Notes under the pieces: model-generated
Database searches by the model: none
What the model was told of the DNA's origin: nothing
The model's input: only the letters and a program-made list of their open reading frames with translations
Assembly: GCA_025929315.1 (NCBI GenBank)
Contig: JAICMI010000009.1
Coordinates: 1 to 37,265 of the forward strand
Source of the DNA: Frankiaceae bacterium
Lineage (GTDB): Bacteria > Actinomycetota > Actinomycetes > JAFAQI01
Length of the DNA stretch: 37,265 nucleotides
Direction of reading: 5' to 3'
Part shown: piece after piece, positions 1 to 37,265 of the stretch
Layout of the letters: each line of letters starts with the position of its first letter
Position numbering within the stretch: position 1 is the first letter of the stretch
Translations under genes and position numbers: made by a program

Positions 1-1
1 C

Positions 2-30
2 GGGCGCGGTGCGCTTCTCGCACCGCGCCC
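2..30 (-). terminator. Perfect 12-bp stem / 5-nt loop hairpin downstream of the DksA/TraR-like gene
   Basis: GGGCGCGGTGCG-CTTCT-CGCACCGCGCCC, 14 nt past the minus-strand stop at 45-47. A T-tract cannot be assessed because the window ends. Confidence 0.6.
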
Positions 31-44
31 AAACCTTCGCACCG

Positions 45-416
45 CTACCGCCGGCGACTTCGAGTCGCCTGGCAGGCGATGCAGTACCGGGCGGCGGGCA
101 GGATCTCCAGCCGTTCTGCGTTGATGGGGTTCGAACAGTCCCCACACAGGCCGTAGCTGCCATCGTCGAGCCGGCCGAGCGCCGCCTCGGTGTCGGCTAG
201 TTGCTGCCGGGCGGCGGTAAGGAGCTGCCTGGTGACGTGCCGTCCGTTCGCCTCTGATCCGTCGTCAGCGTCTTCATCGATCGGTGCCAGCGCCTCATAG
301 GACAGGTCGGTGAGGTCGGCAAGTTGCTGCCTCCACTGCTGCTTGAGCAGGGTGCGGCGCAACGCTAGGTCCTTGCTCACAGCCGTTGGGCTGACATGGA
401 GAGCCAAAGTAGTCAT
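45..416 (-). CDS. TraR/DksA family C4 zinc-finger protein
   Basis: Ends with DDGSYGLCGDCSNPINAERLEILPAARYCIACQ, with CxxC...CxxC spacing typical of TraR/DksA. Confidence 0.9.
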   Translation of the reverse strand: MTTLALHVSPTAVSKDLALRRTLLKQQWRQQLADLTDLSYEALAPIDEDADDGSEANGRHVTRQLLTAARQQLADTEAALGRLDDGSYGLCGDCSNPINAERLEILPAARYCIACQATRSRRR

Positions 417-483
417 CGTCTGTTCGCCTTCTCAGGGTGAGCGGAGTGGAGGCCGCAGCGCGTCTGGCGCTTTGCCACCGGGG

Positions 484-897
484 TTAGCGGGAGAAGGCGT
501 GCTGAGGAGGAGCACGACGGGACGGCAGTCGGCCCAACGCCGGGCTGCCCGTCGACGCTGCCGAGGCGACGAGCGTGAGGAGCAGCGCAACAACGAGTAC
601 GGGTGGTAGCAGGGCGGCCGAAGTCCCGGTGGTACTGCGCTGCCCGTGAGTAGGTGTCGCGGCCTTCAGGCCGCTGACACCGACAACACCGTCGACCCCA
701 TCGGTCTCCAGGTGGATGCCGATCTGGGCATGGCCGAAGGCCCACGGTGATGCCGTGCTTGGTTTTGCACCGGCCGATCCGCTCAAAGCGATAACGGAAA
801 CAACCGCAAGGATTGCGGCTACAACGCTGCGCCTGCCCGGACAGCGAGACGCCCAGGAGGGCATCCCTCCGGCTGGTGCGCGCAACATGTCCATCAC
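484..897 (-). CDS. Hypothetical secreted or membrane-anchored small protein
   Basis: N-terminal signal-like hydrophobic stretch (SVVAAILAVVSVIALSGSAGA) and C-terminal TM (ALLPPVLVVALLLTLVASAA); no family recognised. Confidence 0.5.
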   Translation of the reverse strand: MMDMLRAPAGGMPSWASRCPGRRSVVAAILAVVSVIALSGSAGAKPSTASPWAFGHAQIGIHLETDGVDGVVGVSGLKAATPTHGQRSTTGTSAALLPPVLVVALLLTLVASAASTGSPALGRLPSRRAPPQHAFSR

Positions 898-1077
898 CTC
901 TCGCGACCCATGAGCGGTCTTGCGCCTTCAGGATGGCTAGTGGCGGGTGCATCCTCAGGGTCACGCACCGGACGACTGTGACTGTCCGCGGCTGCCGACG
1001 CTCGGCAACGAAGATTGGCCTCGTCAGGACCGACCGGGCGCTAGTCATGGAGCAGCGCTACGTCGGCGCTTCATCGA

Positions 1078-2781
1078 ATGCACCCTTTCGATTGCGCAGC
1101 ATTGCGTGCTGCCGATCTGGACACCTACCCTGACGTGGTGAAGGCCCCTCGGGCTGATGCGTCGGTGCCGTCGCGCCGTTCCCTCGATCGGCCCGGGCAG
1201 GGGCCACATGCGCGCGCGTTGCTCGCTTTCCCGTGGGCGACGACGCCGGTCGGACCGGTCGACGGCTGGCCCGAGCAGCTGCGTCTCCTGGTCCAGGTGA
1301 TGCTGAGCTCGGAGTTCCCGATGATGATCGTCTGGGGCAACGAATACACGCAGCTGTACAACGACGGCTTCCGCCCCATCCTCGGGACGGATAAGCACCC
1401 CGGCGCGCTCGGACGCAGCGCTCGCGAGACGTGGTCGGAGATCTGGGACGAGATCGGGCCGCTCTTTGCCAAGGTCTTCGCCGGCGAAGCGGTGTGGAAC
1501 GCCGATCATCGGCTGCTGATCAACCGCAACGGCTACGACGAAGAGACGTTCTTCACCTACTCATACAGCCCGATCCACGACGACTCGGACTCCGTGGCTG
1601 GATTGCTCGTGGTGGCCACGGAGACGACGGCCGAGGTCGTCGACCGGCGGCGACTCAGCTGCGTCGGCAGTCTCGCCAGGGCGCTCGTCGGGGCCACGTC
1701 CATCGAGTCGGTCACGAACGTGACGATCGACGCCCTGCGGGACTGCGTGCCAGCGACGGCAATCGCGATCCACATGGTGCTCACTGACAGCGTCGTACGA
1801 ATCGCGAGTGTTGCCGGTCACCGCGCCGACGCGACCGATGACGCCCTCATTCGCGAGGTGGCTAACTCTCCCCGTCCGATCGTGCTGGACCAGGCGTGGG
1901 AACCGGGTCAACCCGCGTCTCGAGTGGCATTCGCGATCGACCACCCGAAGTTGCGGACGGTGGTCACCGTCGCAACCAACGACTGTCGCCCGTTCGACGA
2001 GGGGTACGAGCAGTTCATCGATCTCGTCCGGGCGGCGATGTCCGCATCCATGACCGCGGCGCTGGTCCGGGCGGAGGAGCTCGGTGCTCTCCGACTCATC
2101 AGCGACACGCTGCAAAACGCGATGCTGGAGCCGGCATCAGACCTCCCGACCGTCGCCGCGCGGTATTTGCCCGTAGCCAGCAACCTCACGGTCGGGGGCG
2201 ACTGGTACGACGTGCTCGACCTCGGCGGGGGACGCCGTGGCCTCATCGTCGGCGACTGCGTCGGTCATGGTCTCGAAGCCGCCACCGCGATGGGCGCGCT
2301 TCGAAATGTGAGCCGTGCGCTCCTCGCCGACGGCCATGGTCCCGCGGAGGTGATCGCGTCGTTGGACCGGTTCGCGACGACGATGCCCGCTGCCGCGTGC
2401 GCGACTGTCGTGTGCGCTGTCGTCGATCTCACCGAGCTCGTGATCACATACTCCAACGCTGGCCACCCCCCGCCGTTGCTCGTGCAGGGCGACGAGGTCG
2501 TCTGGCTCGAGCAGGCGCTGGCCACGCCGCTCGCCGTCGACGAACCGATTCGACGAGAAGCCCGACTCAACGTGCGCCCGGACGACCTGCTCGTCCTTTA
2601 CACCGACGGCCTCGTCGAACGCCGCCACGAGAATCTCGACGAGGGTCTGCTCCGCCTCGCCAAGGCAGCAGTCGCCTCGCGCGACGAGCCGGTGGAGGAG
2701 ATCGCCAACAGGCTGATTGAGGAGTTGGTCGGCACGACGGCACGCGACGACGTGGCGCTCGTCGTCAAGCGGATCCATTAG
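1078..2781 (+). CDS. PAS/GAF-type sensor with SpoIIE (PP2C) serine phosphatase domain
   Basis: PAS-like N-terminus (PMMIVWGNEYTQLYNDGFRPILG) and SpoIIE motifs VGGDWYDVLDL, GDCVGHGLEAA, NAGHPPPLL, LYTDGLVERR. Confidence 0.93.
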   Translation: MHPFDCAALRAADLDTYPDVVKAPRADASVPSRRSLDRPGQGPHARALLAFPWATTPVGPVDGWPEQLRLLVQVMLSSEFPMMIVWGNEYTQLYNDGFRPILGTDKHPGALGRSARETWSEIWDEIGPLFAKVFAGEAVWNADHRLLINRNGYDEETFFTYSYSPIHDDSDSVAGLLVVATETTAEVVDRRRLSCVGSLARALVGATSIESVTNVTIDALRDCVPATAIAIHMVLTDSVVRIASVAGHRADATDDALIREVANSPRPIVLDQAWEPGQPASRVAFAIDHPKLRTVVTVATNDCRPFDEGYEQFIDLVRAAMSASMTAALVRAEELGALRLISDTLQNAMLEPASDLPTVAARYLPVASNLTVGGDWYDVLDLGGGRRGLIVGDCVGHGLEAATAMGALRNVSRALLADGHGPAEVIASLDRFATTMPAAACATVVCAVVDLTELVITYSNAGHPPPLLVQGDEVVWLEQALATPLAVDEPIRREARLNVRPDDLLVLYTDGLVERRHENLDEGLLRLAKAAVASRDEPVEEIANRLIEELVGTTARDDVALVVKRIH

Positions 2782-2838
2782 TCAGCAGGACGCCAGATAG
2801 GGGCGCTGCGGCGAAGCGGCCATGTCCGACCCCAGACT

Positions 2839-3477
2839 GTGGTCATGACGGGCTTCGGTCAGTTCACCGATCTCGTCGCCAACGCCTCCGGTTGGGCCTA
2901 CCTGATCCTGCTGCTCTTTGCGTATCTGGATGCGCTAGTTCCGATCGTCCCGAGCGAGGCCTCCGTCATCACCGCGGGTGTCGTCGCCTCAAGCGGCGAC
3001 CTGTCGCTGTCTGTCGTCATCGCGATCGCCTGCATGGGCGCGTTTCTCGGCGACAACACCGGCTATCTGCTGGGTCGTCGATATGGCACTCGGATCACCG
3101 AGCGTTTCTTTTCGGGGGAGAAGGCGACCCGGCGGGTCGAGTGGGCCGAGCGGCAGATCCGCGAGCGCGGCGGCGAGCTGATCCTCGTCGGTCGGTTCAT
3201 CCCCGGCGGTCGCACTCTTGTCGCGCTCACGGCGGGAACGGCTGGCTATGTGTGGCGACGTTTCGCCGCGCTGGACGCCATCGCTGCACTCGCTTGGGCG
3301 CTTTACGCTGCGCTGCTCGGTTACTTCGGCGGTCGGGCGTTTGAGAACCAGCCCTGGAAGGGCCTGCTGCTTGCATTCGGGCTGGCTCTGTCCGTCACTG
3401 CAATAACCGAGGGAGTGCGGAGAGTCCGCCGGCGTTCTGTTGCTCGCGGCGACGCTAGGGCAGCCGGATGGCGTTGA
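2839..3477 (+). CDS. DedA family (SNARE-associated/VTT) membrane protein
   Basis: GDNTGYLLGRRYG, GRFIPGGRTLVALTAGTAGYVWRRF. Confidence 0.9.
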   Translation: MVMTGFGQFTDLVANASGWAYLILLLFAYLDALVPIVPSEASVITAGVVASSGDLSLSVVIAIACMGAFLGDNTGYLLGRRYGTRITERFFSGEKATRRVEWAERQIRERGGELILVGRFIPGGRTLVALTAGTAGYVWRRFAALDAIAALAWALYAALLGYFGGRAFENQPWKGLLLAFGLALSVTAITEGVRRVRRRSVARGDARAAGWR

Positions 3478-3495
3478 AGGTTCCCGCGCTCGTGA

Positions 3496-3767
3496 CCTTG
3501 CCGTCACCGTCAATCACGGTTCATCCGCAACACCGGCGACCCCGCAACCGCGGACCTGTCCGTCGCGATCGTGGATGACTGGCAGAGCCGCGGCGCGGGA
3601 TCGCTCCTCGTCAAACGGCTGTCGGCGCGAGCAGCCGGCGAGAACATCTCGCACTTCACCGCTATGACGGCGACCGGCAACGTCCGAGCGCGCCGGCTGC
3701 TCGGCAAACTCGGCGACGTCGCGATCACCGGCCGCGACGGCCCGACCGTGTCTTATCGAGTCGCTCT
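3496..3767 (+). pseudogene. C-terminal remnant of a GNAT acetyltransferase
   Basis: In-frame reading RFIRNTGDPATADLSVAIVDDWQSRGAGSLLVKRLSARAAGENISHFTAMTATGNVRARRLLGKLG contains the GNAT acetyl-CoA motif (Q/RxxGxG/A-like). There is an upstream in-frame TGA at 3493 and no N-terminal half. Confidence 0.65.
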
Positions 3768-4001
3768 TCCAGGGCCTGTGCAAACCCGCAAGCGGCGACG
3801 TCCGAGCTCAGTCGTGTCCATCGCCTTGGCTGCCACTGCGGTCGACGGCACGGATTGTCAAGCACCGCTCCGGCCGTTCGGTGGCGCTCCTCTCCAACGG
3901 CGGTATCGCAAGCGCGATCAATCCGCTGGATAAACGGGGGCTGCATGAGCCGCGGATCGTCGCACTCAACATGGCAAGAACGCACTCTCTAGGCTGGGTC
4001 A

Positions 4002-5627
4002 GTGACTCGGATTGCCCTCTTGAACGCGCTTGCCGCTCCCGGCCTCGCCGCCGCCGTCGACGAACTGGGCGAGCATCTTCGTCGCTGCGGGCTCACGGTG
4101 GTGCCGTGGCCGGAATCGGCGGACGCCGTCCTGGTCTGGGCCGACCAGAGCCTCCCTGGGACAACCGAGCAAGTTCTCGCACACGGGGAAGCCGGCCGGC
4201 CGGTGCTTCTGGCGGGCCCTACCGCTGCTTGCTGGTCCGGCGCCGAGGCCCTCCTGGACGCGGCGGGTCTCCTCGCCGGCTCGCCGACGCCCTTGCACGA
4301 CGTCCGGCTGCGCACCGTCCACGGCAACCCGGTCTGTCGCAGGTCTCCGGCCGAGCTGGACGTGCGCGACCGATGGCTCGCGGTCGACAAGGCATCTGAC
4401 GACGTCGAAGTGATCATCACGGCGATGACAGGCCTCACCGAGCATCCCGTCATGACCTGGCGCCCGTCGACCAACGTCGGCGTCCTCAGCACCGGTTGGT
4501 CCGCCGAGACGGTCCGTGATCCGGAGTTCCGCCGACTGACTCTTCGCTGGGTGCGGCACGCGCTCGGGCTCGACGAAAGCCCCGTGTTGCGGATCGGCAT
4601 GCTCGGCTTCGGCGCGATCGGCCTCGAGCACGCCGAAGCGGCTACGGCGGTCGAGGGCCTGGCGCTCGCTGCTGTCTGTGATCGCAGCCCGGAGCGGGTG
4701 GAGGCGGCGCAGGCGGCGCATCCGGGCGTCCGTTCATACATCGACGCTGACGACCTGCTGGCGAGCGACGAGGTCGACCTGGTGGTCGTCTCCACCCCTC
4801 CGAACACGCACGCCGACTGGGCGTTGCGCGCGATGGCGGCGGGCAAGCACGTGGTCGTCGAGAAACCGTTCTGCCTCACGACCGCTGAAGCGGACCAGAT
4901 GATCAGCCTCGCGTCGGACGCCGGGCGCGGGCTCGCGGTCTATCAGAACCGACGGTGGGACGCGGACTACCTGACCCTCAAGCGGCTCATCCGAAGTGGC
5001 GCGATCGGCGAGACGTTCCAGTACGAGTCGTTCGTCGGCGGGTTCGGCCACCCGTGCAACTACTGGCACTCTGACGAAGAAGTCAGCGGCGGCGCGATCT
5101 ACGACTGGGGCTCGCACTATCTCGACTGGGCACTCGACCTCCTGCCGCAGCAGATCGACCACGTCAGTGCGGTGACGCACAAACGCAGATGGCACGACGT
5201 CACCAACGCCGACCACACCCGCGTGCTCGTCCGGTTCACCGACGGAGTGGAAGCAGAGTTCGTCCACTCCGATCTGGCCGCTGCACCGAAGCCCAAGTGG
5301 TACGTCCTCGGCACCGAAGGAGCCATCGTCGGCTCCTGGCGCAACGAGCGGGTGATCTCCCGCAACGGGGTCGGCGCGCTCGTCGAGGACCTGCTGGCCC
5401 CAGCAGACTCTCCGGCGCAGCTGACGCTGCACTCCGCCGACGGCTCGGTGACCGACTTGGCGATCCCGGCGGCGCCGGCGTATCCGTTTCACCGTGAGCT
5501 CGCCGACTTCGTCCTCACCGGCGTGCCCATGTCGGTCACTCCCCACGGGTCGCGGCGCAACATCGCCGTCATGGAGGCCGCGACCGCGTCGGCGCGCCAG
5601 GGTGGCCGGCCGGTGTCACCCCGCTGA
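4002..5627 (+). CDS. Fusion: N-terminal ThuA-like glutamine-amidotransferase fold and C-terminal Gfo/Idh/MocA oxidoreductase
   Basis: N-terminus resembles ThuA; from about residue 195 LRIGMLGFGAIGLEHAEA, VSTPPNTHADWALRAMAAGKHVVVEKPF are Gfo/Idh/MocA hallmarks. Confidence 0.8.
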   Translation: MTRIALLNALAAPGLAAAVDELGEHLRRCGLTVVPWPESADAVLVWADQSLPGTTEQVLAHGEAGRPVLLAGPTAACWSGAEALLDAAGLLAGSPTPLHDVRLRTVHGNPVCRRSPAELDVRDRWLAVDKASDDVEVIITAMTGLTEHPVMTWRPSTNVGVLSTGWSAETVRDPEFRRLTLRWVRHALGLDESPVLRIGMLGFGAIGLEHAEAATAVEGLALAAVCDRSPERVEAAQAAHPGVRSYIDADDLLASDEVDLVVVSTPPNTHADWALRAMAAGKHVVVEKPFCLTTAEADQMISLASDAGRGLAVYQNRRWDADYLTLKRLIRSGAIGETFQYESFVGGFGHPCNYWHSDEEVSGGAIYDWGSHYLDWALDLLPQQIDHVSAVTHKRRWHDVTNADHTRVLVRFTDGVEAEFVHSDLAAAPKPKWYVLGTEGAIVGSWRNERVISRNGVGALVEDLLAPADSPAQLTLHSADGSVTDLAIPAAPAYPFHRELADFVLTGVPMSVTPHGSRRNIAVMEAATASARQGGRPVSPR

Positions 5628-5631
5628 GTCG

Positions 5632-6597
5632 ATGACCGTTTGTTGGGGTTTCCTCGGCGCCGGCTGGATCGCGAGCCGCGCACTCGCGCCAGCGGTCGCG
5701 ACGGCTGAAGGTGCAGTGCTCCAGGGGGTCGCCGCGCGCGACATCACCCGCGCCGTCGCGCTTGAGCCGGTCGGTCGTTGCTACGACGACTACGCAGCTC
5801 TTCTCGCTGACGATGACATCGACGCCGTATACATCTCGCTGACCAACGAGATGCATGCCCGCTGGTCGATCTCAGCATTGGAAGCCGGCAAGCATGTGCT
5901 TTGCGAGAAGCCGCTCGCGATGAACAGCGACGAAGCCAACGCAATGGCTGAGGCCGCGGCGAAGGCAGGCCGGCTTCTCGTCGAAGCGTCCTGGTACCGG
6001 TGGCACCCGCGTGTGCGGCGCGCGCAACAACTGCTAGCCGCCGGGACGATAGGCGCCGTCCGCCACGTCGCCGCGGGCTTCACCTTCGCCGGGGAGCTCG
6101 AAGGCAACTATCGACTGGAGCCGGCGCGCGGCGGCGGCGCCCTGTACGACGTCGGTTGTTACGCCGTCTCCGCAGCGCAATGGGCGTTCGGCGGCGCGCC
6201 CGTGATCGACGTCGCCGCGCGTCAGCAGATCGGCCCGACGGGGGTCGACCTCGTCACCGAGGCAGTGCTCGCCTTTCCCGATGGTGAAGCGGAGATCCGC
6301 GCCGGCATCGCCGAGCCGCCGACACAATGGCTGGTCATCACCGGAGACGCCGGCGAGATCGAGTTCCGCGACGCGCCCTACACCTCGTGGCGGGACGACC
6401 CGACCATGCTGCTGCTGTCCGACGGCAGCACGACCGAGCGCATAGAACTTCCCGCGACGGACGCTTACCGAGTGATGATCGAGGAGACCTCGGCGGTCAT
6501 CGACGGACGACCCGGATGGGTGCTGCCGGTCGGCGAGTCGATCGAGACGGCGCGCGTGCTCGATGCGATCTTCAGCTGCGCGGACCTCGCGAGGTAG
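5632..6597 (+). CDS. Gfo/Idh/MocA family oxidoreductase
   Basis: WGFLGAGWIASRALAPAV, AVYISLTNEMHARWSISALEAGKHVLCEKPLAMN; ATG at 5632, 4 nt after the previous stop. Confidence 0.9.
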   Translation: MTVCWGFLGAGWIASRALAPAVATAEGAVLQGVAARDITRAVALEPVGRCYDDYAALLADDDIDAVYISLTNEMHARWSISALEAGKHVLCEKPLAMNSDEANAMAEAAAKAGRLLVEASWYRWHPRVRRAQQLLAAGTIGAVRHVAAGFTFAGELEGNYRLEPARGGGALYDVGCYAVSAAQWAFGGAPVIDVAARQQIGPTGVDLVTEAVLAFPDGEAEIRAGIAEPPTQWLVITGDAGEIEFRDAPYTSWRDDPTMLLLSDGSTTERIELPATDAYRVMIEETSAVIDGRPGWVLPVGESIETARVLDAIFSCADLAR

Positions 6598-6654
6598 GTC
6601 GCCCGGCAGCGGACATGGCGCGCGACCTTCTCTATCGGCCCAAGGGGAGGTCGA

Positions 6655-7329
6655 TCAGGGCCAGTCCGCTCTTGGCGTCGTGCCGTCGTCTGAGGTGGCC
6701 GGGTGCTTCAGGCCGGCATAGATCGCGCCGCGGCGACCACCCTGGCCGATGATCGCCTCGAGCTGCTCGTCGCTGGTGCGCCCGACGCGGATCCGTACGC
6801 CGTCGTAGGTGACGACGTCGAGCTCGTCGACGTTGTCGACGGTCTTGCCGGCCATCACCGAGTGCGTCCCGCAGGCGTTGTTGCCGATCATCCCGCCGAG
6901 AGTTGCGTGGTCGTGCGTCGCCGGGTCCGGGCCGAACGTCAGCTGATACTCCTCGGCGGCGTCCCGCAGCTCGTCGCACACCAAGCCCGGCTGCACCCTT
7001 GCTTGCCGCGCCTGCGGATCCAGGTGCACGAGGGCGTGCATGTACTTCGAGAAGTCGAAGACGACCGCCGAGTTGACGCTCTGGCCGGCGAGCGCCGTGC
7101 CACAACCTCGGCCGAGCACCGGCGCGCCATGCCTGCGACACACCTCCAGGCCGGCGAGCACGTCCTGCTCATGCCGCGGAATCACGACTCCGATCGGCAC
7201 CTGGCGGAACACCGACGCGTCATACGCGTACAACGCCCGCGAGCCAGCGTCGAAGCGCACCTCGCCCTCTAGCGCTTCGGCCAGCTCACGCTGCAGCGCG
7301 TCGGCGTACTCCGGCGGCACGGAGTCACG
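6655..7329 (-). pseudogene. N-terminal fragment of a FAD-linked oxidase (D-lactate/glycolate-oxidase type)
   Basis: FAD_binding_4 motifs (VLGRGCGTALAGQSVN, PDPATHDHATLGGMIGNNACGTHSV). The ORF stops after about 225 aa, whereas this family continues with C-terminal FAD and often Fe-S domains. Confidence 0.7.
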
Positions 7330-7430
7330 CATCGAAGAGGCGTCGCGTTGACGCCGGGCGGCTGGTGCTGCACCTCGTGTCACGATATACGCGCTACCGC
7401 ATAGGAGAAGCGGGCAAACCCTGGAGAGAC

Positions 7431-8192
7431 GTGGAACGCTCTTACCTGGACAGGCGCGCGGGGCTGGCGCCTGCCCTGGCAGCTGTCGCCGGTTACGTCG
7501 ATGCGGTCGGGTACTTGAGCCTGAACGTGTTCACCGCCCACATGAGCGGCAACAGCGCCCGCCTCGGCGTTTACCTGAGCCACCACGGATGGCACGACGC
7601 GCTCGTGGTGGTTTTCGCCGTGGCCGTCTTCGTTGCCAGCATCGCCGCGGGGACGCTCATCATGGAGCTGGGTGCACGTGGTGGTCGGACGCACACCGAC
7701 GCGCTGCTCCTCCTTGTCGAAGCTGCACTGCTCGCGGTGTTTGCCGTCGTTGGCCAGCTCTCGCAAGTGCAGGGGCGGATACCCAGTGCGCCCGCTGTCC
7801 AGTTCTACGGGCTTGTTGCCTGCGCCGTCTGCGCGATCGGGCTGCAGACCGCGTCGCTGCAGCGCATCAGTGGGCAGCCCGTCCGCACCGCCTTCGTTTC
7901 CGGCATGCTGACAGCGCTGGCCGACGAGATCGTCGGCGCGGTGACGCAACCACATGCCGGTCGGGGCAAGCGCAGCTACCTCGCCGATGAGCTCGGCATG
8001 CGCGGAAGGCCACAGCCGGGCCGCGCGTTGCTCATCGCGTTCATCTGGCTGGGCTACGTCGGCGGGGCAACCGGAGGAGCCTTCCTGCAGCGGTCTTGGC
8101 ACTTGATGTCGCTGGTCTTGCCGATCGCACTGCTGGTCGCCGTCGCAGCGGCGACCCGGCGCCTCCTCGAGCGCAGCTCGCCCGGGCACTAA
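7431..8192 (+). CDS. YoaK/DUF1275 family membrane protein
   Basis: AAVAGYVDAVGYLSLNVFTAHMSGNSARLG, LQTASLQRISGQPVRTAFVSGMLTALADEI; start uncertain (the ORF opens at 7365). Confidence 0.88.
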   Translation: MERSYLDRRAGLAPALAAVAGYVDAVGYLSLNVFTAHMSGNSARLGVYLSHHGWHDALVVVFAVAVFVASIAAGTLIMELGARGGRTHTDALLLLVEAALLAVFAVVGQLSQVQGRIPSAPAVQFYGLVACAVCAIGLQTASLQRISGQPVRTAFVSGMLTALADEIVGAVTQPHAGRGKRSYLADELGMRGRPQPGRALLIAFIWLGYVGGATGGAFLQRSWHLMSLVLPIALLVAVAAATRRLLERSSPGH

Positions 8193-8239
8193 CCCAGATC
8201 AGGCCTTCGCCCCGTGTTGGCTTTTCCCGGATCTCGGCG

Positions 8240-8527
8240 TCACCCTGTCCGGCGCGCTGGATGCGACTGCGGGTCGAGCCTCGCGTCGTCGGTGCTGGTC
8301 CCCGTCCGAAGCTGCAGCTGGTGTCGGGCGACGAGCTCGCACATCAGCAGCCAGTCGTCGGTCTGGGTCACGCCGGTGAACCGAGCGGCTGCGGCCGCGC
8401 GGCCGACCTCACGCATCACAGCGGTGGGATCGACATCCGGGAACTCGGTCAGCAGATGTTCGGTGAGCTCGTCGTAGGAGGAGTGACTCGGGCAGCAGCG
8501 GATCAGCCGCTCGGTGGTCTCGAACAT
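8240..8527 (-). CDS. Small protein, possibly a three-helix-bundle (DUF3562-like) domain
   Basis: MFETTERLIRCCPSHSSYDELTEHLLTEFPDVDPTAVMREVGRAAAA; RBS-like AAGGAG upstream; family call from pattern only. Confidence 0.55.
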   Translation of the reverse strand: MFETTERLIRCCPSHSSYDELTEHLLTEFPDVDPTAVMREVGRAAAAARFTGVTQTDDWLLMCELVARHQLQLRTGTSTDDARLDPQSHPARRTG

Positions 8528-8556
8528 ACGACTCCTTGTCGGTGGTCGCTCGGTTG

Positions 8557-10326
8557 TCAGTCCTGGTCGGGTCGGAGCGTGGCAGCGGTCTCGAGCATCA
8601 GTGCGTGTACGAAGGCCTGCGGCAGGTTGCCACGCAGTTGGTGTTGGTTGACGTCGAACTCTTCGCTGAACAGTCCGGGTGGGCCGCACGCGGCGCGATT
8701 GCGTTCGAAGAACCTCATCGCTTGCACCGCATCGCCTTGCTGGTGTTGAGCGAGCGCCATGATGAATCCGCACAGCACGAAAGCGCCTTCGGCTTGCGCG
8801 AGCGGTCCCGGCTGCTGGCGGAATCGGTAGACGAAGTGCTCGTCGGCCAGTTCATCGCGCACGGCCCGCGTCGTGGCAAGTGTGCGCGGGTCGTCAGCCG
8901 GTAACGCACCGCGGATGCTTGGCAGGAGCAGGGCTGCGTCGACGTTCGAGTCGGCCGTCGATCGTTGCCATCGCCCACTTGGATGCACGGCTTGTTGCGC
9001 GGTGGTGGCGAGGATGGTGTCGGCGAGCGCTTCCCAACGTCCGGCTTGGGTGGCGGCTGCTGATGGCGAGATGGAGCGGAGCCCGGCGACGCAGGTGAGC
9101 CGCGAATGGGTCCAGTGCTGGTTGTCGATCTCCCAGATGCCCGCGTCGGGTTCGGTCCAGCGTTGTTCGATCGCGTGGACCGCGCTTTCGACGGCTTTCC
9201 AGTGCTCGGTGTCGAGTCGGTCGTGGCGGGCGGCAGCGGCGAACAGAAGCAGGCTCTCGCCAAGGGCGTCGAGCTGGAACTGCTGGTTCACCCAGTTGCC
9301 GACCTTGTCGGCGCCGCCGGGGTATCCGTCCAGCTGGGCGAGCGGGCGTTCGTCGGGGACGCGGTCGCCGTCGACGGTGTACGCCGGTTTGAGCTGCGGG
9401 CCGTCGGCCAGCAGCCGCCCGGCGATGAAGGACACCGCGTCGTCGAGCAGCGGCAACGGCTCCGTGGCGGCGGCGGCTTGGCCGGCATAGCACTGGTCGC
9501 GGATCCACGCGTACCGGTAGTCGTAGTTGCGGCCGGCTTCCGAACGCTCTGGCAGCGACATGGTGGCGGCGGCCACCATCCCACCGCCGCGGCTGGTGAG
9601 GCCGCGCAACACCGCGTAGGCATGGGTCGCATCGCGGGGCGCGATGGTGTCGGTGAGCTCGGGGGCTGCTTCGTGCCAGGCATACTCCGTCGCCTGCCAG
9701 ACCTGCGCCGGATCGAGCACTTCGTCCGGCAGTGCCTGGTCGGAGATCTCAAGCACGAGGTCGCGGTGCTCACCCGGTCGCAGCTTGAATCCGAGTGTGA
9801 GCGCTCCGTCGCTGCGCCGGGCGCCGTCGGCGCCGGTCCAGCGCAGGTGCAGCCGCCCGGTGCGCGCCGTCCAGATGCCGTGGGATGACCGGACGTCGCG
9901 AAGGGGCTTGGTGCCGAAGCCGTCGGTAGGGGCGAGCACGACTTTGATCGGGCAGGCGCAGTCGATGGCCTTTACTCGGCGCATCAGCACGAGGCGACGT
10001 TCGTCGCCGGGAAAGGCGAGCGCGTCGCGGGACTCGACGATGCCGTCGGTGGTGACCCACCGGCTGCGCCAGATGAGTGAGCGTGGCTCGTAGTAGCCGC
10101 CCCAGACGAAACGGTCGACGTCGGGGGAGACGGCATAGACACCGGCGCCGCCGATCAGCTCGCTGAAGACGGCCTCGCTGTCCCATCGCGGGGAGCACAG
10201 CCAGGCGATGTCGCCGCGCGGTCCGACGAGCGCGCCGCGCTCGCCGTCGGCGAGCAGCGCATACTCGCGGAGCACTTGCGGGGGATAGGCGCGGGTGATG
10301 TCCACGTCAGCTTGCGACCTCGGCAC
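8557..10326 (-). CDS. Glycoside hydrolase family 15 (glucoamylase/trehalase-like)
   Basis: LLADGERGALVGPRGDIAWLCSPRWDSEAVF, GGGMVAAATMSLPERSEAGRNYDYRYAWIRDQCY (GH15 hallmark). Confidence 0.92.
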   Translation of the reverse strand: MPRSQADVDITRAYPPQVLREYALLADGERGALVGPRGDIAWLCSPRWDSEAVFSELIGGAGVYAVSPDVDRFVWGGYYEPRSLIWRSRWVTTDGIVESRDALAFPGDERRLVLMRRVKAIDCACPIKVVLAPTDGFGTKPLRDVRSSHGIWTARTGRLHLRWTGADGARRSDGALTLGFKLRPGEHRDLVLEISDQALPDEVLDPAQVWQATEYAWHEAAPELTDTIAPRDATHAYAVLRGLTSRGGGMVAAATMSLPERSEAGRNYDYRYAWIRDQCYAGQAAAATEPLPLLDDAVSFIAGRLLADGPQLKPAYTVDGDRVPDERPLAQLDGYPGGADKVGNWVNQQFQLDALGESLLLFAAAARHDRLDTEHWKAVESAVHAIEQRWTEPDAGIWEIDNQHWTHSRLTCVAGLRSISPSAAATQAGRWEALADTILATTAQQAVHPSGRWQRSTADSNVDAALLLPSIRGALPADDPRTLATTRAVRDELADEHFVYRFRQQPGPLAQAEGAFVLCGFIMALAQHQQGDAVQAMRFFERNRAACGPPGLFSEEFDVNQHQLRGNLPQAFVHALMLETAATLRPDQD

Positions 10327-11269
10327 TGCGGCCGACGGTTACGCCGTCGCCGGGGTAAGAGGTGTCGTCGGCTGCTGCTCCGGCGCGGGCCTCCCCGCGG
10401 CCAGAGGTCTGGTTGGTGTCGCGATGCGGTTTCGCTGGCAACGTGGTGGCGTGCACCGACGGGTAACTCGGATCGTGGAAGAGCTTCGCGGTCAGCGTCT
10501 GACGTTCCCGGCCGAGGAGTGGGAAGCACACGGCAGCGAGCAGCGCGCCGGCGACTGGTCCGGCGAAGTACGCCCACAGCACCGGATAACCACCGGTGAC
10601 GATGTCGGGGCCGAGGGTGCGTGCGGGGTTCATGCTGGCCCCCGTGTGTGCGGCGCCGGCCCAGATCAGACCGGCGAGGGCACCGGTGACAACCGCGGGG
10701 GTCCATCGGGCGGTGCGGGGTGAGGACACCATCGTGAACACGACGGTGAGCAGCCCGAAGGTGAGGGCAGCTTCGATGCCGACCACCCCCCAGGACGGCA
10801 AGCCGGTCGCCGGTGCGGTGCGCGCACCGTGCACTGCGCCGGCCCACCCCTGCCAGGCCGCGCGGAACGCGAAAGCCGCGGCGAGTGCGCCTACCGTCTG
10901 TGCGGCGGCGTAACCGCACAGGTCGCGCACCGGGGTGTGCTTGCGCAAGAAGAACCCGAGTGTCACGGCGGGGTTGAGGTGGGCGCCGCTGCGCCTTCCG
11001 ATCGGGGACAGCGCCACGGCGGCGGCGAGCACTCCGAAAGCGACGCCGATGAGCACCAGCCGCGACCATCCCGGCAGGGCGCTGGTCGCCGGTGACTGTG
11101 GCGCCTCGAGCAACGCGACGACGCCGAAGCCGACGAACAGCTGGAAAGCGGTGCCGGCGAGCTCGCAGGCCCAGTCGGTGAGGTGCCAGCCGGATGCTTT
11201 GGGTTGCGGTGCCGGAGCGTCGTCCGGGTGGCCCTTCAAATGCCCTTGCGCGTGAACGTGCTGACTCAC
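10307..11269 (-). CDS. MIP family aquaporin/glycerol-facilitator-like channel
   Basis: Two NPA boxes (GAHLNPAVTLGFF and GASMNPARTLGPD); GTG start overlaps the SDR stop (GTGA). Confidence 0.92.
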   Translation of the reverse strand: MSQHVHAQGHLKGHPDDAPAPQPKASGWHLTDWACELAGTAFQLFVGFGVVALLEAPQSPATSALPGWSRLVLIGVAFGVLAAAVALSPIGRRSGAHLNPAVTLGFFLRKHTPVRDLCGYAAAQTVGALAAAFAFRAAWQGWAGAVHGARTAPATGLPSWGVVGIEAALTFGLLTVVFTMVSSPRTARWTPAVVTGALAGLIWAGAAHTGASMNPARTLGPDIVTGGYPVLWAYFAGPVAGALLAAVCFPLLGRERQTLTAKLFHDPSYPSVHATTLPAKPHRDTNQTSGRGEARAGAAADDTSYPGDGVTVGRSAEVAS

Positions 11270-12273
11270 CGGCGCGACCGCCAGAGCGCGCCGGCCGCCG
11301 CAACGGCCCCGACGAGTCCCATCGCGAGCTGCCGGCGGTGCATCGACGCGGCCGACCACGGATCATGTGGATGCGCCTTGGCGTCGAACATGCCGTGCGC
11401 CCCGCGGTCCTCGTCGTCGTCGCGGGGTTGGTGGACGTTGGAGCCATAGCGCGGCCCGTCGTTCTTGGACAGCTGGCCGGACACACCGGTCTTGCCGAGG
11501 TACCAGTCCAGGAACCACGGTGCTACCCGGTTGCCGAGGACCGTGTAGGCGGTCGAGATGCCGACCCACATGTTTCGCCGCGGATGTACGACGAGGTAGG
11601 CGATCGCGCGGGCAGCGGTTTCCGGCTGGAAGACCGGCGCCACCGGTTGCGGGTGCGCCTCGAAGCCGTTGTCGTTCCAGTTGAACTGTGTCGTGTTGAG
11701 CCCGGGTAGCTGCACCATGCAAACCTTGACCCGGCTGCCTTCGTGCTTCAGCTCGGTGATGACGGACTCAGTTGCGCCCTTCACCGCGTGCTTTGCGCCG
11801 CAGTAGGCCGACTGCAACGGGATGCCTCGGAACGCGAGCGCGGAGCCGACGTTGACGATCACGCCCGAGTCGCGCGGGCGCATCCGCGACAGCGCAACTC
11901 GCATGCCGTTGACCTGTCCGAAGTAGGTCGCCTCGGTGATCTGCCGGTAGGTCTCGGGCTCGGTGTCCCAGAAGAACTTGAGGGCACCGACGAACGCGAC
12001 GTTCACCCACGCGTCGATCGGTCCAAGCTCCACTTCGACTCGTTGCGCGGCCTTTTCGAGTGCCTCGAGGTCCGCAACATCGACTTGCACGGCGAGCCCG
12101 CGCCGACCAGCGTTCTCCACCTCTTTTGCGGCGGCCTCCACACCTGCGCGGCCACGCGCGAGCACGGCCACGTCCCAACCCTGGTTGGCGAGCTCGCGCA
12201 CTGCGGCCCGACCGACTCCACCGCTGCCGCCGGTGACCACAGCCACGCCGCGTCGGTTCTGTTGGTGTTCCAA
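11266..12273 (-). CDS. Short-chain dehydrogenase/reductase (SDR)
   Basis: VVTGGSGGVGRAAVRELA and YCGAKHAVKG (YxxxK); RBS AGGAGGGC. Confidence 0.93.
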   Translation of the reverse strand: MEHQQNRRGVAVVTGGSGGVGRAAVRELANQGWDVAVLARGRAGVEAAAKEVENAGRRGLAVQVDVADLEALEKAAQRVEVELGPIDAWVNVAFVGALKFFWDTEPETYRQITEATYFGQVNGMRVALSRMRPRDSGVIVNVGSALAFRGIPLQSAYCGAKHAVKGATESVITELKHEGSRVKVCMVQLPGLNTTQFNWNDNGFEAHPQPVAPVFQPETAARAIAYLVVHPRRNMWVGISTAYTVLGNRVAPWFLDWYLGKTGVSGQLSKNDGPRYGSNVHQPRDDDEDRGAHGMFDAKAHPHDPWSAASMHRRQLAMGLVGAVAAAGALWRSRR

Positions 12274-12293
12274 TTGAGCTGCCCTCCTGAAAA

Positions 12294-12308
12294 TCTCGCA
12301 CTACGAGA
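12294..12308. promoter_or_regulatory. Putative MarR-regulon operator site 1
   Basis: TCTCGCACTACGAGA, 6-bp arms with one mismatch, 21 nt upstream of the SDR ATG. Confidence 0.65.
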
Positions 12309-12331
12309 CGCATCCCCGGACTGGAGCCTGC

Positions 12332-12830
12332 CTAACCCGAGCGGCCGCTGCTAGCCGCGGTGTCTTCGCTGGCGGCTCTGGACATGACCAGCTGGGCCAG
12401 TCGTGATTGGGGGGTGAATGTCGGTGACATGCCGATCACGGTGCCGGCCGACCACAACAGCGCGCCCGCGAGTGTGTGGAACTCTCCCCGCTGGCCGCCG
12501 TCGCCGACGCAACCCGCGTCACCGGCAGCAACCGACCCAGACGGGCCAGCCGCACTACTGACAGCGCCCTCACCATCGGCACCGCAGTATCAGCAGCTGC
12601 AACACATGCCGGCGCAGGAACGCCGCGCGTGAGGTGCGACGAGCAGCTTCGCTACGAACTCGACGGCGAACACCGCCCAGAGCGCCGTGGTGACGAGGTC
12701 GAGCGTTCGAGCGGCAGCAGAGGAGCCCGGCACCAGCAATGTCGAAGCTTTCCTCGTCGGTGCCGTCGTAAGCGGTCGGTCTTGCGCGATGCTGGTCACG
12801 AGCGGCGACGGGGGAGATCTCGAACCGCAT
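12332..12830 (-). pseudogene. Frameshifted remnant of a voltage-gated (potassium-type) ion channel
   Basis: Successive minus frames read LDLVTTALWAVFAVEFVAKLLVAPHARR / AFLRRHVLQLLIL / TAVPMVRALSVVRLARLGRLL / GALLWSAGTVIGM, resembling S2-S4 and the pore helix of bacterial K+ channels. Confidence 0.6.
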
Positions 12831-14157
12831 CTGTGAGCATCGGTGAGCTCGGCAGCTCGTCGATGAGCGGCCATAGCTGGTCGAGGTCATCCATGAGCTG
12901 GTCGCGTCGGTGTCCGGTGGCGCGCTCGACGAGGCGGCGGTAGCTGTCGAGGACACGCGCTGATTCCATGTGCTGGTGTGACTCGTGGGCGACCACGACG
13001 AGGGAGAACATCGCTTCGAACACGCGGTCCAGATCGTTGTCGCGGTAGACGACGGGGAGGATGACGTCGCGCTCGCCGGCTTCGCCGGCCGGGTCGTTGT
13101 CGAGGAACCGGGCAGCGAGGTCGCGCAGGGCATACATCGCTTCGCGGGACACTTCGGGGTTGTGCTTCGACGACGACCCGGACGTCCAAGCGATGTTCGC
13201 CAGCTCGTCGATGCCGGTGGTCGCGTCGTGGTCGAGGTTGCGCTGGCGGCTGATGACGATCGCGGTGAGGACGGCTTGCTCCATCTTCTTGTCCACGACG
13301 TCGTCGTCGGCCGCGACGGTCGCGAGATCGTCGCCGTAGCTGACGTACTGTCCGATGGTCACCGCGAGCCGCACCTCGCCGCCGCGGCCTTCGGCGACGG
13401 CGTCGGCGAGCACCTCCACGTCGATGCCGGTGACGTAGCCGGTGGTTGATGATCGCAATGTCAGGCGCACGGGCGCGTCCGACTGGGCTGAGCGCCGGGT
13501 GCGGTGCACGGTGCGACCTTCGCGTCGGCGGGCGTCGAGGACGCTGTCGTGGATGTGCCTGACGACATTCGTCGGACGCATCTGGTCGATGCTGGTGTAG
13601 ACCAGCGCGAGCAGCAGCAACATCGACACGACTGTCAGGACGGTCGCCAGGAAGGCGCCGATGGTCGGCGGCGTGTTGTCCTGCACGACGGCCATCACGA
13701 CGTAGGCGTAGAGAGCGAGGCCGACGAAGAAGCCGAGGAAGACCTGGTTGGTCCGTCGTCGGACGAACTGGTCGAACACGACTGGCGACAGGCTGGAGGC
13801 GGTCTGCTGAACCGCAAGCAGGAGCACAGAGAACGTGATCGACGTCACGGTGATCAGCCCGGTCGCGATCGCCTGCAGCGTTGTCGTCGACGCGTGCTTA
13901 CCGATGACATGGCTCAGCGCGCGCCGCAGGGCGTCGAGCCCGGAGAGGTGGGCCTGGTCGCCGGCGATCGAGATCGCAGCGAGGACAGCGAACCCGAGCA
14001 TCACGAGCAGTGGCGCGGCGGCGAACTCGCGGAACGCCCGCGCGATCACACCGGAAAGGTGGTGCCGGTGAGGGCTGGACTCATCCGACGGCACAAGGAC
14101 GACCCGTCCGGCTGTGGTGGCCGCCGCCGGCGCATGTTCTGCCGAAGGCGCTCCCAC
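12796..14157 (-). CDS. DUF2254 family membrane protein
   Basis: SITFSVLLLAVQQTASSLSPVVFDQFVRRRTNQVFLGFFVGLALYAYVVM, typical of DUF2254. Confidence 0.88.
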   Translation of the reverse strand: MGAPSAEHAPAAATTAGRVVLVPSDESSPHRHHLSGVIARAFREFAAAPLLVMLGFAVLAAISIAGDQAHLSGLDALRRALSHVIGKHASTTTLQAIATGLITVTSITFSVLLLAVQQTASSLSPVVFDQFVRRRTNQVFLGFFVGLALYAYVVMAVVQDNTPPTIGAFLATVLTVVSMLLLLALVYTSIDQMRPTNVVRHIHDSVLDARRREGRTVHRTRRSAQSDAPVRLTLRSSTTGYVTGIDVEVLADAVAEGRGGEVRLAVTIGQYVSYGDDLATVAADDDVVDKKMEQAVLTAIVISRQRNLDHDATTGIDELANIAWTSGSSSKHNPEVSREAMYALRDLAARFLDNDPAGEAGERDVILPVVYRDNDLDRVFEAMFSLVVVAHESHQHMESARVLDSYRRLVERATGHRRDQLMDDLDQLWPLIDELPSSPMLTDAVRDLPRRRS

Positions 14158-15966
14158 CTACTCCTCCGTTCCCGGCAGCTTCTCCTTCGCGTGCTCGGTG
14201 AACTCGGTGAGCTTGCCCTTGAACCCCTTCTCGGTGATTCCGACGCGGTCCTCGTCCCCGTGGACGAACGCTTTGGTGAGCTTCTTGACCATCGCAGGCT
14301 TGACGTGTGGCGGCAGGCAGGCAATGTCCGGATCGGTGTGGAACTCCAACAGGACCGGACCGTCCGCCGCCAGCGCCCGGTCCCACGCCGGACCGACGTC
14401 GTCGGGCGACGTCACCTTGATGCCGGTGAAGCCGAGGCTCTCCGCGAACTGCGCTGCCGGCATGTAGGGCAGAGTCTGGGTCTCCGGGTTCTTCGGGTCA
14501 CCGGAAAGCACCCGCTGCTCCATCGACACCTGGTTGAGGTCGTTGTTGACGAGCACCGAGAAGATCAGCGTCTTGTTCTGCGCCATCAGCTGTGGCAGGT
14601 AGTGCTTCACCGTCAGCAGCTCGTTCATCCCGAGCATCTGGAAAGCGCCGTCACCGGTGAAGCCGATGACGGGCCGGTCCGGGTGAGCAAACTTCGCCGA
14701 GATCGCGTAGGGCACTCCGGGCACCATCGTCGCAAGCGTGCCGGACAGTGACCCACGCATTCCCTCGCGGATGAAGCACTGACGGGCGTACCAGTTCGTG
14801 CTCGACCCGGAGTCGCTGGTCATGATGACGTTGTCCGGCAGTCGCTTGTTCAGCTCCCAGAACACGCGTTCCGGGTTGATCGGATCGCCGTCCTGCTGCG
14901 CGCGCTCCTCGAGGATGCGCCACCAGATGCGTATCTCTTCCTCGATGTCGTCGCGCCAGGAGCGATCGGTCTTGCGGTGCAGCATCGGCAGCAGCGCGGT
15001 CAACGTGTCCTTGGCGTCCCCGACGAGAGAGACGTCGTTGGGATACCGGACGCCGATGAGCGACCCGTCGATGTCGATCTCGACGCACTTGGCCTGCCCC
15101 GGCTTCGGCAGCCATTCGGCATACGGGAACGAGGTGCCGACCATCAGCAACGTGTCGCAGCCCATCACCATCTTGTTGCTCGGCTCCGTTCCGAGCAGCC
15201 CGATCCCACCGGTAACGAACGGCAAGGTGTCGGGCAGAACGTCCTTGCCGAGCAGCGCCTTGGCAACGCCGCAGCCGAGGAGCTCGGCGGTCTCGATCAC
15301 CTGCGCAGCGGCCTCCCGCGCGCCCTGGCCGATGAGGATCGCCACCTTCTCGCCGGCGTTCAGCACATCCGCGGCCTGCCGCAGCAGCTTGTCGTCCGGA
15401 ATCATGTGTGGCCGGTTCCATCCGACCGAGGTGAACACCGCGCCGTGCTCGCGAGGAGGGTCGGAGTACTTCGCCTCGCCGACGTCTTCGGGGATGATCA
15501 CGATTGCCGGGCGCCGCTCTTCGTATGCACTTTTGATCGCCCGGTCGATGATGCTGCGCGCCGCGGCCGGCTCCATGACGGTAGCCGTGTAACCGCCGAC
15601 GTCCTTGAACAGCACGCTGAGATCGATCTCCTGCTGATAGTGCGCGCCGAGACTCGATCGCTTCTGCTGTCCGACGATTGCCAGCACCGGTTGGTGGTCG
15701 AGCTTCGCGTCGTACAGACCGTTGATCAGGTGTACGGCGCCGGGGCCACTCGTAGCGATGCAGCAGCCGATCTCACCGGTGAACTTCGCGTGTGCACAGG
15801 CCATGAACGCGGCCATCTCCTCGTGCCGCGTCTGGGTGAAGAACGGATCGGGATAGGCGCGATGGAACGCGCCGAGGAAGGCGTTGATCCCGTCACCCGG
15901 ATAGCCATACACACGATGGATGCCCCAGTCGCGCAGTCGCCCCAGGATCCAGTCTGCCGTCTTCAT
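14158..15966 (-). CDS. Thiamine-pyrophosphate-requiring enzyme (pyruvate oxidase/acetolactate synthase-like)
   Basis: YGYPGDGINAFLGAF, RHEEMAAFMACAHAKFTGEIGCCIATSGPGAVHLINGLYDAK; C-terminal GFTGDGAFQMLGMNEL (TPP motif). MKTADWIL start at 15966. Confidence 0.93.
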   Translation of the reverse strand: MKTADWILGRLRDWGIHRVYGYPGDGINAFLGAFHRAYPDPFFTQTRHEEMAAFMACAHAKFTGEIGCCIATSGPGAVHLINGLYDAKLDHQPVLAIVGQQKRSSLGAHYQQEIDLSVLFKDVGGYTATVMEPAAARSIIDRAIKSAYEERRPAIVIIPEDVGEAKYSDPPREHGAVFTSVGWNRPHMIPDDKLLRQAADVLNAGEKVAILIGQGAREAAAQVIETAELLGCGVAKALLGKDVLPDTLPFVTGGIGLLGTEPSNKMVMGCDTLLMVGTSFPYAEWLPKPGQAKCVEIDIDGSLIGVRYPNDVSLVGDAKDTLTALLPMLHRKTDRSWRDDIEEEIRIWWRILEERAQQDGDPINPERVFWELNKRLPDNVIMTSDSGSSTNWYARQCFIREGMRGSLSGTLATMVPGVPYAISAKFAHPDRPVIGFTGDGAFQMLGMNELLTVKHYLPQLMAQNKTLIFSVLVNNDLNQVSMEQRVLSGDPKNPETQTLPYMPAAQFAESLGFTGIKVTSPDDVGPAWDRALAADGPVLLEFHTDPDIACLPPHVKPAMVKKLTKAFVHGDEDRVGITEKGFKGKLTEFTEHAKEKLPGTEE

Positions 15967-16005
15967 CCGCGGTCCTCCCGCATGAGTACAAGGAACGTAG
16001 AGATA

Positions 16006-16020
16006 TCTCGTAACACGACT
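16006..16020. promoter_or_regulatory. Putative MarR-regulon operator site 2 (divergent TPP enzyme/MarR intergenic region)
   Basis: TCTCGTAACACGACT, overlapped by the perfect palindrome GAGATATCTC (16000-16009) and flanked by GGAACG (15992-15997) and CGTTCC (16023-16028). Confidence 0.65.
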
Positions 16021-16070
16021 TCCGTTCCCGGTGGGCGTGCTCTCAACCGTTGCGTGGGGATACTGGCAGC

Positions 16071-16457
16071 GTGACTGAAGAGCCGGATTACGCCCGGTTA
16101 GCAGAGTTCCGAAAGGCACTCCGCGGGTTCTTGCGATGGAGTGAGCAGGCGGCCAAGAGCGTCGGGTTGACGACGATGCAGCACCAGCTTCTGCTCGCGA
16201 TCCGCGGCCGCGGGGGTGCGCCAACGATCGGGGAGATCGCCGAAGACCTGATGCTGCGCCACCATTCGACGGGTGAGCTCATCCACCGCGCCGAAGCCGC
16301 CGGACTGGTCGCGCGGACACAGGACGCAGGCGACCGCCGGCAGATGCGCGTCACCGCCACCGGGGCGGGAAACCGTCTGCTGCACCGTCTTTCCGAACAG
16401 CACCTGAACGAGATTCAGCGCCTTGCCCCCATGGTGGAAGCACTGGCGTCGGAGTGA
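16071..16457 (+). CDS. MarR family transcriptional regulator
   Basis: LTTMQHQLLLAIRGRGGAPTIGEIAEDLMLRHHSTGELIHRAEAAGLVARTQDAGDRRQMRVTATGAG (winged helix and wing D-x-R-x-x-x-V-x-x-T). Confidence 0.92.
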   Translation: MTEEPDYARLAEFRKALRGFLRWSEQAAKSVGLTTMQHQLLLAIRGRGGAPTIGEIAEDLMLRHHSTGELIHRAEAAGLVARTQDAGDRRQMRVTATGAGNRLLHRLSEQHLNEIQRLAPMVEALASE

Positions 16458-16482
16458 GGGGGCCGGCGAGCGAACGCCGGTC

Positions 16483-17556
16483 TCACGCTGCCGCGAGCAC
16501 AGCGTCTGCTGCGTCCACGCCATGCACCACCTGGCGAGAGCGCGAGCTGCCAATCCGGTGGACCGCCAGCGCGAGATCCTCTTCGCCATAGGACACCGCG
16601 GCAAGTCCGGTGGCTTGCAAAGTGGCCGCGTTCAGGCGTCCGTGGCCGGCGAGAGGCTGGTGCAGGATTATCGGTGTCCCGGCGACGATTGCCTCCCAGC
16701 AAGTCGTGCCGCCGGCACTGTCGATGACGACATCTGCGGCTTTCAACCACTCGTTCATCTGATCCGTCCAACCGACGGCATGGCAGCCAGGTAGCTGTGT
16801 GACCGATGCGGCAAGCCGCGACGAGTTTCCGCACAGGACGTAGGTGCGGGCGCCGGTGGACGTGACCACACGCGCCGCGTCGGCGACAGCGCCGACACCC
16901 CAACTGCCGCCGTGAACGATGACGATGAACTCATCAACGGGAAGACCTAAGTCTTGACGTGCCTGCTCCTGGTTCAACGGGGTGGGAGCCGCGACCAGCG
17001 GGTCAACGACGTCAACTCTCGGTGCACCCATCTGTCGTAGCGCTTCCGCTGTCGCCTCCAACGGTGCCAAGTGCAAGTCTGCACCCTTCGCTACCCAGTA
17101 CGGATGTGCGCCGGCATCCGTCACATATACCGCGACGGGTACGTCCAGCTGCCCGCGCTGCCGCAGTCGCCCGAGCAGCTGGCCGGCGAGGTTGTAGGTG
17201 GAGATCACGACGTCGGGGCCGAACGCGTGCATCTCCCGCCTCAAGCCCCGCGCATATCCACCTCCGCCAGCGGCCGCGACCCGTTCGAAGGCCCACGGGT
17301 GACGCATCCAACTGCGCATGAACCAGTCGTACAACCAGGGGATGCGTGCCAGCACAAACCGATACACGCCCCGGGAAAGCCGGCCGAACGGGCCACGTGG
17401 AAGAGCCAGATAGTCCACCACCCGCACATGTGCTCCGCGACGCTGCAGATGCTCGCCGAAAACTTGCGCCGCCGTCATGTGACCTGCGCCCATGGTTGAG
17501 CCGACGATCAGCACGCGCGGGTGATGTGGGAATTCGAGGACGTTCGACTCTGCCAT
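16483..17556 (-). CDS. MGDG-synthase/MurG-like glycosyltransferase
   Basis: GSTMGAGHMTAAQVFGEHLQRRG, DVVIDSAGGTTCWEAIVAGTPIILHQPLAGHGRLNA. Confidence 0.85.
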   Translation of the reverse strand: MAESNVLEFPHHPRVLIVGSTMGAGHMTAAQVFGEHLQRRGAHVRVVDYLALPRGPFGRLSRGVYRFVLARIPWLYDWFMRSWMRHPWAFERVAAAGGGGYARGLRREMHAFGPDVVISTYNLAGQLLGRLRQRGQLDVPVAVYVTDAGAHPYWVAKGADLHLAPLEATAEALRQMGAPRVDVVDPLVAAPTPLNQEQARQDLGLPVDEFIVIVHGGSWGVGAVADAARVVTSTGARTYVLCGNSSRLAASVTQLPGCHAVGWTDQMNEWLKAADVVIDSAGGTTCWEAIVAGTPIILHQPLAGHGRLNAATLQATGLAAVSYGEEDLALAVHRIGSSRSRQVVHGVDAADAVLAAA

Positions 17557-17576
17557 GCGGCTCCCTCCGCCTAATC

Positions 17577-17591
17577 TCTCGTAAGACGAGA
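17577..17591. promoter_or_regulatory. Putative MarR-regulon operator site 3
   Basis: TCTCGTAAGACGAGA, perfect 6-bp arms, 21 nt upstream of the glycosyltransferase ATG. Confidence 0.7.
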
Positions 17592-17598
17592 TACCTCG

Positions 17599-18960
17599 TC
17601 AGGGCGGGCGGTAACCCTCTGCGTCTGCCGGATAGGTACGGCGGCCAACCGTGAGCAACAGGATCGCTCCCAGCCCAAGGGGAATGAGGGAGAGCAGGAA
17701 GGTGTCGCGTAGCCCACTGGACCCGCCCAGGTGGGAGGCAGTCAGGCCGAACAGCAGCGGCGCCGCGGCCTGCGCGCCGCTTCGCAGCAGTGTTCGCACC
17801 GCCTCCGCGCGGCCCCACAGTTCGGGCGGCATCACGTCGAGGCGGGCGGCATCCAAGGGTGGGTTGCTGCCGCCCAGTCCGACGCCACAAAGCATCAGCA
17901 GCGGGATCGCGACTCCGATGCTCGCGGTGGCAATGGCGGGTACGAACAGCAGCACGGCGATGAGAACTGCGACGGCGGCAACCGTGACCCGTGCGGTTCG
18001 GTGGCCGTTGGAGAGGGCTCGGTCCGCGAGCCAGCCGCCGAGAATGGCGCCGACGAGCATTCCTATCCCGATCAGCGGCAACAATGAGGTGGCGGCCGAC
18101 TGCGACAGCGAGTAGTGGTGGCGAACGAATTCCACGCCGAAGCCGCGAACGCCGGCGAGGAAGAAGTAGCCGAGCGCGCTGGCGACGATCAGGACGACGT
18201 TCGACCGCACGCGCAGGACGTACTTGACGGCTTGAGGCAGGGACAACGCCTGCGGGGGCTTGCGTAAGGGCCCATCAGCCGGGGGACCGCTGTCGTGGAT
18301 CGCCCGAGTGCCGCGGCGCAGACGGTCGCCGCCGCCGCGTGCCGGCTCAGGCAGTCTGGTCAGCGCCCAGACCAGAACTGTTACGAGCGGTACGAGCGCG
18401 AGGAAGGCGGCCCGCCAGGACACTGCGGCGAGGTTGCCGCAGACGATGAAGCCGAAGCCCGTCCCGACCAGTTCGCCCGCGATGACGTAGCTGTAAATGC
18501 GGCTTCTCTCGCTGCTGGGGAAGAAGTCGCCCAGCAAGGAGGCGACAGCCGGGCCGGCGACCGCGACCACCGCGCCAAGGGCGACGCGCGTGAAGAGCAG
18601 GAAGAGGAAGGAGGTCGCGAATCCGGACAGCGCGCTCGCCACACCCCACAAGACGACCGCGTAGCGCAACAAGGACACCCGCGGTAGACGGTCGACGAGC
18701 ATGCCTGCCGGGATCGTCGCCGCGGCGCCGACCAGCGAGGTCACTGCCAGCAGCATGCCGATTCCAGCTTTACCGATGTGCAGCCCGCGCTGCAGCTGTG
18801 GTCCGGCTGCCCCGACCGCCGAGGTATCCGCCGCCGACAACGCAAGGACAGCCGCAAGCGTCGCGACCACCTGGACCCGAGCTCTACCACCGATCGCTCG
18901 CTGCACCCGAGCGACGAGCTCATGCGGCGCCGGCGGCACCAGCGACGACACCCGAGTCAT
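17599..18960 (-). CDS. MFS transporter
   Basis: Multi-TM; LLAVTSLVGAAATIPAGMLVDRLPRVSLLRYAVVLWG (MFS motif A region). Confidence 0.9.
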   Translation of the reverse strand: MTRVSSLVPPAPHELVARVQRAIGGRARVQVVATLAAVLALSAADTSAVGAAGPQLQRGLHIGKAGIGMLLAVTSLVGAAATIPAGMLVDRLPRVSLLRYAVVLWGVASALSGFATSFLFLLFTRVALGAVVAVAGPAVASLLGDFFPSSERSRIYSYVIAGELVGTGFGFIVCGNLAAVSWRAAFLALVPLVTVLVWALTRLPEPARGGGDRLRRGTRAIHDSGPPADGPLRKPPQALSLPQAVKYVLRVRSNVVLIVASALGYFFLAGVRGFGVEFVRHHYSLSQSAATSLLPLIGIGMLVGAILGGWLADRALSNGHRTARVTVAAVAVLIAVLLFVPAIATASIGVAIPLLMLCGVGLGGSNPPLDAARLDVMPPELWGRAEAVRTLLRSGAQAAAPLLFGLTASHLGGSSGLRDTFLLSLIPLGLGAILLLTVGRRTYPADAEGYRPP

Positions 18961-19092
18961 GCAGATTGACTGCCCGAGCCGTCGTTAGCGCACGCGCCGT
19001 CGACCGTCCGGTCGTCGCCGCGAGGGGGGCGGGTAAGGGAAAGTGCCTCCCTGGTTAGGTGCACTACAGCCGGGTACTCGGATCACGTCAGC

Positions 19093-19518
19093 TTGTCGGA
19101 GGGAGGCGCGGTGCCGCCGGAACGGCCGCCGGTCGACGTCGTCGCCACGATCGAGCTGACGCCTGAACCCCAGGCTCCCGGTTGGGCCCGCCGGTTCATC
19201 GGCGAGTTCTGCGCTGCGGCCGGCCTGCCGGAGGAGCTGTGTCACACGGCGAGTCTGCTGACGAGCGAACTGGTCACCAACGCCGTCCTGCACGGCCGGA
19301 GCTCGGCCACGCTAAGCGCGCACCGTCCCAACGATCGGCTGCGGGTGTCGGTGCGCGATGACAACCCGGCGCTTCCGAACGTGGGCGCCTCTCCGACGGT
19401 CGACGCGACCGCGGAGGGCGGTCGGGGGCTGGCGATCGTTGCCATGCTCGCTGATTCGTGGGGAGTCGAGGCGACGGACACCGGCAAGGCTGTCTGGTTC
19501 GAGCTGGCCATCCCGTGA
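19093..19518 (+). CDS. RsbW/SpoIIAB-like ATP-binding regulatory protein (HATPase_c)
   Basis: LLTSELVTNAVLHGRS, VRDDNPALP, GGRGLAIVAMLADSWGVE. Confidence 0.9.
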   Translation: MSEGGAVPPERPPVDVVATIELTPEPQAPGWARRFIGEFCAAAGLPEELCHTASLLTSELVTNAVLHGRSSATLSAHRPNDRLRVSVRDDNPALPNVGASPTVDATAEGGRGLAIVAMLADSWGVEATDTGKAVWFELAIP

Positions 19519-19552
19519 CGACACCCTTCCCGGTATGCCTGGCCGGGGCGGA

Positions 19553-21013
19553 CTACGTACCGGTAGGCCGGTCGAGCACGAGTGCGAGGCAGTCGTCGCG
19601 GCGTACCGCCGCAGTCAGCGTTTCCACCACCAGGTGGCGAGCGGCCGCGTCGGCCTCGAGGTCTCGCACCTGCAGGGCGAGGTCGGCGAGCGCCTGCATT
19701 CCCTCGACGATGTCGCGCCGGGCCTCGATCAGACCGTCGGTGTAGAACACAACGCGGGCACCCGGCGGGACCTCCACGTCGATCACGTCATCGGTCCCGG
19801 CGTCCGGCCAGCCGAGGGGGCGACCTGATGCTTCGAGGTATCGCGTGGTGCCGTGCTCGGAGATGAACAGTGGCGGCGGGTGGCCGGCGCTGACGAACCG
19901 CAGCCGATGCCTCGCTCGGTCGTAGCGCGCGACGATCGCGGTCGCGGCGAGGTCGGGATATGCGTCGGCGAGCAACCACGACGCCTGCTTGACCACCTGG
20001 TCCAATGGCGTGTCGGCGAGGGTCAGCAACCGCAGCGCGTGCGTGACAGCCAGCGCGTCGCGGGCGGCGACGAGACCTTTACCGACGACGTCCACGACGA
20101 CGAGGTGCATGCCATCGTTCGGAAGCTCTTGCCAGTCGTAGAGGTCACCGCCTGCGGCAGCCGCGTCCGCCGGCAGGTAGTGGATACCAAGGCAGGGATC
20201 GGTCGTCTGCGGCGGCGGGGGCTGTAGCACCTGCTGCAACTCGTGCAACGCACCTGTCGCGGTCTCGGCGGCAAGCCGTGCCTCATCCGCGGCCAACCGG
20301 TCGCTGAGATCCAAGAAGCTCACGACGGCACCGGTGATGGAGCCGTCCTCGACGATTGGCGCGGTGCGGTACTCGACTGACATTGCGGTGCGGTCCGCGC
20401 GCCACAACAGGTCGGTGCAGACGCGTGGCTGGCCGTCGCGGAGAGTCGCCAGCAGCGGGCAGTCCTCGACCGGGTACGGAGCGCCGTCAGCGCGGGTGTG
20501 GTGGAACGCCTCATGCGCATCGACACCCGCCAGCGCAGCGGCGGTGTAGCCCAGCGCGCGTTCGGCGGAGGCGTTCATGAACGTGATCTTGTTGTGGGCG
20601 TCGATGCCGTAGATGCCTTCACTCACAGCGTCCAGCACTGCGGACTCGAGCCGCATCGCGTGCTCGAGCGCCGCCACCCGTCCTGTGTCTCGCACCGCGA
20701 TGACCACGCCGAGCGGATCGGGCTGGATGTCGATGTCGAGCCACGCCTCATGTCCGGGCTGTCGCAGCCGCAGCACCTCTCCCACGGAGCTCGCCAGCAC
20801 TCGGAGGACGGCCTGCTCGCGCTCCGACCCGGAAAGGTCTGGGCACGCGTCGCGGATGTCTCGGCCGGTCACCTCCGCAGCCGTCAGACCAGCCGCCCGC
20901 TCCGCAGCCGCGTTGAGCACCAGCACGCGCAGCTGCCGGTCCAGCAACCACAGTGGGTCGCTGGCGCAGTCCGCGACGCGCCGCCATGCGTCTGGGTCGA
21001 CAGGCGAGGACAT
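19553..21013 (-). CDS. PAS-PAS-SpoIIE (PP2C) serine phosphatase
   Basis: Two PAS-like segments, then AAGGDLYDWQEL, VVDVVGKGLVAARDALAV, SAGHPPPLFIS, FYTDGLIEARR; MSSPVDP start. Confidence 0.92.
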   Translation of the reverse strand: MSSPVDPDAWRRVADCASDPLWLLDRQLRVLVLNAAAERAAGLTAAEVTGRDIRDACPDLSGSEREQAVLRVLASSVGEVLRLRQPGHEAWLDIDIQPDPLGVVIAVRDTGRVAALEHAMRLESAVLDAVSEGIYGIDAHNKITFMNASAERALGYTAAALAGVDAHEAFHHTRADGAPYPVEDCPLLATLRDGQPRVCTDLLWRADRTAMSVEYRTAPIVEDGSITGAVVSFLDLSDRLAADEARLAAETATGALHELQQVLQPPPPQTTDPCLGIHYLPADAAAAGGDLYDWQELPNDGMHLVVVDVVGKGLVAARDALAVTHALRLLTLADTPLDQVVKQASWLLADAYPDLAATAIVARYDRARHRLRFVSAGHPPPLFISEHGTTRYLEASGRPLGWPDAGTDDVIDVEVPPGARVVFYTDGLIEARRDIVEGMQALADLALQVRDLEADAAARHLVVETLTAAVRRDDCLALVLDRPTGT

Positions 21014-21131
21014 CGGGTTCAACCGTAAATATGAAAAACGTCGATGATGGGTGAAAGCGGACAGATCATCCTTTTTGGCTATGTCGCCGTAGCCCGCCGG
21101 CTTTGTGACGTTGGGTCTGATACTTGCACGA

Positions 21132-21515
21132 ATGGCCAATCAGCTAACGTGCGGAACCGTGGCTCTTTCGACGCCGGAGATCGCGGTCGCCAAGTCCGAG
21201 CTGTTTCGCGCACTGGCGCACCCCACGCGCATCCGGGTGTTGGAAGTCCTCGTGGAGGGCGAGCAATCGGTCGGCGCGCTCGCGGACCTGCTCAACCTCG
21301 ATCTGCCGCCGCTGTCGCAGCAGCTCGCCGTGCTTCGAAATGCCCACATCGTGATGACCCGGAGGGAAGGGTCGATGGTCATCTACCGGGTCACGGACCC
21401 CCGGATGTCCCAGTTGTTGGTGACAGCCAAGCAACTGCTCGCAACCGAGCTGCGAAGTGGTCGACAGCTGCTCGACAGTCTCGAGGCCAACCTTCTCGAG
21501 GAAACCTCGGGCTGA
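21132..21515 (+). CDS. ArsR family HTH regulator
   Basis: LFRALAHPTRIRVLEVLVEGEQSVGALADLLNLDLPPLSQQLAVLRNAHIV; lacks the CVC metal motif. Confidence 0.9.
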   Translation: MANQLTCGTVALSTPEIAVAKSELFRALAHPTRIRVLEVLVEGEQSVGALADLLNLDLPPLSQQLAVLRNAHIVMTRREGSMVIYRVTDPRMSQLLVTAKQLLATELRSGRQLLDSLEANLLEETSG

Positions 21516-21518
21516 CGG

Positions 21519-21863
21519 TTGGACACCTTTGACTGCACCGTCGAGAAGCTCGCGAACGCCACTGTCGTCCACGTGCACGGCGAAGTGGACATGGCTAGCG
21601 CGCCGCACCTGCGGGATGTGTTCATCGGGGTGCTCGCCGCGGAGCCGTCTGCGCACCTGATCGTGGATCTCGGCGGTGTGGAATTCATTGACAGCACTGG
21701 CATTGGCGTCATCGTGGCGGCGCACCAGCGTGTGACCGCGAACGGTGGGTGGTTTACCGCGGTCGTGCCCACGGCGAAGGTCCGCAAGGTGTTGCAGATA
21801 ACAGGCTTGCTCAGGGTGTGGCGAGTGACGGGTTCACTAGAGGATGCGCTCGACGACGTCTAA
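21519..21863 (+). CDS. STAS-domain anti-sigma factor antagonist (RsbV/SpoIIAA-like)
   Basis: VVHVHGEVDMASAPHLRDVF, IVDLGGVEFIDSTGIGVIVAAHQRV; probable TTG start 4 nt after the ArsR stop. Confidence 0.92.
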   Translation: MDTFDCTVEKLANATVVHVHGEVDMASAPHLRDVFIGVLAAEPSAHLIVDLGGVEFIDSTGIGVIVAAHQRVTANGGWFTAVVPTAKVRKVLQITGLLRVWRVTGSLEDALDDV

Positions 21864-21882
21864 CGTCGGGCGAGCCGCGGTG

Positions 21883-22659
21883 CTAATGCGGGGTGCCGCG
21901 CAACCGGACCGACAGGCAGGTGACGCACCCTTCAAGCTTCTGGAACTCGCTGATGTCGACAGCTACCGGCTCGTATCCCAGCTCGCGGAACAGCTGGGCT
22001 GAGAGCGGGCAGTCCGCGGCCAGGAGCAGTTGGTTGCCGCCGAGGACGACGACGTGGGCGCCGGACTCCTCGGGCACGCCGAGGAACCGTGGGAACAACG
22101 CCGGTTCGTCGACGAGCGGGGGGTAGCCGATGACGGTGCCGTCTGGCAGCGCGGTGACTGCCGACTTCAGGTGGAGCACGCTGCGGACCGGCACGGCGAC
22201 CACGGTCATGCCCAGCGGTTCGGCGATCGCCCTTAGCTGCACGACTCCGTCAGAGTTGGTGCGGCCGCCGACGCCGACGTAGATGACGTTGTCGACCTTC
22301 AGTACGTCGCCGCCGTCGAGGGTGCCGGGCGCGGTGACGTGTGCGACGGGAAGACCGAGTGAGGCCACGACCTTCTCGACGTCGTGGGTCTCGGGGCGGC
22401 GGGACTCCGCGCCGGGCCGCGAGACCACCGCGACCGACCGCACCATCACGACCGCATCCTCGACGAACACACTGTCCGGACAGTCGGCAGCCGACGGCAC
22501 CTCGATCGTCCGCCAGCCGGTGTCGCGAAGCGCCTGCACGTAACCAGCCCATTGCTCGTGGGCGAGCCCGAGATCGATCGGGCGTCGGGCGATGTGCGTC
22601 ACGAGCCCTTCCTCCAGCCGTGGGCCGGGCGACCGCACGAGCGCGGTATCACTGGTCAT
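21883..22659 (-). CDS. ddaH: Dimethylargininase (DDAH)-like amidinotransferase-family hydrolase
   Basis: DCPDSVFVEDAVVM, VTAPGTLDGGDVLKV, C-terminal EGCVTCLSVRLRG catalytic Cys. Confidence 0.88.
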   Translation of the reverse strand: MTSDTALVRSPGPRLEEGLVTHIARRPIDLGLAHEQWAGYVQALRDTGWRTIEVPSAADCPDSVFVEDAVVMVRSVAVVSRPGAESRRPETHDVEKVVASLGLPVAHVTAPGTLDGGDVLKVDNVIYVGVGGRTNSDGVVQLRAIAEPLGMTVVAVPVRSVLHLKSAVTALPDGTVIGYPPLVDEPALFPRFLGVPEESGAHVVVLGGNQLLLAADCPLSAQLFRELGYEPVAVDISEFQKLEGCVTCLSVRLRGTPH

Positions 22660-22681
22660 GACGCACACCTCTCGATTCATG

Positions 22682-24115
22682 TCAGCACACGGTCACAGTC
22701 TCGGCTGTGATCGGCGGCTCGACGTACTCAATCGGTTCCGCGACCTGCCCCTCGCGCTCCTTCTTCGCCTTTAGGAAGGCGTAGAACGGCATGCCGATCA
22801 GCAGGACGATGACCGCCTGGTAGACCGCCTGGTAACCGGACGAGGCCGTGACCCACAGCGAGAACAGGATTGACAGTGACGCGATGCCAAGGTCCCGCGT
22901 GAGTGCCGCACCGTGCACCCTGCGCCGCCTCGACACCAGATAGCTGAGCTGGGCGAGCGCGGAGAAGAAGTAGGGAATGGCGACGGTCACCACGGACAGA
23001 TAGACGAGGTAGTTGAAGACCTTCAACCCGGTGTCGCCGCCGCCGTAGCTGTAGGCCATCAGCAGCGATGCAACGATCGCGGATGTGACGATGCCGAACG
23101 CCGGCACTCCCCGGCGGCTCTGGCTGCCGAACTGCTTCACGAACAGGCCGTCGTTGGCGGCGGCGCGCGGCAGTTCCGCGGTGATGAGCGTCCAGCCGTT
23201 GAGGGCGCCGATGCCTGATACGACTGCCACCGCGGCGACGAACTTCGCAAGTACTGTCGAGCCGCCGAACATCGTCGCGAAGGCTGCGACGAACGGGGCG
23301 CCGTCGTTGATCAGCTTGCCATGGGCCACAAGGCCCATGACCGCGGCGGTCACCAGCACATAGAGCAGACCCGCGGCGAGCGTGCCGTAGACGGAGGCCT
23401 TGCCGACGTTACGCCGTGGATCGCGAACACGGCCGGCCGCGATTCCCGCGCACTCGACACCGATGAAGGCGAACAGCGCGACACCGGCGGCTGCGGAGAT
23501 CGCGCTCATCAGGCTCCCGCCGGTGGCGTTGAACCCGCCGAAGTTGGCGGAGTCGACGAAGAACCATCCGACGATGCCCACGAAAGCCAACGGCAGGAAC
23601 TTGAGAATCACCGTGAGGTTCTGGAACCACGCCATGTTCCGGATCCCGCGCAGGTTGATGAACGCGGGGATCCACAGGCCGGTCATCGCGATTCCGAAGT
23701 TCGTCCACGCGGACGGGTTGTCGATGCCGAAAAGCGACTCGACGTACATCACCCACGAGGACACGATGGCCGCGTTGCCGGCCCAGGCGGTGACCCAGTA
23801 GCACGACGCGGTGAGGTAGCCGGCGAAGTCGCCGAACTCGTGTCGCGCGTAGGCGTAGACGCCGCCCTCACTGTTCGGGATGCGCTTCGCCAGCTGCCCG
23901 AACATCGCGCCCAGCGCGACGGCGCAGATCGTGATCGCGACGAGGGTCAGGATCGAGATGGTCCCGGCGCCGGCCATGACCGCCGGCATCGTGAACACGC
24001 CCGTCCCGACGATGCTGCCGAGAACGAGTGCGGTCGAGGACGGTAGGCCGAGCAGCTTGCCGCGCTCGGGTTGAGCGAGGGGCTGTTTCGTCGGGGCTGT
24101 CAGCAGGGTCGTCAT
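22682..24115 (-). CDS. APC superfamily basic amino acid permease/antiporter
   Basis: LGLPSSTALVLGSIVGTGVFTMPAVMAGAG, GVALFAFIGVECAGIAAGRVRDPRRNV. Confidence 0.9.
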   Translation of the reverse strand: MTTLLTAPTKQPLAQPERGKLLGLPSSTALVLGSIVGTGVFTMPAVMAGAGTISILTLVAITICAVALGAMFGQLAKRIPNSEGGVYAYARHEFGDFAGYLTASCYWVTAWAGNAAIVSSWVMYVESLFGIDNPSAWTNFGIAMTGLWIPAFINLRGIRNMAWFQNLTVILKFLPLAFVGIVGWFFVDSANFGGFNATGGSLMSAISAAAGVALFAFIGVECAGIAAGRVRDPRRNVGKASVYGTLAAGLLYVLVTAAVMGLVAHGKLINDGAPFVAAFATMFGGSTVLAKFVAAVAVVSGIGALNGWTLITAELPRAAANDGLFVKQFGSQSRRGVPAFGIVTSAIVASLLMAYSYGGGDTGLKVFNYLVYLSVVTVAIPYFFSALAQLSYLVSRRRRVHGAALTRDLGIASLSILFSLWVTASSGYQAVYQAVIVLLIGMPFYAFLKAKKEREGQVAEPIEYVEPPITAETVTVC

Positions 24116-24325
24116 TGACGCCGCCTCCTTGGGTCGGGTCCACCAACCGCGGCGCCGACGTCCATCCGGCGGACGACGTGGTCCGCGAGTTACCCCGAGC
24201 CTTGCCGGCGCCGCGGGACCCATCCAGAGGCGAAAGTCACGTCATCCTGGAAAGCAATCGCGCGATGGCGTCGTCACTGACGTCCATGCTGGTTGACGTT
24301 GGTGCGTCCGGGCTCTGGATCGCGA

Positions 24326-25681
24326 TCATCGCCGTAGGTACGCCGCCGATGTAGCGCCGTGTTCGGCTGCGGCTGGCAGATGAATCACAGCCGTGAGCCC
24401 GCCGCCGGCGGTCTCTTCGAGGTTGACCTTTCCATGGTCGGCCTCCACGAGGCGGGCAACGATTGCCAACCCGAGGCCGGCCTTTCGCGCCGTCCGGTCA
24501 CCCTCGAATCTCGTCAGCGCGGCCATCCGGCGGGCTGGCGTCATGCCAGGCCCGTCATCGGCCACCACGACCTCCCCTTGCCCGGACCGCGTGCGCACCG
24601 ACAGAGACACGCGGCCTCCGGGGGAAAGTGCATCCACCGCGTTGGCGAGAAGATTGTCGAGGACCTGCTCGAGATGCCCGGGCGTCAGCCGCGCCGTTGT
24701 CGGCTCGAGTGAGGTCGCCAGTGCAACCCCTGCGTCCTGGGCGACGGGCTGCCACATCTGTACCCGCTCCGAGACGACGGCCGCGATGTCGACGAGGGCT
24801 CTCTCACTGGGAGTCTCGTCGGCGCGCGCGATCGCGAGCAATCCGTCGAGCAACCGGTTGAGGCGAGCGATCTCCCGTAACGCGTCAACGAGTTCGGCTC
24901 GGGCCTCGTCGGGTGAGTCGTCGGCGAGCAGCTCAAGTCGGAGCTGCAGCGCGGCCAGCGGAGTGCGCAGCTGATGGGACACATCCGCGGTCATGGTGCG
25001 CTGGCTGTGCAGCAGCGCACTGATCCGGTCGGCCATCTCGTTGAATGCCGCTGCCACCGAGCGCACCTCCGGCGGGCCGCCACGCACCTCGGTGCGCACG
25101 GTGACATCCCCGTGTCCCATGCGAGCGGCGGCGGACTCCAATCCGCGGAGTGGCTGGCCTATCCACCGTGCCAAGCCAGCCGCGGTCACGGCCCCGAATG
25201 CGATGGTGACGGCTGCCGCAGCCGCCAATGCGAGCCACAGCGCATGGACCCTGTGGTCGATTGGCTCGCTGTCCCGCACCAAGGCCACCGCGCCGAGCGG
25301 GCGTTGCGCGGGGCCGATCCGCGCGCTGACAGCCACGCCATCCGGCACGTGCGGCGTGACGCCCGCGCGGACCGCCGTCACGACCGAGTCCGGCACCGCG
25401 CGTCCGGCGCGCGCGAGCACGCCGCCGTCCCGGCTCAGCACGATCACGCCGTCGCCCGCAGCCACCGACGGCGACGTCGTCCGCGCCTGGGCATCGGCGG
25501 GGTCGGTCCGGTCACCCAGGCGTTCCTCCTCGCTGGTGGCAATTCCGCGAGCTGCGGCCAACGTGTTGGACCGGAAGTCGTCGCGCTGCTGGGAGGAGAT
25601 CTTGATCCCGAGTGGAACGACGACAAGCACGAGCAGTGCGACCAGGACCGCGAGGAACCCGGCGAGGATGCGTCTGGTCAT
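24326..25681 (-). CDS. Sensor histidine kinase (HAMP, HisKA, HATPase)
   Basis: TADVSHQLRTPLAALQLRLELLADD, DNLLANAVDAL, DDGPGM; starts with MTRRILAGFLAVLVALLVLVVV. Confidence 0.93.
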   Translation of the reverse strand: MTRRILAGFLAVLVALLVLVVVPLGIKISSQQRDDFRSNTLAAARGIATSEEERLGDRTDPADAQARTTSPSVAAGDGVIVLSRDGGVLARAGRAVPDSVVTAVRAGVTPHVPDGVAVSARIGPAQRPLGAVALVRDSEPIDHRVHALWLALAAAAAVTIAFGAVTAAGLARWIGQPLRGLESAAARMGHGDVTVRTEVRGGPPEVRSVAAAFNEMADRISALLHSQRTMTADVSHQLRTPLAALQLRLELLADDSPDEARAELVDALREIARLNRLLDGLLAIARADETPSERALVDIAAVVSERVQMWQPVAQDAGVALATSLEPTTARLTPGHLEQVLDNLLANAVDALSPGGRVSLSVRTRSGQGEVVVADDGPGMTPARRMAALTRFEGDRTARKAGLGLAIVARLVEADHGKVNLEETAGGGLTAVIHLPAAAEHGATSAAYLRR

Positions 25682-26367
25682 GGTTGGCGCAGCCGGAAGC
25701 CACGACCGTAAACGGTCTCGATCAGAGACGCGTCGCCGAGCTTGCGACGCAATGCGGCGATGTGTACGTCGAGGACTTTCATCGGTCCATACCAATGGGT
25801 GTCCCAGGCACGGTCGAAGACTTCCTCGCGGGTCACGAGCCGTCCCGGCTCAGCTGCGAGACAGGCAAGGATGTCGAACTCCTTTGCGGTCAACGTCACC
25901 TCCGCGCCGTTGACGGTGACGCGTTGCCCGGCGAGGTCGATCGTCAACGGCCCGTGCCCGATGGTCGTAGGCGTGTCCTCTGTGCGGACTCGTCGAAGTG
26001 CAGCGCGCATCCGGGCGAGCAGCTCCGCGAAGCCGAATGGCTTCGCGAGGTAGTCGTCCGCACCTGCGTCCAACGCGGTGACTCGCTCGTGTTCGGTGTC
26101 GCGTGCGGTGACGACGAGGATCGGCGCGGAGGTCACCTCTCGCAGCTGCTGACACAGCTCGATGCCGTCCCCGTCGGGAAGGCCCAGGTCGAGCAGGATG
26201 AGCTCGGCTTCGAAGTGCGCGAGGGCGGCGGCGGCCGACCCGACGAGGTCCACCCGACAGCCGGCGCGTGACAAGCCGCGGACCAGCTGCTCGCCGATCG
26301 AGCGATCGTCCTCGACGACGAGCACGTGCACCCCGGCCAGAGCCCGGTTAGCCGTCGCGATGGTCAC
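25678..26367 (-). CDS. OmpR/PhoB family response regulator
   Basis: VLVVEDDRSIGEQLVRGL, LILLDLGLPDGDG, DDYLAKPF, winged-helix C-terminus; 4-nt overlap with the kinase. Confidence 0.94.
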   Translation of the reverse strand: MTIATANRALAGVHVLVVEDDRSIGEQLVRGLSRAGCRVDLVGSAAAALAHFEAELILLDLGLPDGDGIELCQQLREVTSAPILVVTARDTEHERVTALDAGADDYLAKPFGFAELLARMRAALRRVRTEDTPTTIGHGPLTIDLAGQRVTVNGAEVTLTAKEFDILACLAAEPGRLVTREEVFDRAWDTHWYGPMKVLDVHIAALRRKLGDASLIETVYGRGFRLRQP

Positions 26368-26438
26368 GGCGTCAACGCTAAGCCGTCCAGCCCGGCGCTA
26401 GACGAGTCCTTAACCCGCGGCGGTGCAGCATCGAAGGC

Positions 26439-27668
26439 ATGCCGCCAGCTACCCGTTCCCGTAGCGCTCCGGTCGGCCGGCCTGCCGCACTGTCGCCGTG
26501 GATCGCTGGGCAGCAATGGGCCCAGTACCGGCTGCGTCAGCCGGGCTGGCTGATCCTGCCTTTACGCGCGTTTCTCGGTGTGACCTTTCTCTATGCGTCG
26601 CTGCAAAAGCTCGCCAATCCGACGTATCTGGACCCGGCCAACGCACAGTCGGTGGTTGGACAGATGCGCACATTGCGTCACGTGAGCCCGATCGGACCGC
26701 TGCTCGGCCTGTCGCTGCATGCACCGACCTTGGTCGGGCTGCTCATCGCGTTCGGTGAGCTCGCCGTGGCCGTCGCCGTCCTACTCGGGCTGTGGACCCG
26801 GCTCGCCGCGGTAGGCGGAATGGCACTGTCGCTGACCTTTCTGCTCACGGTCAGTTGGCGAACGACGCCGTACTACTACGGCGCGGACATCGTCTTCTTC
26901 TTCGCTTGGACCGTGATCCTGGCGTTCGGTGCCGCCAACGTGCTCAGTCTCGACGGCTGGCTGCATCAGCGTGCACGAACCGCAGCCGGACTCGAGTCGT
27001 TGCCGGCACTTGTGTCCGTGGAGGTCCCGCGACTGCGGCAGCTCTGCGGTCGCGGCGAGGCGTGCGGTCTGCGGCCAGACGGCAGGTGCGGACGGCAGCA
27101 CTGCGGTGTCTTTCCCGTCGCCGAACGGCTTCGACCCGGTGTTGCGGCCGACGTTGACCGGCGCCGGTTGCTGCTCGCGGGCCGGGTCGCGATGCTCGCC
27201 GCTGTCGGCGCAGCTTTCACCGGCGGGATCACGGCCTGGCTCGGCCGGCTGGCCGGCGGCACGAAGTCCACGCAGCACGACGCACTGACGGCGGGCACTC
27301 CGCCAAGCCATGCCCCGAGTGCGAAGCCGACGGCTAGCACCAGCAAAGCGTCGAAGCCGCCGCCTGGGAAGGCGATCGGCCGAGCAACTCAGGTTCCTGT
27401 CGGTCAGGCCGGGCGGTTTACGGACCCGGCGTCGGGTGCCCCGGCGTACGTCGTGCATGCCAGCGGAAACACGTTCGTCGCCTTCTCGGCCGTCTGCACG
27501 CACGCGGGGTGCACCGTACAGTTCGACTCCGGTAGCCAGCAGTTCGTTTGTCCCTGCCACGGAGGCGTCTATGACGCGCACACCGGGCGGGTGCTCGCAG
27601 GCCCGCCGCCGTCGCCCCTGCCGAACATCTCGGTCCATGTCGTCAACGGTGAGATCCGGGTCGACTGA
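26439..27668 (+). CDS. DoxX/DoxD-like membrane protein fused to a C-terminal Rieske [2Fe-2S] domain
   Basis: LRAFLGVTFLYASLQKLANPTYLDP (DoxX) and CTHAGCTVQFDSGSQQFVCPCHGGVYDAHTG (Rieske CxH...CxxH); Cys-rich linker between. Confidence 0.9.
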   Translation: MPPATRSRSAPVGRPAALSPWIAGQQWAQYRLRQPGWLILPLRAFLGVTFLYASLQKLANPTYLDPANAQSVVGQMRTLRHVSPIGPLLGLSLHAPTLVGLLIAFGELAVAVAVLLGLWTRLAAVGGMALSLTFLLTVSWRTTPYYYGADIVFFFAWTVILAFGAANVLSLDGWLHQRARTAAGLESLPALVSVEVPRLRQLCGRGEACGLRPDGRCGRQHCGVFPVAERLRPGVAADVDRRRLLLAGRVAMLAAVGAAFTGGITAWLGRLAGGTKSTQHDALTAGTPPSHAPSAKPTASTSKASKPPPGKAIGRATQVPVGQAGRFTDPASGAPAYVVHASGNTFVAFSAVCTHAGCTVQFDSGSQQFVCPCHGGVYDAHTGRVLAGPPPSPLPNISVHVVNGEIRVD

Positions 27669-27681
27669 ACACGATCACCGC

Positions 27682-27710
27682 TTGACAACTGTACGGTAGT
27701 GAAGCAGTAT
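27682..27710 (+). promoter_or_regulatory. Candidate sigma70-type promoter for the downstream ArsR gene, possibly leaderless
   Basis: TTGACA (27682-27687), 17-bp spacer, weak -10 CAGTAT (27705-27710), with ATG at 27717. Confidence 0.45.
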
Positions 27711-27716
27711 CAGTAC

Positions 27717-28073
27717 ATGGGCTCCCGTCGTAGTTCGTTGTCACACCCGCTGCCGGAGGCTCTGGTCGATCGGATAGCGGCGCGGTTCCGGGTCTTGGGC
27801 GAGCCGATGCGGATCCGGATCCTGGAGCGGTTGCGCGAGCGAGAGGCGTCGGTGCAGGAGCTCACCGACGCGATCGGGGTCTCACAGCAGAACGTGTCGA
27901 AACACCTCGGCGTCCTGTTCGCGGCCGGGATGGTCGGGCGCCGCAAACACGGCACGTTCACCTACTACCGGATCGTCGACCAGACGGTCTTCGAGTTGTG
28001 CGAGCAGGTCTGTGGCGCCGTGCAACGCGAGTTCGACGAGCTAGCGGTGGCCTTGGAAGGAGCACGACGGTGA
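27717..28073 (+). CDS. ArsR family HTH regulator
   Basis: RFRVLGEPMRIRILERLREREASVQELTDAIGVSQQNVSKHLGVLFAAGMVGRRKHGTFTYYRIVD. Confidence 0.92.
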   Translation: MGSRRSSLSHPLPEALVDRIAARFRVLGEPMRIRILERLREREASVQELTDAIGVSQQNVSKHLGVLFAAGMVGRRKHGTFTYYRIVDQTVFELCEQVCGAVQREFDELAVALEGARR

Positions 28074-28095
28074 TGGCGCGCGGCTGGTCCCGCTG

Positions 28096-30273
28096 GTGAG
28101 CACTACATCCACCGCTCGGTCCGTCGCGGGGGTGGCCGGAGGGGACCCGACCTATGGCCCGCTCGGCCGGCTTGGTCTGTGGACGGCAACTCATTTCCGT
28201 CACGTCCTCGTCGCGTGGATCCTGATCGCGGTCGGGCTCGGTGCGTTCGCCCCGGCTGCCGAGCACGCGCTCGCCGGCGCCGGCTGGGAAGCCTCCGGCT
28301 CGCAATCGGTGCAGGCGCGGCACTTGATCGACCGGCAGTTCTCGGGTCTGTCCAGCGCGGCGTTGCAAGTGGTCGTGCACGACGACGCGCAGTCCGTCAC
28401 CTCGCCGCAGGTCGCCGGCGTCGTCGCCGCAGCGGAACGCTTGTTGGGGGCAGACGGGCGGGTCAGCACCGTCGTGCCACCGCAACCGGGCATCTCGATC
28501 AGCCGCGACGGACATAGCGCAGTGATCCAGGCCGGCGCGGCGGGCGACACGAACGCGATGGTCCGCGCCGCCGACGCGTTGAAGGGTCCGCTCAGCAAGC
28601 TGTCCGGCTCCGGTACGACGGTTGCCTTGACGGGCTCGTCCGGGCTATGGAGCGACTTCAACGCGGCCAACCGCACAGCGATGATGCGCTCGGAGTTGTT
28701 CAGCTGGCCCGTGACCATGGCGATCCTCGTACTCGCGTTTGGAGCGCTCGTCGCCGCCGGCCTGCCCCTCATGCTCACGATCATCGGGTTGATGGCTGCT
28801 GCGGGCTCGCTGTATCTCGGGACGCACGTCGGCGCGATCTCGATCTGGGCGATGAACTTCGCGCTCATGTTCGCACTCGCGCTCGGCATCGACTACGCGC
28901 TGTTCCTGGTGGTGCGGTTCCGTGGCGCGCGGTTCGGTAGCGCGGAGGACGACCGACATGCGGTCGCTGAGACGATGGACACCGCCGGCAAGGCGGTCCT
29001 GTTCTCCGGGGTCACCGTGCTCATCTCGCTGTCCGCGGTCATGCTGGTGCCCTCGCCGGCGTTCCGGTCGATGGCGCTCGGCATCATGCTCGCGGTCGTC
29101 TTCGTCCTGGCCGCGACGTTGACGTTGCTACCCGCAGTCCTCGCGCGTCTTGGCCAACGTGTCGACAAGGGCGCTCTGCCGTGGGTGCACGCGGGTGAAC
29201 ACCGCTCGCCTCGATTCGCACGATGGGCCGAACGGCTGTGGCGACACCCGGTTGCCTACGGTGCGGCTGCGTTGGTCGCGCTGGTCGTGTTGGCGCTGCC
29301 GATCCTCGGCCTGCGCACCGGGATGCCGAGCATCAAGGTCATTCCCGACACCGCTAGTGCGCGCGTCGGCTACGACCTCGTGCAACAGGCCTTCGGGCCG
29401 GGTGCGCCGGGCGCGATCCAAGTCGTCGTCCCGACCGCCTCGGCGCACACTGCCGACGCGGTGCTCAGAGCCGACCACGGCATCAGCGCCGTCATGCCGG
29501 CGATGCCGTCGGAGAACGGCGGGTGGCAGCTCGTGCAGGCAGTCCCGAGTGTGGACCCGTCGGCCAAGGCGCTCGGGGCGACCGTCGACCGGCTTCGCAG
29601 CGAACTGCCGCCCGGGACGCTGCTCGGCGGCGCCGCGGTGGAAAACCACGACCTGGAGAAGCTGCTGGCGGCGAAGACACGCTTGGTAATAGGTGTGGTG
29701 CTCGGCCTCGGCTTCCTGTTGCTGTTGATCGCTTTGCAAGCGCCGCTGATCGCCGCCCTCGGCGTCGTCACCAACCTGCTGGCGGTCGGCGCCGCGTTCG
29801 GCGTGGCCCGGCTGATCTTCCAGGACGGGCACGGCGCAGGGCTGTTCGGCTTCGAGAGTCAGCATTTCCTGGACGCATGGGCACCGGTGTTCTTCTTCGC
29901 GATGATCTTCGCGATCTCCATGGACTACACCGTGTTCCTGCTCTCCAGCGCGAAAGAGCACTGGGAGCGCAGCCGCGACGCGCGGGACGCGATGGTCAAC
30001 GGCGTCGCGCACTCGGGTCGGGTCATCTTCGCCGCCGCTGCGGTCATGGTCGCCGTGTTCTTCACGTTCGCTTTGTCCGGGCCGTTGCCGCCGAAGGAGA
30101 TGGGCGTCGTGCTCGGCATCGCCGTGCTGCTCGACGCGCTGCTTGTGCGGCTGCTGTTGCTCCCCGTGCTGCTGCGGCTGGCCGGACGGGCCGCATGGGC
30201 GACTCCCCGCTGGCTACGACGAGCACTGCCGGATGTCCGCTTCAGCCACGACCCCGGCCGGTCCGCGCGATAG
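28096..30273 (+). CDS. MMPL (RND superfamily) transporter
   Basis: ALGIDYALFLVVRFRGAR, FAISMDYTVFLLSSAKEHWERSRDARDAMVNGVAHSGRVI. Confidence 0.94.
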   Translation: MSTTSTARSVAGVAGGDPTYGPLGRLGLWTATHFRHVLVAWILIAVGLGAFAPAAEHALAGAGWEASGSQSVQARHLIDRQFSGLSSAALQVVVHDDAQSVTSPQVAGVVAAAERLLGADGRVSTVVPPQPGISISRDGHSAVIQAGAAGDTNAMVRAADALKGPLSKLSGSGTTVALTGSSGLWSDFNAANRTAMMRSELFSWPVTMAILVLAFGALVAAGLPLMLTIIGLMAAAGSLYLGTHVGAISIWAMNFALMFALALGIDYALFLVVRFRGARFGSAEDDRHAVAETMDTAGKAVLFSGVTVLISLSAVMLVPSPAFRSMALGIMLAVVFVLAATLTLLPAVLARLGQRVDKGALPWVHAGEHRSPRFARWAERLWRHPVAYGAAALVALVVLALPILGLRTGMPSIKVIPDTASARVGYDLVQQAFGPGAPGAIQVVVPTASAHTADAVLRADHGISAVMPAMPSENGGWQLVQAVPSVDPSAKALGATVDRLRSELPPGTLLGGAAVENHDLEKLLAAKTRLVIGVVLGLGFLLLLIALQAPLIAALGVVTNLLAVGAAFGVARLIFQDGHGAGLFGFESQHFLDAWAPVFFFAMIFAISMDYTVFLLSSAKEHWERSRDARDAMVNGVAHSGRVIFAAAAVMVAVFFTFALSGPLPPKEMGVVLGIAVLLDALLVRLLLLPVLLRLAGRAAWATPRWLRRALPDVRFSHDPGRSAR

Positions 30274-30709
30274 GTTGCGCAGGCACGACGACAACGGGGC
30301 ACACTGGCCGGTAGGCGAGATCTTCCGCGCCGACGTCGGCGGCCTTACCCAGAACGAGGATGTCGCCGCAGCCGGCAGCTTCGGCGAGCAGGCTGAGGAC
30401 GCTGCCCCGGCGGACCACGAGCTCGGCGTCCTCGACCCACGGGCGGCTCAGCTCGATTCGACGTTGCAGCCGACGCTGGACGTCCATTGCCTGCTCGACG
30501 GTCCTGGACGTCTGCCGTCGGTCGGGATCGGCGTATGCGGTGACGATGCGCAGCGACATGCCACGGCAGAGTGCCTCGTCCGCTGCCCAGGCGAGGGCGT
30601 CCAGTGACGCCGGTCGGCTGTCGACGGCGACCACCACCCGCGGCGTCGCTAGCGCTTCCGCGGGCGCAGTCTCCGGCAGGGACATGTCCCGGAGATGGGT
30701 CGCTGTCAT
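30242..30709 (-). CDS. Universal stress protein (UspA) family
   Basis: RVVVAVDSRPASLDALAWAADEALCRGMSLRIVTAY ... LVLGKAADVGAEDLAYRPVCPVVVVP. Confidence 0.85.
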   Translation of the reverse strand: MTATHLRDMSLPETAPAEALATPRVVVAVDSRPASLDALAWAADEALCRGMSLRIVTAYADPDRRQTSRTVEQAMDVQRRLQRRIELSRPWVEDAELVVRRGSVLSLLAEAAGCGDILVLGKAADVGAEDLAYRPVCPVVVVPAQPIARTGRGRG

Positions 30710-30887
30710 GGCGGCTCCGATCGAACGTCGTCATTGACCTGGCGTCCAGTGGATGGCATCGGTGCGTGTTCGTTGCGTTGTCCAGGTGGAGACGGGATGG
30801 AGCCGGAGTGGCGTGGATTGACCGGTGTCTGTCCGTGGCGGCTTAGCGTGTCAGTGACCTGAGGATCGCGGAGGAGGTGCGGCGGCC

Positions 30888-31583
30888 GTGCCTACCGTGC
30901 TGATCGTCGAGGACGAGATCAAGCTGCGCGAGCTTGTGCGGTCCTATCTGGAGCGGGACGGGCTGACCGTGCTGACCGCGGGGACCGGCGCGGACGGGCT
31001 GCACCTTTTCGCCGCCGCGAAACCGGACCTGATCATTTTGGATCTCGGGCTGCCGGATATAAGCGGCGAAGCGGTGGCTGCGGAGATTCGGCGCGGTTCG
31101 TCCGTGCCGATCGTGATGTTGACCGCAAGAGTTGAGGAGGCTGACCGGATCCGCGGCTTGGAGCTGGGTGCGGACGACTACGTGACCAAGCCGTTCAGCC
31201 CCCGGGAGCTGGTGCTGCGCGTGCTTGCGGTGCTGCGACGCGGTGCCGGCCAGGACGATCAGCAGCCGACCCACGGTTATGGCGGTGGCCGGCTGGTCAT
31301 CGACGAGGCGACCCGCAATGTCACGGTCGACGGTGGGCAGCGGGAGCTGACTCCGACGGAATGGCGGATCCTGCTGGCGCTGGCAACCAGGCCGGGTCGC
31401 GTGTACTCACGCGCGGAGCTGATCAACCGGGCCCGAGGACATGAGTTCGAGGGGTACGAACGTAGCGTCGATTCGCACATCAAGAACTTGCGCCGCAAGA
31501 TCGAGGCCGACCCGGCGCAACCGGAAATCGTGCTGACCGTCCTCGGCGGCGGCTATCGCCTGGGCCTGTCCCGCGACGGCTAG
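30888..31583 (+). CDS. OmpR/PhoB family response regulator (no adjacent kinase)
   Basis: VLIVEDEIKLRELVRSYLE, LIILDLGLPD, DDYVTKPFSPREL, winged-helix C-terminus. Confidence 0.94.
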   Translation: MPTVLIVEDEIKLRELVRSYLERDGLTVLTAGTGADGLHLFAAAKPDLIILDLGLPDISGEAVAAEIRRGSSVPIVMLTARVEEADRIRGLELGADDYVTKPFSPRELVLRVLAVLRRGAGQDDQQPTHGYGGGRLVIDEATRNVTVDGGQRELTPTEWRILLALATRPGRVYSRAELINRARGHEFEGYERSVDSHIKNLRRKIEADPAQPEIVLTVLGGGYRLGLSRDG

Positions 31584-31697
31584 GGGCGCCGGCCGACCTG
31601 GCTGACGCGTCTCCACCTGATCTCCACGTCGAGTGCATAGCAGGCGCATCGCATGCGCCCAGACTCGCGCGACATCCGGACGACATCGGGAGGACGG

Positions 31698-32093
31698 ATG
31701 GGACACGATCTGCGCGTGCAGCAGTTGACCCCCCTCGAGCGCCTGCAGCTGCGCGACGCGTTACAGGACCGGTGGCGTGACCAGGTGCGGCAGATCACGC
31801 TGCTCTCCCTCGCCCGTTACGACCGCGAAGAAAGCTCTTTCGACAGGTCCATCGACGGCGCACGCGCGCGGCTCGAGGACCTCGAACAGGCGATGCACCG
31901 GTTGGACAACCGCAGCTACGGGCTTTGCGTTCGCTGCGGCGCGCCGATCGCCTTCACGCGGCTGGCCGAGAGACCAGAGGAGACGATCTGCGACAACTGC
32001 GTGCCGGAAGCCCGTCGGACCCGGCTAGCAGCGCCCACCGCGCCGATCGCGAGGAGTACGACGACGAGGCCGGCCACTGCGTCGAGCAAGTAG
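31698..32093 (+). CDS. TraR/DksA family zinc-finger protein (second copy)
   Basis: AMHRLDNRSYGLCVRCGAPIAFTRLAERPEETICDNCVPEARR; RBS GGGAGG upstream of the ATG. Confidence 0.88.
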   Translation: MGHDLRVQQLTPLERLQLRDALQDRWRDQVRQITLLSLARYDREESSFDRSIDGARARLEDLEQAMHRLDNRSYGLCVRCGAPIAFTRLAERPEETICDNCVPEARRTRLAAPTAPIARSTTTRPATASSK

Positions 32094-32719
32094 TGATTAG
32101 CCGTGGCGATCACCGCGACCGTGATGATCAGCGGGTAGAGAACGCCGAAAGCTCTCACGGCGGCACGATGACCGTGCTGGACCAGCTGCCATCCGCACCA
32201 AAGCGCCCATGCGACGTGCAGTGACGGCATCGCCGCGAACTGGTTCGTGAACCCACCGAAACCACGCGGGGCGCTTGCGTCGGCTCCCCACCACCCCACA
32301 CCAGAGAAGCGAGCCATCGTGTCGACGAAACCGGGAAGCATTCGCGGCGGGGCGACGGGGACCACGGCGAAGGCCGCGAGGCCCGCGAGTGTGGTCAGCA
32401 CCAGTGCGGTGCGAGCCGGCGGATATGAGGCGCGATGTCTGCGCCACATCCACAACAGCACGACGGGAGTAACGACGTAGTGCAGCGCCGCGTAAGAGTA
32501 GTCGGCACTGACTGCGAGCAGCAGGTGCGCGGACACAAAGCGGTTGACGGCCTGCTCCCACGCGATGTGCAGCGTCTGCTCCAGGTGCAACACGCGTCCG
32601 CCGCGGACGAGTGCAGTTCCTTGATGTCCGGCAACGAGAAACCGGCTGACGTCGTACAGGACGTAGATGGCGCCTACCAGCGCGAGTTCGCGCCAGCCGC
32701 GGCGACGGATGAGGCTGCG
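31916..32719 (-). CDS. PAP2-superfamily phosphatase/phosphotransferase membrane protein; 5' end problematic (only in-frame canonical start is GTG at 32593)
   Basis: FTNQFAAMPSLHVAWALWCGWQLV and NHYLLDAVAGLVVVLLAIG (PAP2 motifs); homologous-looking N-terminal TM (RRRGWRELALVGAIYVLYDVSRFLVAG) continues in frame up to the preceding TAA. Confidence 0.75.
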   Translation of the reverse strand, partial: RSLIRRRGWRELALVGAIYVLYDVSRFLVAGHQGTALVRGGRVLHLEQTLHIAWEQAVNRFVSAHLLLAVSADYSYAALHYVVTPVVLLWMWRRHRASYPPARTALVLTTLAGLAAFAVVPVAPPRMLPGFVDTMARFSGVGWWGADASAPRGFGGFTNQFAAMPSLHVAWALWCGWQLVQHGHRAAVRAFGVLYPLIITVAVIATANHYLLDAVAGLVVVLLAIGAVGAASRVRRASGTQLSQIVSSGLSASRVKAIGAPQRTQSP

Positions 32720-34075
32720 TTAAAGCAACTCCACCAGCGGGAACGACCGACGCGCCCGCGGTGGGAGCAAGTAGTTCTGTCGGTGCGTCGTCGTCAGCAT
32801 CTCGGTGAAACCGAGGTCCTCGTCGGCAAGCTTGTACTGAGCTTTGAGGTCCTGACTGTCCATTTCCCGCCGCATCAGCTCGAAGTGCTGAGCTGACGGA
32901 CCGCAGCCGACGAAATGAACACCCGGACAGGGAGCCGCGAGGACTGAGGCGTCGGTCGAGATACCGAACGGGTTCTCGACCGTGTTGAAGTCCTGCCGAA
33001 GAAAGAAGACGGTTCCCTTGACCAGCTTCTGCCCATACGCCGTCGTCGTGTCGGTGCCCACGCGCGACAGAAACTGCATCTGTTCGTTGTGGCCCACGAG
33101 CTTGTAGTCCCGAACATGCTGATCTCGTTCGGTCTTGAACGTCGACGACGCCGGCGACTGGTCCGGACTCAGCACCTCGTCAGCCTCGGTCCGACGAGCA
33201 TGGAAGGTCCGCACGAGGCGCTCCCTGGCGCTGAACTGGTACCAGCGTTCGAGATCGACCGCGATATGGGACAAGTGCATGGCCGTGCCATGTGCGAAGT
33301 AGCTGTCGGGGGTCTGATCGGTGTAGCCGGGAAGTGTCTCGAAACTCGGCAAGTTTCCAGCAGCAAGCCCATGAACGTGACTCGACGTGAAGCCCATGAA
33401 CAGCATCGATCCAGCCGGGATCTTTTCAGCTCCCGGGATCCGCAGCCGTTCGCCGATGAGCTTCGGCAGGTTTCGTCCGGCGAATCCGCGGCGGATGGAC
33501 GTCACCGTCAGCAGATCACCGACGTAGGCGTTCTCCGCAGGAATGCCGTTGAGAAAACTCATGCCAGGTTGAAACAGGGCTCCGATGGTGTTTTCGATGT
33601 GATCTCGGTAGTCGCTCTTGAAGTGGAAGCAGATCTCGTTGTCCTCCAAGACCAGATCTTCTGGGTCCATCGGGAACCGGACCGTGTCAGCCAGCGCCCA
33701 TTCGCCCTCGCTACCGGGCAGCGTCGACTTGGGCATGTACTCGTCGGTCAGGCTGGCTGGAAGTCGCGTCCGGAAGTAGCCCGCTCCGTACGCGACCTGA
33801 ATGAAGATGCCTCCTGGTTGCAGCGGATAGACGTTCTCCACCTCGGCCAAGGCGACGGCCAGTCGGTGCGAGGCGCTCCGCAGCGTCTCGAGGTCATCGG
33901 GGGCGAAGGCCAACCGAGCGGTGACCACGGCGTGCCACAGCGGGACGACCGCAACCGGCACATCCTGGTGGAGCTCTTCCGTGATTCCGGGTAGCTCGTA
34001 CTGGGTCAACGGAGGATCGACCGGCACTCTCTTCGCGTAGTCGACGACCTTTGCCCAGTCGAATGTGGCGGTCAC
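32720..34075 (-). CDS. Dyp-type-peroxidase-like protein (divergent)
   Basis: GTAMHLSHIAVDLERWYQFSARERLVRTF, GTVFFLRQDFNTVENPF and VHFVGCGPSAQHFELMRREMD resemble C-terminal Dyp segments; no clear GxxDG motif; GTG start with RBS GGAAGGA. Confidence 0.5.
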   Translation of the reverse strand: MTATFDWAKVVDYAKRVPVDPPLTQYELPGITEELHQDVPVAVVPLWHAVVTARLAFAPDDLETLRSASHRLAVALAEVENVYPLQPGGIFIQVAYGAGYFRTRLPASLTDEYMPKSTLPGSEGEWALADTVRFPMDPEDLVLEDNEICFHFKSDYRDHIENTIGALFQPGMSFLNGIPAENAYVGDLLTVTSIRRGFAGRNLPKLIGERLRIPGAEKIPAGSMLFMGFTSSHVHGLAAGNLPSFETLPGYTDQTPDSYFAHGTAMHLSHIAVDLERWYQFSARERLVRTFHARRTEADEVLSPDQSPASSTFKTERDQHVRDYKLVGHNEQMQFLSRVGTDTTTAYGQKLVKGTVFFLRQDFNTVENPFGISTDASVLAAPCPGVHFVGCGPSAQHFELMRREMDSQDLKAQYKLADEDLGFTEMLTTTHRQNYLLPPRARRSFPLVELL

Positions 34076-34165
34076 CAGGGTTCCTTCCTCTCGAGGCTGA
34101 GGCCCACCTTGCTCCGTCGTTTACAGTTCGGCGAGGGTGTCGGCTGAACAATGCCGCCACAATTT

Positions 34166-34213
34166 CTTGCCGACAGACGGCAAGTCCGCTCCTCCTTGCC
34201 GAGCCTCGGCAAG
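34166..34213. promoter_or_regulatory. Tandem pair of identical-architecture inverted repeats (putative operators)
   Basis: CTTGCCG-ACAGA-CGGCAAG (34166-34184) and CTTGCCG-AGCCT-CGGCAAG (34195-34213). Confidence 0.75.
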
Positions 34214-34269
34214 AACCAAGCCTTCACGTTGACCGGTCGCGGGGGTAACGCGGACGGAGCTTCGGGGCC

Positions 34270-34608
34270 ATGGTGGATGTCGTGAGCACACCTCTCGACA
34301 TGACACTCCACCTACGCCGCCGCCTAAGTGCGCGTCGCCACAGCATGAAGATCGAGCTAGGGGACCACGTCAGCGTCGCCTTCCTGCCGGCCATCGGGTC
34401 TCACGTCCGGGAACCTCTTCGGTGGCAGATGGCTGAAGAGTTCTTGCTGGTTCCCAATCTCCAGACCCCTGTCGACCTTCGAACGGTGTCCGCGACGTCC
34501 GCCTTGGGGCACGCACTGATCGGCCACCGCCTCGGAGACACAGTCGAAGTCGCGACGGCGACGGGACGCCGCAGGGTTCGCATCCTCGCCGTGAGGCGGA
34601 CCGATTGA
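34270..34608 (+). CDS. GreA/GreB C-terminal-domain-like (Rnk-like) small protein
   Basis: TVSATSALGHALIGHRLGDTVEVATATGRRRVRILAVR resembles the GreA_GreB C-terminal domain; no Gre coiled-coil N-terminus. Confidence 0.7.
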   Translation: MVDVVSTPLDMTLHLRRRLSARRHSMKIELGDHVSVAFLPAIGSHVREPLRWQMAEEFLLVPNLQTPVDLRTVSATSALGHALIGHRLGDTVEVATATGRRRVRILAVRRTD

Positions 34609-34667
34609 CCACGCCAGGCATCACCGAGCTCGGGCAGCCGCACGAGGTCCGCGACCAGGAGGTCAGC

Positions 34668-35294
34668 ATGAGGCATTTCACCTTCCGTCCGACGTTCACG
34701 ATGAAGGGTCGGACATTCAAGGGCGTGCGTGGCTGGGCGGGGAAACCCCTGCATCCGCCGCTTACGGACGTGCCGGTGACTGCCTACCTGTTCGTGGCGG
34801 TCTTCGACGTCCTGTCCATCGCACTCCACGATGCGCATCCGAGCCTCGGCCGTCAGCTGTTCCTCGCGGCCGGCTGGACGCTGCTTGGCGGTGTGGGCGT
34901 CTCGGTGTTGGCCGCTTTGACCGGGGCCCTCGACTGGTACAGCTCCAGCGAGCCGGGAACTCAAGCACGTCGGACCATCAATGCGCACGCGATCACCATG
35001 ATCGTGGTCACGGTGTTCGCGGTCGTCAACGTGATCGTCCGTTTCACTGCGTACAACGGTGACGCCAGCGCGCCGCTCGGCCTGGTCGTGCTTTCCGTCG
35101 CGACCGGCCTACTCGTCAGCTTCGGGGCCAGCCTCGGCGGCAGCCTCGTCTACGACTACGGCTTCAACGTGGAAACCGCGGGAGATCATCCGGTGTGGCA
35201 CAAGAGCGAAGACGATGTCTTGCCGGGCCATGCACAGACCAGCTCGGGCACGGGCGCTGAGTTCGCACCGGAGCCCGCTGTCAGCGACAAGTAG
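34668..35294 (+). CDS. DUF2231-like membrane protein
   Basis: GWAGKPLHPPLTDVPVTAYLFVAVFDVLS typical of DUF2231; RBS AGGAGG before the ATG. Confidence 0.8.
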   Translation: MRHFTFRPTFTMKGRTFKGVRGWAGKPLHPPLTDVPVTAYLFVAVFDVLSIALHDAHPSLGRQLFLAAGWTLLGGVGVSVLAALTGALDWYSSSEPGTQARRTINAHAITMIVVTVFAVVNVIVRFTAYNGDASAPLGLVVLSVATGLLVSFGASLGGSLVYDYGFNVETAGDHPVWHKSEDDVLPGHAQTSSGTGAEFAPEPAVSDK

Positions 35295-35312
35295 CGAAGT
35301 GGGTGTCCTGAC

Positions 35313-36194
35313 ATGGTCGCTGCGGTGGTCCTCTCGGGCGGGGGCAGCTTGGGAGCCGTGCAGGTCGGCATGCTGCTCGCGCTCTTCGACGCAAAAGTCA
35401 CCGCGGATCTATATGTCGGTAGCTCCGTTGGCGCCCTCAACGCCGCCTACATGGCGGGTCATCCGGACGCCGCCGGCGCGGATCAGCTGGCCCGGATCTG
35501 GACGACGCTTCGGCGCGAGGATGTCTTTCCCACCGATGCGGTTCGCGTCCTGCGCGCGATGATCGGTCGGACCACCGCCCTGGCCGACCCGCGACCGCTG
35601 CGCCAGCTGGTGAGACGCAACCTCGACTACGAGAGGCTCGAGGAGGCTGCCAAGAAAGTCGTGGTCGTCGCGACGGACGTGCTCACCGGCACCGAAGTTG
35701 CCCTCGGCGCGGGCCCTGTGGTCGACGCGGTGATGGCCAGTGCTGCGCTGCCGTCGGTGTTCCCAGCGGTCACCATCGGCCCTCGCCTTCTCATGGACGG
35801 CGGAGTGGTCAACAACACCCCTATCTCCGTAGCCCGACAACTTGGCGCGGACACCATCTATGTCCTCCCCACCGGTTATGCCTGTGCTCTCGAAGAGCCG
35901 CCCCGCTCCGCGCTGGAGATGGGAATCCATGCAGTCACTCTTGCCATCCAGCAACGGCTCATCGCTGACGTTGCGGCGATGCAAGGCAGCATGGACCTGA
36001 GGGTCGCGCCGCCGCTATGCCCACTGGCCGTGTCTCCGATCGACTTCGCCCACACGGCTCTGCTCATCGAGCGCGCCCGCCGAGCGACCGCGAGATGGCT
36101 GGAACAGCCGCTCGCGGCCGACCAAGCGAGCAACCTCGCCCTGCACGAGAACCACGCATCGGCTGCCATAGCCGCGACGAGAGGATCACGATGA
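35313..36194 (+). CDS. Patatin-like phospholipase
   Basis: VLSGGGSLGAVQVGML (oxyanion), VGSSVGALNA (GxSxG), DGGVVNNTPI (catalytic Asp). Confidence 0.94.
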   Translation: MVAAVVLSGGGSLGAVQVGMLLALFDAKVTADLYVGSSVGALNAAYMAGHPDAAGADQLARIWTTLRREDVFPTDAVRVLRAMIGRTTALADPRPLRQLVRRNLDYERLEEAAKKVVVVATDVLTGTEVALGAGPVVDAVMASAALPSVFPAVTIGPRLLMDGGVVNNTPISVARQLGADTIYVLPTGYACALEEPPRSALEMGIHAVTLAIQQRLIADVAAMQGSMDLRVAPPLCPLAVSPIDFAHTALLIERARRATARWLEQPLAADQASNLALHENHASAAIAATRGSR

Positions 36195-36823
36195 CGACCA
36201 TTGCGCCAGCAAGCGCAGGAGACACGGTCCACGAGCTTTCGAAGTTGCGGCTGGCGCCAGCCCCTGTCATCGACATCGAAGCCGCGGAGCGGGCAGCGGC
36301 GAACTTTCTCCGCGCGATGGGGATGGACCTCATGGACCCGAGCCTCGCGGCGACGCCGACACGAATGGCGCGCGCCTACGCAGAGCTCTTGACACCACCG
36401 CCGATGACGATGACCACGTTCCCGAACGACGCCGGGTACGACGAGCTCGTGCTCGCCTGCGACCTCCCCTTCACCTCCGTCTGCGAGCACCACCTGCTGG
36501 CCTTCAGCGGCACGGCGACAGTCGGTTACCTTCCCGGGCCACGCTTGCTCGGTCTGTCCAAACTCGCCCGCATCGTCGAGATCCACAGCCGTCGTCCTCA
36601 GCTCCAAGAACGTCTGACGTCGCAGATCGCCCACTGGCTCGACGACCGGCTCAAGCCACGCGGCGTCGGCGTCGTGCTGCGCGCCCAGCACAGCTGCATG
36701 ACGCTTCGCGGCGTGCGCGCCCATGGCTCGACGACCGTGACGAGCGCCCTGCTCGGCGCCGTCCGCACTGACGAACGCACCCGAAACGAATTCCTTGCGC
36801 TCTCTGAGAGGCGAACCCGATGA
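36191..36823 (+). CDS. folE: GTP cyclohydrolase I
   Basis: [52 protein letters not shown]; 4-nt overlap with the patatin gene. Confidence 0.95.
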
Positions 36824-36872
36824 CACGCACAATGACCCGGCACGTCGACCAGTCCAGGGCAAGGGGACAACG

Positions 36873-37265
36873 GTGAGCGCCAACAGCTTCGGAACCCGCC
36901 GGCAGCTGTCCGTTGGCGACTCCACGTTCGACATCTTCCGGCTCGACCGAGTCGAGGGCGCTGCGCGGCTGCCTTACAGCCTGAAGGTGCTGTTGGAGAA
37001 CCTTCTTCGCAACGAAGACGGCCGGCTGGTGACGGCCGAGCAGGTCAGCGCCGTACTGCAGTGGGACGCAGCCGCGGCGCACGGTCGTGAAATCCAGTTC
37101 AGCCCCGCTCGGGTTCTCCTTCAGGACTTCACGGGTGTGCCCTGCGTCGTCGACCTGGTGGCGATGCGTGACGCGATGGCTGCGCTCGGCGGCGACCCAC
37201 AGCGCATCAACCCGCAGGTTCCGGCGGAACTGGTCATCGACCACTCCGTGATCGCCGACGTTTTC
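36873..37265 (+). CDS. acnA: Aconitate hydratase, N-terminal part (runs off the window end)
   Basis: Own translation from GTG at 36873: [50 protein letters not shown]...[52 protein letters not shown]; absent from the ORF track because it has no stop. Confidence 0.92.

Follow-up and report, generated by a model that had tools for sequence, protein, structure and literature searches.

Organization of the MarR locus

The window analysed here, meaning the whole stretch of 37,265 nucleotides, contains a gene for a MarR-family regulator with several metabolic and membrane protein genes around it, and among them lie four 15-bp inverted repeats (Table 1). A sequence-only reading of the same DNA had described three of these repeats, and their sequences and coordinates proved exact. 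Pfam and NCBIfam matches bear out the transcription units that it placed downstream of them, namely SDR-aquaporin-GH15, TPP enzyme-DUF2254, and the MGDG-synthase-like glycosyltransferase. In the second unit the DUF2254 gene begins directly after the TPP stop codon and is probably co-transcribed with the TPP gene.

Table 1. Putative operators and neighbouring genes of the window.
Feature	Sequence	Position	Strand	Remarks
Operator site 1	TCTCGCACTACGAGA	12294..12308	.	20 nt before SDR TTG start
Operator site 2	TCTCGTAACACGACT	16006..16020	.	Intergenic, between divergent TPP and MarR genes
Operator site 3	TCTCGTAAGACGAGA	17577..17591	.	20 nt before glycosyltransferase ATG
Fourth operator	CCTCGTGTCACGATA	7373..7387	.	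Between divergent FAD-oxidase and DUF1275 genes
MarR-family regulator, proposed repressor, 128 aa		16071..16457	+	Pfam MarR_2 1.7e-12
TPP enzyme, PRK08273/pyruvate-oxidase-like, candidate target		14158..15966	-	NCBIfam NF006129, 908 bits, above cutoff
DUF2254 membrane protein		12796..14157	-	Pfam PF10011 7e-50
SDR oxidoreductase (PRK07109 subfamily), first gene of unit 1		11266..12273	-	NF005495, 380 bits, above cutoff
Aquaporin/MIP gene, unit 1 (SDR-aquaporin-GH15)		10307..11359	-	Pfam MIP 8e-33
GH15 glucoamylase/trehalase-like gene, unit 1		8557..10326	-	Pfam Glyco_hydro_15 8e-43, TREH_N 2e-14
MGDG-synthase-like glycosyltransferase, candidate target		16483..17556	-	Pfam MGDG_synth 9e-11, Glyco_tran_28_C 2e-7
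FAD-binding oxidase gene, candidate target of fourth site		6655..7332	-	Pfam FAD_binding_4 3e-35
DUF1275 membrane protein, candidate target of fourth site		7431..8192	+	Pfam PF06912 2e-32; start inferred

Over the 6 + 6 bp of the two arms, identity is 5/6 in site 1, 4/6 in site 2, which is an imperfect palindrome, and 6/6 in site 3, a perfect 6-3-6 palindrome. Site 2 lies between the TPP and MarR genes as had been claimed, with 39 nt to the TPP ATG (15966) and 50 nt to the MarR GTG (16071). Sites 1 and 3 had both been put 21 nt from an ATG; the geometry holds (20 nt are left between, the difference 17577 − 17556 being 21), but the SDR start is a TTG (12273). The fourth site, overlooked in that reading, is the window's best match to the motif of the relatives described below and is flanked by divergent starts at 7332 (-) and 7431 (+), being non-coding only if DUF1275 starts at 7431, as a Shine-Dalgarno-like sequence and the Pfam match indicate.

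Site 3 follows the stop codon of a co-directional MFS gene by only 7 nt, so read-through from upstream is possible. This closeness, and the fact that sites 1 and 3 could sit in 5' leaders, would suit a role of the inverted repeats as RNA hairpins (a leader structure, an attenuator, or a terminator of the upstream gene) in place of DNA operators; such a role is nevertheless very improbable, for what is conserved is the sequence itself and not just its pairing, in either orientation and also at divergent promoters, and no U run comes after the sites.

The MarR protein and its subfamily

The window protein scores 47.7 bits against PF12802 (cutoff 27) and 28.9 bits against PF01047 (cutoff 24.6), which places it in the MarR family, whose winged helix-turn-helix proteins have about 130-180 aa against its own 128, and its fold class is clear from Pfam. 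No NCBIfam equivalog matched it at cutoff: the best-scoring named MarR model is HpaR (TIGR02337), yet at 27.6 bits versus 121.2 this is far below the cutoff, and the window MarR is no member of that group but belongs to a subfamily without a curated name. Solved MarR structures have only remote sequence similarity to it; PDB entries 3zmd and 3zpl are, we presume, those of SCO3205, a regulator considered further below. The window MarR has no cysteine, and among 19 members no column holds a conserved one, which argues against a thiol-redox sensor of the OhrR type with a reactive cysteine near the N terminus.

A close homologue (E <= 5.5e-23) was found in 17 of the 198 genomes searched, its own genome included, and other MarR proteins in this set were clearly separate (E >= 6e-11). 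From GTDB genomes a scan recovered 80 named homologues, whose hosts include Actinomadura, Nocardia, Mycolicibacter, Pseudofrankia, Jatrophihabitans, Acidimicrobiia, and Acidobacteriota and Pseudomonadota MAGs. The homologue family is tight, with identities of 42–58%. The window protein itself stands on a long branch. In genomes of the same family the MarR is mainly of a paralogue type that lacks the palindrome, and because of this no close orthologue was comparable.

The operator upstream of MarR relatives

A palindrome resembling TATCGTRnYACGATA recurs before MarR homologues in many families. With a score of at least 18 it was present in the 300 bp upstream of 33 of the 80 homologues, where 0.15 were expected from shuffles and 0 occurred inside genes; its bearers reach beyond Actinomycetota to MAGs of Acidobacteriota and Pseudomonadota, and about half of the homologues have no palindrome upstream. 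Enumeration of perfect inverted repeats without any given motif put ATCGT-N3-ACGAT first; it occurred in 24 of the 87 non-redundant regions upstream of homologues, where shuffled sequences reached maxima of 3 to 8. The consensus of the family is TATCGTRnYACGATA. The TCTCGYANNACGAGA operator of the sequence-only reading is a local variant of that consensus. The interpretation of TCTCGT as the drifted form of TATCGT in the Frankiaceae genome, together with a putative local autoregulated regulon, is well supported, and the long branch of the window MarR would be in keeping with such drift. The 11-bp core of site 2, TCGTAACACGA, is identical to that of TATCGTAACACGATA, which stands upstream of MarR homologues in three genomes (G024, G046, G134).

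The exact string TATCGTNNNACGATA occurs in 4 of 17 genomes with a MarR homologue (8 sites) versus 2 of 181 without one (2 sites, both intragenic). In a set of 28 genomes, which were picked for holding a MarR homologue, most of them with an operator-like site upstream, 13 contain 1 to 4 exact sites each against 0 or 1 in the control, and such low numbers per genome indicate a small and local regulon. Cultivated strains with a single exact site in the genome include Actinomadura bangladeshensis and Nocardia jiangxiensis. The recurrence of the operator upstream of MarR homologues provides comparative backing for the earlier proposal that the adjacent MarR is the cognate regulator and is autoregulated.

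The palindromes might instead serve another regulator, such as a TetR-type protein or the MarR paralogue encoded on contig C78, with the adjacent MarR incidental. The same genome does encode a paralogue of 52% identity at C78:22378, and the window MarR is itself divergent; against this, the paralogue and its same-family orthologues are without the palindrome upstream, most sites of the genome cluster around the window MarR, and the operator follows the window-MarR subfamily across phyla. We regard another regulator as unlikely, and the C78 paralogue in particular is disfavoured by the absence of the palindrome from its own upstream region. The paralogue (C78:22378-22737) and its same-family orthologues at L066, L068, and L071 have a different conserved promoter string, GCTACACCT followed by CATG.

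At several loci of the subfamily the operators occur as tandem pairs, overlapping or adjacent, with a 13-bp period in L100, L130, and L193 and a 16-bp period in L129, L140, L148, and L151. This fixed spacing suggests that two dimers may be placed side by side.

Sites in the window and in the genome

A matrix was made from 31 sites of the relatives, with the window left out. Its four best positions in the window are 7373 (18.2), 16006 (13.4), 17577 (12.7), and 12294 (8.7), followed by a next value of 6.9. All four are non-coding and not more than 100 nt upstream of a start; such zones cover 4.1% of the window, and 0 of 1000 column-permuted palindromic matrices placed their top four all in promoter zones. 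Site 1 is the weakest of the four and weak by itself, since shuffled windows contain about 3.5 positions equally good. A matrix of relatives only therefore picks out all three sites noted before, in agreement with a regulon of several units. The earlier list of sites was incomplete: the window holds a fourth, and the rest of the genome has at least one more.

The genome scans were pattern searches in a MAG that is 68% complete. The loose motif behaves as background: with three mismatches the pattern proposed earlier gave 18 matches versus 22.8 expected. Matches with one mismatch, such as TCTCGTACGACGAGA, are mostly intragenic and there translate as Ser-Tyr-Asp-Glu (SYDE) or similar codons, and a large genome-wide regulon with TCTCGTACGACGAGA was rejected, since most such matches are coding. 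The strict form TMTCGYNNNRCGAKA, on the other hand, is rare, with four occurrences across the 2.65 Mb assembly and 0 for the reversed control: 12294 and 17577 in the window, one coding place on contig C119, and C171:27312. The last, TATCGTGTTACGATA, is an exact family operator on another contig, about 16 nt before a gene whose small membrane product contains CxxC motifs, a placement that matches sites 1 and 3 in geometry.

These counts bear on whether the shared 15-mers are artefacts of chance or composition. The background level of loose matches in both window and genome, and the SYDE-type codons which yield similar strings within genes, speak for it; strict matches that exceed controls, and four top matrix matches all in promoters, equalled by none of the permuted matrices, speak against it, and chance has very little credibility as an explanation.

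On contig C171 of the same genome (G000) a further string, TATCGTCGTACGACA, lies at 12774-12788 (L189) with a matrix score of 19.4, where a minus-strand ORF has its edge and a plus-strand gene begins shortly after; it is possibly a sixth site of the Frankiaceae genome.

Genes linked to the operator

The commonest operator-linked partner across the subfamily is a CLC chloride channel: at 16 loci a CLC gene stands beside the operator, which is most often found between the MarR and CLC genes. Other linked genes encode SLAC1 anion channels, a small Cys-rich membrane protein, STAS proteins, universal stress proteins, patatin, DUF3040, and others. The sequence-only reading had put forward a possible osmotic, envelope or carbon-flux role, which would be conjectural; the recurrent targets, in particular the CLC/SLAC1 channels, universal stress proteins, and the small Cys-rich protein, point to a putative function in general stress or ion balance. 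The small membrane protein, which no Pfam family describes well, combines a single hydrophobic helix at the N terminus with two CxxC-like motifs, and it is operator-linked in L105, L111, L112, L117, L120, and L164.

With regard to the targets in the window, conservation appears to be partial, in that the TPP enzyme recurs with the operator whereas the SDR and glycosyltransferase do not. Homologues of the TPP enzyme have upstream operators in two distant genomes, G220 (L111/L214) and G082 (L216), and the enzyme of L111, from an Acidimicrobiaceae MAG, is 53% identical to that of the window. The operator was upstream of none of the SDR homologues in 14 genomes and of none of the glycosyltransferase homologues in 13 genomes, which leaves these two genes unsupported as conserved targets. 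Genes for SDR, GH15-like, GDE, MarR, and TPP proteins are found within one locus of G082, SDR and TPP genes are neighbours in Actinomadura, and patatin, which the window also encodes, is operator-linked in L117.

In G024 and G046, homologues of the DUF7405 protein that are 74% identical to the product of window positions 32720-34075 are preceded by an exact TATCGTGTTACGATA at a distance of about 100 nt; no such operator was seen upstream of the window copy.

Proposed mechanism and related regulators

The operator goes with this MarR subfamily, and its sites lie in promoters. From this association we infer that a MarR dimer physically binds the 15-bp palindromes of 6-3-6 layout (TATCGTRnYACGATA, with TCTCGT...ACGAGA at several sites of the window) and represses, rather than activates, the genes beside them. 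The palindromes would overlap or adjoin the promoters of marR itself, of TPP enzyme-DUF2254, of SDR-aquaporin-GH15, and of the MGDG-like glycosyltransferase, and the FAD-oxidase and DUF1275 genes are probably also under this control. A small ligand or stress signal would release the protein and switch on a small set of stress, ion, or carbon-overflow genes. In all, the window MarR is most likely an autoregulated local repressor of several nearby units acting via these palindromes.

With rather less assurance, we favour the view that the subfamily, which would be undescribed and extends beyond Actinomycetota into Acidobacteriota and Pseudomonadota MAGs, may form a common switch for stress or ion homeostasis with its own operator TATCGTRnYACGATA. 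Its small, island-like regulons would put CLC and SLAC1 anion channels under one control with universal stress proteins and pyruvate-oxidase-like TPP enzymes, along with patatin, DUF7405, and the small Cys-rich membrane protein.

The mechanism itself, an autoregulated MarR with local targets, would be ordinary and known, for AesR and SCO3205 work alike with other operators. In Corynebacterium glutamicum, AesR (NCgl0019) binds palindromes of the 6-N3-6 type within its own divergent promoter and thus resembles the window system as an actinobacterial MarR with a divergent autoregulated promoter and a 15-bp palindrome of the same layout, whereas its operator is ACTATG-N3-CATAGT, its targets are other ones, and a response to metals and aromatics has been shown for AesR only (PMC13413800). 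SCO3205 of Streptomyces coelicolor is likewise an actinomycete MarR with a small regulon, whose operators were found via the upstream regions of orthologues, but its consensus is TTnAAnnnTCAA (PMC3737563). PA3458 of Pseudomonas aeruginosa, a MarR repressor of its divergent operon with a role in osmotic stress, differs in a motif with TT...AA ends and in its targets, and the osmotic role belongs to PA3458 (PMC8070244).

Exact-string and key-word searches of open-access literature returned no description of the TATCGTRnYACGATA operator or of its regulon; a broader control search did retrieve papers. For a widespread MarR subfamily still without a curated name, the present data supply a specific, testable operator and a list of target genes, including DUF2254, DUF7405, and the small Cys-rich membrane protein, the function of which is not known; the link with CLC and SLAC1 suggests candidate inducer signals.

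The window as a whole (1-37265) resembles a stress island, with genes for a DksA-like protein, two RsbU-type phosphatases, an RsbW-like kinase, a universal stress protein, a KdpE-like regulator, MMPL, and patatin, names that, patatin excepted, reflect an impression of the sequence.
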